From the NCBI RefSeq assembly GCF_028747805.1, contig NZ_CP114887.1:1171501-1235500 (forward strand): 64,000 nt of DNA, read 5' to 3'. Below the pieces are notes generated by a model, which saw only the letters and a program-made list of their open reading frames with translations, had not been told where the DNA came from and made no database searches. This document shows positions 1 to 64,000 of the stretch, in pieces; position 1 is the stretch's first letter, and each line of letters starts with the position of its first letter. A program made the position numbers and the translations under genes. The stretch comes from Solibacillus daqui. GTDB taxonomy: Bacteria > Bacillota > Bacilli > Bacillales_A > Planococcaceae.

Positions 1-16
1 AAGGGGAAGAAGCACA

Positions 17-427
17 GTGAATACAACACGCGCGTGGGAAATATTAAAAGACAATGGCTATAAAAAAACAGATAAACGAGAGTTAATTTTGGGTATGTTT
101 GCGGCTACGGATAAATATTTGACTGCCCGTGATTTACTGCAAGTGCTGAAAAAAGACTTCCCAGGCATGAGCTTTGATACGATTTATCGTAACTTAGCAA
201 CGTTTGTTGAATTAGATATTTTAGAAGAAACCGAGCTAAATGGTGAACGTAATTTCCGCATGCATTGTGAATCGGATCATCACCATCATCATTTTATTTG
301 TCGCGATTGTGGGAATGTGAAGGAATTATCACTGTGTCCGATGGAGATGCTTGGAGAAAAGCTGCCAGGTTATGCAATAGAAGCTCATAAATTCGAAATA
401 TATGGAAAATGCCCGAGCTGCTTATAA
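17..427 (+). CDS. zur: Fur-family regulator, probably Zur (zinc uptake repressor)
   Basis: A 136-residue Fur-family repressor. The N-terminal winged helix carries the DFPGMSFDTIYRNL recognition region (about residues 47-60). The C-terminal half holds a histidine run (88-92) and two CxxC pairs, C95/C98 and C132/C135, which form the structural zinc site. The start is GTG with an AAGGGGAAG ribosome site just ahead, so only the leader is cut by the window edge. The protein is clearly different from the second Fur paralogue at 25.3 kb, which matches B. subtilis Fur. Zur is the best subtype because of the short N-terminus and the sequence around the histidine run, but PerR or another subtype is not excluded. 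In relatives zur follows zinc ABC transporter genes, which would lie outside the window. Confidence 0.82.
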   Translation: MNTTRAWEILKDNGYKKTDKRELILGMFAATDKYLTARDLLQVLKKDFPGMSFDTIYRNLATFVELDILEETELNGERNFRMHCESDHHHHHFICRDCGNVKELSLCPMEMLGEKLPGYAIEAHKFEIYGKCPSCL

Positions 428-537
428 AGGTATAAATTTTATGTTTTAATCCATGAAATCGATGTGAATTTAAAAACTATTTGCATAATTTCATCAGTAT
501 GATAAAGTAAACTTTACAAATTGAATAGTTTGCAAGA

Positions 538-690
538 AAGAGATGCCTAGTGCATAAATGGGAATTCGGTGTAAATCCGAAGCTATATCCGTAACTGTAA
601 GCGTAGATGAAAGTAAGCAAAATACCACTGCTAAAAGCGGGAAGGTGCTTATGTTTAAAGTGAAGCGCGAAGCCAGGAGACCAATCTTTT
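538..690 (+). ncRNA. Cobalamin (B12) riboswitch aptamer
   Basis: The conserved cobalamin aptamer core is present: GGGAATTCGGTG at about 560-571, then TAAATCCGAAGC, the CCGTAACTGTAAGCG segment (589-603), and the B12 box AGCCAGGAGACC at 671-682. Spacing and order fit the class. It lies upstream of a corrinoid salvage operon and ahead of an intrinsic terminator at 783-811, which fits repression by bound adenosylcobalamin through transcription termination. The edges of the aptamer are approximate. Confidence 0.95.
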
Positions 691-782
691 TCTGATCGTA
701 ACACACCTCTTCGGAAATAAAGAGAATGTACGGCAGCCATACATCAAATGAGCGTTTTTAAATATACCTTTTTGATTTTATG

Positions 783-811
783 AAGCCATCCATTTTCTGG
801 GTGGCTTTTTT
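783..811 (+). terminator. Terminator of the B12 riboswitch expression platform
   Basis: A 9-bp stem, AAGCCATCC with GGGTGGCTT (two wobble or A-T rich positions), a 7-nt loop and a run of six T form an intrinsic terminator about 100 nt after the B12 box. An open frame that starts at 780 reads through this hairpin; its first codons are therefore not a believable gene start. Confidence 0.88.
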
Positions 812-863
812 CATGCCATTTAAAATTTCAAAGAGCAATGAATTTGAAGTGAGGTTGAGAAAG

Positions 864-1418
864 TTGAAGAAGGATATTCGTTATTCGTGCTATCCATTCA
901 TGCGTGAAAAATCGAGTTGTGTTGATTATGAAATTCGTACAGATTCACTAACGACACGTATTGGTGCAGTTATTCCGACATTAGTGGATGATGAACGCGG
1001 TCGGATTGTATTAGAAGATTTACGTCTCATACAACCGCTTGCTTATCACGTAAATGGTTCAGTGCGCGGAAAATTAGCGATTACAGAAGATGACTTAAAG
1101 TGGTTAAGCGATCGTTATGATTTTTATGTGAGTGAAGTAAAAGAAGCCATTCAGCAGTTTTTATTACCTCAAGGGGTGGAAAGCGCGGCTCGTCTTCATA
1201 TTTGCCGTAGTGAAGCGAAAAAATCATATCGCGCATTACATAAAGTAAGTGAGGAAAGAGATGTTCCTGAAATTTTATTCGACTTTTTAGGCTTACTTGC
1301 CAATGTATTGTTTGTGATGGCTGTGTACATGAACAAGCAACACGAATGTGATGAAATTGTCTTTACCTCAAAATCATATCCAATGAAAAAGAAAAAGGAG
1401 CAAAACAATGAACTTTAA
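864..1418 (+). CDS. Divergent PduO-type cob(I)alamin adenosyltransferase-like protein
   Basis: First gene after the B12 riboswitch; 184 residues if translation starts at TTG 864, which follows a GAGG Shine-Dalgarno at 9-nt spacing. This length equals the usual PduO adenosyltransferase domain. The C-terminal part (AARLHICRSEAKKSYRALHK, then FLGLLANVLFVMAVYMN) matches the family pattern of an LHxxR helix followed by a YLNRLSDLLFVxAR helix. The N-terminal EIRTDSLTTRIG resembles the ATP-binding TDxLSxxIG segment. The classical basic ATP motif near the N-terminus and several catalytic residues are not obvious, so it may be a degenerate or specialised corrinoid adenosyltransferase. It overlaps the next gene by 11 nt. 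An upstream start is unlikely because it would lie in or before the riboswitch terminator. Confidence 0.62.
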   Translation: MKKDIRYSCYPFMREKSSCVDYEIRTDSLTTRIGAVIPTLVDDERGRIVLEDLRLIQPLAYHVNGSVRGKLAITEDDLKWLSDRYDFYVSEVKEAIQQFLLPQGVESAARLHICRSEAKKSYRALHKVSEERDVPEILFDFLGLLANVLFVMAVYMNKQHECDEIVFTSKSYPMKKKKEQNNEL

Positions 1419-2346
1419 AATGAAATGGGTTGCACCTGTTGCAGCAGCACTACTTTTAGCAGCATGTGGAGCAGACGAAGAAAAAGCATCAAAAGATCCA
1501 GTTAAGCAAACTGAGGCAGATGGTCCCTACACAGTTGTAGATGACCGCGGTATTGAAGTAACTTTCGAGGAAGTACCAGAAACAATCGTATCATTACAGC
1601 CAAGTAATACAGAAATTTTATTTGAATTAGGTGTCGGTGCTCAAATTGTTGGTGCAACAGACTATGATACATATCCAGAAGCGGCACAAAAAATCGAACG
1701 TGTTTCTACGTCAACAGTCATTAACGCAGAACGTATCGTTGAGTTAAATCCAGACGTAGTCGTAGCTTACACAGCCGGTGATGAGGCACAAATTGCACAG
1801 TTAGAAGACACGGGCTTAAAGGTGTTTGTCATCGCTTCAGCTACATCATTTGACGATGTCTACACAGATATCATTCAGCTTTCTGAAGTAATGGGCGTTG
1901 AGGAAAAGGGAAATGAAGTCGTAGCAGACATTAAAGGACAAATTGCAGCAGTTCAAGAGAAAACAAATACTGTAGATGCAAAGAAAAAAGTGTACTATGA
2001 AGTATCACCAGCTCCAGACATTTGGACAACTGGTAGCGATACATTCCAACAAGAAATTATGAATACAGCCGGTGTTGAAAATATTTTCGCAGACCAAAAT
2101 AGCTGGTTAAGCGTAACAGAAGAAGATGTAATTACACGTAATCCAGAAGTAATTATTACTCCAGCAACTTATATGGAAAATGCAGTGGATGAAATTTTAG
2201 GTCGTGCAGGCTGGGATCAAATTCAGGCAGTTTCAGATAAGGCTGTTGTGTTAGTAGATGGAGATGTTATGTCTCGCCCGGGGCCACGTATAGGTGAAGC
2301 GGTAGAAATTATGGCAGAAGCCGTATACCCAGAATTATTTAAATAG
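1408..2346 (+). CDS. btuF: Corrinoid ABC transporter substrate-binding lipoprotein (BtuF-like)
   Basis: 312 residues. An N-terminal signal ends in the lipobox LLAAC, so Cys20 is the lipidated residue. The rest is a class III helical-backbone binding protein: VDDRGIEVTFEEVPETIVSLQPSNTEILFELG begins the first lobe, and the second lobe contains SPAPDIWTTGSDTF. It should capture corrinoids (or another metal chelate) outside the membrane. The riboswitch and cob genes around it point to a corrinoid. No permease or ATPase gene (BtuC, BtuD) is adjacent, so it must work with a transporter encoded elsewhere. Its start overlaps the end of the adenosyltransferase-like gene, indicating translational coupling. 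Confidence 0.85.
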   Translation: MNFKMKWVAPVAAALLLAACGADEEKASKDPVKQTEADGPYTVVDDRGIEVTFEEVPETIVSLQPSNTEILFELGVGAQIVGATDYDTYPEAAQKIERVSTSTVINAERIVELNPDVVVAYTAGDEAQIAQLEDTGLKVFVIASATSFDDVYTDIIQLSEVMGVEEKGNEVVADIKGQIAAVQEKTNTVDAKKKVYYEVSPAPDIWTTGSDTFQQEIMNTAGVENIFADQNSWLSVTEEDVITRNPEVIITPATYMENAVDEILGRAGWDQIQAVSDKAVVLVDGDVMSRPGPRIGEAVEIMAEAVYPELFK

Positions 2347-2359
2347 GCTTATAATAATA

Positions 2360-2389
2360 GAACATGCCTGATTGTAGGTGTGTTCTTTT
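2360..2389 (+). terminator. Hairpin after btuF, probable partial terminator
   Basis: A 10-bp stem, GAACATGCCT paired with AGGTGTGTTC (two G-T pairs), is followed by TTTTA. It lies between btuF and cobU within one apparent operon and may lower expression of the downstream salvage genes. Confidence 0.7.
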
Positions 2390-2413
2390 AATTATTTGCA
2401 AAGGTGGACTACA

Positions 2414-2956
2414 ATGATCTTTATAACTGGCGGAGTACGTAGTGGTAAAAGTGCCTATGCCGAGCAACGTGCCCTAGCTTTGGGGGACGAAAAACATTAT
2501 TACTATTTTGCAACGGGTGCCGCGTTTGACGAAGAAATGAAAAAGCGAATTATACGACATCAGCAAGATCGCATACAGCAAGAAATCAAATGGACAACAG
2601 TGGAAATGCAAGTGGAAATACCTCAACAAATCAATCAATTATCATCTAATGATGTTGTATTATTTGAATGTGTTACGACATGGCTTTCAAATGTGCTCTA
2701 TTTAAGTGAACAGCAAAAAAATCGTAGCGAATATATCAATAACTGCATCGAATCCCTACAAAAGCAATTGCAAAATTGGCAAGTACAAGGTGCTACAATA
2801 ATAGTTGTATCGAATGAAGTATTAGACGAGCTGCCTTCAAAATATGAGGAAGTGAATTTATATCGCAAGTTGTTAGGAAACTTGCATCAATGGCTTGTGC
2901 AGCATAGCCATGAAGCTTATGAAGTACAGTTTCAACTTGTACAACGATGGAAATAG
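2414..2956 (+). CDS. cobU: Adenosylcobinamide kinase/guanylyltransferase (CobU)
   Basis: 180 residues from ATG 2414, which has AAGGTGG 7 nt upstream; a longer frame would begin inside the preceding hairpin. CobU phosphorylates adenosylcobinamide and transfers GMP to it, the activation step before lower-ligand attachment. The P-loop GGVRSGKS is at residues 6-13. The RIIRHQQDR motif contains H49, the position of the guanylylated histidine in the family, followed by WTTVE (60-64). The later family motif normally reading GxGIVP is replaced by NEVLDELP, so the C-terminal half is atypical. A second, complementary CobU homologue lies at 4263. Confidence 0.88.
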   Translation: MIFITGGVRSGKSAYAEQRALALGDEKHYYYFATGAAFDEEMKKRIIRHQQDRIQQEIKWTTVEMQVEIPQQINQLSSNDVVLFECVTTWLSNVLYLSEQQKNRSEYINNCIESLQKQLQNWQVQGATIIVVSNEVLDELPSKYEEVNLYRKLLGNLHQWLVQHSHEAYEVQFQLVQRWK

Positions 2957-2968
2957 GGGGTGAGCAGG

Positions 2969-3742
2969 TTGAAAAATGCAAGTCAAGGTTTCTTATTAGC
3001 GTGGCAGTTTTTTTCTTTCATACCGATAAAAAAGCAATTAGATATGAATAAAAGCTCGATTACGTGGATGTATGCGAGTTTACCGCTCGTTGGTTTAGTA
3101 ATTGGTGCAATGATAAGCTGTGGTGCGTATTTACTTGTTAGCTATAGCGATATATCCAATTTATTATTGTCGATTTTACTTGTAATTGGCATGGTTATTT
3201 TTACTGGTGGGTTACATTTAGATGGCTTTATCGATATGTGTGATGCCTTTTTTTCATATGGTGATAAAGATAAGCGATTGCAAGTGCTAGATGATCCTCG
3301 CACAGGCGCTTTTGGTGTGTTAGGGATTGTATCATTACTTTTGTTGAAGCTTGGTTTTGTTTATGAAACACTAGCACAAGGGCAGCTAGCAATGCTTGTG
3401 TATATTGTCATTATTCCATATATTGCGCGCATCGGGATGCTTGTGTATTTTGTAACAATGAATACGTCGAAACAAACAGGTTTAGCCGCCTATTTTAAAG
3501 AGCAGGTAGTAAGAAAGCAGCTCATTATTTATAGTGCAGTGCTGTTTACACTACTGAGTGCGGCGCTGATATATACTGGGATTTATAGCTTCTTTATTTT
3601 AGTAGCCATAATGCTAGCTGTAGTTGTAATTTACCGTAAATGGTCGTATCGGAATTTTGGGGGTATGAGTGGTGATTTACTCGGTGCATTAGGTGAAAGC
3701 TTGGAGGTTGTTTTATGGCTAACAGTGTTACTGTGCATTTAA
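2969..3742 (+). CDS. cobS: Adenosylcobinamide-GDP ribazoletransferase (CobS)
   Basis: About 257 residues, polytopic membrane enzyme that joins adenosylcobinamide-GDP to alpha-ribazole or its phosphate to finish the nucleotide loop. The family signature GGLHLDGFIDMCDAFF followed by DDPRTGAFG is present near residues 80-115, with several hydrophobic segments after it. TTG 2969 is the better start: AGGGGGTGA sits 5 nt upstream, whereas an in-frame GTG at 2960 overlaps that ribosome site. The 3' end overlaps cobC by 28 nt. Confidence 0.92.
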   Translation: MKNASQGFLLAWQFFSFIPIKKQLDMNKSSITWMYASLPLVGLVIGAMISCGAYLLVSYSDISNLLLSILLVIGMVIFTGGLHLDGFIDMCDAFFSYGDKDKRLQVLDDPRTGAFGVLGIVSLLLLKLGFVYETLAQGQLAMLVYIVIIPYIARIGMLVYFVTMNTSKQTGLAAYFKEQVVRKQLIIYSAVLFTLLSAALIYTGIYSFFILVAIMLAVVVIYRKWSYRNFGGMSGDLLGALGESLEVVLWLTVLLCI

Positions 3743-4311
3743 TTCGGCATGAAAAAACGGATGCTAATATAAAGCGCAAATATATCGGCTGGACGGATGA
3801 GCCAATTGTTGAAAATGTAAATATGAGACCGATTTTGCAGCCAGACATTGTCTATGGTAGTGATTTAATGCGCTGTGAACAAACTGCCAATCGCTATTTC
3901 CCGCAGGCAAAATTTAAAGCATACCAAAGTTTACGTGAGCTTCATTTTGGCGACTTTGAAATGAAGACGTATGAAGAATTACAACATAATAAAATGTATC
4001 GTGCATGGATTGATGATCCGTACAATGTAACACCGCCAAATGGTGAAAGCTTTGAACAATTTAAGCAGAGAGTAGTTCAGACGTTTATGCAAATCGTTGA
4101 AGCGCAACAAGACTACACTTTCATTGTGCATGGTGGCGTTATTCGAATACTTCTTTCGCAATTTGGACTTAAAGAAAAAACATTTCAACAAGTGATGGCC
4201 AATCATCGGACCATTTATACGTTACAATGGGCAACACTTGAGGATTTTATAGGAGGTACGAAATGCACGTCATACTCGGAGGCGCACATAACGGGAAACG
4301 TGCGTATGTAG
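3715..4311 (+). CDS. cobC: Histidine phosphatase, probable alpha-ribazole phosphatase (CobC)
   Basis: 198 residues, histidine phosphatase superfamily. The phosphoacceptor motif LIRHEKTD places the catalytic histidine at residue 12, with a second HGG motif near residue 140 and a RELHFGDFE segment typical of CobC/PhoE enzymes. In corrinoid salvage CobC removes phosphate from alpha-ribazole-phosphate or adenosylcobalamin-phosphate. The assignment to CobC rather than another phosphatase comes from its position between cobS and a cobU homologue. It overlaps both neighbours. Confidence 0.82.
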   Translation: MANSVTVHLIRHEKTDANIKRKYIGWTDEPIVENVNMRPILQPDIVYGSDLMRCEQTANRYFPQAKFKAYQSLRELHFGDFEMKTYEELQHNKMYRAWIDDPYNVTPPNGESFEQFKQRVVQTFMQIVEAQQDYTFIVHGGVIRILLSQFGLKEKTFQQVMANHRTIYTLQWATLEDFIGGTKCTSYSEAHITGNVRM

Positions 4312-4691
4312 AAAGAGAAATCTTAAAATTCAAACAAAGAGATACAGTGTTTTTTGAAGGGATAATACCCGATTCATCGTATGAAAATGCAGGAAAAGTA
4401 CTTGTTATTAGTGAATTTGAAAAAATCATTGCACCTTTTTTAAATCAACCCGAACAAATTATTGCGCAGGAAATATTTGAGCAAATTGAACATCTGGCAC
4501 AAAATAATTTATTGTACTGTATATGTACTGATACGAGCCGTGGTATTGTACCAATAGAGAAAGAGGCACGTCAATTACGAGATACATGTGGACGTTTGTA
4601 TCAATTACTATGTGCGCACGCCGACGCAGTAACGCGCGTATGGTATGGAATTCCTCAGCAACTAAAAGGAGATAGTTATGGAGAAAAATAA
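4263..4691 (+). CDS. Short CobU-family protein lacking the guanylylation motif
   Basis: 142 residues, a second CobU homologue in the operon. It has a P-loop variant, GGAHNGKR (6-13), and ends with SRGIVPIEKEARQLRDTCGRLYQ, which matches the CobU C-terminal GxGIVPxxxxxRxxRDxxGRxNQ region. It lacks the HRxxR...WxTxE segment that carries the guanylylated histidine, and it is about 40 residues shorter than CobU. The upstream CobU has the reverse pattern. It may be a kinase-only or partner subunit, or a decaying duplicate; intact overlaps with cobC and the next gene favour a working gene. Confidence 0.7.
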   Translation: MHVILGGAHNGKRAYVEREILKFKQRDTVFFEGIIPDSSYENAGKVLVISEFEKIIAPFLNQPEQIIAQEIFEQIEHLAQNNLLYCICTDTSRGIVPIEKEARQLRDTCGRLYQLLCAHADAVTRVWYGIPQQLKGDSYGEK

Positions 4692-5172
4692 ATTACGACT
4701 AATTATTTTAACGGCTTTAATTGCCGCAATTTGTGTGATTGGCAGCATGATTAAAGTGCCAGTAGGAATGATTACAACTGCGGCACTTGATTCGGCCCCG
4801 GCTTTTATTAGCGCGGTTTTTTTACCACCTGTTTTTGCAGGAGCAGCAGGTGCGTTTGGACATATTGCAACAGGGTTAACTTCAGGATTTCCACTTGGCG
4901 TATTTCATGTTTTAATTGCGATTGAGATGTTTGTTATTGTAGCTGTTTTTGCCTGGTTACATCGAAAAGAGTATCACTTTTTGAAATGGGTTTTTGCGAT
5001 TGTAGCGAATGGCATTATTTCACCGTTACCGTTTTATTTCTTAATTTCGCCAGCGTTTTATATCGGTGCATTGCCTTCATTATTCATTGCGACTGTAATC
5101 AATGTTGCGATTGCGGCGGTTGTCATGCCAGTTCTTAAAACCGTAATTCATCGTGTTGGGGTGAATGCATGA
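4678..5172 (+). CDS. cblT: ECF transporter S component, CblT-like (alpha-ribazole uptake)
   Basis: 164 residues with about five membrane segments and the small glycine/alanine-rich build of energy-coupling-factor substrate-binding (S) components. The IAAICVIGSMIKVPVG start resembles other S components. B12-riboswitch-linked S components next to a PurM-like kinase are known as CblT, an alpha-ribazole transporter described with CblS in Gram-positive bacteria. It needs an EcfA/EcfT module encoded elsewhere. It overlaps the preceding gene by 14 nt and the following by 4 nt. Substrate is inferred from context. Confidence 0.75.
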   Translation: MEKNKLRLIILTALIAAICVIGSMIKVPVGMITTAALDSAPAFISAVFLPPVFAGAAGAFGHIATGLTSGFPLGVFHVLIAIEMFVIVAVFAWLHRKEYHFLKWVFAIVANGIISPLPFYFLISPAFYIGALPSLFIATVINVAIAAVVMPVLKTVIHRVGVNA

Positions 5173-5852
5173 GAAATGCAATTGAAGTGAATGATTTCAT
5201 CGTGACGATTGATAATTCGGGCTGTATTGGTAGTAAAGATTTGGACGCAGTGCACGTACCAGACGAAATTACTGCCTATTTCACTGCGCGTACAGCAATA
5301 TTAGAACAGCTTTGTGCAGGCGCTAAGCCAATTCAATTATTAATGGCCAATTTTTCGGGTGATGAGGTTTGGGCAAGTTACGAACAGGGCTTTCAACGTG
5401 CCTTTGACGAAATGAAGCTTGCCATGCCACCGCTTACTGGTTCGAGTGAGTCCAATTTTCAAGCGCTACAATCGGCCGTGTCTTTAACGATTATTGGTCA
5501 GAAAAAATTTCAACGCACGATACAAGACTGTGCATTTTTTGTTGTAGGCGAGCCACTTGTTGGAAATGATGTGTTAGCTAATCCAAATAAAGTAGCAAAA
5601 TTACATGAGCTTTATGAGGGCTTAGTAGATGAAACCATTGCAGCAATTTGGCCAACTGGGTCGAAGGGTATTGCAACGGAAATCGAACGCTTTATCGGCA
5701 ATGGCTATACAAGTAATGTGGAGTTACATACTTCTGCTGGGCCATCCTGTGCAGTACTAGTCGCGGTACAATACCAAAATATACAGTCATTTAAAGAGAA
5801 AATCTCTGCGCCAATATATGAAATTACTGCTCTAAAAAAATATTTTGAATAA
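5169..5852 (+). CDS. cblS: PurM/AIR-synthase-like protein, probable alpha-ribazole kinase (CblS)
   Basis: 227 residues. The opening VNDFIVTIDNSGCIGSKDLDAVHVP resembles the ATP-binding entry of AIR-synthase-related proteins, and TSAGPSCAVLVAV near residue 190 resembles their C-terminal glycine-rich part. It is the last gene of the riboswitch-controlled operon, directly coupled (ATGA) to the CblT-like gene. CblS enzymes phosphorylate alpha-ribazole to supply CobS, so a CblT-CblS pair would bring in and activate the lower ligand, bypassing CobT. The kinase function is inferred from operon position and fold resemblance. Confidence 0.68.
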   Translation: MRNAIEVNDFIVTIDNSGCIGSKDLDAVHVPDEITAYFTARTAILEQLCAGAKPIQLLMANFSGDEVWASYEQGFQRAFDEMKLAMPPLTGSSESNFQALQSAVSLTIIGQKKFQRTIQDCAFFVVGEPLVGNDVLANPNKVAKLHELYEGLVDETIAAIWPTGSKGIATEIERFIGNGYTSNVELHTSAGPSCAVLVAVQYQNIQSFKEKISAPIYEITALKKYFE

Positions 5853-5868
5853 ATATTACAAAATTATA

Positions 5869-5883
5869 AATTTTCTAAAAATA
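5869..5883 (+). promoter_or_regulatory. CodY-like box upstream of ilvE
   Basis: AATTTTCTAAAAATA matches the CodY consensus AATTTTCWGAAAATT at 13 of 15 positions. It sits just upstream of the ilvE -10 element, where CodY binding would block RNA polymerase. CodY control of branched-chain amino acid genes is well known in Firmicutes; binding here is inferred. Confidence 0.6.
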
Positions 5884-5886
5884 AAG

Positions 5887-5895
5887 TGGTATGAT
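5887..5895 (+). promoter_or_regulatory. Extended -10 promoter element for ilvE
   Basis: TGGTATGAT is a TGn-extended -10 with one mismatch to TATAAT. No good -35 is visible at normal distance, as often found with extended -10 promoters. The ilvE ribosome site TAAGGAG is at about 5920-5926. Confidence 0.6.
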
Positions 5896-5934
5896 AGAGT
5901 GTATCAATCTATTTTTAGTTAAGGAGCATGAACA

Positions 5935-7005
5935 ATGACAACGTATCAAATTTCAACGAAGTTAATAACAAATAAAAAAGAGAAAACGCCTGCTGATCAG
6001 CTTGGCTTTGGTCAAGTATTTACAGATCATATGTTTGTGATGGACTATGTGGAAGGGCAAGGCTGGGTAAACCCAACAATTACCGCATATGCTCCAATCG
6101 AATTAAGCCCGGCTGCAATGGTATTCCATTATGGTCAAGCGGTATTTGAAGGCTTAAAGGCATATTTGACAGAAGATGGGGAAGTACAATTATTCCGTCC
6201 AGACCGCAATTTCAAACGCTTAAATGATTCAAATGCGCGCCTATGTATCCCAGCAATTGACGAGGAACTAGCATTACATGCGTTAAAAGAATTAATTCGT
6301 GTGGATCGTGAATGGGTTCCTTCTTCACCAGGTACATCACTATATATTCGTCCATTTATTATTGCGACTGAGCCATATTTAGGCGTAAATCCTGCAAAGA
6401 ACTATAAATTTATGATTATTATGTCGCCGGTAGGCTCTTATTATAAAGAAGGCATTAATCCGGTGAAAATTTTAGTAGAGCAGCATTATGTACGCGCTGT
6501 AGTAGGTGGTACAGGTGAAGCAAAAACAGCAGGTAACTATGCGTCAAGTTTAAAAGGTTCTGAATTAGCGGCACAACAAGGCTACTCACAGACACTTTGG
6601 CTAGATGGTAAGGAAAATAAATATGTTGAAGAAGTAGGAAGCATGAATATCTTCTTCAAAATTGATGGTAAAGTGATTACACCAGCATTAAACGGCAGTA
6701 TTCTACCAGGGATTACACGCGACTCGATGATTCAAGTGTTAAAATCGAAAAACATCCCAGTAGAAGAGCGTGCGATTGCGTTTGAGGAAGTATTAACTGC
6801 AGCGAAAAACGGTACGCTTGAGGAAGTATTTGGCACAGGTACAGCAGCTGTTATTTCTCCTGTAGGTGAGCTGAAATGGTTAGATGAAATTATTGCTATC
6901 AATGATGGACAAATCGGGGAAGTAACGCAAATGCTATATGATACATTATTAGGTATTCAATATGGTACATTAGAAGATCCATTTGGTTGGACGATTAAGC
7001 TATAA
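5935..7005 (+). CDS. ilvE: Branched-chain amino acid aminotransferase
   Basis: 356 residues, fold type IV PLP enzyme, the long form found in Bacillales (YwaA/YbgE type). It interconverts leucine, isoleucine and valine with their 2-oxo acids in the cytoplasm. FHYGQAVFEGLKAY (65-78), RPDRNFKRLNDSNARL and GEAKTAGNYASS are typical, with K197 the probable Schiff-base lysine. TAAGGAG lies 8 nt before the ATG. Single gene with its own promoter, a CodY-like box and a strong terminator, which fits control by amino acid supply. Confidence 0.95.
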   Translation: MTTYQISTKLITNKKEKTPADQLGFGQVFTDHMFVMDYVEGQGWVNPTITAYAPIELSPAAMVFHYGQAVFEGLKAYLTEDGEVQLFRPDRNFKRLNDSNARLCIPAIDEELALHALKELIRVDREWVPSSPGTSLYIRPFIIATEPYLGVNPAKNYKFMIIMSPVGSYYKEGINPVKILVEQHYVRAVVGGTGEAKTAGNYASSLKGSELAAQQGYSQTLWLDGKENKYVEEVGSMNIFFKIDGKVITPALNGSILPGITRDSMIQVLKSKNIPVEERAIAFEEVLTAAKNGTLEEVFGTGTAAVISPVGELKWLDEIIAINDGQIGEVTQMLYDTLLGIQYGTLEDPFGWTIKL

Positions 7006-7013
7006 CATAAAAG

Positions 7014-7055
7014 TAACGCCACGAGCGCTAGTATTAGCTCGTGGCGTTATTCTTT
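7014..7055 (+). terminator. Terminator after ilvE
   Basis: A perfect 13-bp stem, TAACGCCACGAGC with its complement at 7037-7049, has a 10-nt loop and a T-rich tail. Confidence 0.92.
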
Positions 7056-7161
7056 ATTTTTCCCTGCACTTCAATCAATTCATAAGGTGTGAATTTTCTA
7101 ATAAAGTAACAAGCCCTTTGCTAATGAAATTTCACTTTTAGCACAGTCCTGTTGTTTCTTA

Positions 7162-8679
7162 TTACTTCACTAATTCCTCAACTTGTGAAAATACTTCATG
7201 TGGAACAGAAGTGGATCGTTCCAAAGTATTTTTTCCGACATACGTTTCGATTAAATTCTTCACATCAATTCCAGATGATGCTTTTAACGTTTCTTGCAAA
7301 CCAGCCATTAAATCTGTAGCGTAGCCCGTAACTTTGCCAGCACCGCCATTTGCGCCACTACCTGTATCAACGACTGTAATCTTATCAATATTTGATAATG
7401 GGCTTGCAATTTGTTTTGCGTATTCTGGTAACATTTTCACGATCATATCAAGGACAGCCGCTTGACCAAATTGCTCAAAGGCTTCTGCGATTTTTTGTTT
7501 TGCTTCGGCTTCGGCTAAACCACGAAGGCGAATAATTTCTGCATCAGCTGTACCTTGTGCGCGCTCAGCATCGGCTTTTGCTATACCATCTAAGCGAATG
7601 CGCTCTGCATCAGCTTGTGCTTGCATTTCAATACGGTATTTATCTGCGTCAGCTTGAGCCAATTGCTTCGATTTTTCGGCAATGGCACGTTGCTCAATCG
7701 CATAGCGCTCAGCATCGGCCTTTTTCTTAACTTCTGAATCATATTGACGTTCACGACGTAAAATTTCACGTTCTTCTAATTCAATTTGCTTTTGACGTTC
7801 GATGATTTGAATTTGCATTTCCTGTTCGGTTACTTCTTGCTTTGCACGAGCTGTTTCTAATTCATAAGCTTGGTCAGCACGGGCTTTTGCAATATCTTGC
7901 TCACGACGATATTCTGCTACTTTTAATTGATTATCTTTTTCTGCCTCGGCAATTTCAGTAGCACGGGCTAGTTCTGCTTTTTGAGCCTCTTGAGCTGCTT
8001 GCGCACGTTTAATACGTGTTTCCTTATCCGCTTCAGCTGTAGCGATATCCGCATCACGCTTCACTTGTGCAATACGCGGCTTTCCGAGAGACTCTAAGTA
8101 GCCATTTTTATCACGTACATCTTTAATCGTAAACGAAACGATGATTAAGCCCATTTTCGCTAAATCCTGAGAGGCGACACGTTGTACTTCTTGCGAGAAT
8201 TTATCACGATTTTTATAAATTTCCTCAACGGTCATTGAGCCAAGGATTGAACGCAAATGCCCTTCTAATACTTCACGAGCCTCGCCTTCACGCTCGTGCT
8301 TATCTTTACCTAAAAATTGTTCAGCAGCTGTAGCAATTTCAGAAATGGACCCGCCGATTTTAATAATTGCTGTTCCATCTGCCATAACAGGTACGCCTTG
8401 CTCTGTATAAACTTCAGGAGTAGTTACTTCAAGTTTACTTGATAGTAAGCTTAAAGGTCTTGCTTGTTGGAAAACAGGGAATACAAATGTACCACCACCG
8501 CGGATAATTTTAATGCGATTGCCCGATTCATCGGTATGTACATTGTTATTTCCTAAATAGCTACCCGTAACAATAAGTGCTTCATCTGGACCTGCTGTGC
8601 GGTATTTCATAATATAGACCGCTACAATAGCAAGAATTAAGAATAAGACAACGCCAATGGCAATAAGTGTACCTAACAT
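7162..8679 (-). CDS. floT: Flotillin (FloT/YuaG family)
   Basis: 505 residues from the ATG at 8679; an upstream in-frame ATG touches the GGAGG ribosome site and is less likely. One N-terminal membrane anchor (about 3-25) is followed by an SPFH/PHB domain (to about 210) and a long heptad region rich in Ala, Glu, Lys and Arg (about 210-410), the EA-repeat coiled coil of flotillins. Flotillins assemble functional membrane microdomains and influence membrane fluidity, signalling and sporulation. It follows the NfeD-family gene with a 12-19 nt gap, as in the B. subtilis yuaF-floT operon. Confidence 0.95.
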   Translation of the reverse strand: MLGTLIAIGVVLFLILAIVAVYIMKYRTAGPDEALIVTGSYLGNNNVHTDESGNRIKIIRGGGTFVFPVFQQARPLSLLSSKLEVTTPEVYTEQGVPVMADGTAIIKIGGSISEIATAAEQFLGKDKHEREGEAREVLEGHLRSILGSMTVEEIYKNRDKFSQEVQRVASQDLAKMGLIIVSFTIKDVRDKNGYLESLGKPRIAQVKRDADIATAEADKETRIKRAQAAQEAQKAELARATEIAEAEKDNQLKVAEYRREQDIAKARADQAYELETARAKQEVTEQEMQIQIIERQKQIELEEREILRRERQYDSEVKKKADAERYAIEQRAIAEKSKQLAQADADKYRIEMQAQADAERIRLDGIAKADAERAQGTADAEIIRLRGLAEAEAKQKIAEAFEQFGQAAVLDMIVKMLPEYAKQIASPLSNIDKITVVDTGSGANGGAGKVTGYATDLMAGLQETLKASSGIDVKNLIETYVGKNTLERSTSVPHEVFSQVEELVK

Positions 8680-8697
8680 AAACATCCTCCTCGAATA

Positions 8698-9228
8698 TTA
8701 AAATGTAAATTCTTCGTTTTCATAGATTGCTACAAAAGCTGTTCCTTCACGAACTTCAATGATTAAAACGTGGGTATTATAAGGAATTTCTAAATTGTGA
8801 AAACTAGCTGCTCGTTTTGAAATAATGCCATTTACCCCTTCAATCACAATTTCTCCAAAGCCGTCTAACGGAATAGGGACAATTACTCGAGCAACTTGGC
8901 TTTCAAGTGATTCATCAGTATAGGCTAATGAAACTTCGGCAGAGCGTAGTGGAACAAGTAAGAAAAAATAAAGTAGTGCGGTAAAAATGCTCGCGATAAA
9001 AAGTGCGATTACTAAAATGATAAAGCTTGTAAATGATGTGAAGTGTTCGAAAATGTATCCAGCTGCGGCTGTAAAAGTGATAAATGATAAAATAATTGCT
9101 GGATCGAAAATAGGGATTGTGTCTAAAGAAGTGTCTGCCACGTCAGCGAAAAATAAATACAAAACAGTACAGCAGCCGATGACGATTAAAATGGTTAAGT
9201 AAATCACTTCTAATGAGTACCCAAACAT
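8698..9228 (-). CDS. NfeD-family membrane protein (YuaF-like)
   Basis: 176 residues: three or four N-terminal membrane helices (about 8-95) and a C-terminal soluble OB-like NfeD domain (LESQVARVIVPIPLDGFGEIVIEGVNG...). AAAAGGAGGTGTAAC precedes the ATG, an ideal ribosome site. YuaF is transcribed with flotillin in B. subtilis under the stress sigma factor SigW and affects flotillin oligomers. The protein lacks the N-terminal protease domain of long NfeD proteins. Confidence 0.9.
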   Translation of the reverse strand: MFGYSLEVIYLTILIVIGCCTVLYLFFADVADTSLDTIPIFDPAIILSFITFTAAAGYIFEHFTSFTSFIILVIALFIASIFTALLYFFLLVPLRSAEVSLAYTDESLESQVARVIVPIPLDGFGEIVIEGVNGIISKRAASFHNLEIPYNTHVLIIEVREGTAFVAIYENEEFTF

Positions 9229-9309
9229 GTTACACCTCCTTTTATTTAATTAATATATACGGAGCGAAAAGGAAAAAGTTTCAGAAAAAACAAAATTTTA
9301 GAAAAAAGT

Positions 9310-9340
9310 AAAATCATTTCCGAATGAGGAAATGATTTTT
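9310..9340 (-). terminator. Terminator overlapping the end of the phosphoesterase gene
   Basis: A stem of about 11-12 bp (AAATCATTTCC with GGAAATGATTT, loop GAATGA) includes the last codons of the minus-strand gene. On the minus strand it is followed by ACTTTTTTC. Confidence 0.75.
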
Positions 9341-10759
9341 TACTTGTGTTTGTATGGGGCTATTTTTTTGAATGTATGCCATCATTAGTTTTGGGACAAA
9401 TTCGCTAGTTTCGTAAATAGGATTTTTATGAAACATAGCATAATCATGTGCACCAGTTGCTCGGTAGCTATTGATGACAACACTAAATATTTCGTTGTCT
9501 TGCATTTCATGTCCATTATATTCACATGAGACAACTCGCTGACCAACAGGATGACTTAAACAAATTTCATAATCCAAGCCTCCCCAAAGATCATAAACAA
9601 AAGGCTGTGGCTGTGGGTAATGGACATTCATACTAAAATCGATTTTGTCTTGCGTATTGATAGCGAATACACTGGCACTTAATTCGAGTGCTTCTCGAAT
9701 TTCAGCACCCGTCATTTCAATTTTTACTAATCGATTTTGGCGCGGTAAATTATGTAACACATCTTTTCGAGTAATTTGCTTTTGGAATCCACCGTTTTGA
9801 TGATACGGAAGCTCGATAACTGATAACTGTGCCATTGTATAGTGCATTTGCATGTCGTGCAGAAGCTGTACATAACCTGTTTGCATGGTGCGAGGTGTGA
9901 AAAAATCGCTGTATTGTAAATCGCATGCGCTCTCGCCAATCATTTCATTTTTCCACCTATCAAATGTAGCATCAGTAAATGAAGGTAATGATTCATCCAC
10001 GTAAACTAATGTTGGTTCATGTGTAATATTGTCGCCCTCGATTGAGACATCGATTTGTGCAAAACATTTAGCATTGGCTCCAGGCTGAACGACAGAGATA
10101 CCATTTATTTTTGTAGCAATTTCTAAATGCTGATGTCCAGTGATGAAAAGGTCAATACCATCAATTTCACGAAGCATGCGATAACCCTCATTTTCGCCTT
10201 CTAGCAAATCAATCAGATGACCGGTCTGTAAATCTCGTTCAAAGCCACCGTGGTAGCATAAAATAACGAAATCTACCTGTTCATTTGCGCGTACATGCTT
10301 AACGGTTCTTTGCGCAGCGTTAAATGCTTGTTCAAAATGTAATGATTTCGTTGCATTGCCCTCATCCCAAAAGGGTGTAAAATGTGTCACAACGCCAATA
10401 ACCGCAACGCGTATTCCATGAATGTCTTTAATAACATAATCTTTAGCAAACCCATTAATATTGGCTGCAATCCAAGGGAAATTGCATGCACTACGCATTC
10501 TTTCAATTGCATTAAGAGGATAATTGAATTCGTGATTTCCGAATACAGCAACATCATATTGAAGTGCATTGGCCATGTTAATTTGTGGATGTTCACATCG
10601 CTGTATATTTTCATAAAAATAGCTTAAGTGACTCCCTTGCAAAAAATCGCCATTATCGATTAAAAGATCGGGTTGTCGGCTATTTATCATGGAGGCAAGC
10701 TGTGAAAAACGTTCGGTATGTCCGTGTATGTCACTTGTTGCGATAATTGAAAATTTCAT
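9314..10759 (-). CDS. Bifunctional metallophosphatase / 5'-nucleotidase family protein
   Basis: About 481 residues. The N-terminal calcineurin-like metallophosphoesterase domain shows ATSDIHGH (metal site 1), DNGDFLQG, GNHEFNY (site 2) and GHQHLE near residue 220. The C-terminal half is a 5'-nucleotidase domain ending in ...VVINSYRATGAHDYAMF, which closes over the base. Related enzymes split 2',3'-cyclic nucleotides or nucleoside monophosphates. No export signal is seen, so it should act in the cytoplasm, like YunD-type proteins. AAAGGAAG is 7 nt ahead of the chosen ATG; an ATG six bases upstream is too close to it. Confidence 0.88.
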   Translation of the reverse strand: MKFSIIATSDIHGHTERFSQLASMINSRQPDLLIDNGDFLQGSHLSYFYENIQRCEHPQINMANALQYDVAVFGNHEFNYPLNAIERMRSACNFPWIAANINGFAKDYVIKDIHGIRVAVIGVVTHFTPFWDEGNATKSLHFEQAFNAAQRTVKHVRANEQVDFVILCYHGGFERDLQTGHLIDLLEGENEGYRMLREIDGIDLFITGHQHLEIATKINGISVVQPGANAKCFAQIDVSIEGDNITHEPTLVYVDESLPSFTDATFDRWKNEMIGESACDLQYSDFFTPRTMQTGYVQLLHDMQMHYTMAQLSVIELPYHQNGGFQKQITRKDVLHNLPRQNRLVKIEMTGAEIREALELSASVFAINTQDKIDFSMNVHYPQPQPFVYDLWGGLDYEICLSHPVGQRVVSCEYNGHEMQDNEIFSVVINSYRATGAHDYAMFHKNPIYETSEFVPKLMMAYIQKNSPIQTQVKNHFLIRK

Positions 10760-10820
10760 GTACATACTTCCTTTGTGCTTCGTTGTTGCTATTATAGCGC
10801 GAATTATTGCGCAATAGTGA

Positions 10821-10835
10821 TGAAAATGATTAAAT
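10821..10835 (+). promoter_or_regulatory. Possible Fur box upstream of the haem monooxygenase gene
   Basis: TGAAAATGATTAAAT matches most positions of the 7-1-7 Fur box TGATAATNATTATCA. It lies in the divergent region between the phosphoesterase and the IsdG-like gene. Iron control would suit a haem-degrading enzyme. The match is imperfect, so this is a suggestion. Confidence 0.4.
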
Positions 10836-10869
10836 GAAGATGAAGAGCAAATAATGAGGAGTGATTTTC

Positions 10870-11184
10870 ATGATTACAGTAACAAACCGTATTAAAGTAA
10901 AAAAAGGATTTGCTACAATGATGGCACCAAAATTTGCACAGCCAGGGCCATTACAACAATTTAAGGGCTTTCAAAAAGTTGAAGTATTAATTGCTACTCA
11001 ATTTGAAGAGTATGATGAGATGAGCGTTGTAATGTATTGGGATACAAAAGAGGATTTTGCTGTTTGGCGTGAAAGCGATACTTTTAAAGAATCACATAAA
11101 CGTCCAGCTGGTGGGCAAGGCGAGTCACTGATGCTAGGCTCTGAAATTGTTATTGCTGAAGTAGCAGCTTCCATTTCAAAATAA
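10870..11184 (+). CDS. IsdG/HmoA-like haem-degrading monooxygenase
   Basis: 104 residues, ABM ferredoxin-like fold. The N-terminal ITVTNRIKVKKG contains the asparagine that contacts haem, and YWDTKEDFAVWRESDTFKESHK carries the conserved tryptophan and the haem-ligand histidine. These enzymes open the haem ring to release iron. GAGGAGTG lies about 6 nt before ATG 10870; a GTG at 10861 overlaps the ribosome site. It is a single gene ended by a bidirectional terminator. HmoA or HmoB subtype was not decided. Confidence 0.85.
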   Translation: MITVTNRIKVKKGFATMMAPKFAQPGPLQQFKGFQKVEVLIATQFEEYDEMSVVMYWDTKEDFAVWRESDTFKESHKRPAGGQGESLMLGSEIVIAEVAASISK

Positions 11185-11214
11185 CGAGCAACAATTTTGT
11201 CTAAGAATAAAAAT

Positions 11215-11241
11215 AGCCTGTCGATTTGTAAACGACAGGCT
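11215..11241. terminator. Bidirectional terminator
   Basis: A perfect 9-bp stem, AGCCTGTCG with CGACAGGCT, lies between two convergent genes with T-rich tails on both strands. Confidence 0.9.
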
Positions 11242-11245
11242 CCTT

Positions 11246-11860
11246 TTATAATGTTTGATACGATTCATTATTGAGAAAGTCTTGGTAGAAGAAACTTGCT
11301 TCGTCACAACATTTTTTGACGAGACGTTCAAATTCATTGGAAGAATTCAAATGCTGAATCAAAATTTTCACTAGTATCGCTTGATCTTTCATAAAGGGTT
11401 GTAATAATTCCTTACTTTGCAAATGCATTAAATAATAGTGACATTGCTGATTGCGTTTAATTAAGGGACGCTGGTTAGCGATTTTTAAGATTTTTATATA
11501 CCAATTATTTATTTGCTTTGTTAGTAGGATTGATAAAATATAGATATGTTCTTTTGTAGTGTCTGGATGAGAGCGGAAATAATTAATATAGTAATCATTT
11601 TTCAAAGCATTAAACATTATATGGTTCGAAGAATAGTAGAGTATTTTATCGAAAGACTCGATAATATCTTCTTCTTCGCGATGTAATAGCACCCAAAAAT
11701 TAAATGCAGAAATCCACATATCTTCCGTATTATAATAACTAGTATTATCAATCGGTATCGTCAATAAGGGATTCATTTTTTCAGCTAATTGCCGGAAATC
11801 TAAGACATACTGCTCATTGATAAAAAATAAACTGTGCTCAAGTGTGATCTGATTATACAT
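11246..11860 (-). CDS. Unknown cytoplasmic protein, DUF2935-like in appearance
   Basis: About 204 residues from the ATG at 11860 (AGAGGTGG upstream). No membrane segments. It is rich in His, Tyr, Asn and Leu, with LEHSLFFINEQYVLDF at the start, and helices such as WISAFNFWVLLHREEEDII and EHIYILSILLTKQINNWYIKI. The EHxxF...H pattern of an all-helical protein recalls the DUF2935 or iron-binding four-helix proteins of Bacillus, but the match is weak and no function is claimed. The longer open frame reads into repeat R1a, which abuts the ribosome site, so its promoter must lie in or beyond the repeat. Confidence 0.6.
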   Translation of the reverse strand: MYNQITLEHSLFFINEQYVLDFRQLAEKMNPLLTIPIDNTSYYNTEDMWISAFNFWVLLHREEEDIIESFDKILYYSSNHIMFNALKNDYYINYFRSHPDTTKEHIYILSILLTKQINNWYIKILKIANQRPLIKRNQQCHYYLMHLQSKELLQPFMKDQAILVKILIQHLNSSNEFERLVKKCCDEASFFYQDFLNNESYQTL

Positions 11861-11876
11861 AGATTTTCCACCTCTT

Positions 11877-12127
11877 TTAACTTGCTTCAGCAAATTCTTT
11901 TTGTACCATAAGCAAAAGGACGGGTACAGAAGTCTCCTTTTCAGCAAGGGGCCAAACCCAGGCTGAATGGAGGAACTCAGGCTAAGACGCCGCGTCGTGC
12001 GGCAACACCTGAGTGACCAACATCGTGTTGGCCCAAGCCTCTGGCAGATGTCACAGATTTTTTAGAGGAGTTTTTCGAGCCTGCTCGAAAAAATCTGGAC
12101 GCAATTACGCAAAAGCGTAATTGATTA
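11877..12127 (+). repeat. Repeat R1a, complete modular copy (A-B-C)
   Basis: Copy of the R1 family. The left end is TTAACTTGCTTCAGC. Module A includes a GTACC...GGTAC stem (about 11904-11930). Module B (11976-12031) has an outer stem CTCAGG/CCTGAG, an inner stem GCCGC/GCGGC and a third stem CCAACA/TGTTGG. Module C begins with ATGTCACAGATTTTTT, has a TCGAGC/GCTCGA hairpin, closes with AATCTGG, and ends in a CAATTACGC/GCGTAATTG hairpin at 12102-12123. No coding capacity of its own is evident. Confidence 0.85.
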
Positions 12128-12379
12128 TTGCTACTAGATTTGGTGTAGTTATGATCTATTGTTTAAACTTCCTATGAAATATCAATAAAACCAACAATTA
12201 GGTCTTATGATTGTACTTATTATCGCCAACTTTGGATAGATTTTCATCTAAAAAGCGATATATAGTTCAATTGAATAGTAGAAATCCTAAAATAGTATGA
12301 TGTTGAGGGAACATTATTCCTCGAATATTCACATAAATGAATTTGAAATTACAAGGTAAAAGGTAGGGGAAACCGACTT
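12128..12379. other. Leader region of the TPR gene, no gene seen
   Basis: AT-rich sequence after repeat R1a. It contains only a small GAGGGAA/TTCCTC inverted repeat near 12307-12324. A promoter for the TPR gene is expected here but no convincing pair of -35 and -10 elements was found. Confidence 0.5.
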
Positions 12380-13072
12380 ATGATGAACATGGAGCAATAC
12401 TTTTACGATGGTCAATTTTTAAAAAGCTATAAAGCAGCACTACAGGATCTAACAAATGAAAGTAGAAAACAGTATTTAGTAATATTCGAGAAGTATGAAT
12501 ACGCAAATTTCCCTCAGCCATCTGAACAGCTTCAACAGAGTATAGAACGTGCTAATGAAAGCTATGAGGAATTAGATGAGGTCGAACAAATACGTGCGAT
12601 TCAAGATGAAGCACAATTTGCACAAGCTATTAAAGAACTTGAAAATGACGCACGTACAGCCGGTGATGTGCGGAAAGCGGAATCCTTTTTCGTGCAAGCT
12701 CAGTTATTTTTAATGGCACATCATTACGATGAAAGTATTCATTGCTTTATGCAAACAGTAAAGCATAATCCAAATAAGGCATTATATTATGGCTTTGCAG
12801 GGCAAACGATGAATCGTTTTAGTTGGTCGCCGTTTGATACATTACCTTACATAGAACGCGCCATTGATTTGGATCCACAAAATGCACGTTGGTATTGGAA
12901 TAAGGCACTGGTATTAACCCAGTTATATAAAGATCTGCAAGCAGAGCCGTTTTTAGAAAATGCGCTAATTGCGATTGAAAAAGCAAATGAAGTTTGTCGT
13001 GAAGACCAAATATCATTACGAAATGGTATCGACTCAACGTTGGAAAATTTAAAGGAATATTTATTTAATTAA
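12380..13072 (+). CDS. TPR-containing protein of unknown role
   Basis: About 230 residues, no membrane segment. The N-terminal half is acidic and helical; the C-terminal half has tetratricopeptide-like repeats: AESFFVQAQLFLMAHHYDES, NPNKALYYGFAGQTMNR, and AIDLDPQNARWYWNKALVLTQL. TPR repeats bind other proteins. The start is uncertain among closely spaced ATGs at 12380 and 12389, with GTAGGGG upstream. It precedes a small membrane-anchored protein by 13 nt, so the two probably form an operon. Confidence 0.75.
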   Translation: MMNMEQYFYDGQFLKSYKAALQDLTNESRKQYLVIFEKYEYANFPQPSEQLQQSIERANESYEELDEVEQIRAIQDEAQFAQAIKELENDARTAGDVRKAESFFVQAQLFLMAHHYDESIHCFMQTVKHNPNKALYYGFAGQTMNRFSWSPFDTLPYIERAIDLDPQNARWYWNKALVLTQLYKDLQAEPFLENALIAIEKANEVCREDQISLRNGIDSTLENLKEYLFN

Positions 13073-13085
13073 ACGGGGGCACAGC

Positions 13086-13526
13086 ATGAAGAGCAAAAAG
13101 TTTTTGTCATGGAAAGGTATTTCGATTTATTTAACGATTATTTTATTTTTAGTCATTTTCATTCAAATGATGGATCAAAATAAGCGTGATGAAAAAGAAG
13201 GGCAGTACTTAGCAGAAATCGAAAAGGCTTATTTACATCTTGTTGATTTTCAAACGTATATTTTAAATGATGAAGTGCAAGTAGATGACAACAAGCATGT
13301 ATTAGTGATGGCGCAGAGGGATTTCCAATATCAGTTAAGCCTGTTTATCGATATTTTTGGTAATAAGGAAAAAGGTGAGGTTAGCTTGTATGACTTTTAT
13401 GCTGAAGCAGACAAAGCGTTGCAAGCCTTTTATGACGCCTCTACAAAAGAGCAACAAACGGCTGCACACGAACAGCTACTTGCAATCAAACAGCCTCTAT
13501 TTACACTGATTGGCGATCAAAAATAA
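13086..13526 (+). CDS. Small membrane-anchored protein of unknown function
   Basis: 146 residues: a basic start, one membrane helix (about 13-29, ISIYLTIILFLVIFIQMM), then a charged, helical extracytoplasmic or cytoplasmic domain without recognisable motif. ACGGGGGCAC ahead of the ATG is a modest ribosome site. It is the second gene of the unit with the TPR protein and may be its membrane partner; that is inference only. Confidence 0.65.
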   Translation: MKSKKFLSWKGISIYLTIILFLVIFIQMMDQNKRDEKEGQYLAEIEKAYLHLVDFQTYILNDEVQVDDNKHVLVMAQRDFQYQLSLFIDIFGNKEKGEVSLYDFYAEADKALQAFYDASTKEQQTAAHEQLLAIKQPLFTLIGDQK

Positions 13527-13532
13527 AACGAA

Positions 13533-13570
13533 AAAAGCTCACAGGACGAAAATTCGTTTTGTGAGCTTTT
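13533..13570. terminator. Bidirectional terminator
   Basis: AAGCTCACA pairs with TGTGAGCTT, with an inner ACGAA/TTCGT stem, between two convergent genes. Confidence 0.9.
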
Positions 13571-13572
13571 CA

Positions 13573-13884
13573 TTATTTTTTCTTTGATTTGACAAACGCT
13601 ATCACTAAGCAAATAACTTGAATTACCACTATGGCAATTAACATATAAAAGTCATTTTTTGAGCCGCTTAAGTTCAATTCATCAACTAAAATTCCTGAAA
13701 TATAGAATAGCTGTGCACTTAGAAGGATGATAAACGTCCCAATAAATAGCATGATTTTTGGATTAATCGCAAAACGCAGTACGATTATAACAAATAGTGC
13801 ACTGAAGATTAACATCAATGTGAATAATGGATCCAGTAATGTTAAAGTACCGTCCTTGGCAAAGTTTTCGTACGTATAATTCAT
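13573..13884 (-). CDS. Small membrane protein after liaR
   Basis: 103 residues with three predicted membrane segments (about 18-38, 45-66, 80-98) and a lysine-rich C-terminus. No family recognised. It starts 12 nt after the stop of liaR on the same strand with GGAGTTG upstream of the ATG, so it is probably cotranscribed with liaFSR and may have a role in envelope stress. Confidence 0.6.
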   Translation of the reverse strand: MNYTYENFAKDGTLTLLDPLFTLMLIFSALFVIIVLRFAINPKIMLFIGTFIILLSAQLFYISGILVDELNLSGSKNDFYMLIAIVVIQVICLVIAFVKSKKK

Positions 13885-13896
13885 AAAGGCAACTCC

Positions 13897-14526
13897 TTAT
13901 TTTACAAGTCCATTTTGGAACGCATAGACAACAGCCTGGGTGCGGTCTTGAACTTCTAATTTACTTAAAATATTACTAACATGTGTTTTTACCGTTTTTA
14001 AGGCAATAAATAATTCCTCGGCAATTTCTTGATTCGCTAAACCGCGCGCCATACATTGCAATACTTCCATTTCGCGCTCTGTTAAATGGTCATGTAATGC
14101 AGGGGCAACTCCACGCATACGCGCCATGACCTTTGTTGTTGCTTCGGGTTCTAGTACCGTTTCACCTGCAATCGTTTTACGAATCGCATCGGCAATTTGC
14201 TTGGCATTACTTGTTTTTAAAATATAGCTTACGGCACCAGCTTCTAACGCAGGATATAGCTTATCATCATCAATAAAGCTAGTTACCATCATCACTTTTG
14301 CTTGCGGCCAGCTTGCTAAAATTTCGGCAGTTGCTTGTGCCCCATTTTTAATAGGCATGACATTGTCCATGAGCACAATATCAGGCTTTAGGGAAAGTGC
14401 TTTTTCTATCGCTTCTTGGCCATTCGATGCTTCTCCGATTACTTCAATATCCGGTTGTGCAGAAAGGTAAGCGGCTACACCAATTCGAACCATTTCATGG
14501 TCATCTGCAATGACGACTTTAATCAT
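13897..14526 (-). CDS. liaR: Response regulator LiaR
   Basis: 209 residues, NarL/FixJ class. The receiver domain (1-120) has the acidic pocket ADDHE and phosphoacceptor D54 in VLMDNVMP; the C-terminal LuxR-type HTH (about 145-205) reads LTEREMEVLQCMARGLANQEIAEELFIALKTVKTHVSNILSKLEV. The sequence is close to LiaR/VraR, the regulator activated by cell-wall antibiotics, which switches on liaIH. It overlaps liaS by 8 nt. Confidence 0.95.
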   Translation of the reverse strand: MIKVVIADDHEMVRIGVAAYLSAQPDIEVIGEASNGQEAIEKALSLKPDIVLMDNVMPIKNGAQATAEILASWPQAKVMMVTSFIDDDKLYPALEAGAVSYILKTSNAKQIADAIRKTIAGETVLEPEATTKVMARMRGVAPALHDHLTEREMEVLQCMARGLANQEIAEELFIALKTVKTHVSNILSKLEVQDRTQAVVYAFQNGLVK

Positions 14527-15544
14527 TTGTTTGTTCCTCCTTCTTTAATGGAACTTTTACTTCAACAATTGTCCCCTTGTTTGGAACGGATACAATTTTA
14601 TACGAACAACCAATTTCTACCGCACGCTCTGCGATATTGCGTAGGCCGTAAGAGGAGGTTTTATCACCGTCATTATCGAAGCCAAGGCCGTTATCTTGAA
14701 TGCGTAAAATGGCTAAGTCGTCACGCGAAATAAATAATAGCTCGACTTCGTTCGCTTTTGCATGACGTAGCGTATTGGATAATGCTTCTTGGGCGATGCG
14801 GAAAAGATGGTCTTCTTCGGCTTTTCCTAGTGTAATTTCTTCGATTTGATAGTCAATATTAAAGTACACTTTTTCTTGAAGCTCAACAATTAAATCCTCT
14901 AATCCTTCTGCCAAGCTTTTATTGCGCAGTGCGACAGGGCGTAGATGTAACAGCAACGCGCGCATTTCAAGTTGGGCTTGCTGTACGACTTTCTCGACTT
15001 GGGCTAGCTGTTTTTGTGAATGTTCGTTAGCTTCTTGCTCAGTTAATGCAGATAGAAGCATGGATGCCGCAAAAAGCTGCTGTGATACAGAGTCGTGTAG
15101 TTCACGTGCTAAACGCTGGCGCTCGGCAAGTAGGCGTTCTTGAACAATCGCATCGTTTGTTTCTACCTTTTCACTTGCTAGGCGCTGTAATGATGAACGC
15201 TGTGTTTCGATCAGTTCGTTTGCATCATGCAATGCTTTTTTTAGAGAGCTATTTGCATGTTTTACTTTTTGAGGAAAATCTGGCTGTGCCACTTTTTTGA
15301 CAAGACGTGTCGTTTGATTTTCCTTTAGTTTTACGGCAATAGTCATCCAAATGGCAATAAAAAAGCTAAAGCTTGCTGCGACAATGACCATTATTGCAGC
15401 GAGAGGCAGATCAAATTCGCGATTATCTATTAAAAAGCGCCATGTATCCTCCTGCGGTGCGCCGTATAAAAAAATTAAAATATTGAATGCGAAAGATAGA
15501 AAAAGTAATAAGAGAATCGTTAAGCGGACTAAAAAGGCAATCAT
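14519..15544 (-). CDS. liaS: Sensor histidine kinase LiaS
   Basis: 341 residues from the ATG at 15544, which overlaps the liaF stop (ATGA) and follows GGAGGTG. Two N-terminal membrane helices with a very short loop make an intramembrane-sensing kinase. A HAMP-like linker follows, then a HisKA_3 domain with LARELHDSVSQQLFAASML and a HATPase domain (ALSNTLRHAKANEVEL, DNGLGFD, YGLRNIAERA). LiaS responds to lipid II cycle inhibitors and is held inactive by LiaF. Confidence 0.95.
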   Translation of the reverse strand: MIAFLVRLTILLLLFLSFAFNILIFLYGAPQEDTWRFLIDNREFDLPLAAIMVIVAASFSFFIAIWMTIAVKLKENQTTRLVKKVAQPDFPQKVKHANSSLKKALHDANELIETQRSSLQRLASEKVETNDAIVQERLLAERQRLARELHDSVSQQLFAASMLLSALTEQEANEHSQKQLAQVEKVVQQAQLEMRALLLHLRPVALRNKSLAEGLEDLIVELQEKVYFNIDYQIEEITLGKAEEDHLFRIAQEALSNTLRHAKANEVELLFISRDDLAILRIQDNGLGFDNDGDKTSSYGLRNIAERAVEIGCSYKIVSVPNKGTIVEVKVPLKKEEQTND

Positions 15545-16215
15545 GCGCGTTGCACCTCCACATCCCCAATCCAAGTAGTCACATAGATGACAAGTATACG
15601 TTTTGCATCTTGTGGGCCGTCGTCAAATTGTAATTGCTCATTCACACATTGTTTTGGTGCATAGCTGAAACATGTCGCTTGGCCGTATAGTGTTGAATAA
15701 TTCAATTGAACGGTTACTTCGTAGGGGACGACAATACGAATTTTACCAAGTGACTGCTGAATGACGATAAGCGACTTTCCAGGTGGTAAAATGGTTTCAG
15801 TCGCATCAATTGTTATATCTCCAATAAAACGTTGTATATGCACATCCTGCCACTGATAGCTTTCTGTTGGTGCATTTGTAGTACCGATTAACTGATTTTG
15901 CTGCGCAATAGACGTTATATGTTTTTTGATTTCTAGTACTTGCTCTTTTTTCGTTAAATATTGATACAGTAAAAAAATTAGAGTACCAATAATCAGTAGG
16001 CGCAATGTCCAAATGTTAATGACAGCTAAAAATAAAAAGAAAAGTCCAGCCCATAGTAAGTATTGCTTTTTCTTTTTAAAGCTAAAATACAATAGGGCTG
16101 CACCAATAATCAGTAAAAACACCGTACCATTATTGAATAATGTCAATTCGATTAACACGACAAGGGCAAAGCAAATCACAATGATAGCAAGGTGATCGGT
16201 TGTAATCTTCGGCAT
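15541..16215 (-). CDS. liaF: LiaF, membrane inhibitor of LiaRS
   Basis: 224 residues: four short membrane segments within the first 100 residues, then a soluble beta-rich C-terminal domain (FIGDITIDATETILPPGKSLIVIQQSLGKIRIVVPYEV...) typical of the LiaF/VraT family. It keeps LiaS quiet in unstressed cells. AAGGAGGGACATC precedes the ATG. It is separated from liaH by repeat R1b and a hairpin, so liaFSR can be expressed apart from liaIH. Confidence 0.93.
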   Translation of the reverse strand: MPKITTDHLAIIVICFALVVLIELTLFNNGTVFLLIIGAALLYFSFKKKKQYLLWAGLFFLFLAVINIWTLRLLIIGTLIFLLYQYLTKKEQVLEIKKHITSIAQQNQLIGTTNAPTESYQWQDVHIQRFIGDITIDATETILPPGKSLIVIQQSLGKIRIVVPYEVTVQLNYSTLYGQATCFSYAPKQCVNEQLQFDDGPQDAKRILVIYVTTWIGDVEVQRA

Positions 16216-16241
16216 GATGTCCCTCCTTAAACGTACAAAAT

Positions 16242-16267
16242 GGAGAAAGCACTTTAAGGCTTTCTCC
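16242..16267 (-). terminator. Hairpin between liaH and liaF, possible attenuator
   Basis: GGAGAAAGC pairs perfectly with GCTTTCTCC, followed on the minus strand by ATTTTGT. The T tail is weak. It could limit read-through from the strongly induced liaIH unit into liaFSR. Confidence 0.5.
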
Positions 16268-16268
16268 T

Positions 16269-16350
16269 TGAACTTGATTCAGCAAAATCTTTTTGTACCA
16301 TAAGCAAAGCGACAGGTACAGAAGTCCTCCACTTCTATAAGTGGGGGACA
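16269..16350 (+). repeat. Repeat R1b, module A only
   Basis: Starts with TTGAACTTGATTCAGC and carries the TGTACC/GGTACA stem and a CCTCCACTT/AAGTGGGGG hairpin. The matching hairpin in copy R1d reads CCAACTT/AAGTTGG, so the pairing is kept while bases change. Modules B and C are missing. It lies between liaH and liaF. Confidence 0.8.
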
Positions 16351-16395
16351 CTCTTAGTTTAGCTAAAGCGCTAGTATATTTGCTCTATTATACCA

Positions 16396-17022
16396 TTATT
16401 TTGGTTGATCGATTAGTTTTTGCTCTTTTTCTAATTGTGCTAAACGCGCTTCAAATGATGTGACTTCATATTTACGCTCGATGTTTTGTGATAAGTCGTC
16501 AATATAGCTTGATAGCTCATCAAAATTATCGGCATTATTTGTTGTTAACACTTTATCCATTTGATAGTTGGCACGTACGACATTTTCTTTACCCATTAAT
16601 TGCAGTTGGCGTACTTTCATGTCTTTAATTTTATGCTTCATTGTTTCGAATTTACGCTCAAGTGCGAAGTATTCGTTGTTTGCTGCATCAATACTTGTTA
16701 GTAATGCTTGTTTGCGTGTAGTATAGGCAGCTACTTCATCTTGTGCAAAGGCAATTAATTCAGCTTCTTCTGTGCTTTGTGCAATTGTTAATTGTGATTC
16801 GCGTTTTTCAAGCATATCAATTGTTTGTGAAAATTGTACTTCTAACTCTTTTTTCAGTTGACCTTGGCGTGCCAGTAATTTACCTGTTTCTTCTGTTTGT
16901 TTCTCTGCTTCACGAATGTATTGGTTTAACATTTTGATTGGATTTTTTTCTACCTTCTTATCGAATAATTCGTGTAAGTCTGCTTGAATTGAGTATTTGA
17001 ACTTTGTTAATAAATTTTTCAT
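16396..17022 (-). CDS. liaH: LiaH, PspA/IM30-family phage-shock protein
   Basis: 208 residues, almost wholly coiled coil, with the PspA pattern KNPIKMLNQYIREAEKQTEE near residues 26-46 and long charged helices after. PspA/LiaH proteins form large rings that support a damaged membrane. It follows liaI by 17 nt and has a good AAGGAGTGA ribosome site. The gene pair is the main LiaR target in relatives. Confidence 0.92.
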   Translation of the reverse strand: MKNLLTKFKYSIQADLHELFDKKVEKNPIKMLNQYIREAEKQTEETGKLLARQGQLKKELEVQFSQTIDMLEKRESQLTIAQSTEEAELIAFAQDEVAAYTTRKQALLTSIDAANNEYFALERKFETMKHKIKDMKVRQLQLMGKENVVRANYQMDKVLTTNNADNFDELSSYIDDLSQNIERKYEVTSFEARLAQLEKEQKLIDQPK

Positions 17023-17039
17023 TATGCATTCACTCCTTA

Positions 17040-17387
17040 TTATTTGTTTAAGTTAGCCCATTCGCGTTCGAAATTTGTAAACGGATCGTCTTCTTTTTTA
17101 GAGAGAATTTCGACCTTTTCGTTATTACGTGCTTTGTAAATGTAGAATACAATTCCGATTGCGACTAAGCCGATAAAGCCTGGGATGTTTGATAATGCGC
17201 TTATTAAACCAGCAAGTGCGACAACTAAGCTCATTACTTTTCCAAAAGTACTTGTGCTTTCTGTGTAATAATGTAAGCCTGCTGCAAGTAGTAAGCCTGA
17301 TACTAGTAATCCAGCAACCGGTGCTAATAAACCAAACGCGATAATCGCTGCTACAAAGCCTGCTGAATATAAGAAAAACTTCTTCAT
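17040..17387 (-). CDS. liaI: LiaI, small membrane anchor for LiaH
   Basis: 115 residues with three or four membrane segments in a glycine/alanine-rich stretch, followed by a short charged tail ending DDPFTNFEREWANLNK. Position directly before liaH and size match LiaI, which recruits LiaH to the membrane. GAGGAGG precedes the ATG by 8 nt. On the minus strand, about 80 nt upstream, TTGAAA with 17-nt spacing to TATGAA is a plausible promoter. The usual liaG gene is absent from the locus. Confidence 0.82.
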   Translation of the reverse strand: MKKFFLYSAGFVAAIIAFGLLAPVAGLLVSGLLLAAGLHYYTESTSTFGKVMSLVVALAGLISALSNIPGFIGLVAIGIVFYIYKARNNEKVEILSKKEDDPFTNFEREWANLNK

Positions 17388-17604
17388 TGTATTGTTCCTC
17401 CTCGTATTTGATGTCTTAATAGTACCGTGTATGCAACTCTTTCATAACGACCTGTAATTGTATTTTCAACTAGGTCTAGAGGCTGAGGGTGAGTAAGCCT
17501 AAATTGTTCAAATTAAATATATAGAAAGACTATTCTTTTTAGTGTATAATCCTTCATGGAGAGTTTTTCTCGGTACATAGGTAGCGGAGGAGGTTGGACA
17601 AGTT

Positions 17605-17823
17605 ATGACATGGGCATGGATTTTAGGTATTATTATTGCTTTAATCGCGGGTGTTGCAATCGGTTTCTACGCAGCTCGACAATATATGATGAAGTATTTA
17701 AAAGAGAACCCACCTATTAACGAACAAATGATTCGTGTAATGATGGCACAAATGGGACGCAAACCATCTGAAAAGCAAGTACGTCAAATGATGTCGCAAA
17801 TGAACAAGTTCCAAGATAAATAA
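17605..17823 (+). CDS. yneF: YneF-family protein (UPF0154)
   Basis: 72 residues: an N-terminal membrane helix with glycines ([30 protein letters not shown]), then [32 protein letters not shown], the signature of the UPF0154 family. Widely conserved in Bacilli and of unknown function. GGAGGAGG lies about 11 nt before the ATG. Confidence 0.95.
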
Positions 17824-17833
17824 TGAAATCAAG

Positions 17834-17876
17834 GCTACCTAATGGTTCGCTTGCGGATTGTTGTGGTGGCTTTTTT
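17834..17876 (+). terminator. Terminator after yneF
   Basis: GCTACC pairs with GGTGGC around a long loop and is followed by six T. Confidence 0.65.
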
Positions 17877-17974
17877 GTGCGTTTTTTTTAGAGAGGTATT
17901 AATTTTGTATGAGGTGTCTGTTATTGCACAGCTATTCACAAGAAAATGAGTCTACAATTTTATATGAAACGAAA

Positions 17975-18009
17975 CAGCCAGTCACCGGAACAATACCGTC
18001 GACTGGCTG
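17975..18009 (-). terminator. Terminator after ltrA
   Basis: A perfect 9-bp stem, CAGCCAGTC with GACTGGCTG, sits just past the minus-strand ltrA stop, with TTTCGTTTC after it. Confidence 0.7.
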
Positions 18010-18047
18010 ATATTATTGATGCTGTCAGTAAACTTCATTTTCAGCCG

Positions 18048-19145
18048 CTATTTTAATGAAATAACTGCGTACAAGACGAAAAATAAAACCATCATCATTA
18101 AAATAAAAAAGTTTGAAATGGCGATACTATTAATGAAAATCATAACGATAAAGCATAGTAAAAAGATTAGAAGTATTAAAAAATAATGCTTTTTTAATTT
18201 TACATTTGCCTCACGAAACGGATGGAATACAAATAAAGTAGCAACTACATACATTAGCATAGCAAAGAAAATAAATTCAAGAATAAATACCGTATTCATT
18301 TTTGCCTCAAATAAAAGGCGAACGGAAATAGTAATCATACTAATTGCCATTAAAATGAATAAATGGCCATAAATAATTCGGTGGCCGGTAGCCTGCGTCG
18401 TTTTATTCACTTTAAAATCTAAGTTATCAAAGTATTGCCAGCCCATCGAAATAATTAAAATGAAAAATAACGCGCCGTACAATATATTTTCCCATTCTCC
18501 CGGATGCGGTTGAATGATCACAATAGTACTGACAAGCATTTCACCAAATAAAATCGTTGTAAACTGGCTAAATCTTTCAATGAGATGCTCGCTATTTACG
18601 GGACTCTTAATGAGATATTTACGACCAAAAAGTGGCACGATGATATCGATTAAAATACCTGCATATAAAAAACCATAGCGCCACCACGAGTCAAAAAATA
18701 CAGAGCAGAGCGAAATGACAATCCCTACCCAAAAATATCTCCCTAAAAATTGCGCGGCCTGTTTTTGTGCTTCGGTCTCAACCCGAGCAACTACGCTATA
18801 CTGGATCGCCGTTAACGCACGTACACCTAAATAGCCGACTAAAAAGGGAATAAAATAAGAATCAAAGTCTGTATTTAAGCTGGCAATCATAATTAACGAA
18901 AAAATCATTTGGGTAATCAGAAAAATTCGATGATGGATTAAATCTTTGCCGAAACGATTGGTAAATAGCGTTTGACCAACCCAGCTCCACCAAATCGGAA
19001 TAAAGATTAAAATAAATTTAAAAATAAATTCGGTCGGTATTTCTCCATCCTCAACGTGAAATAACACGCCTGTAACGACGGATATTGCACCAACAAATAG
19101 TAAATCTGAAAAAAGCTCTAACCAAGTCACTTTTTTAATTTCCAT
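18048..19145 (-). CDS. Low-temperature requirement protein A (LtrA) family membrane protein
   Basis: 365 residues with about ten to twelve membrane helices. The opening KKVTWLELFSDLLFVGAI and the later RFGRDL-like/ERFSQFTTILFGEMLVS segment are hallmarks of the LtrA family, named from Listeria mutants that grow poorly in the cold. Biochemical role unknown. It stands alone between terminators. Confidence 0.88.
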   Translation of the reverse strand: MEIKKVTWLELFSDLLFVGAISVVTGVLFHVEDGEIPTEFIFKFILIFIPIWWSWVGQTLFTNRFGKDLIHHRIFLITQMIFSLIMIASLNTDFDSYFIPFLVGYLGVRALTAIQYSVVARVETEAQKQAAQFLGRYFWVGIVISLCSVFFDSWWRYGFLYAGILIDIIVPLFGRKYLIKSPVNSEHLIERFSQFTTILFGEMLVSTIVIIQPHPGEWENILYGALFFILIISMGWQYFDNLDFKVNKTTQATGHRIIYGHLFILMAISMITISVRLLFEAKMNTVFILEFIFFAMLMYVVATLFVFHPFREANVKLKKHYFLILLIFLLCFIVMIFINSIAISNFFILMMMVLFFVLYAVISLK

Positions 19146-19287
19146 ATAAAAAACCCAGTCCTTACTAAATAAAATGTAATAATTTTGTTTAATCCTGAAA
19201 CATAAAGTTTCACAATTAATGGTTACGTGTTCACTCTAATTTACCACCTCATCCTGTTAAATGCCATATAGCTGGGGATTTCCTTTC

Positions 19288-19350
19288 TTGGTGAATAGGA
19301 AAGTATAAGTTTTTAAGGAAATCCACATAAGAAAAGACATCAATTCGCGC
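19288..19350 (+). repeat. Repeat R3, first copy (truncated hairpin)
   Basis: About 63 bp closely resemble 33514-33577, sharing AAGTATAAGTTTTT and ACATAAGAAAAGACATCAA. This copy ends at TTCGCGCT without the closing GCGCGAG arm seen in the other copy. It lies ahead of luxS. Confidence 0.75.
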
Positions 19351-19431
19351 TATAAAAATCTGAATATTCTATTGATTCTATCGTCCCAGTGGTCTAATCT
19401 AAAGAAGGAATACAATTTGGAGGGACGCAAA

Positions 19432-19905
19432 ATGACGACTGAGAAAACAAACGTAGAAAGCTTTGACTTAGATCATACAAAGGTAGTTGCTCCATATGTA
19501 CGCTTAGCTGGTACAAAACAAGGCGTAAAAGGGGATGTTGTAACAAAATACGATATTCGCTTTAAGCAACCAAACAAAGAACATATGGAAATGCCAGCGC
19601 TTCACTCATTAGAGCATTTAATGGCTGACCGCATTCGCAATCATTCAGATGCCGTAGTAGACCTATCGCCTATGGGTTGCCAAACAGGCTTCTATGTATC
19701 ATTCATTAATTATGATGATTACGAAGGTATCTTAGCAATTTTAGAAAAAACAGCACAAGATGTGTTGGCAGCAACTTCAGTACCTGCATGTAATGAAGTA
19801 CAATGCGGTTGGGCAGCGAGCCATAGTTTAGAAGGTGCACAGGCGTTAGCGAAAGAGTTTTTAGACAAACGCGCAGAATGGCATATTGTTTTTAATGAAG
19901 ACTAA
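19432..19905 (+). CDS. luxS: S-ribosylhomocysteine lyase (LuxS)
   Basis: 157 residues from ATG 19432, preceded by TTGGAGGG; the longer frame adds an unrelated N-terminus. The zinc-binding HSLEH motif is at 58-62 and the third ligand lies in [13 protein letters not shown]. LuxS splits S-ribosylhomocysteine to homocysteine and the AI-2 precursor, both part of the methyl cycle and a quorum signal. Single gene with terminator. Confidence 0.97.
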
Positions 19906-19948
19906 AAAGCTGAACGTTACGGTAATGAAATCGTAGCGTTCAGCTTTT
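19904..19948. terminator. Bidirectional terminator between luxS and the hydrolase
   Basis: AAAAGCTGAACG pairs with CGTTCAGCTTTT, with further pairing TTACG/CGTAG nearer the loop. Confidence 0.92.
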
Positions 19949-19951
19949 CAC

Positions 19952-20905
19952 TTATAATAATGTATGAGTATCGCTTCGGTAGGCGGGCACAAAATCATGT
20001 AAAAACTTCGCTACTGCTTGCTCGTAATCACCAGGATTTTCATTAAATGACTTAGCATGCGCCCCTTGATCAAATAATTTGAGTCTTTTCGGCTCAGGCT
20101 TAGCTTCGTATAATTCCTCGGCCATTCTAGAAGGAATGAAATCGTCTGGTGTGCTGTGGATAAACATTACAGGCTTTTCGATATGTTTAACTGCAACGAT
20201 TGGCATTACTTCTTTTACTGAGTAGCCATCTCGAATACGCATGAAAAAGTCAGCAAAGGAAATCGTATATTTGGCATCAATTGGCACTGTATTTTCAAAA
20301 ATTTCTTTTAACAAAGCGGGGAAGTTAGAAAAGGCACAATCCGAAATATAAAAGTCCGCATCATCAGCAATTGTTCCAGCATATAACAGCGTTGTCGCAG
20401 CGCCCATGGATTCACCGTGAATGCCTAAAATCGCATCTGGTCCAATTTCTTCGCGCACTTTAGCAACAACTGCTTGTAAATCAAATTTCTCGTAATGGCC
20501 GTAGCTTGTCGTTTTTCCTTCTGATTCGCCATGACGACGATGGTCATAAACAACCGCGTTAAAACCAAGTCGTTCGAACAAACGTGCATAGCGCATAGAA
20601 TTGATTTTGTTTTCCGTAACACCATGACAAATGATCACGGTATTTTTCGTTTCTAACGGTTTTAAAAAAATGCCGCTTATCATATAGCCGTTTGGGGATT
20701 TGATTGATAGTAACTCTTTTGGACATCCCTCGTACCATGCCTCATCAAAACGCTTTGAGGTAATTTCACGCTCTAAAATGAAAGCATCGTCTTTTTTCTT
20801 AATATACATAAGGCGATTTGTCATTACGACACCTGTTACCGTTGTCGCAGCGGCAAGCAATGTTGTCACGATACTTCCAGATAAAAATAACGTACGCTTT
20901 TTCAT
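19952..20905 (-). CDS. Alpha/beta hydrolase, YqkD-like, membrane-anchored
   Basis: 317 residues. An N-terminal hydrophobic segment (5-28) suggests a membrane anchor or signal. The hydrolase core shows the oxyanion-side HGVTENK, DHRRHGESEGK, the nucleophile elbow GIHGESMGA, the acid in STPDDFIP and the catalytic histidine in GAHAKS. Substrate unknown. In B. subtilis the related yqkD is near yqkE, yqkF and nudF, as here. Confidence 0.85.
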   Translation of the reverse strand: MKKRTLFLSGSIVTTLLAAATTVTGVVMTNRLMYIKKKDDAFILEREITSKRFDEAWYEGCPKELLSIKSPNGYMISGIFLKPLETKNTVIICHGVTENKINSMRYARLFERLGFNAVVYDHRRHGESEGKTTSYGHYEKFDLQAVVAKVREEIGPDAILGIHGESMGAATTLLYAGTIADDADFYISDCAFSNFPALLKEIFENTVPIDAKYTISFADFFMRIRDGYSVKEVMPIVAVKHIEKPVMFIHSTPDDFIPSRMAEELYEAKPEPKRLKLFDQGAHAKSFNENPGDYEQAVAKFLHDFVPAYRSDTHTLL

Positions 20906-21078
20906 ATGAAGTCACTCCCTTGATAACTTTATTATTCAATGAACATCGAACAGAAATCAACTAAAATGTACCAAATAATGTTAGTGAACTTGGGTGTTAA
21001 AAATGGAAAATGTTTGATAAAATTTTTAATAAGCAACATTGTTTGCTATGGGATGGAGTATGAAAGGGGCAAAGGTTT

Positions 21079-22260
21079 ATGACACAAGAAGTAGTAATTG
21101 TAAGTGCAGTACGTACCGCAATTGGTGCGTTCCAAGGAACATTAAAAGATATTGCAGCACCAACATTAGGTAGTATTGTCATTAAAGAGGCTTTACAACG
21201 AATTAATTTAGATTCAGCACTTGTAGATGAAGTCATTATGGGAAATGTATTAGCAGCAGGCACAGGTCAAAATCCAGCGAGACAGGCGAGTATCCAAGCC
21301 GGGATTCCATCTGCAGTACCCGCCATGACGATTAATAAAGTATGTGGCTCGGGTTTAAAAGCAGTTCATTTAGCAGCGCAAGCAATTTTAGCGGGAGATG
21401 CAGAAATCGTTATCGCAGGTGGCTTTGAAAATATGAGCCAGGCACCCTATATTATGCAAAATGCTCGAGAAGGCTTCCGAATGGGCGACCAAAAAATTAT
21501 TGATACCATGATTAAGGATGGATTATGGTGCGCATTTAACGATTATCATATGGGCGTTACTGCGGAAAATTTATGCGATCAATATGACATTACTCGTGAT
21601 GAACAGGATGCGTTTTCAGCACGTTCACAACAACAAGCGGCACAGGCAATTGCAGAAGGAAAGTTCGCACAGGAAATCGTACCAGTTGAAATTCCGCAGC
21701 GTAAAGGGGAGCCGATTGTATTTGCACAAGATGAGTACGTGAAATCTGGCACAACAGCAGAAAAATTAGGTAGTTTACGTCCAGCATTTAAAAAGGATGG
21801 TTCGGTAACTGCAGGAAACGCATCAGGTATTAATGATGGAGCGGCTGCGGTTGTTGTTATGTCAAAGCAGCGTGCATTAGAGCTCGGCATTAAACCAATG
21901 GCGACTATTGTTGCAAATGCAAGTGCAGGTGTTGATCCGGCAATTATGGGTATTGGTCCGGTTCAAGCGGTAAAAAAAGCTTTAACAAAAGCAAATTTAA
22001 CACTAGACGAAATGGATGTAATTGAAGCGAATGAAGCATTTGCAGCACAATCAATTGCTGTGGATCGCGAATTGGCATTCAATCATGATAAACTAAATGT
22101 TAATGGCGGTGCGATTGCACTTGGACACCCTATTGGAGCAAGCGGGGCACGTATATTAGTAACGCTATTACACGAAATGCAAAAGCAAGACGCAAACTAT
22201 GGTTTAGCCACACTTTGCATTGGTGGTGGTCAAGGGGTAGCAACAATCATTAAACGTTAA
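21079..22260 (+). CDS. Acetyl-CoA acetyltransferase (thiolase)
   Basis: 393 residues, full-length thiolase. Active-site C89 lies in [12 protein letters not shown], followed late in the protein by [25 protein letters not shown] (catalytic His) and LCIGGGQG (second Cys). It condenses two acetyl-CoA or cleaves acetoacetyl-CoA. The GHP and CIGGG signatures fit degradative and biosynthetic thiolases alike. AAAGGGG precedes the ATG. Its presence between yqkD and yqkE differs from B. subtilis. Confidence 0.95.
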
Positions 22261-22281
22261 CAAATGAAAAAGGTGAGTACA

Positions 22282-22536
22282 ATGGCAAAAAAGAAACAAC
22301 AACGTCAAACTTCAGAATTTGAATTACCAAAAGAAAAAGCTGCAACATTGGCCGATCAACTGGGTGGAGATGTACTAGCAAAATTAAAAGCGGCGAAGCA
22401 GGAAATGGTTGCCGATGAGCAAGCAAAAGAGGAAGAACGTATTGCAAAAGCGAAGTTCGAGAAAAAGCAACGCGAAAAAAATATGAGCTTTGAAGAATTA
22501 TTTAACCAATACGGTGACCAAGGCTCGAAGTTTTAG
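22282..22536 (+). CDS. YqkE-like small charged protein (DUF3886)
   Basis: 84 residues, very rich in Lys, Glu and Gln, with a coiled-coil middle and the C-terminal EKKQREKNMSFEELFNQYGDQGSKF typical of Bacillus YqkE. Function unknown. ATG 22282 is preferred because AAAGGTGA lies 5-6 nt upstream, inside the longer frame that begins at 22264. It follows the thiolase by about 20 nt. Confidence 0.85.
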   Translation: MAKKKQQRQTSEFELPKEKAATLADQLGGDVLAKLKAAKQEMVADEQAKEEERIAKAKFEKKQREKNMSFEELFNQYGDQGSKF

Positions 22537-22547
22537 TTAGAATAACA

Positions 22548-22590
22548 CATTTCGCGCTATTTTGACGCGAAATGATGTCGTTTCTTATTT
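22548..22590 (+). terminator. Terminator after yqkE
   Basis: CATTTCGCG pairs with CGCGAAATG and a T-rich stretch follows. Confidence 0.8.
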
Positions 22591-22602
22591 TGATTTTTCC
22601 GA

Positions 22603-22640
22603 AAAAAGGTAGTGCTGAAAAAAATCAGCGCTACCTTTTT
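22603..22640. terminator. Bidirectional terminator at the vanZ 3' end
   Basis: A 16-bp stem with one G-T pair, AAAAAGGTAGTGCTGA with TCAGCGCTACCTTTTT, runs into the last codons of the minus-strand VanZ gene. Confidence 0.9.
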
Positions 22641-23107
22641 ACATAATGATACATAACAAGAATGAGTTTTGCGATGAGTAAAAATGTCAACGCGCCACAC
22701 GCGTCTAACATAACATCACCCATCACCCCTATTCGTCCGGGTATCATGCTTTGGCGATATTCATCTAAACTTGCAATGACCACAACGCTTAAAAAGCTAA
22801 GTATCATTGGAAATCGCCATTTTAAGCGATTGTAAAAGCTAAATAAAATTAGTGCTAAAAGCCCGTACCCAAAGAAATGAGTACCTTTACGAATCAAAAA
22901 TTCAATAAATTTAAAATAACCTTTCGTCTCAACGGAAACAATGCCACCCCAATAATGAAACTGGAGCTGACTAAGCCAATGCTCTAACGGTTTATCCTGT
23001 AAAACATCTTGCAGCAAGGGAATTAGTGATTGCTGTTCGTAACTCATGTTCGACATGATGACGACAACAATCAAACCAGTCACTACGAAAAAAATCGATT
23101 TTCTCAT
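22631..23107 (-). CDS. VanZ-family membrane protein
   Basis: 158 residues, four membrane helices. RKGTHFFGYGLLALILF and DEYRQSMIPGRIGVMGDVMLDACGA are the two conserved VanZ segments. VanZ proteins are linked with teicoplanin resistance in some hosts, but most chromosomal members have unknown roles. The start overlaps the yqkF stop (ATGA), so the two are coupled. Confidence 0.9.
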   Translation of the reverse strand: MRKSIFFVVTGLIVVVIMSNMSYEQQSLIPLLQDVLQDKPLEHWLSQLQFHYWGGIVSVETKGYFKFIEFLIRKGTHFFGYGLLALILFSFYNRLKWRFPMILSFLSVVVIASLDEYRQSMIPGRIGVMGDVMLDACGALTFLLIAKLILVMYHYVKR

Positions 23108-23994
23108 CGGTGATCGGTATAACGGTCCTGACGCGTATAATGAGCCAATTGATTGATATTGTCGATTGATTGAGCTTTTTCATAGGCTGCTAAGTTTTGC
23201 TGTAATTGCTGTATCGTACGGGCACCAATGACTGTTGAACTCACAGCACTATGTTGCAAGTTAAACGCAATTGCCGCTGCATGTACATCTCCGTAAAGTG
23301 CTTCAATTTTTTCTAAAAGTATTGTTGCCTGTGCTTCATCGTAGCTCATAAATGGTTTTAAGCGTTTGCGCCATTCATTTGTTAAGAGCCCTTTTGCGAC
23401 AGAACCACGCGTCACGACAGAAGCCCCATTCTGTTCGATTGACTCGAAAAACTCACTTGCACGCTCATCAAGAATATTAAATTGCATCATATTGCTTATC
23501 GCAGCGCTATTTTTCAAAAAAGGTAAGAAAGCGTTAGGACGAATTGATGAAATCCCGTATTCACGAATTAACCCTTCTTTTTTTAACCCTTCAAATGTAT
23601 CGATAATTTCTTCCCAATTATCATCTAGTGTGCCGCCATGTAGCTGATAGACGTCAATATAATCTGTTTGCAAGCGACGCAAGCTATCTCGCACAGCATT
23701 GTTAATATAGCTTGCTGACGTATCCCAGCACCAGCTATCCTTGCCGTCTTGCCAGCGATTACCTACTTTTGTTGCTATAATAATGTTGTTACGGTGCGCT
23801 TTCAATGCTTCACCTACAACCTTTTCATTTTCTCCACGGTCATATAAATCAGCTGTATCAAAATAATTAATACCTGCATCGATTGCGGTATCAATGATTT
23901 GCTTGGCTTCCTGAGCGATAGGAGGAAGAGACATACAGCCTAGACTGACTTCTGAAATTTTGATTGCGCTATTTCCTAAAGTACGATTTTTCAT
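23104..23994 (-). CDS. yqkF: Aldo/keto reductase (YqkF)
   Basis: 296 residues, TIM-barrel NAD(P)H oxidoreductase. FDTADLYDRGENEKVVGEAL holds the catalytic Asp and Tyr, IIATKVG the lysine, and YQLHGG the active-site histidine; STVIGARTIQQLQQNLAAYE near the end binds NADPH. The substrate is unknown. Divergent from nudF with a short shared promoter region, as in B. subtilis. Confidence 0.9.
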   Translation of the reverse strand: MKNRTLGNSAIKISEVSLGCMSLPPIAQEAKQIIDTAIDAGINYFDTADLYDRGENEKVVGEALKAHRNNIIIATKVGNRWQDGKDSWCWDTSASYINNAVRDSLRRLQTDYIDVYQLHGGTLDDNWEEIIDTFEGLKKEGLIREYGISSIRPNAFLPFLKNSAAISNMMQFNILDERASEFFESIEQNGASVVTRGSVAKGLLTNEWRKRLKPFMSYDEAQATILLEKIEALYGDVHAAAIAFNLQHSAVSSTVIGARTIQQLQQNLAAYEKAQSIDNINQLAHYTRQDRYTDHR

Positions 23995-24079
23995 TGGAAC
24001 ACCTCCATCATTTCTTTATTTTAGAATTTCCATTTCTAATGGTACAATGAAAACAAGTTGCAGAACAAGTGGAGGCGAT

Positions 24080-24622
24080 ATGATGAATAAGTTTGAAGAG
24101 CGCACAATCCAATCAACTCCTATTTTTAATGGGAAAGTAATTTCATTAAAGGTGGATGATGTGACATTGCCAAACGGGGCTACATCAAAGCGAGAAATTA
24201 TTAATCATCCAGGCGCAGTTGCAGTCATTGCGATTACTGAGGATAATAAATTGCTTCTAGTGGAGCAATATCGAAAAGCATTAGAGCGTTCCATTATCGA
24301 AATCCCAGCAGGCAAGCTCGAAAAGGGTGAGATGCCAATTATGACAGCACGCCGCGAACTAGAAGAAGAGACAGGCTATACAACAGACGACTTAACATTT
24401 GTCCAAGCGTTTGCAACCTCTCCTGGTTTTGCAGACGAAATTATTCATATTTATGTTGCAAAAAATTTAACAAAATTAAAAGTCGCAGCAGAGCTCGATG
24501 AAGATGAATTTGTTGAGTTAATGGAAGTTACCGTACAAGAGGCTGAGGCGATGGTCGCAGATGAGCGCATTTATGATGCCAAAACGGCCTTTGCAATTCT
24601 TTGGATGAAATTACAACAATAA
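24080..24622 (+). CDS. nudF: ADP-ribose pyrophosphatase (NudF)
   Basis: About 180 residues. The Nudix box GKLEKGEMPIMTARRELEEE-TG is complete and the SPGFADEIIH loop after it is typical of ADP-ribose hydrolases. It cleaves ADP-ribose to AMP and ribose 5-phosphate. Two adjacent ATGs (24080 and 24083) follow GGAGGCG; the second has the better spacing. The longer frame upstream overlaps yqkF and is rejected. Confidence 0.94.
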   Translation: MMNKFEERTIQSTPIFNGKVISLKVDDVTLPNGATSKREIINHPGAVAVIAITEDNKLLLVEQYRKALERSIIEIPAGKLEKGEMPIMTARRELEEETGYTTDDLTFVQAFATSPGFADEIIHIYVAKNLTKLKVAAELDEDEFVELMEVTVQEAEAMVADERIYDAKTAFAILWMKLQQ

Positions 24623-24681
24623 AAAATAATGCATACCGTCTGTCAATCAGCATAAGTTGTATGGACAAGGGGGCGGTCTGT

Positions 24682-25191
24682 GTGCGAAATTATTTAACAA
24701 TTCAATACACATCGATGATTGTCATATGTTTTATATGTGGCGTATTGTGTTATCAACTATTTGAAATGGCTCAAATCAAGCAAGTGATTACAATTTTTGA
24801 TCAACGATTATTATCATTGGAAAAGCCTACAATCTTTTGGAATGTAGTTCCTTTTCTTGTGAGCATAATTATTGTATTATTCTTTTCAACACATCAATAT
24901 TTAGCAAAAATAGCACTCATTTTTATTGCTATAAAAATGACATTTTTAGGACTGAGCTCTGTTTTTTTATTGGTGCAGCATGATTCTATAAAAATGTACG
25001 CGTATTGGTGGTTTCCGTTTCAATTGTTGTATGGTATTTTACTAATCATGCTTTATGAAGTGATGAAACGTCAACAATCTAGTAGGGCACTTAAACGGAA
25101 ATTACCTTATAATAGAGTGCTTATTTTATTATTTGTGTTTGTTTTAATAGGGACTTTAGAAAATTTCGCAATAACTTACTTATTTAAATAA
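24682..25191 (+). CDS. Polytopic membrane protein in the SpoIIM position
   Basis: About 169 residues from GTG 24682 (AAGGGGGCGG upstream), with five membrane helices and a short basic cytoplasmic loop (KRQQSSRALKRKLP). B. subtilis has spoIIM between nudF and fur, so position and topology suggest a divergent SpoIIM, part of the septal peptidoglycan-degrading machine needed for engulfment. Direct sequence resemblance is weak by eye, so the name is not assigned. Confidence 0.6.
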   Translation: MRNYLTIQYTSMIVICFICGVLCYQLFEMAQIKQVITIFDQRLLSLEKPTIFWNVVPFLVSIIIVLFFSTHQYLAKIALIFIAIKMTFLGLSSVFLLVQHDSIKMYAYWWFPFQLLYGILLIMLYEVMKRQQSSRALKRKLPYNRVLILLFVFVLIGTLENFAITYLFK

Positions 25192-25200
25192 ATCATTGTC

Positions 25201-25230
25201 TTGTAATAAGATTTAGACATTTGGTATAAT
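25201..25230 (+). promoter_or_regulatory. Sigma-A promoter of fur
   Basis: TTGTAA, an 18-nt spacer, and a perfect TATAAT preceded by TGG (extended -10) end 26 nt before the fur start. Confidence 0.75.
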
Positions 25231-25256
25231 GGAGTGAGTTTAGGAGGGCGTCACAT

Positions 25257-25721
25257 ATGGAGAGCCGAATTGATCGAATTAAAAAGCAACTGCATAGTGC
25301 GAGCTATAAGCTGACGCCACAGCGAGAAGCGACAGTAGCGGTATTACTTGAGCATGAGGAAGATCATTTAAGTGCTGAAGATGTTTACTTATTAGTAAAA
25401 GAAAAAGCACCTGAAATTGGTTTAGCAACAGTGTATCGTACGTTAGAGCTTCTAACAGAGCTGAAAATCGTCGATAAAATTAACTTTGGTGATGGTGTAT
25501 CTCGTTATGATTTACGTCAGGAAGGTGCAAAGCATTTCCACCACCATTTAGTTTGTATCGAATGTGGCGCAGTAGATGAAATTCAAGAAGATTTATTAGA
25601 AGATGTAGAAGCAATCGTGGAAAAACGCTGGAACTTTATGATTAAAGATCACCGCCTAACATTCCATGGAATTTGTTGGCGTTGTCACGATAATAGTGAT
25701 GACTCTGGAGAAGACAAATAG
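25257..25721 (+). CDS. fur: Ferric uptake regulator Fur
   Basis: 154 residues, very like B. subtilis Fur along the whole length (RIDRIKKQLHSASYKLTPQREATV, HLSAEDVYLLVKEKAPEIGLATVYRTLELL). The metal-sensing HFHHHLVC is at 93-100, with C100/C103 and a second CxxC near 140 for the structural zinc. It represses iron uptake genes when iron is plentiful. TTAGGAGGGCG precedes the ATG. Confidence 0.96.
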   Translation: MESRIDRIKKQLHSASYKLTPQREATVAVLLEHEEDHLSAEDVYLLVKEKAPEIGLATVYRTLELLTELKIVDKINFGDGVSRYDLRQEGAKHFHHHLVCIECGAVDEIQEDLLEDVEAIVEKRWNFMIKDHRLTFHGICWRCHDNSDDSGEDK

Positions 25722-25739
25722 TAATCTATGATCAAAAAA

Positions 25740-25941
25740 GGGGGTGTCCGAGAAGTGATTCTGGGACACCCCCTTTGCGCCGAGGATGGAGGCCAGCACG
25801 ATGCTGGTCATGAATGCGTTGTCACACGATGTGACGGTTTTAGCATTCGTTCCTATTTCGACCACCGCAGAAGCACCGCCTGCAGCGGGTAATTAATACA
25901 CGAACGAAGAACTGCGCGAGAAGTATTTACTTTTCGCGCAG
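25740..25941 (-). repeat. Repeat R2, copy A (inverted relative to copy B)
   Basis: About 200 bp that are nearly the exact reverse complement of 53928-54127. In the minus orientation it holds the same module B as R1: outer GAATGC/GCATTC, inner GTCACA/TGTGAC, third CCAGCA/TGCTGG, then a GGGGTGTCC/GGACACCCC hairpin. It begins 19 nt after the fur stop and its other end forms the terminator at 25912-25950. An open frame inside it is part of the repeat. Confidence 0.92.
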
Positions 25942-25950
25942 CCTTTTTTT
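25912..25950 (+). terminator. Terminator formed by the end of repeat R2-A
   Basis: CTGCGCGA pairs with TCGCGCAG around GAAGTATTTACTTT and is followed by CCTTTTTTT. It probably ends fur transcription. Confidence 0.8.
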
Positions 25951-25989
25951 CTGCTTAAATATTGTTAGCAGGGAATAGGTGAAAAAGTT

Positions 25990-27309
25990 TTATAACAGTT
26001 CTAAAACGTCATGAAGTTTTTTCACATCTAAATATTGAATTTGTAATCCATCAATCTCGTGGATTTTAAATTCATAGTTTTCGAATATAAATGATTCGTC
26101 CGATTGTAGTTCAGGCATGTTCGCAAAGTACCAACCACCGATTGTATCGATATTTGGATCTTCAATATCTAAGTGTAACAACTTACAAACATCGTCAACT
26201 AACACTTTCGAATAAATTAAGTAATGGTCATCACCAATTTTACGAATGTTTGGGATTTCATCATCGTCAAACTCATCGCGAATTTCTCCAACAAGCTCTT
26301 CTAAAATATCTTCTACTGTTACCATACCACTAGTTCCACCATATTCATCTAACAAAATCGCAATATGAATACGTTTCTTTTGCATAATTTGTAGTAGGTT
26401 TTGAATTGGTGTCGTTTCTATAATACGAATCATTGGATTGATATAGTCTTCTAGTTTAAAAGATGCAGAAACAATACGATTGTTCATTCCTAATGTTAGG
26501 AAGTCTTTAATATTTAAAAAACCTAAAATATTGTCGCGGTCACCGTCGTAAACTGGGTAACGAGTGTAGCGTTCTTCTGATATTTGCGTTAAAACCTCTT
26601 CAAAAGTTGCCGTTATGTCAAAGCCAACTATATCTGTACGGGGTACCATAATTTCACGTGCGATCTTGTCATCGAACTCAAATACATTGTTTACATATTT
26701 TAATTCAGTCATGTTAATTTCGCCTGATTTGTAGCTTTCAGATAATAGCAAGCGTAATTCTTCTTCTGTGTGTGATAGTTCATGCTCACTTGCTGGTTGC
26801 ATACCGAATGCTTTTAATAAAACACGTGCAGAACCATTTAGCAACCAGATTAATGGAAACATCAGTTTATAGAATAATTGAATTGGTTTTGCAAATGCTA
26901 ATGTAATCGCTTCAGCCTTTTGGATTGCAATTGTTTTTGGTGCTAATTCACCAACAACTACGTGGAAAAATGTTGCAAGGAAAAATGCGCCACCTAATGT
27001 AAACCAATGTACATAGTCAGTAGGAATGCCGATTGCGTCAAACAGCGGATGTAAAATAAATTCAAACGTTGATTCCCCGACCATACCAATACCAAGTGCT
27101 GTTACAGTAATCCCTAACTGACACGCTGATAAATATTCGTCCAAATGAGTTGTTACATTTTTGGCTGCCAATGAGCCGGTTTTTCCTTCAGCAACAAGCT
27201 GATCAATACGAGATTGACGGACTTTAACAATAGCAAACTCAGTTGCAACGAAAAAGGCTGTCAAGGCGATTAATACCGCGAAAATAATTAAGTTAATGAC
27301 TGTGGTCAA
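25990..27309 (-). CDS. CNNM/CorC-type membrane protein (UPF0053)
   Basis: 439 residues: an N-terminal DUF21/CNNM membrane domain (about 1-195, starting NLIIFAVLIALTAFFVATEFAIVKVRQSRIDQL), paired CBS domains (about 205-335, with IMVPRTDIVGFD and LLDEYGGTSGMVTVEDILEELVGEI), and a C-terminal CorC_HlyC domain. Such proteins export or sense magnesium, like MpfA. The only in-frame start is TTG at 27309; its ribosome site lies 30 nt upstream with an 8-bp hairpin between, which would bring the two to about 7 nt. It follows a MerR gene in the same unit. Confidence 0.9.
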   Translation of the reverse strand: MTTVINLIIFAVLIALTAFFVATEFAIVKVRQSRIDQLVAEGKTGSLAAKNVTTHLDEYLSACQLGITVTALGIGMVGESTFEFILHPLFDAIGIPTDYVHWFTLGGAFFLATFFHVVVGELAPKTIAIQKAEAITLAFAKPIQLFYKLMFPLIWLLNGSARVLLKAFGMQPASEHELSHTEEELRLLLSESYKSGEINMTELKYVNNVFEFDDKIAREIMVPRTDIVGFDITATFEEVLTQISEERYTRYPVYDGDRDNILGFLNIKDFLTLGMNNRIVSASFKLEDYINPMIRIIETTPIQNLLQIMQKKRIHIAILLDEYGGTSGMVTVEDILEELVGEIRDEFDDDEIPNIRKIGDDHYLIYSKVLVDDVCKLLHLDIEDPNIDTIGGWYFANMPELQSDESFIFENYEFKIHEIDGLQIQYLDVKKLHDVLELL

Positions 27310-27347
27310 ACAAGCGTTCTACTCACGAAGTAGAACGTTCACCTCCT
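27310..27347 (-). promoter_or_regulatory. Shine-Dalgarno and start codon separated by a hairpin
   Basis: On the minus strand AGGAGGTG (27347-27340) is followed by an 8-bp perfect hairpin, CGTTCTAC/GTAGAACG (27337-27315), then CTTGT and the TTG start. With the hairpin folded, effective spacing is about 7 nt. Confidence 0.6.
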
Positions 27348-27746
27348 AGTTATTTAAAATTAATAATAGTGATTGCATAAGTGCAACACTTTCAGGTGAC
27401 ACTTTTTTCCGCAATTTTTTTCGCTCTGTGTCATCTAGATGCTCCATTAATATCGTGACGTCATGCTCAAGTTTGCGCATTTGTAGACGGATGTCCTGAA
27501 CATCGATTTCTTCTGGTGCATCCTCTGTAGGTAATAGCATTTTATGAATTTCTTCTAAACATTTACCTTGTTGTTTTTGCTGTTCAATCCAATGAATACG
27601 TTCGATCATTGTTTTATCGTAGTAGCGATAATTGGATGCCGAACGCTCTACAGTAAGCAGATTTAAATTTGTATAATAATCGATAGTTCGTTTTGTCACA
27701 CCTGTCGCAGAGGCAAGTTCTCCAATTTTTAATTTGTCGATCCCAA
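27346..27746 (-). CDS. MerR-family regulator with a frame discontinuity at its start
   Basis: About 133 residues if read from TTG 27746 with a one-base correction. The readable frame from GTG 27699 starts at VTKRTIDYYTNLNLL, in the middle of the MerR HTH. The missing part, DKLKIGELASATG, is encoded directly upstream in the same frame but has no ATG, GTG or TTG before a stop. AGGAG lies 7 nt before a TTG that is one base out of frame; one extra G in the GGG run (plus-strand CCC 27742-27744) would give MGIDKLKIGELA. The C-terminal half is a helical region. Either a real indel, a sequencing error or a rare start codon. It is followed closely by the CNNM gene. Confidence 0.7.
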
Positions 27747-27928
27747 GTTATCACTCCTATCCAAAACGTTACACTTGTAAGGATAACGTATAATATTCAA
27801 ATTGTAAAATAAACATTAACGGTGGAAAATTTTTGGTAGAAAAACAGTTTCAAGATGAATTTATGCTGCGCTTAAATAATTGGAAAGTGTTAAAATAATA
27901 AGACTAAATAGTAAGTGAGGCGATAAAT

Positions 27929-28831
27929 ATGCAAGCATTGAAAGATCCAATTGATGATTACCTTCATTTTATAAAAGTAGAACGCCAATTATCAGACAAT
28001 ACATTGCAATCTTATAAAAGAGATTTAGTATCTTATGCGCGTCATTTGTTTCATGAGCAAAAACTTGCTGACTTCAATCAAGTGCTACGCGATAATATTT
28101 TATTGTATTTAGATAGTTTGCGTGCAGTAGGAAAATCAAGTAAAACCGTTTCGCGACATATTTCATCAATTCGTTCTTTTCACCAATTTTTATTGCGTGA
28201 AAAAGTATGCGACAATGATCCGACGGTGCATCTAGAAATGCCAAAAAAAGAACAGACTTTACCGAAAGTGCTTTCAATAGAAGATATTGATGCACTCATT
28301 TCAGCACCATCAATTGAAAAGCCTCAAGGAATACGAGATATTGCAATTTTAGAGATGATGTATGGCTCAGGTATGCGGATTAGTGAATTGATTGCATTAA
28401 ATCTTGAAGATGTGCATATTACGATGGGCTTTGTGCGTGTATTTGGTAAAGGGGGGAAGGAACGTATTATTCCACTAGGGCGTGGTGCACTTACAGCATG
28501 TACCAATTATTTAAATGAGGCAAGACCGCATCTGCTCGGCAATGCCCCGAAAAATGATGCGTTTTTTATTACACAAAGAGGGAAACGATTCACTAGACAG
28601 GGCTGCTGGAAAATTATAAAAGAACATGCTCAAACGGCCGATATCACAAAAGAAATTACACCTCACGTGCTGCGTCATTCATTTGCGACCCATTTAATCG
28701 AAAACGGAGCAGACCTACGTGCAGTACAGGAATTATTAGGACATTCCGATATTTCCACAACGCAAATTTACACGCATGTAAGTAAAACAAGATTATCTGA
28801 AGTATACAAACAATTCCATCCGAGGGCGTAA
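27929..28831 (+). CDS. xerD: Site-specific tyrosine recombinase XerD
   Basis: 300 residues, full length. SAM-like N-terminal domain and catalytic domain with R150 (GSGMRISEL), K174, H246 and R249 (HVLRHSFATHL), H272 (LGHSDISTTQIYTH) and nucleophile Y281. XerD with XerC resolves chromosome dimers at dif during division. The position between fur and deoB is as in B. subtilis (ripX). Confidence 0.96.
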   Translation: MQALKDPIDDYLHFIKVERQLSDNTLQSYKRDLVSYARHLFHEQKLADFNQVLRDNILLYLDSLRAVGKSSKTVSRHISSIRSFHQFLLREKVCDNDPTVHLEMPKKEQTLPKVLSIEDIDALISAPSIEKPQGIRDIAILEMMYGSGMRISELIALNLEDVHITMGFVRVFGKGGKERIIPLGRGALTACTNYLNEARPHLLGNAPKNDAFFITQRGKRFTRQGCWKIIKEHAQTADITKEITPHVLRHSFATHLIENGADLRAVQELLGHSDISTTQIYTHVSKTRLSEVYKQFHPRA

Positions 28832-28935
28832 AGCTAATAAATTTATGAAAACCTTTTCAAAATCGGATGTCTGACCTTTATTTGTTGCAACTTATTATGT
28901 AAAATAAGAGTGTAGAAAGAGGAGTGAACAGTATA

Positions 28936-30114
28936 ATGCAACCTTTTAAAAAAATACATGTAATCGTAATGGACTCAGTAGGCATTGGTGAAGCACCAGA
29001 TGCAGACAAATTTGGTGACGTTGGCTCACATACATTAGGACATATCGCAGAAAAAATGAACGGCTTAAACATGCCAACAATGGAGAAAATGGGCTTATCG
29101 AACATTCGTGAGCTACAAGGAATCGCAAAAAGCGAATCACCAGCTGCCTATTACGGTATGATGCAAGAAGCTTCTGTTGGGAAAGATACAATGACAGGGC
29201 ATTGGGAAATCATGGGCTTAAACATCGACAAGCCATTTAAAGTATACCCTGAAGGCTTCCCACAAGATCTAATTACAAAACTAGAAGCAGCTACAGGACG
29301 CAAAGTACTTTGTAATTTACCATACAGCGGTACAGCGGTGATCGATGATTATGCGAAAGAACATATGGAAACTGGTGCAATTATTGTTTATACATCGGCG
29401 GATCCAGTCTTACAAATTGCGGCTCACGAGGAAATTATTCCAGTAGATGAATTATATAAAATATGTGAAATCGCACGTGAATTAACATTAGATCCTAAAT
29501 TTTTAGTGGGTCGCGTTATTGCACGTCCATTCGTAGGTGTGCCAGGGAACTTTACACGTACGTCGAATCGTCATGATTATGCGTTAACGCCATTTGGTCG
29601 CACAACGATGGCTGAAATGAAAGATGAAGGTTTAGATGTTATTGCGATCGGTAAAATTTCTGACATCTTTAATGGTGATGGTGTCACAGAAGCCATTCGT
29701 ACGAAAAATAATACAGACGGAATGGACAAAATGGCGGATGTCGTTCGTCGAGACTTCAATGGGTTGAGCTTCTTAAACCTAGTAGATTTCGATGCGAACT
29801 TCGGCCACCGTCGTGATCCGATCGGTTATGGCGAAGCGTTAGAAGAGTTTGACCGTCGTTTACCAGAAGTGCTTGAAGCATTATCTGAAGATGATTTATT
29901 AATAATTACGGCTGACCACGGCAATGACCCAACTTTCCCTGGTACAGACCATACCCGTGAATATGTTCCGTTAATCGTATATTCACCACGCTTTAAACAA
30001 GGTACTGAATTACCATTACGCGAAACATTCGCAGATATCGCAGCAACAGTTGCAGCAAACTTTAACATCGCTGCACCGGAATTCGGAAAGAGCTTCTTAA
30101 ATGAGTTGAAATAA
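28936..30114 (+). CDS. deoB: Phosphopentomutase (DeoB)
   Basis: About 392 residues, alkaline phosphatase superfamily. [15 protein letters not shown] starts the metal-binding fold, DTMTGHWE holds the phosphorylated threonine region, and [28 protein letters not shown] the C-terminal metal ligands. It interconverts (deoxy)ribose 1- and 5-phosphate. ATG 28936 is chosen because GAGGAGTG directly abuts the upstream GTG. It forms a salvage unit with pdp 14 nt downstream. Confidence 0.96.
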
Positions 30115-30128
30115 GGGGGAAAATCAAC

Positions 30129-31433
30129 ATGAGAATGGTTGACATTATTGAAAAAAAGCGTAATGGCGAAGAACTATCTACACAGGAAATTCGCTTCTTT
30201 GTAGAGGGCTATACAGATGGGTCAATTCCCGATTATCAAGCAAGTGCTTTATGTATGGCGATTTATTTTCAAGACATGACTGATCGTGAACGCGCGGACT
30301 TAACAATGGCAATGGTAGAATCAGGCGACCAAATCGACCTATCTTCAATTGCTGGTGTGAAAGTAGACAAGCACTCAACTGGCGGTGTAGGTGATACAAC
30401 AACTTTACCACTTGCAGCAATGGTAGCAGCAGTTGGTGTTCCAGTTGCGAAAATGAGTGGTCGTGGTTTAGGTCATACAGGTGGTACGATTGATAAATTA
30501 GAATCAATTGAAGGGTTCCATGTTGAATTATCGAGCGAACAGTTCTCGAAACAAGTAAATGAAATTGGCATGGCGGTTATCGGACAATCTGGTAACTTAA
30601 CGCCTGCTGATAAAAAGCTATACGCATTACGAGATGTTACTGGTACCGTTTCAAGTATTCCTTTAATCGCTGGTTCTATTATGTCGAAAAAAATTGCAGC
30701 TGGCGCAGATGCTATCGTTCTTGATGTGAAAACAGGTGACGGTGCATTCATGAAAACAGTGGAAGATTCAATCAAACTTGCACAAGCAATGGTGAAAATC
30801 GGAAACAATATCGGACGTAAAACAATGGCCATTATCTCAGATATGAGCCAACCATTAGGTTTTGCAATCGGTAACGCACTTGAAGTTCAAGAAGCCATCG
30901 ATACGTTAAAAGGTAACGGTCCAGCAGACTTAAACGAGCTTTGCTATACATTAGGTGCTCAAATGGTTGTTGTTGGCGGTAAAGCTGAAACAATCGAAGA
31001 AGCACGCAAAATGCTCGAAGATGTTGTAGCAAACGGCTCAGCATTAGAAGTGCTAAAAAAATTCATCGCTGCTCAAGGTGGCGATGCTTCAGTAGTAGAA
31101 GACCCATCTCGTTTACCACAAGCAAAATTCAAAATTGAAGTACCGGCTAAACAAGATGGCTATGTTGCAAAAATCGAAGCAGATGATATCGGCACAGCTG
31201 CGATGCTACTAGGTGCAGGTCGTGCAACGAAAGAATCTGAAATCGATTTAGCAGTTGGTTTAGTACTGCATAAAAAAGTAGGTGACCAAGTGGCACAAGG
31301 TGAGTCATTAATGACGATTCATGCCAACACTGAAAATGTAGACGACGTATTAGAAAAAATCTATGCGCATTTCCACATTTCTGCTGATAAGGTAGAAGTA
31401 CCAAAATTAATCGAAGCGATTATTACAGAGTAG
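30129..31433 (+). CDS. pdp: Pyrimidine-nucleoside phosphorylase
   Basis: 434 residues. The family signature [20 protein letters not shown] and [19 protein letters not shown] bind phosphate and nucleoside. It splits uridine and thymidine to base and sugar 1-phosphate, which DeoB then converts. AAGGGGGAAAA precedes the ATG. In B. subtilis the purine phosphorylase pupG and dacF occupy this slot. Confidence 0.96.
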
Positions 31434-31441
31434 TTTATAGA

Positions 31442-31482
31442 AAAGCTTATTGCGATTAGAAATTTTGCAGTAAGCTTTTTTG
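31442..31482 (+). terminator. Terminator after pdp
   Basis: AAAAGCTTA and TGC pair with GCA and TAAGCTTTT with one mismatch; six T follow. Confidence 0.85.
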
Positions 31483-31582
31483 CTCTTTGAAAAATTTTAA
31501 AATGTGATAAAATGTGTATATTAATACTATTTTGTGAATAATATTTTCTGTTTTAATCATTAATTTGTAAAGAAGGGGTCTT

Positions 31583-33340
31583 ATGCAATTGAAGTGGTCG
31601 GGGAGATTTGAGGGGTATACATTTGCACATTTTAAAAAGGATTTAATTTCGGGAACAATTGTTGGGATTATCGCAATTCCACTGGCGATGTCTTTTGCAA
31701 TTGCATCAGGAGTAAAACCCGAATATGGCATATACACCGCGATAATTGCAGGGATATTAATATCGCTACTAGGTGGATCAAAATACCAAATAGGTGGGCC
31801 AACTGGTGCCTTTGTTCCGGTTTTACTTGGGATTGTACTCGTTTACGGATATGAAAATCTATTAATTGCTGGACTCATGGCGGGGGTCATGCTTGTTTTA
31901 ATGGGTGTATTTAAGCTTGGCACACTCATAAAGTTCATTCCGAGACCTGTGACAGTTGGCTTTACAGCAGGGATTGCGGTCATCATTTTTACCGGACAAG
32001 TTGGTAATTTTTTAGGTCTATCGAATATGCAACAGCATGAAAAGTTTCATATGAATGTGCTAGAAATTGCTTCAAATATGAGCACATTCAATTATTATAG
32101 TGTGCTTGTAGCGGGAATTTGCCTTGCGCTTATTTTACTAACACCTCGCCTATTACCAAAAGTTCCAGGTACGCTTGTTGGCATTATTGTGTCTACTATT
32201 ATTGCAGTGCTGTTTTTACAAGGACAAGTAGCGACAATCGGTTCCACATATGGTGAAATACCAAATACGTTACCTCAATTTCAAATACCTGAAATTACAT
32301 TTGAACGAATCTATTTGTTAATTGGTCCTGCATTTGTTATTGCGATGCTTGGCGGGATTGAGTCATTATTATCTGCTGTTGTCGCAGATGGAATGACAAA
32401 CAGTAAGCATAATAGTAATCGTGAACTAATCGGACAGGGAGTTGCTAATATTGTGACGCCGTTATTCGGGGGGATTCCTGCGACAGGTGCGATTGCACGT
32501 ACGGCTACAAATATTAAAACTGGCGCAACTTCACCAATGTCCGGCATCATCCACGGGGTATTTGTACTGTTAACATTAGTATTGCTCGCACCGCTTGCCG
32601 TGCATATCCCACTTGCGAGTTTAGCACCGGTGCTAATGATGGTGGCATGGAATATGAGTGAACGTCATCATTTTTTACATATTGTAAAGCTCAAATCAGG
32701 GGATTCGCTTGTACTTGTTATTACGTTTTTATTAACCGTATTTACGAGCTTAACATTTGCGGTGCAGGTAGGCTTAATTTTAGCGGTTATCCTATTTGCG
32801 AAACGAATGAGTGATATGCTAACGGTAACAAAGGTGCTACCGAATTTAGAAGAGCATGGTGGGAAGTTGCAATCGCAAATGGTGTCAGATACACATGATT
32901 GTCCGCAAATTAGTGTTTATACAATTGATGGACCATTATTTTTTGGCGCGGCTCAAACGTTTGAACAATCAATATTAAATACACTTCATTATCGACCAGC
33001 AGTATTTATAATGCGCTTAGGAAAGGTACCTTATATTGATTCAACCGGTGAGGAATATTTCCGAAGCATCGTACGTGATTTCCAAAACAATGGTGGGATG
33101 ATACTTGTCAGTGGTGTACAGCCAAGTTTACAAATCATGCTTGAACGCAACGGATTACTTGAATTGATTGGTGCGGATCATTTTTATGCATCAACAGGCG
33201 AGGCAATTTCTGAAGCAATTTCAATTATTAATCAAAACAAATGCTTTGGCTGTAAGCATTTTGCGTTTCGTGAATGTCAGCAGCTTGCGAATGGTGAGCA
33301 ATTAGAACAACCAAAACAACTTATAGAAACAACCATTTAA
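31583..33340 (+). CDS. SulP-family anion transporter with STAS domain
   Basis: 585 residues. The membrane part (about 20-420) begins KKDLISGTIVGIIAIPLAMSFAIASGVKPEYGIYTAI, the SulP signature, and includes GGIPATGAIARTATNIKTGA. A cytoplasmic STAS domain follows (about 440-555, IYTIDGPLFFGAAQTFE). SulP proteins carry sulfate, bicarbonate or related anions; the substrate is not set by sequence alone. The C-terminal tail has a cysteine group, CFGCKHFAFREC, an uncommon addition that could bind metal. Repeat R1c starts on its stop codon. Confidence 0.9.
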   Translation: MQLKWSGRFEGYTFAHFKKDLISGTIVGIIAIPLAMSFAIASGVKPEYGIYTAIIAGILISLLGGSKYQIGGPTGAFVPVLLGIVLVYGYENLLIAGLMAGVMLVLMGVFKLGTLIKFIPRPVTVGFTAGIAVIIFTGQVGNFLGLSNMQQHEKFHMNVLEIASNMSTFNYYSVLVAGICLALILLTPRLLPKVPGTLVGIIVSTIIAVLFLQGQVATIGSTYGEIPNTLPQFQIPEITFERIYLLIGPAFVIAMLGGIESLLSAVVADGMTNSKHNSNRELIGQGVANIVTPLFGGIPATGAIARTATNIKTGATSPMSGIIHGVFVLLTLVLLAPLAVHIPLASLAPVLMMVAWNMSERHHFLHIVKLKSGDSLVLVITFLLTVFTSLTFAVQVGLILAVILFAKRMSDMLTVTKVLPNLEEHGGKLQSQMVSDTHDCPQISVYTIDGPLFFGAAQTFEQSILNTLHYRPAVFIMRLGKVPYIDSTGEEYFRSIVRDFQNNGGMILVSGVQPSLQIMLERNGLLELIGADHFYASTGEAISEAISIINQNKCFGCKHFAFRECQQLANGEQLEQPKQLIETTI

Positions 33341-33460
33341 CTTGTCTCAGAAGGGGGTAAAACCCCGTGAAGAAAATTTGTTCCACGGCGTATGTCACAG
33401 ATTTTTTTTCGAGCAAGCTCAAAAAAAATCTGGAAGCAATTACGCTGAGGCGAAATTGAT
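33337..33460 (+). repeat. Repeat R1c, left end plus module C
   Basis: Starts TTAACTTGTCTCAG, with the TAA being the sulP stop codon. Module B is absent. Module C is present: ATGTCACAGATTTTTTTT, GAGCAAGCTC, AAAAATCTGG, then a decayed CAATTACGC/GCGAAATTG hairpin ending at about 33460. Confidence 0.82.
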
Positions 33461-33462
33461 CG

Positions 33463-33511
33463 AAACAACTGTCTAAAAGGGTAGCATCCTTTTTCAGACG
33501 GTTGTTTTTTT
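33463..33511 (+). terminator. Terminator after sulP and R1c
   Basis: AACAAC, GTCT and AAAAGG pair with CCTTTT, AGAC and GTTGTT with small mismatches, followed by a T run. Confidence 0.85.
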
Positions 33512-33513
33512 GT

Positions 33514-33590
33514 TTGGTGGATAAAAAAGTATAAGTTTTTTAATGTAACCTACATAAGAAAAGACATCAACTCGCGCTCTTTTGCGCGAG
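33514..33590 (+). repeat. Repeat R3, second copy with complete hairpin
   Basis: Resembles 19288-19350 over about 63 bp, then continues through CAACTCGCGC, a TCTTTT loop and GCGCGAGTTG, a perfect 10-bp stem followed by TATTTTTC, which can act as a terminator. Confidence 0.78.
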
Positions 33591-33688
33591 TTGTATTTTT
33601 CTAACCGAAAATGATTAAAACATAGAATTTTTACCTATACTGCATCTAGCTGTCGTAAATCCACTACTTATAGCGAACGTGCACTTGT

Positions 33689-33697
33689 TTTGTCAAC
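33689..33697 (+). promoter_or_regulatory. Possible Spo0A box
   Basis: TTTGTCAAC matches 8 of 9 positions of the 0A box TTTGTCRAA and lies just upstream of the sigma-H -35. A weaker TGTCGTA is at about 33651-33657. Spo0A-P with sigma-H activates spoIIA in B. subtilis. Confidence 0.5.
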
Positions 33698-33700
33698 GTG

Positions 33701-33729
33701 ATAGGAAAACGACTTTAGTTGCCGAATAT
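33701..33729 (+). promoter_or_regulatory. Sigma-H promoter of the spoIIA operon
   Basis: ATAGGAAAA, an 11-nt spacer and GCCGAATAT match every position of the sigma-H consensus RNAGGAWWW-N11-12-RNNGAATWW. It ends 25 nt before spoIIAA. Confidence 0.88.
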
Positions 33730-33753
33730 CGAAGCTAGAAGGAGGCGGCATGT

Positions 33754-34116
33754 ATGAATTTTAATGTAACGATGTACCCGAATCAGCTATTAATTGTGAA
33801 GCTTTATGGAGAGCTCGATCATCATCAAACCGAAAAAATACGCGGAGATATTTCGAAAGCAATTTTGCAAGGAGATGTACGGCTGCTTGTTTGGAATTTA
33901 GAGCATTTGCAATTTATGGATAGCGCGGGAATTGGATTAGTACTTGGGCGAATGCGTGAACTAAGGGCAGTAGATGGAGAAACAATGCTGCTTAACCCAT
34001 CACCAACAATGCAAAAAATCTTTCAATTTTCAGGGTTATCAAAATTTATATGCTTTGCGACAGAGGAACAGGTCATTTTACGTAGCAAGGGGGATTTTCA
34101 ATGGATAACGAAATGA
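33754..34116 (+). CDS. spoIIAA: Anti-anti-sigma factor SpoIIAA
   Basis: 120 residues, STAS fold. FMDSAGIGLVLGRM carries the phosphorylated serine (S57). Unphosphorylated SpoIIAA frees sigma-F from SpoIIAB in the forespore. GAAGGAGGCGG gives 8-nt spacing to the ATG. It overlaps spoIIAB by 16 nt. Confidence 0.97.
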   Translation: MNFNVTMYPNQLLIVKLYGELDHHQTEKIRGDISKAILQGDVRLLVWNLEHLQFMDSAGIGLVLGRMRELRAVDGETMLLNPSPTMQKIFQFSGLSKFICFATEEQVILRSKGDFQWITK

Positions 34117-34541
34117 CACTTACATTTTTAGCGCGTAGTGAAAATGAAAGCTTGGCACGTATTGCGGTAACAAGCTTTATGGCGCAATTAGATCCGACCG
34201 TTGAAGAACTGTCTGAATGCAAAACAATCGTATCAGAGGCAGTATCGAATGCGATTATTCATGGCTATGCAAATAATCCAAACGGCATGATTACAGTCCA
34301 TGCCACGCGCTTTGGTGCAGAAATAAGTGTGGCAATTAAGGATGAAGGCTGTGGAATTGCCAATATTGAGCAAGCACGCGAGCCATTATATACTACAAAA
34401 CCAGAGTTAGAACGTTCAGGCATGGGCTTTACGATTATGGAAAGTTTTGCTGATTTTTTACAAATCGAATCAACGCTTGGTGAAGGAACAATTATCACTT
34501 TTACAAAGCAAATTTCCCCACTACAAGCATTTGTGACGTAA
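34101..34541 (+). CDS. spoIIAB: Anti-sigma-F factor and SpoIIAA kinase, SpoIIAB
   Basis: 146 residues, GHKL ATPase. EAVSNAIIHGY (N box), DEGCGI (G1) and RSGMGFTIMESFADF (G2) bind ATP. It holds sigma-F inactive and phosphorylates SpoIIAA. Gene order and overlap are standard. Confidence 0.97.
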   Translation: MDNEMTLTFLARSENESLARIAVTSFMAQLDPTVEELSECKTIVSEAVSNAIIHGYANNPNGMITVHATRFGAEISVAIKDEGCGIANIEQAREPLYTTKPELERSGMGFTIMESFADFLQIESTLGEGTIITFTKQISPLQAFVT

Positions 34542-34554
34542 CGACTATAGGGGG

Positions 34555-35325
34555 GTGGAGAGAATCGAACAGTCATCTGAAACGTTATTAACACAAGCGC
34601 ATATGCGTGAGCTTATCGCAATGTCTCAAGAAGGGGACACAGAGGCCAGAAAACGGATGATCGAAGGCAATACGAGGCTCGTGTGGTCAATTGTACAGCG
34701 CTTTGCTTCAAGAGGTGTAGAGCTTGAAGATTTATTTCAAATTGGCTGTATAGGGCTTATGAAATCTGTAGATAAGTTTGATTTATCCTATGATGTGAAA
34801 TTTTCGACCTATGCCGTACCGATGATTATCGGGGAAATTCAACGATTTTTACGAGATGACGGAATGGTGAAAGTTAGTCGTTCAATACGCGAGCTTAATT
34901 TTAAAATTCGTCATGCGACGGATGAATATTTAAAAACAAATGAAAAATCACCGTCAATTGCAGAGCTCGCTGCGATTTTACAAGTATCACCGGATGAGAT
35001 TTTAATGGCTACAGATGCAATGCGTGACCCAGCGAGCCTACACGATCAACTGTTTGAAAATGATGGGGATTCGATTACGCTTATGGATCAAATGCGTGAC
35101 GATAAATCCCAGCTTGCTTTTGATTATATTACGCTCAAAGATTTATTGAAACGTTTAGGAAAACGAGAGCAATCGATTATCTATTTCCGCTATTATTTGG
35201 ATTTAACACAGACGGAAATTGCGGACAGGCTCGGTATTTCACAAGTGCAAGTATCACGTTTGGAAAAAAAGATTTTAGCGCAATTAAAAACATGGATAGA
35301 ACTACCAATATCAAGTAAGCGGTGA
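34555..35325 (+). CDS. sigF: Forespore sigma factor sigma-F
   Basis: 256 residues. Region 2 reads EDLFQIGCIGLMKSVDKFDLSYDVKFSTYAVPMIIGEIQRFLRDD and region 4 RYYLDLTQTEIADRLGISQVQVSRLEKKIL, as in SigF. It directs early forespore genes. The start is uncertain: GTG 34555 lies inside the GGGGGGTGGAG ribosome site, and an in-frame ATG 34603 is the alternative. Confidence 0.96.
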   Translation: MERIEQSSETLLTQAHMRELIAMSQEGDTEARKRMIEGNTRLVWSIVQRFASRGVELEDLFQIGCIGLMKSVDKFDLSYDVKFSTYAVPMIIGEIQRFLRDDGMVKVSRSIRELNFKIRHATDEYLKTNEKSPSIAELAAILQVSPDEILMATDAMRDPASLHDQLFENDGDSITLMDQMRDDKSQLAFDYITLKDLLKRLGKREQSIIYFRYYLDLTQTEIADRLGISQVQVSRLEKKILAQLKTWIELPISSKR

Positions 35326-35329
35326 AAAA

Positions 35330-36772
35330 ATGAAGAATCAACTATTTACATCAAAAGAGATTGCAAAAGGATTCTTAGAATCACGCTTTGACACGGATCA
35401 CACTTTTGACGTATGCGTAAAAGAAATCACAATCAAAAATCTCCCGACACTGACAGTATATATTAGTGGATTAGTAAACGGAGACAGCTTGACCAAATTG
35501 TTAGCGAATTTGCAATGGGAACAGCATGAAGAAATAGATGATGAAAATGTCTATTTTGAAGAGCATTTTAACTATCACGATAAAGAACAAGTAACATCAA
35601 TTGATGATTTTCTACTAGGTATTTTAAGTGGCCGAATAGGATTTATCACGTTGAGTGGCTATGCATTTTTAGCGGAGTTTCGCCAATATCCAGGCAGAAG
35701 TCCAGAAGAACCGGATAATGAAAAAGTAATTCGTGGTTCTCGCGACGGCTTCGCAGAAAATGTCATCCAAAATGTAGCGCTTATTCGTCGGCGTATTCGC
35801 AGTACAGAGCTTCGCTATCAAATGCATCGTGTTTCAACTTATGGTCAAACCGATGTTGTTATTGCTTATATGGGCGATTTGGTGAATGAGGATCACTTAC
35901 AATGGATTATCGAGCGACTAAGCCAAATTAAGCATGATGGTCTAACGATGAGTGATAAATCATTAGAAGAATGGCTGTTTAAGCAAAGATTCCATCCGCT
36001 ACCATTTGTTCGTTACACAGAAAGACCTGATATTGTTGCTGCACATTTATTAGAAGGGCATATTGCGATTATTGTGGATACATCTCCTTCAGTTATGCTT
36101 ATGCCAGTGACGATGTTTCATTTATTACAGCATGCCGAGGAATATCGCCAAGCACCTCTAATTGGCACGATGATGCGTTTATTACGTTTTGGTGCAGTGC
36201 TATTAAGTTTTTTACTACTACCATTTTGGTACTTGCTCATAACAAATGAGCATATAATACCTGAACAATTATCGTATATAGGTATAAGTGATAAAAGTGA
36301 AGTACCGCTATTTTTGCAACTTATGATAGCAGATACCGGGATTGAATTTTTGCGAATAGCAGCTATTCACACCCCGACGCCATTATCGACTGCAATGGGT
36401 TTAATTGCTGGGATTATAATTGGTCAAATTGCAATTGATGTTGGATTGTTTTCTAGTGAAGTGGTACTATACACGGCCATTAGTGCGATATTTACGTTTG
36501 CAATACCCAATTATGAATTAAGTATTTCGGTGAAGGTATTCCGTTTATTGCTACTTTCGGTAACAGCACTATTTGGCATAAATGGATTTTTTATTGGAAT
36601 TTTTGCGATATTCACGTATTTATGCGCATTAAAACCGATGAAAGTCCCTTATTTATGGCCGCTTGTTCCATTCTTCCCTAAAGCATTCTTACGAGTGTTT
36701 ATTCGCTTTCCAATGTCAGATGACGCGTTGCGACCATATATCATTGGTGCTAAACAGCGAAAACGCGCATGA
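35330..36772 (+). CDS. spoVAF: Spore protein SpoVAF (GerA-subunit-like)
   Basis: 480 residues. The large N-terminal cytoplasmic domain contains SRDGFAENVIQNVALIRRRIRSTELRYQMHRV, the GerA/SpoVAF family signature, followed by five or so membrane helices from about residue 285. SpoVAF associates with germinant receptors and dipicolinate channel proteins in the inner spore membrane. It sits 5 nt after sigF, with no spoVAA-AE between. Confidence 0.93.
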   Translation: MKNQLFTSKEIAKGFLESRFDTDHTFDVCVKEITIKNLPTLTVYISGLVNGDSLTKLLANLQWEQHEEIDDENVYFEEHFNYHDKEQVTSIDDFLLGILSGRIGFITLSGYAFLAEFRQYPGRSPEEPDNEKVIRGSRDGFAENVIQNVALIRRRIRSTELRYQMHRVSTYGQTDVVIAYMGDLVNEDHLQWIIERLSQIKHDGLTMSDKSLEEWLFKQRFHPLPFVRYTERPDIVAAHLLEGHIAIIVDTSPSVMLMPVTMFHLLQHAEEYRQAPLIGTMMRLLRFGAVLLSFLLLPFWYLLITNEHIIPEQLSYIGISDKSEVPLFLQLMIADTGIEFLRIAAIHTPTPLSTAMGLIAGIIIGQIAIDVGLFSSEVVLYTAISAIFTFAIPNYELSISVKVFRLLLLSVTALFGINGFFIGIFAIFTYLCALKPMKVPYLWPLVPFFPKAFLRVFIRFPMSDDALRPYIIGAKQRKRA

Positions 36773-36874
36773 ACGCACATTGCATGACACACTTTCCTAT
36801 GTTAAAGTTCTCATATAATATTTTGTGATTTTTATGAATATTAGTGCGACTAATCGTAGTTAGGGGAGAATGAC

Positions 36875-38194
36875 ATGCATTTTTATGGTACACAACAAGT
36901 AAACGAACAAGGAAATTTAATGATTGGTGGCGTTGACACAGTAGAGTTAGCAAAACAATATAGAACACCTTTATTCGTTTACGATACTGCGTTAATCCGA
37001 AAACGCGCGCGTGGCTTTATTGATACATTTGAAAAATTAGGTGTAACAGCACAAGTTGCATATGCTTCAAAAGCATTTGCCTGTGTAGCAGTGTATCAAT
37101 TAGCTGCACAAGAAAATTTATCACTTGATGTTGTATCAGGAGGCGAATTATTTACTGCCATTAAAGCAGGATTCCCAGCAGAACGCATTCACTTCCACGG
37201 TAACAATAAATCGATTGCTGAACTTGAGTTAGCATTCGATACGAAAATTGGCTGTATCGTAGTAGATAATTTCTATGAAATCGCTGTTTTAAAAGAAATC
37301 GCTCAAAGAAAAAATCAAAAGATGAACGTATTATTACGTGTGACACCTGGTGTTGAAGCACATACACATGACTTTATTACAACAGGTCAAGCGGATTCGA
37401 AATTTGGCTTTGACTTAAATAACGGTCAAGCAGATGAAGCATTTAAACAAGTTGTTAATGATGAATTCATCAACCTTTTAGGTTTACACTGCCATATCGG
37501 TTCGCAAATTTTCGAAACAGAAGGTTTTAGCTTAGCGGCTGGAAAAGTAATGCAAAAGATGGGTGCTTGGAAACAAGAACATGACTTTGAAGCAACAGTA
37601 CTAAACTTAGGTGGCGGCTTTGGTATTCGCTATACAGCAGAAGACAAGCCGCTTGAACCTCATGAGTATGTAGCTGATATGATTAAAACTGTGCAAGCAG
37701 AAAGCGAAAAATTAAGCTTAACAATGCCTGAAATTTGGATTGAGCCAGGCCGTTCGTTAGTAGGAGATGCGGGAACGTCTCTTTACACAATTGGCTCGCA
37801 AAAAACAGTACCTGGCTTGCGCGAATATATCGCGGTTGATGGTGGGATGAGCGATAATATCCGACCAGCATTATATGATGCAAAATATGAGGCTGTTATT
37901 GCGAACAAAGCGAACAACGCAAAAACAAGTACATATACTGTAGCAGGAAAGCTTTGTGAATCTGGTGATAAATTAATCATCGATGCTGCCTTACAAAAGG
38001 TGGAAACAGGTGATATTTTAGCAATGTTCTGTACTGGGGCATACGGCTATTCAATGGCATCAAACTACAACCGTGTTCCACGTCCTGCAGTAGTGTTTGT
38101 AGAAAATGGGGAGCATCAATTAGCTATTCAACGTGAAAGTTATGAAAATTTAGTTGTAAATGATCTACCGTTAACATTAAAAAAGGGTGAGTAA
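36875..38194 (+). CDS. lysA: Diaminopimelate decarboxylase
   Basis: 439 residues, fold type III PLP enzyme. K66 in VAYASKAFAC is the Schiff-base lysine; HFHGNNKS, GCIVVDNFYE, HCHIGSQIF, GGGFGIRY and EPGRSLVGDAG follow, and CESGDKLI contains the active-site Cys. It makes lysine from meso-diaminopimelate. GGGGAGAATGAC precedes the ATG. A 37-residue membrane peptide follows. Confidence 0.97.
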   Translation: MHFYGTQQVNEQGNLMIGGVDTVELAKQYRTPLFVYDTALIRKRARGFIDTFEKLGVTAQVAYASKAFACVAVYQLAAQENLSLDVVSGGELFTAIKAGFPAERIHFHGNNKSIAELELAFDTKIGCIVVDNFYEIAVLKEIAQRKNQKMNVLLRVTPGVEAHTHDFITTGQADSKFGFDLNNGQADEAFKQVVNDEFINLLGLHCHIGSQIFETEGFSLAAGKVMQKMGAWKQEHDFEATVLNLGGGFGIRYTAEDKPLEPHEYVADMIKTVQAESEKLSLTMPEIWIEPGRSLVGDAGTSLYTIGSQKTVPGLREYIAVDGGMSDNIRPALYDAKYEAVIANKANNAKTSTYTVAGKLCESGDKLIIDAALQKVETGDILAMFCTGAYGYSMASNYNRVPRPAVVFVENGEHQLAIQRESYENLVVNDLPLTLKKGE

Positions 38195-38197
38195 TCG

Positions 38198-38311
38198 TTG
38201 AAACTATCGAAGCAGGCGAAATGGGGTTTGGGGCTGTTAGTAGGTATTATTATGTGGTCTCTACTTTTCATTTACGTAATTAGTCCATTAGTTAATAAAA
38301 TGTCAAATTAG
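38198..38311 (+). CDS. Small single-pass membrane protein (37 aa) after lysA
   Basis: TTG start with AAGGGTGA 7 nt upstream, only 3 nt after the lysA stop. The peptide has a basic start (KLSKQAK), one hydrophobic helix (WGLGLLVGIIMWSLLFIYVI) and SPLVNKMSN at the end. No family was recognised. The good ribosome site and tight position after lysA support translation. Confidence 0.6.
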   Translation: MKLSKQAKWGLGLLVGIIMWSLLFIYVISPLVNKMSN

Positions 38312-38410
38312 TAAACTGTCACTCACATTGTAACGTTGGAAAATTGTGTTATTGCATTTCTTTTCATCTTTTGATAGGATTTGCAATGGTAGAATTGAGG
38401 GAATGTGAAA

Positions 38411-38776
38411 ATGTTAGTTCGGTATAAAAAAGCACTTGAAAAAATTGCGATGGGATTAATTTCATTAATGCCACAAGAAAAAGATATCAAACGCTTAATG
38501 GAAACCATTCAACAATATGATCAAAACGAAAATTGGACGTTGTATTTGTGGAAAAAGGATGACGAATATGTAGGTGCTGTCGGGATTGTGGAAGAAAACG
38601 ATGTAGTAACATTGCAACATATTACGGTAATCCCATCTTATCGTGGCGAAGGTGTAGCTTTAAAAATGTTACAAGAGCTTAAAGAAATGGGCTATGACAA
38701 AATTGTTGCCAATGATGAGACACATTCATTTGTTCAAAAGTGTAAACCTATATTAAATAACGAAGCAGATAATTAA
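38411..38776 (+). CDS. ribT: GNAT acetyltransferase RibT
   Basis: About 121 residues, close to B. subtilis RibT (LVRYKKALEKIAMGLISLMP at the start). The acetyl-CoA site is HITVIPSYRGEGVALKML. RibT accompanies riboflavin genes in B. subtilis, but no rib biosynthesis genes are here. ATG 38411 is preferred over GTG 38405, since GAGGG is 9 nt upstream of the former and only 3 of the latter. Confidence 0.88.
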   Translation: MLVRYKKALEKIAMGLISLMPQEKDIKRLMETIQQYDQNENWTLYLWKKDDEYVGAVGIVEENDVVTLQHITVIPSYRGEGVALKMLQELKEMGYDKIVANDETHSFVQKCKPILNNEADN

Positions 38777-38790
38777 CTTTGCTTCAATAT

Positions 38791-38828
38791 AAAAAGATGA
38801 AATGGTACATAGGCCATTTCATCTTTTT
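38791..38828. terminator. Bidirectional terminator between ribT and ypuF
   Basis: A perfect 15-bp stem, AAAAAGATGAAATGG with CCATTTCATCTTTTT. Confidence 0.93.
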
Positions 38829-38835
38829 CATTTTC

Positions 38836-39360
38836 CTATTGGTTCCTTGATGTTTTATCATTTGTGTTTTTTAACTTATTCGCTTCACGCAAAGCGATAA
38901 TATCGGAACGGTCACGTAGCATATGTTTATTAAGTAGGAAGTGTGGGTCAAGTGTTGGTGTTGCTATGATTTTATCAAGCACAGCTATGTGAAGCTCCGG
39001 ATGGTTAATCGGAATTTTAATACGCGTGAACTTTTCGTGAGCTGTTATACGTTTATGTTGTAGCTGCATGTCCTCTATCAATTGTTCAAAGTAGACATAA
39101 TCAAAATATGGTGAATTTTTATTGCTTTTAAAATTGTTGATCGCTTTTTGAAATATCCGATCGGCGCCATTGAAATTTTCGCGACGCCAATGATACATAC
39201 CTGTAGCAAGCTGGACATAGCCTACAAGTGAGTGAAGTTTTTCACCAGGTGCGACTTCCTTCCAATATTCTTCTAATACTTCATGGCATTCAAAATAGTC
39301 CTCATTGCCATTAAAATAAGCACAGTACTCAATAAACAGTGGGTGAAACAAAGGATGCAT
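38836..39360 (-). CDS. ypuF: DUF309 protein (YpuF-like)
   Basis: 174 residues, helical. FNGNEDYFECHEVLEEYWKEV and the later GYVQLATGMYHWRRENFNGA are the DUF309 signature with conserved His and Glu. Function unknown. It lies before scpA on the opposite strand; AAAGGAGT precedes the ATG. Confidence 0.9.
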   Translation of the reverse strand: MHPLFHPLFIEYCAYFNGNEDYFECHEVLEEYWKEVAPGEKLHSLVGYVQLATGMYHWRRENFNGADRIFQKAINNFKSNKNSPYFDYVYFEQLIEDMQLQHKRITAHEKFTRIKIPINHPELHIAVLDKIIATPTLDPHFLLNKHMLRDRSDIIALREANKLKNTNDKTSRNQ

Positions 39361-39549
39361 TGTGGACTCCTTTCGAATATACTTAATGATGGATTAAAAC
39401 AAATGATACCAATGATAGCTGTAAATTTTAGTATAGCATGTATCAAATAATTATAATGTATGGTGTGTTTTGAGCTTCGAAATCTATTAACGATACTCGT
39501 ATGTTTAATTATACAATTAATCCAATTTTAAAAGATAGGTGACTTGAAT

Positions 39550-40332
39550 ATGTCTTATGAAGTAAAGCTAGAGGCTTTTAGTGGGCCACTGGATTTATTG
39601 TTACATTTAATTAACCGCCTGGAAATTGATATATATGATATTCCAATGGCAGAGCTGACGGAACAATATATTGACCATATCCATGCGATGCAAACGCTTG
39701 AGCTAAATGAAGCAAGCGAATACTTAGTTATGGCGGCAACATTACTTGCTATTAAAAGTCGCACGCTCATTCCGATTAATGAGGGCGAAATTGATGCGGA
39801 AGAATTCGAAGTCGATGAAATGGATCCACGTGATGAATTAGTAGCACGTTTAATCGAGTATAAAAAGTACAAGGAAGCAGCAGTCCAATTACAAGAACTT
39901 GAAAGTGAACGTGGGCAAGTGTTTACAAAAGCTCCTGCTGATTTATCGGAATATATGCCGAAAGAGCAAATGACATTATTCGATACAAATGTCAATGTAT
40001 ACGATATGTTAAGCGCATTCCAAAAGTTATTGCGTCGCAAACAGTTGAAAAAGCCATTATCAACAAGAATCGCACGTCAGGAAATTTCAGTAAAAGAACA
40101 AATGCAGACGGTCGTCAATATTTTAAAGCAATCAGGTGGGAAAATGCTGTTTTCACAGTTATTCGAATCAGATGACAAACCAATGCTTGTACTGACATTT
40201 TTAACATTACTGGAGCTGATGAAACGTCAAGTTGTTTTTGTAGAACAAGAAAATAACTTTGACGATTTATCTGTATTGCTAAAGAAGGAGGAAATTGACG
40301 ATGAACTCGAACAAATTATTGAGCCGAATTGA
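39550..40332 (+). CDS. scpA: Segregation and condensation protein ScpA
   Basis: 260 residues, kleisin. FSGPLDLLLHLINRLEIDIYDIPMAELTEQYIDHI starts the N-terminal SMC-binding domain; acidic middle, winged-helix C-terminus. It joins SMC and ScpB in chromosome condensation. ATG 39550 has AGGTGA at 7 nt. It overlaps scpB by 32 nt. Confidence 0.97.
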   Translation: MSYEVKLEAFSGPLDLLLHLINRLEIDIYDIPMAELTEQYIDHIHAMQTLELNEASEYLVMAATLLAIKSRTLIPINEGEIDAEEFEVDEMDPRDELVARLIEYKKYKEAAVQLQELESERGQVFTKAPADLSEYMPKEQMTLFDTNVNVYDMLSAFQKLLRRKQLKKPLSTRIARQEISVKEQMQTVVNILKQSGGKMLFSQLFESDDKPMLVLTFLTLLELMKRQVVFVEQENNFDDLSVLLKKEEIDDELEQIIEPN

Positions 40333-40888
40333 GGCATTATTATTCGTAGCAGGTGATGAAGGTATGACAGCAAAACAGCTTGCACAATATATTGAAGTGG
40401 AAATAATGGATATTGAAGCAGGGTTAAGCGAGCTACAATCACAATATGATGACGAAGAATCACGCGGCATCACATTAAAAGAGCTTGCGGGTACCTATCA
40501 ACTAACAACAAAACCAGAGGTAGCAGATACATTAAAAAGATTAATTGAAAACCCGACCAACCAAGTATTAACGGCAGCTTCTTTAGAAGTACTTTCAATT
40601 ATTGCGTACAAGCAGCCGATTACTCGTGCAGAAGTAGAAGATATACGAGGGGTGAAAAGTGAGCGACCTATTGCAACGCTTGTATCCCGCGCATTAGTGC
40701 AAGAAGTAGGTCGAGCAGAAGGAACAGGCCGTGCGATTTTATATGGTACAACGAAGGAATTTTTAAATTACTTTGGCTTAAAAAATATTAATGAGCTTCC
40801 ACCATTGCCAGAAGATGTGGATGCAGATGATGAACAACCGACTGATTTATTTTTAACGAAATTCCAGGAAACATTTAATCAAAATTAA
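40301..40888 (+). CDS. scpB: Segregation and condensation protein ScpB
   Basis: 195 residues, two winged-helix domains; LSIIAYKQPITRAEVEDIRGVKSERPIATLVSRALV is diagnostic. It dimerises and binds ScpA. ATG 40301 follows AAGGAGG at 9 nt; an in-frame TTG at 40295 is too close. Confidence 0.97.
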   Translation: MNSNKLLSRIEALLFVAGDEGMTAKQLAQYIEVEIMDIEAGLSELQSQYDDEESRGITLKELAGTYQLTTKPEVADTLKRLIENPTNQVLTAASLEVLSIIAYKQPITRAEVEDIRGVKSERPIATLVSRALVQEVGRAEGTGRAILYGTTKEFLNYFGLKNINELPPLPEDVDADDEQPTDLFLTKFQETFNQN

Positions 40889-40901
40889 AAGGAGTGGTCC
40901 G

Positions 40902-41882
40902 TTGAAAAAATGGATAGTGAGTTTAGTAATTATTCTGTTTGTTGGCTTTCATTCAAATCAAGTAAGTGCTGCCTATGCAAGTTATGTAGTTATTGATGCC
41001 GAAAATGGTCGTACATTGGTCGGACAAAATGAACACGAGCGCTTACCAATAGCAAGCTTAACAAAAATTTGGACGGCTTTAATCGTACTGGAACGTAGTG
41101 AGTTAACGGATTTAGTGTATGTTTCAAGTCGTGCAGCTTCAGTGGAGGGTTCTTCAATATATTTAGAACAGGGACAAACCTATACAATCGACTATTTAGT
41201 ACATGGCCTTATGATGCAATCAGGCAATGACGCAGCAACTGCATTAGCCGAGCATGTAGGTGGCTCTATTGAAGGCTTCGTCTATTTAATGAATGAAAAG
41301 GCAAAATTGTATCAACTTACAAACACCTATTTCACCAATCCAACGGGCTTACATGATGATAAGCATTTATCGTCTGCCTATGATACAGCAAAAATGCTAC
41401 AAATTGCGATGCAAAATGAGGAATTTCAAAAAGTTGCCTCAACAAAAGTTTTTTCGCAAGGTATGACTTGGAAAAACAAGCATCGCTTACTTCACGAAGA
41501 TGTTGGGGCAATCGCTGGAAAAACAGGGTACACAAAAGTAGCAAGCCGCACACTTGCTACTTTTTTTAAACGGGAACAAAAATCATTTGTGGTCGTCACA
41601 TTAAATGAAGGGAATGATTGGAATATTCACAAAGAATTGGCTAACTATATAGATGCAAATTTTTCGAATGAAGTTATTGTAAAAAAAGGTATTTACAAAA
41701 CGAATGGCCTGTCCGTTTCGGTTGAAGAACCGATCCAAATGCTTTTAAGAAAAGGAGAGGAACCAAAGCTTCAGCACATACTTCTTGTATCTAGGCATCC
41801 TGAGTCAAAGCGAGCGGCTTGGCGCGTATTTGAAGGCGAACGTGTCGTCGCATCAAAACTTGTACAAATTAAGGCGCGTTAA
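40902..41882 (+). CDS. dacB: D-alanyl-D-alanine carboxypeptidase (DacB-like)
   Basis: 326 residues with a signal peptide (about 1-24). Penicillin-binding motifs are S52-K55 (SLTK), S107-N109 (SGN) and K207-G209 (KTG). It trims the pentapeptide of peptidoglycan. Position matches dacB (spore cortex PBP5*), though spmA and spmB do not follow and the vegetative DacF type is possible. TTG start with AAGGAG at 7 nt. Confidence 0.88.
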   Translation: MKKWIVSLVIILFVGFHSNQVSAAYASYVVIDAENGRTLVGQNEHERLPIASLTKIWTALIVLERSELTDLVYVSSRAASVEGSSIYLEQGQTYTIDYLVHGLMMQSGNDAATALAEHVGGSIEGFVYLMNEKAKLYQLTNTYFTNPTGLHDDKHLSSAYDTAKMLQIAMQNEEFQKVASTKVFSQGMTWKNKHRLLHEDVGAIAGKTGYTKVASRTLATFFKREQKSFVVVTLNEGNDWNIHKELANYIDANFSNEVIVKKGIYKTNGLSVSVEEPIQMLLRKGEEPKLQHILLVSRHPESKRAAWRVFEGERVVASKLVQIKAR

Positions 41883-42070
41883 GGTGCACAAATTATTGAG
41901 ATGAATTTAAATGCTAAACTTTCGATATGCAATCGACAAGATGTGACAAATATAGCATATTCTCTTTTCTAATATAGCGAAGTATGACATAATCAAAAAC
42001 GTAAAAACTGTGAATACGTACGCTGTGAAGCTTGCGTTATTTGCGAACTATCAATCAATGAGGTGAACTT

Positions 42071-42814
42071 ATGGAACGATTACAGAAAGTGATTGCATAC
42101 GCAGGTGTAGCATCACGTCGTAAAGCAGAGCAATTAATTTTAGAAGGTAAAGTAAAGGTAAACGGAAAAGTTATTAAAGAACTTGGGACAAAAGTTTCGA
42201 ATTCGGATGATATCGAAGTAGAAGGTGTGAAATTAGAAAAAGAAGATAAAGTGTACTTCTTGCTCTATAAACCACGTGGTTATATTTCCGCTGTCACTGA
42301 TGACAAAGGTCGTAAAACAGTAACAGATATTTTCAAAAAGCATGTACATCAACGTATTTTCCCAGTTGGTCGTTTAGATTACGATACAACAGGCTTACTA
42401 TTATTAACGAATGATGGGGAGTTCTCAAACCTAATGACGCACCCAAAATTCAAAATTGATAAAACGTATATCGCGCGTGTTAAAGGTGTACCAACGAAGC
42501 AAGGGTTAATGAAGCTACAGGGCGGAATTAAGCTTGAAGATGGTAAAACGGCACCAGCGAAAGTAAGTATGACAAGCTTCGATGAAAAAGCAGGCAAAGC
42601 GATTTGTGAAATTACCATTCACGAAGGCCGTAACCGCCAAGTACGTCGTATGTTCGAAGCAATTGGCACACCTGTTGTGAAATTAAAACGTGAGCGCTTT
42701 GCATTCCTAGATTTAACAGGTCTTTCACCAGGTGAATACCGTCAGTTAACGAAGCACGAAGTAAAATTATTACGCGTATTAGCCGAAACTGGTAAAATCG
42801 ATTCCAATAGATAG
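42071..42814 (+). CDS. rluB: 23S rRNA pseudouridine synthase RluB
   Basis: 247 residues: N-terminal S4 RNA-binding domain (2-60, ASRRKAEQLILEGKVKVNG), then the RsuA-family catalytic domain with D103 in VGRLDYDTTGLLLLTNDG and HEGRNRQVRRMFEAIG. It modifies 23S rRNA helix 89. Ahead of the res genes as in B. subtilis. Confidence 0.95.
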   Translation: MERLQKVIAYAGVASRRKAEQLILEGKVKVNGKVIKELGTKVSNSDDIEVEGVKLEKEDKVYFLLYKPRGYISAVTDDKGRKTVTDIFKKHVHQRIFPVGRLDYDTTGLLLLTNDGEFSNLMTHPKFKIDKTYIARVKGVPTKQGLMKLQGGIKLEDGKTAPAKVSMTSFDEKAGKAICEITIHEGRNRQVRRMFEAIGTPVVKLKRERFAFLDLTGLSPGEYRQLTKHEVKLLRVLAETGKIDSNR

Positions 42815-42871
42815 GTAGTGGAAACGTTCATAAAGGATTCAAAATAAAGCAATTTTAATTTTGTAATAATT

Positions 42872-42880
42872 TGCTATAAT
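42872..42880 (+). promoter_or_regulatory. Extended -10 promoter of the resABC genes
   Basis: TGCTATAAT is a perfect -10 with the TGn extension, about 40 nt before the resA start; the -35 is poor. Confidence 0.65.
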
Positions 42881-42919
42881 TACAAACAGTAGTTGCGAAA
42901 AAGGAAGGAGGTTTTCTGT

Positions 42920-43453
42920 TTGGAACAAAAGAAAAAGCGTTCTATTATGCGCGGTGTGATTCTTGCAATTTTAGCTTTAGCCATTGGATATTCTATATAT
43001 GCCGCCGTAACGAAGGATAAAATAGAATTGATTACAGCTGGTGCTGAGGCGCCGGACTTTGAAGTGGTCGATTTAAATGGTGAAAAACATCGCTTAAAGG
43101 ATTATAAAGGTCAGGGTGTGTTACTAAATTTCTGGGGTACATGGTGTGAGCCTTGTGAACGAGAGTTTCCTGCAATGGAACGTCAATACGAGTCATTTAA
43201 AAAGCAAGGTGTAGAAATAATTGCTGTGAACTTTGCGCAATCTGAATTTGAAGTAAACAAATATGTGACAAATATGGGCATGACATTCCCGGTTGCTATA
43301 GATAAAACAAAAAGTGTATTCACTGCCTATAATATCGGCCCACTACCAACTTCGATTTTTATTAAACCAGATGGTACGATTGACCGAGTAATAACAGGTG
43401 AAATGAGCGAGGTAGAAATCATTCAATATTTAGAATCAATAAAGCCGGAATAG
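42920..43453 (+). CDS. resA: Thiol-disulfide oxidoreductase ResA
   Basis: 177 residues from TTG 42920 (AAGGAGG at 8 nt). One N-terminal membrane anchor (about 10-29), then a thioredoxin fold with C76/C79 in WCEPCE outside the membrane and a cis-Pro in GPLPTSIFI. It reduces apocytochrome c haem-binding cysteines. Confidence 0.95.
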   Translation: MEQKKKRSIMRGVILAILALAIGYSIYAAVTKDKIELITAGAEAPDFEVVDLNGEKHRLKDYKGQGVLLNFWGTWCEPCEREFPAMERQYESFKKQGVEIIAVNFAQSEFEVNKYVTNMGMTFPVAIDKTKSVFTAYNIGPLPTSIFIKPDGTIDRVITGEMSEVEIIQYLESIKPE

Positions 43454-43466
43454 GAGTTTTTACGCA

Positions 43467-45125
43467 ATGAATAAAATACTTTGTGAATGCGGGCATGAAA
43501 ATTCAGAAGGCACGAATCTCTGTCAAAAATGCGGTTCTCCTTTATCGGAAGAGGAAAAAAGCAAAAAAATTGCAGACATGCGCTATGAAGGTACAGCCAT
43601 TCGTTCAAAAACTTATAACAAGTCAATTATTGATAAAATTTGGAATTTCTTTTCGAGTGTTAAGGTAGGGATTGCACTCATTATCATCAATTTAATAGCA
43701 GCATCGATTGGTACGATTTTACCGCAGGAATTTTACATAAGTGTCGCAACAGACGCGGAAAAAAAGCAGTACTACTCAGATGTTTATGGTTGGTTCGGTG
43801 AAATTTACTATGCGTTAGGTTTATCGGATCTTTATTCATCCCTATGGTTCCAAATACTTGTATTAATGTTAGGTGTGTCCATAATTATTGCCAGTATTGA
43901 CCGTGGTTTCCCGTTACATAAATCTTTAAAAAATCAACGAGTAAAACGACATATTAATTTCATGAAGCGTCAGCGAGTAGTTGCAAACGGTGTTGCTACT
44001 GGGCAACAAGAGCAGACATTAGAATTAGTTGAACAAAAATTGAAAAATTTAAAATACAATGTACGCCGTGAAGATAACGCAGTCATGGCTGAAAAGGGCC
44101 GTTTTTCTCGTTACGGTGCCTATGTCAATCATGTCGGCTTAATCGTCTTTATAGTTGGAGTTATGCTGCATTTAGTGCCAGGCTTTTACGTTGATGAATC
44201 CATGTGGCTACGTGAGGGTGAAACACGTGCAATTCCAGGTATGGATGGTTATTTCTTGAAAAATGATAAATTCATTTTAGAAACGTATGACAATGATCCA
44301 CAAGGTGAGCAACTAAAGCAAGGTATTAATACGATGGCAAAAAACTATCAAACAAATGTCACCTTGTACAAGCAAGCTGATGACGCGGTTCCTGGACAAG
44401 CTGATAATTTACAAGAAGTGAAGTCTTATGAAATCCGTGTCAATCACCCATTAAAGCATGATGGATATGCGGTATATCAAATGGATTACCGTTTAAATGA
44501 GTTAAAAACGATGATTTTTGATTTATCGAATAAAGCAACTGAAGAATCGCTTGGTCAAATTAGCATCGATTTAACAAACCCGCAAGATGAGTACGATTTA
44601 GGAAATGGCGCTAAAGTACGTTTAATGGGCTACTACCCTGACTTCTCAGGCTTTAAAGAGGGCGTACCGCAAACAGCGACACAAACACCAAATAATCCGG
44701 CGTTCATTTTCAAAATGATTACGCCTGAAACGCCAGATGGAGAAACAAGCTTTGTAGCGATACAGCAAACGCTTGAGCCGGATGGGGAAAATATGTACAA
44801 AATGAAGTTTTCAAATGTAGAAATGCGTAATATGTCGGGCTTAATGGTTCGCCATGATAAAACAATACCGATGTTATTTGTGGGTGGTATTATTTTCATG
44901 ATTGGTGTAGCGATTGGTTCATATTGGAATCACCGTCGTATTTGGATAGAGCAGCTTGAAGATGGAACGATCCATTTAGCTGCACATACAAATAAGAACT
45001 GGTTTGGCATCAAAAAGGATTTAGATGCACTAACTAGCCACGCACATTTACCACAATATATTGACCAACATGAACTAGATAATAATGAAAAGGCTGATAC
45101 AGAAAAGGAAGGTAAAACCTCATGA
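43467..45125 (+). CDS. resB: Cytochrome c biogenesis protein ResB
   Basis: 552 residues. An N-terminal zinc-ribbon ([18 protein letters not shown]) precedes four membrane helices and a large extracytoplasmic loop, as in B. subtilis ResB. With ResC it carries haem across the membrane for attachment to cytochrome c. It overlaps resC by 4 nt. Confidence 0.95.
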
Positions 45126-46306
45126 GTTTAATCGATTTAAGCGGTAACTTGTTGTACGTTGCGTTCATTTGCTATTTAATCGGAACATTTGCATTTGCGG
45201 GTTCCATTAAAGAAAAAAATGATACAGCGGCAAGTCGTGCAGACAAGTATGGTAAATTTGCAATCGTTCTAACAATCATTGGTTTTGTAGCGCAATTAGG
45301 TTATTTCATTACACGATGGATATATACAGGACATGCCCCTGTTAGTAATATGTTTGAGTTTACAACGGCATTTGGTATGTTTATTGTTTTGTCGTTTATC
45401 ATAATTTACTTTATGTATAAAGTTTCAGTACTAGGGGTAGTTGCACTTCCGATTGCTTTGTTAATCATTGGGTATGCGGCAATGTTCCCTAGTGAAGTAA
45501 GCCCACTTGTTCCGTCACTACAAAGTCATTGGTTAACGATTCACGTAATTACGGCAGCATTTGGACAATCGATTTTTGCGATTAGTGCGGTTGCTGGGTT
45601 AGCATACTTACTAAAAAATGTAGACATGTCGAAAAAATCACGAGAGAGCTTTTGGTTAGAAACGGTGATGTTCTGCTGTGTGCTTGTAGTAGGTTTTATC
45701 GTTGCGACGATTACATTTACAGCTATGGATTACAAAGCGGAATTTGAATACGTTGATACTTTAGATAATGTAAGTACAACAACTTATAATATGCCAGCAT
45801 TATTTGGTATGAACGAATATAAAGAGCTGACAGAAAATAAAATGACACCCCTTGTAGAATTACCAGCATTAATTGATGCGCGTAAATTAACATCAGTTGT
45901 TTGGTCTATTCTTTTTGGTACGATTTTATACGGATTAATTCGTTTAATCTTCCGTAAAAAAGTAGCAACCATGCTACAACCATTAGTGAAACGTGTGAAT
46001 TCTACTTTATTAGACGAAATTGCCTATCGCGCGATTTTAATTGCTTTCCCGATATTTACGCTAGGTGCACTGATTTTCGCAATGATTTGGGCACAAAAAG
46101 CATGGGGGCGTTTCTGGGGGTGGGACCCAAAAGAAGTATGGGCGCTTATTACGTGGTTATTCTATGCAGCCTTCTTACACCTACGTCTTTCAAAGGGCTG
46201 GGAAGGAAAAAAGACAGCTTGGTTAACAGTAATTGGGTTCGTAATTATTATCTTTAACTTAGTTGTTGTAAACTTAGTAATTGCTGGTTTACACTCTTAC
46301 GCATAA
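45122..46306 (+). CDS. resC: Cytochrome c biogenesis protein ResC (CcsA type)
   Basis: 394 residues with about eight membrane helices. The haem-handling WWD motif reads [19 protein letters not shown] near residue 335, flanked by conserved histidines. Partner of ResB in system II cytochrome c maturation. Confidence 0.95.
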
Positions 46307-46362
46307 ATTTAACAAAATATCGTATTTTTAGAAAAGTTCTTCCTTGTTTGGTTGAGCTTTTC

Positions 46363-46391
46363 TTTTCAATTGCTATTTGAACAGGTACAAT
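46363..46391 (+). promoter_or_regulatory. Possible internal promoter of resDE
   Basis: TTTTCA, 17 nt and TACAAT lie about 38 nt before resD. B. subtilis resDE also has its own promoter. Confidence 0.45.
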
Positions 46392-46428
46392 AGAAAAGAG
46401 AAACAGAGTTTTGAAAGGGGTAACACCA

Positions 46429-47145
46429 GTGTCTGAAAATATATCTGTATTAATCGTTGATGATGAGGATCGTATTCGTCGCTTATTAAAAATGTATTTA
46501 GAACGTGAAGGATATTTAGTAGAAGAGGCCGAAAATGGAGAACAAGCTCTTGAAATGGCTATGGAAAAAGATTATCACTGTATACTATTAGATATTATGA
46601 TGCCTGAAAAAGATGGACTAGAAGTATGCGCGGAGTTACGTGAAAAGAAAACGACGCCAATTATTTTACTTACAGCAAAAGGTGAAGAAGCAAACCGTGT
46701 ACAAGGGTTCGAACTTGGAGCGGATGATTATATTGTAAAGCCATTTAGTCCCCGTGAGGTTGTGCTGCGTTTGAAAGCGATTTTACGTCGCTCAGCAGTG
46801 TTCTCACCGGTAAATAATTCATCGTCATCTAAAGATTTAGTTGTGTTTCCACATTTAACAATTGACCATGATGCGCACCGTGTAACAGCTGACGGTACAG
46901 AAGTAAACTTAACACCAAAAGAGTATGAGTTGCTTTACTTCTTAGCAAAATCTCCTGACAAAGTATTTGACCGTGAGCAATTATTAAAAGAAGTATGGCA
47001 TTATGACTTCTTTGGGGACTTACGTACGGTAGATACACATGTAAAACGTTTACGTGAAAAGTTAAATCGTGTTTCTGAAAATGCGGCGAAAATGATCGTA
47101 ACGGTTTGGGGAGTTGGCTACAAGTTTGAGGTCGTAAATGATTAG
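46429..47145 (+). CDS. resD: Redox response regulator ResD
   Basis: 238 residues from GTG 46429 (AAAGGGG at 8 nt). OmpR class: receiver with D55 in LLDIMMPE and VKPFSPREVVLR, then a winged-helix DNA-binding domain (LTPKEYELLYFLAKSPDKVFDREQLL, VDTHVKRLREKL). It controls aerobic and anaerobic respiration and cytochrome genes. It overlaps resE by 8 nt. Confidence 0.94.
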   Translation: MSENISVLIVDDEDRIRRLLKMYLEREGYLVEEAENGEQALEMAMEKDYHCILLDIMMPEKDGLEVCAELREKKTTPIILLTAKGEEANRVQGFELGADDYIVKPFSPREVVLRLKAILRRSAVFSPVNNSSSSKDLVVFPHLTIDHDAHRVTADGTEVNLTPKEYELLYFLAKSPDKVFDREQLLKEVWHYDFFGDLRTVDTHVKRLREKLNRVSENAAKMIVTVWGVGYKFEVVND

Positions 47146-48913
47146 AATAGCAACAAGTATCGTCGGGAAGCTATGGGGAACCATTTTGCTTCTCGTTTCG
47201 TTTGTCCTGTTCATTTTCACGTTATTCATGTTAGAGCTTTTAGAGAAATATAATAATGAACAATCCGAAATGTCATTGCGTCAAACGGCGGCAGCGATTG
47301 TGAGCATTGTTGATCATGATGAATTAGACGATAAACAATTTGCCATTATTTCCGAATTATTAACCGAAACAACGAACGTACTGATTGCAAAAAATTCGGA
47401 TGAAGTGCTTTATTCTGTACAAGAGGGCGTTAATAAAGAGGAAATTCAAGAAAAAATTATTTCAAGTAAGGTATTTGAAAAGGTATATGCTACCGACGAG
47501 CCGATTGTTAAAGAACTAACACTGCCATCGAATACCAAAGAAAATAAAAATAGCAATTACATTGTGCTTGGATTCCCATTAAAGAGCGAAGCGGAAACGC
47601 ATGGAGCTGTCTTTATGTATAAAAATCCAGAGGCATTGCACCAAACAAGTAAGGAAACGACAAAAATTGTCTTTATCGCAGCGGCCATTGCTTTTGTATT
47701 AACAACAATTTTTGCTTTTTTCTTATCTTCTAAAATTACATTACCGCTACGGAAAATGCGTGAACATGCCTTTGAATTAGCAAAAGGGCGCTTTGATTCG
47801 AAATTAGATACGAAACAAAATGACGAAATTGGTCAGTTGGCTGTTGCATTTAACCAAATGGGACGCCAATTAAAGCACCATTTAGAAGTTATTCATCAGG
47901 AAAAAGAACAGTTGTCTAGTGTTTTAACGTCGATGTCAGATGCCGTTATTACATTTAACCGTGATAAGACGATTTTAGTAAGTAATCCACCTGCTGAACG
48001 CATGCTACAAAAATGGTTTGTTACAAGAGGTTTAGATAGCTCAAAACCGATTCCTGTTGAGTTTTATCATATGCTAGATCATGTTTTAAGTTTTGAAGAT
48101 CAACTTGAAGAAGAGCTGGAAATTGGCAAATCTTATTACAGTATTTCGATTAGCCCGCTCTACAGTGGCGAGTCAATTCGTGGCGCGGTTGCTGTCATTC
48201 GCGATAAAACAGAAGAAACGAAGCTTGAAAAGTTAAAATCAGACTTTATCGCCAATGTTTCACATGAATTACGCACACCGATCGCAATGCTACAGGGCTA
48301 CTCTGAAGCGATTTTAGATGGAGTTGTGGAATCTGAGGAAGAACGTAATGACATGATACGTGTTATTCATGATGAATCCCAGCGTATGAGCCGCTTAGTA
48401 ACGGATCTATTGGATTTAGCTCGCATGGAAGCGGGTCATATGACGCTCTATAAAGATGATGTACCGCTAGTATCAGTTATTGATCGAATGACACATAAAT
48501 TCGATCAGCGTGCTAAGGAACATCAAGTACAATTAAAGTTTGAAACGATGATTCCACAAGAAACGATTATTCCGATTGATGAAGACCGCATTGAACAAGT
48601 GTTAACTAATTTAATCGACAACGCGATTCGCCATACGTCACAAAATGGCTTCGTTACCGTGTCGATTACAGAAGACCAAGGATATGCAAAAATCGAAGTA
48701 AGCGATACAGGGCAAGGCATTCCACAAGACGATTTACCATACGTGTTTGAACGTTTCTACAAAGCCGATAAAGCTCGCACACGTTCAAAAGGTGGGACAG
48801 GTCTTGGATTAGCAATTACAAAAAATATCGTAGAAGCACATGAAGGTAAAATCACTGTAACAAGCATAGAACAACAAGGCACTACGTTTACATTCCATTT
48901 GCCGCTTAAATAA
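47138..48913 (+). CDS. resE: Redox sensor histidine kinase ResE
   Basis: 591 residues: TM1 (about 12-34), extracytoplasmic domain, TM2 (about 176-197), HAMP (198-250), PAS (about 258-360), HisKA with H376 in NVSHELRTP, and HATPase with N, G1 and G2 boxes (DNAIRHT, DTGQGIP, GTGLGLAI). Phosphorylates ResD when respiration is limited. Confidence 0.95.
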   Translation: MIRIATSIVGKLWGTILLLVSFVLFIFTLFMLELLEKYNNEQSEMSLRQTAAAIVSIVDHDELDDKQFAIISELLTETTNVLIAKNSDEVLYSVQEGVNKEEIQEKIISSKVFEKVYATDEPIVKELTLPSNTKENKNSNYIVLGFPLKSEAETHGAVFMYKNPEALHQTSKETTKIVFIAAAIAFVLTTIFAFFLSSKITLPLRKMREHAFELAKGRFDSKLDTKQNDEIGQLAVAFNQMGRQLKHHLEVIHQEKEQLSSVLTSMSDAVITFNRDKTILVSNPPAERMLQKWFVTRGLDSSKPIPVEFYHMLDHVLSFEDQLEEELEIGKSYYSISISPLYSGESIRGAVAVIRDKTEETKLEKLKSDFIANVSHELRTPIAMLQGYSEAILDGVVESEEERNDMIRVIHDESQRMSRLVTDLLDLARMEAGHMTLYKDDVPLVSVIDRMTHKFDQRAKEHQVQLKFETMIPQETIIPIDEDRIEQVLTNLIDNAIRHTSQNGFVTVSITEDQGYAKIEVSDTGQGIPQDDLPYVFERFYKADKARTRSKGGTGLGLAITKNIVEAHEGKITVTSIEQQGTTFTFHLPLK

Positions 48914-48945
48914 ATAGGGTTGTAGTCTAACATTTGCTACTCTTT

Positions 48946-48985
48946 AAATTCACCATTTACAACTGAATGGTGAATTTAATTTTTT
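48946..48985 (+). terminator. Terminator after resE
   Basis: A perfect 12-bp stem, AAATTCACCATT with AATGGTGAATTT, is followed by a T run that runs into the left end of R1d. Confidence 0.92.
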
Positions 48986-49118
48986 AACTTGCTTCAGAAA
49001 TTTTTTGTACCGAAAGCGAAGTGACAGGTACAGAAGCCCCAACTTCTATAAGTTGGGTTGAATGCTAAATATGCAAATCTATACAGTGGGCGTTCAAACC
49101 CCGGCTGAATCAAGTTAA
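48984..49118 (+). mobile_element. Module A of R1d, MITE-like with inverted ends
   Basis: The left end TTAACTTGCTTCAG and the right end CTGAATCAAGTTAA (49105-49118) are inverted repeats with one mismatch, bounded by TTAA on both sides. The 135-bp interior has a GTACC/GGTAC stem and a CCAACTT/AAGTTGG hairpin and no gene. The build is that of a miniature inverted-repeat element; whether it moves is unknown. Confidence 0.6.
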
Positions 49119-49208
49119 TGCCCCGGCGGATGTCACAGATTTTTTAGGGGAGTTTTTCGAGCGAGCTCGAAAAAAATCTGGACGCAATTACGCCGAGGCG
49201 TAATTGAT
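48984..49208 (+). repeat. Repeat R1d, modules A and C
   Basis: After the MITE-like part comes module C at about 49128: GATGTCACAGATTTTTT, TTTTTCGAG/CTCGAAAAA, AAATCTGG and the hairpin CAATTACGC/GCGTAATTG ending at 49206. Module B is missing. Confidence 0.85.
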
Positions 49209-49258
49209 AGTACCAAATCTATAAAACTTAATAAAATTACGATAAACTTGTTACAACA

Positions 49259-49284
49259 TGTAACTTTTTTTGCATTGAGACGAC
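49259..49284 (+). promoter_or_regulatory. Probable autoregulated sigma-X promoter
   Basis: TGTAAC, 16 nt and CGAC match the B. subtilis sigma-X pattern (TGTAAC-N17-CGWC). GTTACA just upstream (49250-49255) makes an inverted repeat with the -35. It ends 26 nt before the sigma gene. Confidence 0.65.
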
Positions 49285-49310
49285 AAATTATTGAAATGGA
49301 GGTGGGATGG

Positions 49311-49844
49311 GTGCAACAATCCATTTTCCATCGGTTATACGATATGTATCATCACGATGTTTTTAACTTTTTGTATTATATTGTGAAAAACCGCACAGCT
49401 GCTGAAGATCTTTCTCATGAAGTTTATATAAGAGTATTGAATGCCTATGACCGATTTGAAGGGAAAAGCAGCGAAAAAACCTGGCTATTTTCCATTGCGA
49501 AAAATGTTGCAATTGATTACTTCCGAAAAAAGCAGGTTCGGGATAAACATGCATTTACCGCATTTGATTGGGAGACAGAGCAGCTCGTATCACATAGCCC
49601 ATCACCAGAACAGTTTGTAGAGTTAAGTGATCAGCTTAGGCAATTACTAGAAGCGTTAGAACAATGTACAGGTGATCAAAAAATGGTCATTATTATGCGC
49701 TTTATGCAAGAATTGTCGATTCAGGAGACTGCCGAAATTTTAGGGTGGACTCAAGGGAAAGTAAAAACAACGCAGCACCGGGCATTAAAAAATTTACGTT
49801 TAATATTGGAGCAGCAAGATGGAAAGGGGGGCGATTCATTATGA
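49311..49844 (+). CDS. sigX: ECF sigma factor, SigX-like
   Basis: 177 residues from GTG 49311 (GGAGGTG at 6 nt). Region 2 includes HHDVFNFLYYIVKNRTAAEDLSHEVYIRVL and KTWLFSIAKNVAIDYFRKKQ; region 4 is MRFMQELSIQETAEILGWTQGKVKTTQHRALKNLR. Position after resE and a linked anti-sigma gene match sigX, which controls envelope charge and lipid genes. ATGA overlap with the anti-sigma gene. Confidence 0.92.
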   Translation: MQQSIFHRLYDMYHHDVFNFLYYIVKNRTAAEDLSHEVYIRVLNAYDRFEGKSSEKTWLFSIAKNVAIDYFRKKQVRDKHAFTAFDWETEQLVSHSPSPEQFVELSDQLRQLLEALEQCTGDQKMVIIMRFMQELSIQETAEILGWTQGKVKTTQHRALKNLRLILEQQDGKGGDSL

Positions 49845-51052
49845 ACAAGGAGCAATGGGATGATGAGAATTTAGAAAACCTTTTCAAACAAGCGCCGAAA
49901 GTAAATGATCTTCGAACAAAAGATGTAGTACTACAGCGTTTAATTGATGAAGGCGCATTTGATGAAAAACCGCCTCAATTACAAAAAGTAGCACAAAAAA
50001 GAATTCGCTGGACACCATTAATTGCCTCGATTGCGTCATTATTTATTTTAGTATTAATAGGTTCACAATTTATAGGGAACAACTCGATTTCAATGGAAAA
50101 CAGTGCGCGTGATGAAGGAGAAAAGGAATCAACTAGTGACGCTATGGAAGCAAAAATGGCTGACCAATCTGAGGAATCTTCATTGATGACAACGCGTGCT
50201 TTTGTAAATGCGACGACACAACAAACACTTGTATACGAATCGCAATTAGAAGGTGTTACATTATTTGAAATGGGCTTATCAGTTGGTACAGAAAGTATTC
50301 CAGTAAGTTTTTTAATCCCAAATGATATCGTTTTAAATAAAGTAGGCACAGATCATCCAACGAATTTGCAATTGTATGAAACATTTGCATCGAAAATAGA
50401 TGAAACAGCTTTAGGCTTTAGTGAGTATCACCCATTTAAAGGAACATTTCATGAACAAGAGGACGGAATAATTCATACATTACCTGATGGACATAATTAT
50501 GATGCAAGTTCAGCAAACATTTCAAATTATACCGGAGCATTAATCAATACGTTTGGAGATGCTTATAAGGAAGTACAGCTTGAAAATGAACAAGGTGAAC
50601 CTTTATTTTTCAATCATTTGGGTAATTTGACAGAGCCAATTCAATTACAAGGTGAACAAAGACAATACAATTATTTTGTCTATCAGAAACAAGATGGCTC
50701 ATATTATTTAAGCCCAAATTTCCATACGAGCTTTTCAACAGTTGAAGAAGCATTAAACAATATGGCAGTTGAATCAAATGATCTATATCAATCAGCCATT
50801 TTACCTGATGTGACATTTAATACAGAAGTAAAAGATAATATTGTAACGATTACATTCGATCAGCCGCTTGATTTAGAACAATTTGAGCCAACAGCAGCGA
50901 TGCGTATGATTGAAGGAATGCTATTAACGGCAGCAAGTTTCGATAAACAAATTAAATTTGAACATATTGTACAAGATAATTGGAGTGGTTTTGACTTCAC
51001 AAAGCCTTTAGAGAAGCCAATAGGAGCGAATATCGTTTTATATAACTTTTAA
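49841..51052 (+). CDS. rsiX: Anti-sigma factor, RsiX-like
   Basis: 403 residues: an N-terminal cytoplasmic sigma-binding part (1-57), one membrane helix (about 58-77, PLIASIASLFILVLIGSQFI), and a large external domain. It should hold the ECF sigma at the membrane. The ATG overlaps the sigma stop, with GGAAAGGGGG upstream. Repeat R1e begins on its stop codon. It is somewhat longer than B. subtilis RsiX. Confidence 0.85.
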   Translation: MNKEQWDDENLENLFKQAPKVNDLRTKDVVLQRLIDEGAFDEKPPQLQKVAQKRIRWTPLIASIASLFILVLIGSQFIGNNSISMENSARDEGEKESTSDAMEAKMADQSEESSLMTTRAFVNATTQQTLVYESQLEGVTLFEMGLSVGTESIPVSFLIPNDIVLNKVGTDHPTNLQLYETFASKIDETALGFSEYHPFKGTFHEQEDGIIHTLPDGHNYDASSANISNYTGALINTFGDAYKEVQLENEQGEPLFFNHLGNLTEPIQLQGEQRQYNYFVYQKQDGSYYLSPNFHTSFSTVEEALNNMAVESNDLYQSAILPDVTFNTEVKDNIVTITFDQPLDLEQFEPTAAMRMIEGMLLTAASFDKQIKFEHIVQDNWSGFDFTKPLEKPIGANIVLYNF

Positions 51053-51244
51053 CTTGATTCAGCAGGGTCTAAATCCTCGACTGAATTGTGGTACGAAGGC
51101 TAAAAGCGTCACGTCCTGTGCTAACGCCTTCGTGATCAACTTCGTGTTGACCTAATGCCCCTTGCGGATGTCACAGATTTTTTTAGAAGTGTTTTTCAAG
51201 CGTGCTAAAAAAAATCTGGAGGTAATTACGTCGGATCGTAATGA
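51049..51244 (+). repeat. Repeat R1e, left end plus modules B and C
   Basis: Begins TTAACTTGATTCAGC on the rsiX TAA. Most of module A is lost. Module B (51094-51150) has outer CGAAGGC/GCCTTCG, a weak inner CAC/GTG, and TCAAC/GTTGA. Module C starts GGATGTCACAGATTTTTTT and ends in a decayed AATTACG/CGTAAT hairpin. Confidence 0.85.
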
Positions 51245-51265
51245 ATCTAATCAAATAAATTTACT

Positions 51266-51303
51266 CGGAATTGTAAGCAAAGGTCTTTACAATTCCGTTT
51301 TTT
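51266..51303 (+). terminator. Terminator after rsiX and R1e
   Basis: A perfect 11-bp stem, CGGAATTGTAA with TTACAATTCCG, followed by six T. Confidence 0.93.
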
Positions 51304-51313
51304 ATTTTATAAT
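51286..51313 (+). promoter_or_regulatory. Promoter of the ribU leader
   Basis: TTTACA, 16 nt and TATAAT lie about 50 nt before the FMN aptamer. The -35 lies inside the terminator stem, an unusual overlap. Confidence 0.55.
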
Positions 51314-51362
51314 AGTAATTGTAGTAAAGTTATTCGTACTTTACGAACAAATTTCATATTGA

Positions 51363-51540
51363 TTCATCTTCGGGGCAGGGTGTAATTCCCGACCGGCGGT
51401 AATAAAAGTGTCAACTTCTGACCATTTACTTGGAGGACGTTGCGTCAAAGCTTTTTCAGCCCGCGAGCCACAATTTGTGTGCAGGATTTGGTGAGATTCC
51501 AAAGCCGACAGTATAGTCTGGATGGGAGAAGGTGAAGGTA
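51363..51540 (+). ncRNA. FMN riboswitch (RFN element)
   Basis: The aptamer is nearly textbook: ATCTTCGGGGCAGGG, GTAATTCCCGACCGGCGGTA, AGCCCGCGAGC, then GCAGGATTTGGTGAGATTCC, AAAGCCGACAGTATAGTC and GATGGGAGAAGGTG. It controls ribU; bound FMN favours the terminator at 51683. Confidence 0.97.
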
Positions 51541-51682
51541 CGGTCGTCATTTTATGAAAATGTCGCTTGTTCGTAGTGCCAATTTTTTCTTATGCAAATT
51601 GTGGGATATTTTTTGCATACACGAAATTGGTCTCATACTACAACAATGCGAATAGACCCTTTATTTAAGTGTGCCTATTTCT

Positions 51683-51714
51683 CCCTTATGCTTGTTTGTG
51701 CATAAGGGTTTTTT
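51683..51714 (+). terminator. Terminator of the FMN riboswitch
   Basis: A perfect 9-bp stem, CCCTTATGC with GCATAAGGG, followed by six T, 65 nt ahead of ribU. Confidence 0.92.
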
Positions 51715-51779
51715 CGTGGAATGAAGTGAATCGTCCTTTCTTCTTGCGAGACTGAATCAGCAAAGAGGAGAGATTGCAA

Positions 51780-52355
51780 ATGCAAAAAAGAAGTTTAAAG
51801 TTACGCTCGTTCGTAACGATTGCGATGCTTAGTGGGGTATCATTCATATTGATGTTATTAAATTTCCCGCTACCATGGTTCCCGGTGTTTTTACAAATTG
51901 ATTTCAGTGATGTGCCAGCATTAATTGCGGCTATTACAATGGGGCCGGTTGCCGGTATTATGGTCGAGCTAGTAAAAAACGTACTAGATTGGATTTATAC
52001 AGGAGCGCCAGAGGGTATACCAGTAGGACATATGGCGAACTTTGCGACAGGTGTATTATTCATTTTACCAGCGTACTTCATTTATAAAAAATTCCCTTCA
52101 GTAAAAGGGTTAATGTCAGGTCTAGTTGTTTCGACAGTAGTAATGTCACTAGGTATGGCGGTATTAAACTATGTAGCATTTTTACCACTTTACACGTATT
52201 TACTAGGCTTTGAATATAATATGTATGAAACTGTTGTCTTAGGGATTTTACCGTTTAACATTGTCAAAGGTGTGATAATGTTAGTCGTGGTAACAATGCT
52301 CTATCGTACAATGCGTGTGTGGATTGAAAATCAACGTAAACAATATTCACTTTAA
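51780..52355 (+). CDS. ribU: Riboflavin ECF transporter S component RibU
   Basis: 191 residues, six membrane helices. The N-terminal LNFPLPWFPVFLQIDFSDVPALIAAITMGPVAG and ELVKNVLDWIYTG are typical of RibU/YpaA. It binds riboflavin and works with EcfAAT. GAGGAGAG is 8 nt before ATG 51780. Control by the FMN riboswitch confirms the role. Confidence 0.96.
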   Translation: MQKRSLKLRSFVTIAMLSGVSFILMLLNFPLPWFPVFLQIDFSDVPALIAAITMGPVAGIMVELVKNVLDWIYTGAPEGIPVGHMANFATGVLFILPAYFIYKKFPSVKGLMSGLVVSTVVMSLGMAVLNYVAFLPLYTYLLGFEYNMYETVVLGILPFNIVKGVIMLVVVTMLYRTMRVWIENQRKQYSL

Positions 52356-52367
52356 ATAATTTATAAC

Positions 52368-52414
52368 AAGCTATAGAGATGCAGTGTTTTGCTGTATTCT
52401 ATAGCTTTTTTGTA
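52368..52414 (+). terminator. Terminator after ribU
   Basis: AAGCTATAGA pairs with TCTATAGCTT, with more pairing CAG/CTG near the loop, then six T. Confidence 0.88.
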
Positions 52415-52579
52415 TTTTTTATTACATAAAAGGGGGATAATATTCTAGGATACGCGGTTAAGAATAACTATTCGCTATTGTATTCGACGTAATAGCCTGT
52501 TATCATAATGACTATTGTTGTAAAAATCAATATATTTCGTTTATTAGACAACGTAGAAAACATCATGGGAGCGAATGAA

Positions 52580-53917
52580 ATGGAGAAAAAAATACCATTT
52601 TCAACATACGCAGTGATCGGAACGATGCTGTTCGGTATGTTTTTTGGGGCGGGTAATTTAATTTTCCCAATCCAAATGGGGCAGTTAGCTGGGACAAACT
52701 ATTGGTTTGCGCTAACAGGCTTTTTAGTAACGGCGATTGGATTGCCATTTTTAGGGATATTGGCGATTGGCTTATCGGGAAGTAATGGACTACGTGATTT
52801 AGGGAGTAAGGTTCATCCGATTTTTGGGCTAGTCTTTGCCTTGGCATTATATTTAACAATTGGGCCATTCTTTGCGATTCCGCGTACTGCAACTGTACCG
52901 TTTGTAGTAGGGTTTGAGCCGTTTATTGATCCAGCACAAACGAAAATTTGGCTAGCGGTATTTAGTTTTGTGTTCTTTGCGATTGTGTTTTATTTTTCGT
53001 TAAATCCGGCGAAAATTATGGACATTATCGGAAAATATTTAACGCCAGCATTTTTAATTTTCCTATTTATTTTAATTGGTATCAGTTTATTTTCACCGAT
53101 GGGTAGTTTTGTTGAGCCTACGGGTAGCTATATTAACGAAGCGTTTATGACGGGCTTTAAAGAGGGTTACAATACGATGGACGCCCTTGCGTCATTGGCA
53201 TTTGGGATAATTGTTATTAATGCGATTAAACGGACTGGTATTACAGATAAAAAAGAAATTGCAAAAGCAACGTGGAAATCAGGAATTTTTGCGATGGCTT
53301 TAATGATGCTTATTTATGGGCTAATTGCTTATATGGGTGCATCTAGTGTGACATTGATCGGTACGTTTGATAATGGCGGACAAATTTTCGCTGCAGTTGC
53401 GGATCATTATTTTGGTTCTTATGGGGCGATTTTATTAGCGGTTATTATTGTGCTAGCATGTTTAAAGACGAGCATCGGGCTAATTACATCTTGTAGTGAG
53501 TTTTTCCATGAGGTGTTCCCGAAAATTAGCTATAAAGTATTTGTAATTGTACTATGTGTGGTGTCATTTACAATTGCGAACTTTGGATTAACAAACATTA
53601 TTACATATGCGATTCCGGTATTATTGTTCTTATATCCATTAGCGATTGTGTTGATTATTTTAGCGTTAGCAGGGCCTTTGTTTCACTATAAGCAGCCGAT
53701 ATTTGCGGTTGCGATGTTATTTACCTTCTTTATTAGTATAATTGATGGTTATAATGCATTAGTGGCGAGTGTGCCTGCATTTGAAGTTAGCTTTTTAACG
53801 AAATTAGCAAGTGTCTATGCGGATATGTTACCGCTTTATTCAATTGGTTTAGGGTGGATTGTACCTGCTGTTGTGGGTGCGGTTATTGGCTATTTTGTTT
53901 CACTTATAAAAAAATAA
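52580..53917 (+). CDS. brnQ: Branched-chain amino acid transporter BrnQ
   Basis: 445 residues with about 12 membrane helices, LIVCS family. TYAVIGTMLFGMFFGAGNLIFPIQMGQLAG is the family start and GLITSCSEFF a later signature. It imports Leu, Ile and Val, probably with sodium. GGGAG lies 8 nt before ATG 52580. No T-box was found upstream. Confidence 0.95.
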   Translation: MEKKIPFSTYAVIGTMLFGMFFGAGNLIFPIQMGQLAGTNYWFALTGFLVTAIGLPFLGILAIGLSGSNGLRDLGSKVHPIFGLVFALALYLTIGPFFAIPRTATVPFVVGFEPFIDPAQTKIWLAVFSFVFFAIVFYFSLNPAKIMDIIGKYLTPAFLIFLFILIGISLFSPMGSFVEPTGSYINEAFMTGFKEGYNTMDALASLAFGIIVINAIKRTGITDKKEIAKATWKSGIFAMALMMLIYGLIAYMGASSVTLIGTFDNGGQIFAAVADHYFGSYGAILLAVIIVLACLKTSIGLITSCSEFFHEVFPKISYKVFVIVLCVVSFTIANFGLTNIITYAIPVLLFLYPLAIVLIILALAGPLFHYKQPIFAVAMLFTFFISIIDGYNALVASVPAFEVSFLTKLASVYADMLPLYSIGLGWIVPAVVGAVIGYFVSLIKK

Positions 53918-53927
53918 AATGAAGGGA

Positions 53928-54127
53928 CTGAGCGAAAAGTATTTACTTTTCGCGCAGTGCTTCATTCGTGTATTAATTATCCGCTGCAGGCGGTGCTTCT
54001 GCGGTGGTCGAAATAAGAACGAATGCTAAAACCGTCACATCGTGTGACAACGCATTCATGACCAGCATCGTGCTGGCCTCCATCCTCGGCGCAAAGGGGT
54101 GTCCCAGAATCACTTCTCGGACACCCC
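53928..54127 (+). repeat. Repeat R2, copy B
   Basis: About 200 bp, 11 nt after the brnQ stop, almost identical to the reverse complement of copy A. Order: CTGAGCGAAAAG/CTTTTCGCGCAG hairpin, a CCGCTGCAGGCGG region, module B (54021-54076), a CGCAAAG link, and the GGGGTGTCC/GGACACCCC hairpin. The two copies differ at only a few positions. Confidence 0.92.
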
Positions 54128-54142
54128 TTTTCTGCATTAAAA

Positions 54143-54168
54143 AGCCACCCGAAATAATTCGGATGGCT
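54143..54168 (-). terminator. Terminator after the YitT-family gene
   Basis: AGCC and CCGAA pair with TTCGG and GGCT; a T run follows on the minus strand. Confidence 0.82.
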
Positions 54169-54175
54169 AAAATTG

Positions 54176-55033
54176 TTAATGTACGTCGCGTTTTTGGAAG
54201 TTACCACCTTTAACTTCAACAACTTCGTAAACCGTTACGAAAGCATTTGGGTCGATTTCACGGATAATTGTCTTCATTTTGCTTTCTTCCATACGGTTAA
54301 TAACACATGTAATTTCTTTGAATTCTTGGTTTGAATACGCACCTTGTACGGTTGCAAAAGTTGCGCTACGGCCTAAACGGTCACGAATTGTTTCGACCAT
54401 ATTGATTGGCTCGCTTGTAATGATTTTGAAAGTTTTCGATCCACTTAATCCTTCTTCAACAATGTGGATGACTTTAGAAGCGATAAAATAGGCGATTGCT
54501 GAAAGTAACGCCCCTGTAAATCCAAATACTGTAGAGACGATTATGAAAACGAAGAAGTTTAAAAATAGAATTAAATCACTTGTTCCAAATGGTAACTTAC
54601 GAGAAAGTAATACGGCTAACATATCAAGCCCATCTAAAGCACCACCATTACGAAGTGCAAGACCCATTCCTAAGCCTAAAATAATACCTCCGACAACTGT
54701 AATAAGTAATGCATCGCCAGTGATGATTGTAGGCACGTGATGCATTAACATTGTACCCGCTGATAATGAAGCAATCCCGATGACAGAATTAATTGCAAAG
54801 CTTTTACCTATTTGCTTATAGCCTAGGTAAATAAATGGAATGTTAAGTACAGCAATTAGTATCCCTAGTGATACGGGGGTTAGTTGTGATATTACGATAC
54901 TAATTCCTGTAACTCCTCCATCAGATACATTATTTGGGATTAAGACTGCCTCTAAACCGTAAGCGGCTATTAACCCTCCGATAATAATGAATAGCTTTTG
55001 TCCGATTGCTTTTGTAATATTTTTCTTTGCCAT
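54176..55033 (-). CDS. YitT-family membrane protein (DUF161 + DUF2179)
   Basis: 285 residues: five or six membrane helices in the DUF161 part (VLIPNNVSDGGVTGISIV and LRNGGALDGLDMLAVLLSRK are characteristic), then a soluble DUF2179 domain (about 205-275, SKTFKIITSEP...ITCVINRMEESKMKTIIREIDPNAFV). Function unknown. AGGAGGAG precedes the ATG. Confidence 0.93.
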   Translation of the reverse strand: MAKKNITKAIGQKLFIIIGGLIAAYGLEAVLIPNNVSDGGVTGISIVISQLTPVSLGILIAVLNIPFIYLGYKQIGKSFAINSVIGIASLSAGTMLMHHVPTIITGDALLITVVGGIILGLGMGLALRNGGALDGLDMLAVLLSRKLPFGTSDLILFLNFFVFIIVSTVFGFTGALLSAIAYFIASKVIHIVEEGLSGSKTFKIITSEPINMVETIRDRLGRSATFATVQGAYSNQEFKEITCVINRMEESKMKTIIREIDPNAFVTVYEVVEVKGGNFQKRDVH

Positions 55034-55305
55034 AAATCTCCTCCTAATAAACTACTACTATTAATTATACATGAATAGTGAGTTGATTGCTTTTTGTTGC
55101 GCTGAATAATGTGAATTCTCGATTAAACAATAGAAAACTTGTAAATTATTCTTAGTGATTAGATTTATTTTGAAATAAATGAATTGAATGATATGCGATT
55201 ATCTTGTTTCGATTAAAGAACTGTACATTTTTAATGTAATGTTATATGATATTACGTCGATAAACTAAAAAAGGGAATAATTGATAGTGAAAAGAGGTGT
55301 CCAAA

Positions 55306-56550
55306 GTGACTGAAGAAAAAACGTTGCAAAATGCAACTTGGAAACGTGATATTACATTATTTTTAAGTAGCCAAACGATTTCACTGTTTGGTTCTTCGCT
55401 TGTGCAATATGCAATGATGTGGTATATCACGCTGTCGACGCAATCCGGTATGATGATGACGATTTACATTATTTGTGGTTTTATCCCGACATTTATACTT
55501 TCACCTGTAGCGGGAGTATGGGCGGATCGCTTTAATCGCAAAAAGTTGATTGTTTATGCGGATGGAATGATTGCTGTATCGACACTTATTTTAGCGATAT
55601 TATTTTTAATGGGTTATCAATCGATTTGGTTATTATTCGTCATGGCAGCGATACGGGCACTTGGCACGGGTATTCAAACACCTGCTGTAGGTGCAATTTT
55701 GCCGCAAATCGTACCGGAAGAACATTTGATGCGAATCAATGGCATTAATGGTTCGATTCAAGCGATTACCATGTTTGTTTCGCCAATGGTTAGTGCGGCG
55801 TTGTTATCTCTAACAACAATGGAAGTGATATTCTTTGTTGACGTAATTACGGCTGCAATTGCGATTATTGTGTTGGTAACATTATTGAAAATTCCTTTGC
55901 ATAAAAAGGCGGCGAGTAATGAGCAAGTTGGTTATTTGCAAGACTTTAAGTTAGGGATTGACTATATTCGAAAGCATCCATTTTTAAAAAGCTTCTTCGT
56001 GTTCTTTGCGCTGTTATTTGTCATGATGGCACCCGCAGCGTTTTTAACCCCACTGCAAGTGACGCGAACGTTTGGTGACGATATTTGGCGTTTAACGGCT
56101 ATTGAAATTGCCTTTTCGGTCGGGATGATGATTGGTGGAGCGGTTATTGCGACATGGGGAGGATTTAAAAATCGTGTGTATACAATGATGTTAGCTGGAG
56201 TTGTCATGGGTATATGTACGATTTTGTTAGGTGTGTTACCGATCTTTACGTTGTACTTAATTGCAATGGGAATATTTGGTATGTCAATGCCGATTTTCAA
56301 CACACCAACGATGACTATTATACAGGAAAAAGTTGATCCTGATTATTTAGGCCGTGTATTTGGTGTGTTTGGAATGATTTCAACGTCAATGATGCCATTG
56401 GGAATGTTAGTATTTGGGCCTTTAGCGGATGTTGTTTCTGTTGAGCAACTACTAATTTGGACAGGTGTGGCAATGTTCGTTGTCACAGTTTGTATTAAAT
56501 TAAGCAAGGCGTTAATTGAAGCTGGGAAACCATCGATTAAAACAGAGTAA
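55306..56550 (+). CDS. MFS transporter, probable drug or siderophore exporter
   Basis: 414 residues, 12 membrane helices, MFS_3/EntS-like. SSQTISLFGSSLVQYAMMWYITL opens the first helices and GVWADRFNRKKLIVYAD is the loop 2-3 motif. GTG 55306 is favoured by AGAGGTG at 6 nt; a GTG at 55297 overlaps it. Substrate unknown. Confidence 0.88.
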   Translation: MTEEKTLQNATWKRDITLFLSSQTISLFGSSLVQYAMMWYITLSTQSGMMMTIYIICGFIPTFILSPVAGVWADRFNRKKLIVYADGMIAVSTLILAILFLMGYQSIWLLFVMAAIRALGTGIQTPAVGAILPQIVPEEHLMRINGINGSIQAITMFVSPMVSAALLSLTTMEVIFFVDVITAAIAIIVLVTLLKIPLHKKAASNEQVGYLQDFKLGIDYIRKHPFLKSFFVFFALLFVMMAPAAFLTPLQVTRTFGDDIWRLTAIEIAFSVGMMIGGAVIATWGGFKNRVYTMMLAGVVMGICTILLGVLPIFTLYLIAMGIFGMSMPIFNTPTMTIIQEKVDPDYLGRVFGVFGMISTSMMPLGMLVFGPLADVVSVEQLLIWTGVAMFVVTVCIKLSKALIEAGKPSIKTE

Positions 56551-56560
56551 AAAAATTGGG

Positions 56561-56606
56561 AAAGCCATTTACTACATGAATTTATGTAGTAAATGGCTTT
56601 TTTTTT
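56561..56606 (+). terminator. Terminator after the MFS gene
   Basis: A perfect 17-bp stem, AAAGCCATTTACTACAT with its complement, then at least six T. Confidence 0.95.
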
Positions 56607-56686
56607 GTATAGAAACCTTACACAAAACGGATGGATACTTCCAAAAAACATTCGAAAAGTTAGATGAAATCCATCTAAAAAACATA

Positions 56687-56703
56687 TGTTAGTTTTTATA
56701 ACA
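56687..56703 (+). promoter_or_regulatory. GlnR/TnrA operator 1
   Basis: TGTTAGTTTTTATAACA matches TGTNAN7TNACA at every fixed position. Confidence 0.85.
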
Positions 56704-56708
56704 TTAAA

Positions 56709-56736
56709 TTGACAAGGTATCTAACATTGATGTAAA
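56709..56736 (+). promoter_or_regulatory. glnRA promoter overlapping operator 2
   Basis: TTGACA, 16 nt and TGTAAA form a promoter. TGACAAGGTATCTAACA (56710-56726) fits the GlnR site with one mismatch and covers the -35, as in B. subtilis glnRA. Confidence 0.75.
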
Positions 56737-56764
56737 GTTAGAAACAAGAAAGGGAGGCGAGCTG

Positions 56765-57163
56765 ATGAGTCGGGAGTTTCGAAGAGCAATGCCGTTATTG
56801 CCAATAAGCATGGTTATGCAATTAACAGAATTAACGGCTAGACAAATTCGCTACTACGAAGAACACGAGCTAATCGTCCCTGCCAGATCAGAAGGGAACA
56901 GGAGGATGTTTTCCTTAGATGATATCGATGCATTACTAGAAATTAGAGAATTACTAGAACAAGGCATTAATATGGCGGGCATTAAAAAGGTGTTTGCGAT
57001 GCGAAATAATAATTATGTTAGAAGTACTGACACGGTACTAATGTCAGATGCAGAATTACGGTCCATATTACGTGAGGAAATGCAGCAGGCGCAGGCGTCA
57101 AAAAAAACTTCGCTACGACAAGGTGACTTATCGCGTTTCTTTCAATATAAAAATGAGCAGTAA
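56765..57163 (+). CDS. glnR: Glutamine synthetase repressor GlnR
   Basis: 132 residues, MerR family. MQLTELTARQIRYYEEHELIVPARSEGNRRMFSLDDIDAL is the winged HTH; the tail TSLRQGDLSRFF senses feedback-inhibited GlnA. AAGGGAGGCGAGCTG precedes the ATG. It represses its own operon when nitrogen is plentiful. Confidence 0.96.
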   Translation: MSREFRRAMPLLPISMVMQLTELTARQIRYYEEHELIVPARSEGNRRMFSLDDIDALLEIRELLEQGINMAGIKKVFAMRNNNYVRSTDTVLMSDAELRSILREEMQQAQASKKTSLRQGDLSRFFQYKNEQ

Positions 57164-57189
57164 CCATTAAAAAAGGAGAGTGTTGAAGT

Positions 57190-58548
57190 ATGATAAATCC
57201 AGTGGTAAATGGAACAAGAAAGTTAACAAAAGAGGATATCAAAAAAATCGTTGTGGACAAAAATGTTAAGTTTATTCGTCTTCAATTCACAGATATTTTA
57301 GGGACAATCAAAAACGTTGAAATTCCAGTAAGCCAATTAGAAAAAGCATTAGATAATAAAATGATGTTTGATGGTTCATCAATTGAGGGCTTCGTACGTA
57401 TCGAAGAATCTGACATGTACTTACGCCCAGACTTAGATACTTTCATGATTTTCCCGTGGACAGCTGAAAAAGGTAAAGTAGCACGCTTGATTTGTGATAT
57501 CGCTCGTCCAGATGGTACACCATTTGAAGGAGACCCTCGTTCGAACTTAAAACGTATGTTAAAAGAAATGGAGGCCCTAGGTTTCACAGGCTTCAACTTA
57601 GGACCAGAGCCAGAATTCTTCTTATTCAAATTAGATGAAAAAGGCGAACCAACATTAGAGTTAAATGATGATGGTGGATACTTCGATTTAGCGCCAACAG
57701 ACTTAGGTGAAAACTGCCGTCGTGATATCGTATTAGAACTTGAAGAAATGGGCTTTGAAATCGAGGCATCTCACCACGAGGTAGCTCCTGGTCAGCACGA
57801 AATTGATTTCAAATATGCAAACGCGATAGAAGCATGTGATAACATCCAAACATTTAAATTAGTTGTAAAAACAATTGCACGTAAACACGGTCTACATGCG
57901 ACATTTATGCCAAAACCACTATTCGGAGTAAACGGTTCAGGAATGCACTTCAACTTATCGTTATTCCAAGGTGACAAAAACGCATTCTGGGATGAAGGTG
58001 CGGATTTACAATTATCAAAAACAGCGAAACATTTTATGGCGGGCGTATTAAAGCACGTGCAAGGTTTCACTGCGGTAACAAACCCAACAGTAAATTCTTA
58101 CAAGCGTTTAGTACCAGGATATGAAGCACCTTGCTACGTGGCATGGTCTGCGCAAAATCGTTCACCATTAATTCGTATTCCAGCTTCACGAGGATTATCA
58201 ACTCGTATTGAATTACGTTCAGTTGACCCATCTGCAAACCCGTACTTAGCAATGGCTGTAATTTTAGCAGCGGGCTTAGATGGCGTGAAAAACGAAATCG
58301 AACCACCAGCACCAGTTGACCGCAATATTTACGTGATGAACGCAGAAGAACGTGCAATAAATGGGATTGATAGCTTACCAGGCTCTTTAGATGCAGCGTT
58401 AGCGACATTAGCAAAAGACCAAATAATCATTGATGCTTTAGGTGACCACATCTATGCAAACTTTAAGGAAGCGAAAGAAGTAGAATTCGATATGTTCCGC
58501 ACAACGGTTACGCAGTGGGAACGCGACCAATATATGAAGATGTACTAA
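57190..58548 (+). CDS. glnA: Glutamine synthetase type I
   Basis: 452 residues. [43 protein letters not shown] and the RSPLIRIPA segment form the active site; there is no adenylylation-type control expected in the GSI-alpha class. It makes glutamine from glutamate and ammonia and tells GlnR/TnrA nitrogen state. AAAGGAGAG precedes the ATG by about 10 nt. Confidence 0.97.
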
Positions 58549-58550
58549 CA

Positions 58551-58588
58551 AAAAAGCGTTGGAGCGACTTGCTCCAACGCTTTTTTTT
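58551..58588 (+). terminator. Terminator after glnA
   Basis: A perfect stem AAAAAGCGTTGGAGC/GCTCCAACGCTTTTT with loop GACTT and extra T. Confidence 0.95.
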
Positions 58589-58673
58589 AGTTATTTCATT
58601 GCTCCAATTTCTCCATGTATTCATCAACATTATGAAATAAAGCAAATTGTGTATTACTGAAAGGAGAAAGTAT

Positions 58674-58964
58674 CTAAGTCTTTTTAGCTTTTCTTTGTTT
58701 GTAAGCAATGTAAGTCGTTTTTAAAGATGCGTAACTTCCAATAGCGGCATATCCATAAAACCATCCCATAAATAAACCAGCAAGTAAATTACCCCTGTGG
58801 CTAATGAAAATAGAGATAAGTAAACCGATAATTAAAGCTATTGTCGGAATCCATACAGGTTTAATATGGAGTACCTTTTTTAACAGTTGAGTAAGAATCA
58901 TTACAACTGGGACAGCTATTACGGCATCCCAAAAATTTGTATGTATTGTTGGGAATAATTCCAT
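58674..58964 (-). CDS. Small membrane protein, holin-like
   Basis: 96 residues with three hydrophobic segments (about 13-30, 37-55, 58-80) and a lysine-rich end. WIPTIALIIGLLISIF followed by NLLAGLFMGWFYGYAAIGSYASLKTTY recalls phage holin families with a glycine-rich third helix. No lysin gene is near. It is inserted between glnA and a remnant of a glnA 3' end. GAGGTG precedes the ATG. Confidence 0.6.
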   Translation of the reverse strand: MELFPTIHTNFWDAVIAVPVVMILTQLLKKVLHIKPVWIPTIALIIGLLISIFISHRGNLLAGLFMGWFYGYAAIGSYASLKTTYIAYKQRKAKKT

Positions 58965-59065
58965 ATTTCACCTCGTTGAAAAGTACTTTTGTTACATTTT
59001 CAACTAATATCAATGCTTTTATACATTTCAAATGGCGCTCCACATATATACATTGATACAGAATC

Positions 59066-59120
59066 CGTACAACCGTTACGCAGTGGGAACGCGAACAATA
59101 TATGATGATGTACAAAGAAA
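59066..59120 (+). pseudogene. Remnant of a glnA 3' end
   Basis: The frame from about 59071 reads [16 protein letters not shown], nearly the same as the end of GlnA ([16 protein letters not shown]), with changes mainly at third codon positions. The terminator after it is also a relative of the glnA terminator. The rest of the gene is missing. Confidence 0.85.
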
Positions 59121-59157
59121 CAAGGGTTGGAGCGACTGGCTCCAACCCTTGTTTTTA
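59120..59157. terminator. Terminator shared with the glnA remnant
   Basis: ACAAGGGTTGGAGC pairs with GCTCCAACCCTTGT, loop GACTG, then T. It also ends the minus-strand kinase gene. Confidence 0.9.
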
Positions 59158-61971
59158 ACTTATTTCACTACTTTGACTTAATATGGTTACAAGCGCTTTA
59201 GAAAGTTTTTCAGGAGGATATGGTTTTGTAAAGTACTTATCTACTTTATATTTATCAACATATTCTCTAGTTTCATCTAATGCAGATGAAATAAGGATCG
59301 GGATATTTTTTGTTTCGTCTCGTTCTTTTAGTTGAGCGATTAAGTCCCAACCATTAATGTCATCTCCAAGCATTAGGTCAATGATGATTGCGACAAGTGG
59401 TGTTTGAAGGGCTTCTTCAAAGGCTCTTTTAGGATTATCGTGGTAAATAACCGTGAATCCTTTACTTTTTAATTCTTCTGATAAAAGTAAGGCTAAACTT
59501 AAATCGTCTTCGATTATCATAACATTTAAACCGGTTTGAATATCAAAGTCATTTTCTTCAAAGCTAGTATTTAAAGTGTTTTTTTGATTGAGCGGTAAGT
59601 TAAAGATTACGGTAGTACCATTACCTTCTTCTGATTCTATCCAAATGTCCCCGCCATGTTTTTTTATAATTTCTCTACTAATAGATAGTCCTAACCCGGT
59701 TCCACCGATTTTTCGTCTGGACGTATTGTCAATTCGTTTAAATTTTTGGAACAGTTTTGGAATTTCGAGTTTAGGTATTCCTATGCCTTGATCTTTAATG
59801 CTAACTTGTAGCATATGATTGATATTTTCAAGTGTAATTGTTACATCTCCACCAGCAGGAGAGAATTTGATAGCATTACCTATCAAGTTAATAAATAATT
59901 GTACAAGTCTTTCTTGATCGCCAAGAATATTGACATATTTAGCCTTGTCAATTAAATGGACGTGATGCTTTTGCTCGTGACGGAAACGGTTAACGATGTC
60001 TATCGCCAATTCATCTACCGACAGTTGCTGCATCGTATATTGTTGCCTACCAGATTCCATTCTTTGTAAATCTAAGAAATCGTTAATTAAATTTGTTAGG
60101 CGAACCGCTTCTTTATGAATCGTTTCGATATATTTTTTTTGTCGCTCTGGTTTTACTTCTTTTGCTAATAAAAGCTCTGTAAACCCAAGAACACTAGATA
60201 ATGGCGTGCGCAACTCATGGCTGACAGTGCTTACTAATTCGGATTTCATTTGATCGATTTCGTATTCTTTTGTAATATCGCGATGAACGAACATTGTGCC
60301 CATCTTTTCATCATTTTTATAAACACTCGTTGCGTATACCTCAATAAATAGCTGTGTATTTTGTGAAATCGAATAACGGAAAGTTCGTGTATCGGTAAAA
60401 TCTTCGACAATGGACTTTGTGAAAAACAGCGCTAATTCATCAGGTTGGTCACAAATTTCTTGGAAATGCTTCAACGACACATGCTGGGAATCATTTTCGT
60501 CATTGTTCGAACCGATAATTGTAGACAATGCTTTATTATTTAATACAACTTCACCTGAAACTGAAACGAGTTGTATCCCTTCGTTTACCGTATCAATAAT
60601 ATTTTGGTTTAGCTGTCTTGAACGTTCAACTTCTTCATACATATGGATACGTTCGAAAGCAATGGACACTCGATTCATTAAGCCATTTAATTCTACAAGT
60701 TCTTGCTTAGTAAATGGATATCCTTCGCGTGTTGCCATTAAGACAGCTACAAGATGCCCCTCTGAATTAAAAATAGAAGAGTAAAGGTCATAGCAAAAAT
60801 AGTGATTTTGTGCAATTTCTTGTGCATTTACTGGAATTTCTCGTGTGATGACAAAGGATTTTTCTTCTTTTAATCGGGATTGTTTATCAATATTTAAATT
60901 GCTAACAAGCTGTTCGGCTGTTTGCTCTGATAATCCTTTAGAAACATAAACATGGCCTTCGATAAAATATAAAATACTTGTATCAAAGTTATAAATATCT
61001 GTTAAATAGTTATGCAAGTTTTTTAATAGATGCTCTTTATCCAATGTGAATGTTAAAACGTGATTCAGTTCGTTATACTTTTGCAATTGATCGAGTGATC
61101 GCTGTAATTGCTCTTGATTTCCTTGTAGTTCATCTTGTTGTGCGACTAACTCTTCATTTTGAGTAGTGAGTACCTCTTCTTTTTCTTGAATCGAGAGGGT
61201 CATTTTATAAAACGAATTTGCTAATATCCCGAGCTCGTCCTCTTTTTTTACAAGATCCCCAAGATCAATAAATCGCCCAGAAGCCAATTCATTTGTTGCA
61301 TTTGTTAACTGTTCAATTGGTTGAATCAAATTGAAGAGCACTCTACGCATAATAATGGCGACAAATAATACAATGAGTGCGCCTAATAAAATCGAGATTA
61401 ACGTAAATTGTTGTGCTTTATCTACAGCTGTTGAATACAGATTGTTTAAATTTTCTTTTGTATTAGTATCATACATTTTCGTATAGGAGATAAATTGATT
61501 AATGAGATCATTTGCACCATCGCTTGATAATTTTCGTAAAGATTCATAGTCATCTGCATCTACATAACTTAATGCATTCGGAAGAATAACGGCTTGATAA
61601 TTTTCATTAAATTCTACTAAATCTTTATATAATTCTTTTTCCTCATCAGTTAGAGGAAGCTTTGAAAATTGATTTAAATAGTTTTCAAATGCCGCTATAT
61701 TTTCGTGCATTAATTCAAGTTCTTGTGGATTTTTAAACGCATAATACCCTCTAGCTCTAAATATAATTCCGTTATATGATTCGGCTAAGCCATCGACAAT
61801 TTGTGCTTTTCCACTAACTGATTCAATTTCTACTTTTAATCTATCATTTGTTGATTTTATATAAAGAACAAAAATAATCATAATGACAGAAAAAATGATT
61901 ACTAAAGTAACGAGCATTTTAAGAAATTGATTGCGAATATTTTTTTCAAGCAATGGAAAAGAATTAGACAT
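59155..61971 (-). CDS. Hybrid sensor histidine kinase (GAF-PAS-HK-REC)
   Basis: 938 residues: TM1 (about 18-39), a helical external sensor region (40-190, CHASE3-like), TM2 (190-210), HAMP (211-265), coiled coil (265-300), GAF-like domain (about 300-450), PAS (about 450-570), HisKA with H585 in TVSHELRTP, HATPase (about 690-795, GNAIKFS, DQGIGIP, GTGLGLSI) and a C-terminal receiver (814-938, D865). The signal is unknown. It overlaps the single-receiver gene by 8 nt and belongs to a three-gene phosphorelay unit. Confidence 0.92.
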   Translation of the reverse strand: MSNSFPLLEKNIRNQFLKMLVTLVIIFSVIMIIFVLYIKSTNDRLKVEIESVSGKAQIVDGLAESYNGIIFRARGYYAFKNPQELELMHENIAAFENYLNQFSKLPLTDEEKELYKDLVEFNENYQAVILPNALSYVDADDYESLRKLSSDGANDLINQFISYTKMYDTNTKENLNNLYSTAVDKAQQFTLISILLGALIVLFVAIIMRRVLFNLIQPIEQLTNATNELASGRFIDLGDLVKKEDELGILANSFYKMTLSIQEKEEVLTTQNEELVAQQDELQGNQEQLQRSLDQLQKYNELNHVLTFTLDKEHLLKNLHNYLTDIYNFDTSILYFIEGHVYVSKGLSEQTAEQLVSNLNIDKQSRLKEEKSFVITREIPVNAQEIAQNHYFCYDLYSSIFNSEGHLVAVLMATREGYPFTKQELVELNGLMNRVSIAFERIHMYEEVERSRQLNQNIIDTVNEGIQLVSVSGEVVLNNKALSTIIGSNNDENDSQHVSLKHFQEICDQPDELALFFTKSIVEDFTDTRTFRYSISQNTQLFIEVYATSVYKNDEKMGTMFVHRDITKEYEIDQMKSELVSTVSHELRTPLSSVLGFTELLLAKEVKPERQKKYIETIHKEAVRLTNLINDFLDLQRMESGRQQYTMQQLSVDELAIDIVNRFRHEQKHHVHLIDKAKYVNILGDQERLVQLFINLIGNAIKFSPAGGDVTITLENINHMLQVSIKDQGIGIPKLEIPKLFQKFKRIDNTSRRKIGGTGLGLSISREIIKKHGGDIWIESEEGNGTTVIFNLPLNQKNTLNTSFEENDFDIQTGLNVMIIEDDLSLALLLSEELKSKGFTVIYHDNPKRAFEEALQTPLVAIIIDLMLGDDINGWDLIAQLKERDETKNIPILISSALDETREYVDKYKVDKYFTKPYPPEKLSKALVTILSQSSEIS

Positions 61972-62326
61972 CTAATATTCCCTCCACTAAACTCATTAAT
62001 TCAATCGGGCTAAACGGTTTGGAAACGAAAAAGTTTGCCCCTTTTTCTAATGCAATTTGACGATCTGACTCTTGCGCTTTCGCAGTAAGCATTAAAATTG
62101 GGGTGTTTTCTTTTACCTGTGCTGGAATACGTTCAATGACTTCAAGTCCTGTCAAGTTAGGCATCATATAATCTAAGATGACAAGATCATAAGGTTGTTG
62201 ATTGATTTTATTGAGCGCATCTAATCCGTCATCCGCTTCGTCAATTTCATATCCTAAATCTTCTAACGTATCACAAATAAGCATTCTTAAAATTTCTTCA
62301 TCATCTGCTACTAGTATTTTCTTCAT
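61964..62326 (-). CDS. Single-domain response regulator
   Basis: 120 residues, only a receiver: ADDEE pocket, D52 in LDYMMPNLTG, LTAK and KPFSPIEL. It may shuttle phosphate between the hybrid kinase and the Hpt domain of the upstream protein. AAAGAGGTAACG precedes the ATG. Confidence 0.92.
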   Translation of the reverse strand: MKKILVADDEEILRMLICDTLEDLGYEIDEADDGLDALNKINQQPYDLVILDYMMPNLTGLEVIERIPAQVKENTPILMLTAKAQESDRQIALEKGANFFVSKPFSPIELMSLVEGILDV

Positions 62327-62347
62327 ATCGTTACCTCTTTCTAATTT

Positions 62348-63976
62348 TTACATAAACATTCGGTTAATTAAATTTTGAATTCGATTTGAGACATCTGTAA
62401 TGTTAAAAGGTTTCACAATATAGTCGTTCGCTCCATTTTTTAACGCTTCAACGACATGCTCATTGCCTTTTCTTCCTGTTAACATAGAAACAATAACTTC
62501 GTTGGACGTGTGCTTCTCTCTAATTTTCTTCAGCACTTCAATGCCGTCCATTTTCGGCATCAATCCATCAAGTAATATAATGTATTTTGAATTCGGTTCA
62601 TACCAATTAGAATTCAGGAAATTAAGCCCATTACTAAATTCCATTACTTCAATTTCATAGTTTTCGTTAATCGTCCAATTTTTAAAGTAGTTGGCAACCA
62701 TGTTTCGGATAATGAATACATCATCAATGACAATAATTTTAATATTTACTTTCTTTGTTACAACGTCGGCTATATTATCAAATATTACCGAGCGATCTCT
62801 CCCAGATTGCTTCGCTTCATACAGTGCTTGATCGGCCTTTTCTAACATTTTTTTAGGGTGGAGAAGACATGCATTGGCCTCAATTAACCCTGCTGAAAAA
62901 GTTACATTGAAATTAACTCCATTCGCCGTGAAATCTTTATTCACCATTGCTTGACGAATTATTTCAATCAGAGAATAGGCATCTTGTACGGAAGTTTGAG
63001 GCAAGAGCATTACAAACTCTTCGCCACCATAGCGACAGAAGATATCTTGTTCTCGCTTTAATTCCATCACCAATGCGGCGAAGCCTTTTAAAACTTCATC
63101 GCCAACTAAATGACCGTATGTATCATTCACTTTTTTAAAGTAATCTAAATCTAAAATTACAACTGAAAAAGGTGTTTGATTGCGATTGTATTGTTGAATT
63201 AAATATTCAAATTGTGATTCTAAAAATTTTCGATTATATACTTGTGTTAATTCATCAATGATGATCGAGTGCTCTAATTCTTTTTTAAATGCTAATCGGT
63301 TCGTAACATAAGATATTAATATTTTTTCATCAATTGGCTTTGGAATGAAATCTAAAGCCCCTAATTCATATGCTTTCACATGATTTGCCTTGCAGTCATT
63401 TGCACTAATAATTGTTACAAACATTCGGTCTTTTTTGATCTTTTTCAGCGTTTCTAAAATAGAAAACCCATTGCCATCTGGTAGCATAATGTCTAAAAAT
63501 ACGATAGCGGGCTTTAGTTCGTAAATTAACTCCAACCCACGCTTTTCATTATAAGCAATAACAACGGTATAGCCATTTTTCTCTAAAACTCTTTTTATAT
63601 ACGAAATAAAAATAATATCGTCATCAATGACTAAAATTAATTCCTGATTTAACGTATGGTTTGGAATGGCTAGCTGTGTATCTTCATTCATTGGGTCTGC
63701 ATTTGTTTGATAAAAATGAATGCCTTCAATGAGTGTGGAAAGAAAAGCCTTCCATTCAGTTTTAATCCATTTATTATTGCTTGTTTCATCTAGTAAATAT
63801 AATTTTTCATTCGCAATTTGCGAGAAATCATCTAACCCAATAGTGCCTGCGGTTCCTTTTAAATTGTGAAGAAAACTATAAATTTCTCTTTCGGTAATAA
63901 ACTCTTGCTCAGACCAAGTTTTAAATTTTTCGAGCATTTGTTTGTAGATTAATTGCTGATATTTTAAAGTATCCAT
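62348..63976 (-). CDS. Hpt-REC-GGDEF-REC diguanylate cyclase
   Basis: 542 residues: Hpt domain (about 1-90, phospho-His H37 in HNLKGTAGTIG), receiver 1 (about 112-230, D162), GGDEF domain (about 235-400, GGEEF at 317-321, allosteric RxxD at 308-311) and receiver 2 (about 412-540). It should make cyclic-di-GMP when phosphorylated. The intact GGEEF and I-site suggest an active, product-inhibited enzyme. Likely first gene of the operon; AGAGAAAG lies before the ATG. Confidence 0.92.
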   Translation of the reverse strand: MDTLKYQQLIYKQMLEKFKTWSEQEFITEREIYSFLHNLKGTAGTIGLDDFSQIANEKLYLLDETSNNKWIKTEWKAFLSTLIEGIHFYQTNADPMNEDTQLAIPNHTLNQELILVIDDDIIFISYIKRVLEKNGYTVVIAYNEKRGLELIYELKPAIVFLDIMLPDGNGFSILETLKKIKKDRMFVTIISANDCKANHVKAYELGALDFIPKPIDEKILISYVTNRLAFKKELEHSIIIDELTQVYNRKFLESQFEYLIQQYNRNQTPFSVVILDLDYFKKVNDTYGHLVGDEVLKGFAALVMELKREQDIFCRYGGEEFVMLLPQTSVQDAYSLIEIIRQAMVNKDFTANGVNFNVTFSAGLIEANACLLHPKKMLEKADQALYEAKQSGRDRSVIFDNIADVVTKKVNIKIIVIDDVFIIRNMVANYFKNWTINENYEIEVMEFSNGLNFLNSNWYEPNSKYIILLDGLMPKMDGIEVLKKIREKHTSNEVIVSMLTGRKGNEHVVEALKNGANDYIVKPFNITDVSNRIQNLINRMFM

Positions 63977-64000
63977 TTACTTTCTCTCCATTAATTGTTT

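Follow-up and report, generated by a model that had tools for sequence, protein, structure and literature searches.

What kind of element is R1, a repeat whose copies in the 64,000-nucleotide stretch of Solibacillus daqui DNA analysed here (the window) start at TTAA, and why do two of them lie on the stop codon of a gene? Our analysis showed that R1 is a non-autonomous mobile element without genes of its own, rich in hairpins and mostly ~110 to 350 bp in size. It is known at about 80 chromosomal places, mostly 3' of TTTAA and often exactly behind the stop codon of a gene. We judge it moderately probable that R1 is moved by single-strand transposition, with an HUH-type enzyme acting in trans and insertion 3' of TTTAA without target duplication, because the insertion signature and the orientation relative to replication fit IS200/IS605- or REP-like transposition of this kind.

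Copies and modular structure of R1

The genome that holds the window consists of a single contig of 4.11 Mb. A search with copy R1d gave at least 45 matches in this genome (the best 40 of 144 candidates were scored), and searches with single modules added more. Around the R1 copies 460,588 bases were gathered, and the copy numbers are lower bounds. A scan for the right end gave 84 matches, or 80 copies once overlaps were merged. Thirty-two of these copies were simple; 16, 8 and 4 carried Bacillaceae-1 RNA (Rfam RF01690) in the placements a, b and a+b, respectively; 5 carried module A, 3 A+a and 2 A+a+b; and 10 had no recognised left end.

The oriented copies showed a fixed order of modules: TTTAA; a left hairpin, CTTG(A/C)TTCAGC ... 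GCTGAATCAAG; TTAA; a central hairpin, GCCCCGGCGGATGTCACAGATTTTTT ... AAAAAATCTGGAC; and the right palindrome with the end, CAATTACG...CGTAATTGAT. The loop of the left hairpin is either short, of the GGGGTTCAAACCCC type, or holds module A. RF01690 replaces the CAAGTTAA arm (type a) or occupies the loop of the central hairpin (type b). Two tandem joints were found in which GTAATTGAT is followed directly by CTTG. BOX elements of Streptococcus pneumoniae have a modular boxA-boxB-boxC structure with optional inserts; the layout of R1 is like theirs, but the sequence, the modules and the target are different.

Compared with dinucleotide shuffles, the single-stranded DNA folds had z = -7.1 for a simple copy and z = -4.5 for R1d, and the left hairpin was present in both. 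The right palindrome, CAATTACG/CGTAATTG in the sequence, appeared in the single-stranded DNA centroid of the simple copy and in 2 of 4 RNA folds; it was not formed in the minimum-energy single-stranded DNA folds of the simple copy and R1d, where it partly pairs with other bases. From 24 simple copies, RNAalifold derived no usable consensus, and the structure rests on single-sequence folds. Like PATEs, R1 thus has hairpins near both ends, the left one folded and the right one supported by sequence, centroid and these RNA folds.

The features in the window are collected in Table 1. The left ends are bounded by TTAA, as the earlier note had it; R1d reads TTAACTTGCTTCAG there, with the TTAA lying inside TTTAA. 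The note also took the far end of module A in R1d, the inverted repeat of the left end, as the far boundary of the unit. The sequence CTGAATCAAGTTAA does end at 49118, but R1d itself runs to 49208. The unit is consequently not bounded by TTAA on both sides: the second TTAA is the 3' foot of the internal left hairpin, and the usual right end is TTGAT.

Table 1. Positions of R1 copies, their targets and modules in the window (position 1 is its first letter)
Feature	Position	Strand	Remarks
R1a target TTTAA	11876..11880	+	
R1a element	11881..12125	+	Module A + Bacillaceae-1 RNA + right module; RF01690 at 11966-12031
TTGAA left of R1b	16268..16272	+	Genome position 1187768; TTTAA in G013, G004 and G006; other bases in G010, G011 and G014
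R1b, truncated copy without right end	16273..16353 (end approximate)	+	Begins TTGAACTTG
Reciprocal site	22531..22536	+	Window has TTTTAG stop and no R1; G013 has R1 directly after TTTTAA stop at 1237460; junction inexact
R1c target TTTAA	33336..33340	+	TAA 33338-33340 terminates the SulP-family gene; site empty in G013 and G011
R1c element	33341..33460	+	
R1d target TTTAA	48983..48987	+	Pre-existing DNA; G013 has TTTAT; TTAA is 48984-48987
R1d element, CTTG...TTGAT	48988..49208	+	G013 empty site of predicted length
R1d left hairpin, CTTGCTTCAG ... CTGAATCAAG	48988..49114	+	Second arm 49105-49114; module A in loop
Module A core of R1d	49007..49057	+	GTACC...GGTAC, then CCCAACTTC/TATAAGTTGGG hairpin; weak likeness to IS605 right ends of relatives
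R1d inner TTAA behind left hairpin	49115-49118	+	Could pair with target TTAA
R1d constant right module	49120..49208	+	Central hairpin; right-end hairpin 49185-49206; terminal TTGAT 49204-49208
R1e target TTTAA	51048..51052	+	TAA 51050-51052 terminates the ORF called rsiX; empty in G004 and G006 (TTTTAA) and G013 (TTTCAA)
R1e element	51053..51246	+	Right end GTAATGAAT in place of GTAATTGAT; RF01690 at 51084-51150

Other repeats and RNA elements were also observed in the window. A second repeat family of ~200 bp, R2, forms an inverted pair at 25737-25941 (-) and 53928-54131 (+) that is 95% identical, with the ends GGGGGTGTCC...GGACACCCCC and Bacillaceae-1 RNA at 25793-25859 (-) and 54010-54076 (+). 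A third repeat, containing ACATAAGAAAAGACATCAA(T/C)TCGCGCT, lies at 19279-19351 and 33505-33578, and a similar stretch occurs in the relative G011 near the syntenic sigX-type locus. Two 94-nt copies at 58496-58589 and 59064-59157 are 88% alike; both terminate in a palindrome resembling a hairpin, behind which the sequence is rich in T. Two riboswitches were present, a cobalamin riboswitch at 524-703 and an FMN riboswitch at 51362-51537, the latter starting ~115 bp after R1e.

Empty sites, target and stop codons

The sister species G013 was the nearest relative compared and is 88% identical over the query's first part. One search gave 7 RF01690 matches in G013 as opposed to 90 in the window's genome. 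We compared the R1 copies with 800 kb of G013 and required both flanks to align within 45 bases of the junction; 14 copies were scored, and the others were dropped uncounted. All scored copies are absent from G013; the empty sites that the earlier note proposed to look for in close strains thus exist in this sister species. The note had named common descent at fixed loci as the alternative; R1 copies would then be old regulatory RNA elements. The filing of RF01690 in Rfam as 'Gene; sRNA' and a Bacillaceae-1 copy outside R1, at position 1252177 of the genome and common to G013, speak for such an origin, but the 14 evaluable junctions are empty in G013 and RF01690 counts within the genus range from 3 to at least 94. 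Common descent is thus refuted as a general account and ruled out for the compared copies, and we regard it as extremely improbable; single R1 copies may be co-opted.

In 9 of the 14 empty sites, the length in G013 was exactly that predicted by removing CTTG...TTGAT, and the remaining five deviated by -11, -1, +1, +2 and +8. Eight junction models were compared by their total scores. The cut at CTTG...TTGAT scored best (798.5), followed by shifts of one base either way, which were slightly worse (790.5). Lower totals were obtained with a 2-bp target-site duplication (776.5), a shift by five bases (772.5), a cut without TTGAT (771.5), and duplications of 4 bp (744.5) and 5 bp (729.5). For the copy at 1105183, the five-base shift fits better. 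The clearest empty site is at 477549, where G013 reads GAGGCAGTTTAA joined directly to GCTATTTTCC and the window's genome has the element between GAGGCGGTTTAA and ACTATTTTCC. At sulP, TTTAA is found in G011 as in G013, and G004 and G006 are too diverged there; outgroup bases at rsiX and R1b are given in Table 1. The reciprocal site, with R1 in G013 only, has an inexact junction because its right flank in the window holds another repeat. At the sites compared, the sequence gained runs from CTTG to TTGAT and follows a TTTAA-like pentamer, and no target bases are duplicated. PATEs are likewise not known to duplicate the short target behind which they insert.

The proposal of a miniature element inserting at TTAA therefore holds in that R1 is mobile and its usual target contains TTAA, while the duplication of TTAA expected by the earlier note is contradicted by the model totals. 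A classical MITE, with TTAA at both ends and cut-and-paste movement duplicating TTAA (a piggyBac-like outcome), could account for the perfect TTAACTTGATTCAG/CTGAATCAAGTTAA palindrome in several copies. Besides the low total of the 4-bp duplication, R1d runs 90 bp past the second TTAA, and the right flanks have no shared TTAA. The true ends do not show the inverted repeats and two flanking TTAA of such a MITE, which is rejected for the compared copies and has a very low probability overall.

The pentamer before CTTG was TTTAA in 51 of 102 sites resembling left ends. This set is loose and has some spurious members; in it, the next base outward was T in 46%, only mildly T-rich. In the stricter set (80 right ends, 65 of them with a recognised left end), TTTAA preceded 41 of the 65 copies. 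The stop of a sense gene exactly abuts the left boundary in 18 of these 65, as counted by a simple gene finder working from ORFs; the script overlooked the sulP copy, which is one further case. Among TTTAA copies, the stop abuts in 14 of 41, compared to 48 of 1014 non-coding TTTAA sites taken from the G013 tiles (4.7%; p = 3e-9).

Both stop codons described in the earlier note were recovered. The sulP ORF (31583-33340; Pfam domains Sulfate_transp and STAS) and the ORF called rsiX (49745-51052) terminate at the TAA of the R1 left end. A Pfam search of the latter gave no domain, its name coming from the earlier note, and the ORF preceding it contains sigma-70 regions 2 and 4. The suggestion that reading frames stay ended was also right, since the TAA stop is kept at sulP, rsiX and others; the protein is unchanged because the TAA belongs to the target and the DNA is cut behind it. 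An R1 copy landing on a stop would leave the protein intact, and such copies would accumulate. The enrichment at stop codons may reflect selection or target choice. REP termini, too, often supply a stop codon (PMC3733652).

Orientation and candidate routes of movement

R1 was co-oriented with replication in 65 of 80 copies (Fisher p 2.9e-8). Before 2.05 Mb, close to where the GC skew of the fetched bases switches, 33 copies lay on the plus and 7 on the minus strand, and after it 8 and 32, respectively. No bias was observed for R2 (8/16), for the other RF01690 copies (17/34) or for non-coding TTTAA sites in the G013 tiles (51% co-oriented). In eight relatives, 65 of 86 copies among those listed agreed with replication, namely 12/14 in G013, 17/21 in G009, 14/21 in G002, 9/13 in G011, 5/5 in G001 and 7/7 in G003; G008 (1/4) and G010 (0/1) ran contrary to the bias. 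These eight were the relatives with the sigX-type locus on the plus strand at 1.0-1.36 Mb, coordinate 1 being taken as the origin and the halfway point as the terminus, and six other genomes were left out.

Gene direction confounds this pattern. Between codirectional genes, 45 of 53 copies were sense to the genes, and beside head-on genes only 4 of 10 followed replication. Where the neighbouring genes converge or diverge, so that their directions balance, 22 of 27 copies nevertheless ran with replication (one-sided p 0.0008). The preference for the lagging-strand template known from PATEs is thus present in R1, partly confounded with gene direction.

The upstream gene was sense to R1 in 61 of 80 copies. 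Together with the structured nature of R1 and the lack of a target-site duplication, this would suit an RNA-mediated insertion, in which a group II intron-like or other reverse transcriptase places a structured transcript behind UUUAA. However, the reverse transcriptase model (PF00078, RVT_1) matched nothing in the genome, and the bias was also seen in divergent settings (9 of 11 copies), where a transcript of a flanking gene is not expected. We consider this route quite improbable.

R1 resembles bcr1-bcr3 (group A) of the Bacillus cereus group, which are 100-400 bp long; bcr1 reaches up to 130 copies per strain, and a TTTAT motif is tied to its mobility (PMC6542083). It differs from bcr1 in its target TTTAA, in carrying RF01690, and in the absence of plasmid matches (blastn, 72,556 records), whereas bcr1 is stated to have plasmid copies; no R1 match was found in phages either. 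A bcr1-like element could be moved as double-stranded DNA by a tyrosine- or serine-type site-specific recombinase exchanging a short AT-rich core (TTTAA of the target, TTGAT of the element). Such an enzyme could leave the observed R1 junctions, and the genome has no match to PF01797. On the other hand, it predicts no strand bias beyond gene direction, in conflict with the convergent and divergent copies, and the match between the left pentamer and the empty site is what a one-sided cut predicts; the mirror model fits less well (772.5 against 798.5). Recombination of this type seems rather unlikely to us.

Elements of the IS200/IS605 family are not known to produce a target-site duplication and use a short 5' target. 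By single-strand transposition, R1 would travel in single-stranded form, leaving and entering the lagging-strand template. An IS200/IS605- or REP-like HUH transposase, acting in trans, would recognise the end hairpins and cut after TTTAA in the target and after TTGAT at the right end. The hairpin ends, the tandem joints and the lagging-strand orientation of R1 are shared with the literature on single-strand transposition of IS200/IS605 and REP elements (PMC6006769, PMC8266576, PMC7290912), and PMC7290912 itself reports no strand preference in its own genome, with 10 of 22 tnpA on the leading strand. PATEs, the ends-only derivatives of IS200/IS605 elements, are mobilised in trans, with end hairpins and use of the lagging-strand template (PMC7290912, PMC6006769). 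Unlike them, R1 has no cognate IS200/IS605 copy in the genome, and only module A has some similarity to IS605 ends. REPs with TnpA-REP (RAYT) are high-copy palindromes with proposed single-strand mobilisation in trans (PMC8266576); R1 is larger and modular, shows no GTAG/CGTC tag at its ends by eye, and resides in a genome without a PF01797 match.

The earlier note had also looked to a transposase with matching ends, and none was found. The Pfam models PF01797 (Y1), PF07282 (TnpB) and PF00078 had no match in the window's genome, and in the PF04986 search the control matched nowhere. PF01797 is present in 14 of 22 relatives, with a distribution that does not track copy number: none was found in G009 despite 89 RF01690 matches, one match with an in-frame stop in G002, which has at least 94, and two in G013, which has 7. 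The ends of Y1 elements inspected in relatives were not R1-like, so ends shared with a tnpA/tnpB element, as in PATEs, were not seen. Given the missing Pfam matches and the poor tracking of copy number by PF01797, bcr1-like recombination is the main rival. With single-strand transposition, the R1 transposase has probably been lost from the genome or belongs to a family undetected here. As a separate observation, several relatives contain an IS200-type element (L240-L245, L253-L256 and L263) with a tnpA frame of 180-188 aa and a CCCCCTGCTATGCGGGGGG left hairpin.

Module A from four copies was compared with nine IS605-type loci of relatives, and 2 of 36 comparisons exceeded z 4; in these, it resembled the right end that directly follows tnpB in two relatives. 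The best scores were z 5.9 for copy 16264 with L239 and z 4.4 for copy 48984 with L246, and others reached 3.1-3.8; copy 11872, one of the four tested, showed no IS605 similarity. In IS200/IS605-derived elements, guide sequences located 5' of the hairpins pair with the cleavage sites. In R1, the inner TTAA follows the left hairpin on its 3' side and is able to base-pair with the target. This complementarity of four bases was reached by 467 of 20,000 shuffles (37 rows, some with spurious left ends). Type a Bacillaceae-1 copies lack the inner TTAA and yet sit at TTTAA, so TTAA-TTAA pairing may not be needed as a guide.

Bacillaceae-1 RNA and the wider family

The covariance model of RF01690 gave 93 matches in the genome, 89 of them over the cut-off. 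Forty-three were no more than 400 bases away from an R1 right end; 16 belonged to R2, and 34 lay elsewhere. At least one match was present in 33 of 70 R1 copies with a left end, with 39 modules altogether, and two R1 copies in the window scored above the gathering threshold. Modules a and b thus exceed the threshold of the family as filed, but here at least two repeat families, R1 and R2, contain them. In this genome, RF01690 is often a module of a mobile element rather than a stand-alone gene. In the titles and abstract starts of the RF01690 papers listed, no tie to a mobile element was found; the family also has a table entry in PMC2864571.

Related elements occur in other genomes with different left modules. 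In G011, an R1-like element (L221, contig C1, about 1192230-1192355) lies at the same rsiX stop as R1e, with another left hairpin, AAACCTCTTTTAGC/GCTAAAAGAGGTTT, and the same type of right end; this may represent an insertion hot spot or a swap of the left module. An exact match to the right end was present in two named records, from Ureibacillus galli and Lysinibacillus halotolerans. They have a locus in common (L269, L270) in which the R1 right end is combined with a left palindrome, GTTTAACA...TGTTAAAC, next to TTTAA. The element is apparently orthologous between the two species. The G011 element and this locus suggest exchange of left modules.

A more far-reaching, though rather unlikely, reading is that R1 represents what can be seen of a modular element family in this bacterial group that transposes as single strands and in which interchangeable left hairpins and RNA-like inserts are combined with a constant right module (CAGATTTT...AAAATCTGGACGCAATTACG...CGTAATTGAT). 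All members would land 3' of TTTAA, with stop codons favoured, and the mobiliser would lie outside the families searched. RF01690 would then be a working part of the element, for example a hairpin pair bound by the mobiliser, and not a cellular sRNA.

These results raise the question of which enzyme moved about 80 R1 copies in a genome where the Pfam models of Y1, TnpB and reverse transcriptase match nothing. A high-copy repeat now has an insertion signature, 3' of TTTAA, without duplication and with a replication-strand bias, which explains its presence on stop codons. RF01690, an orphan Rfam family filed as an sRNA, is placed within a mobile element.
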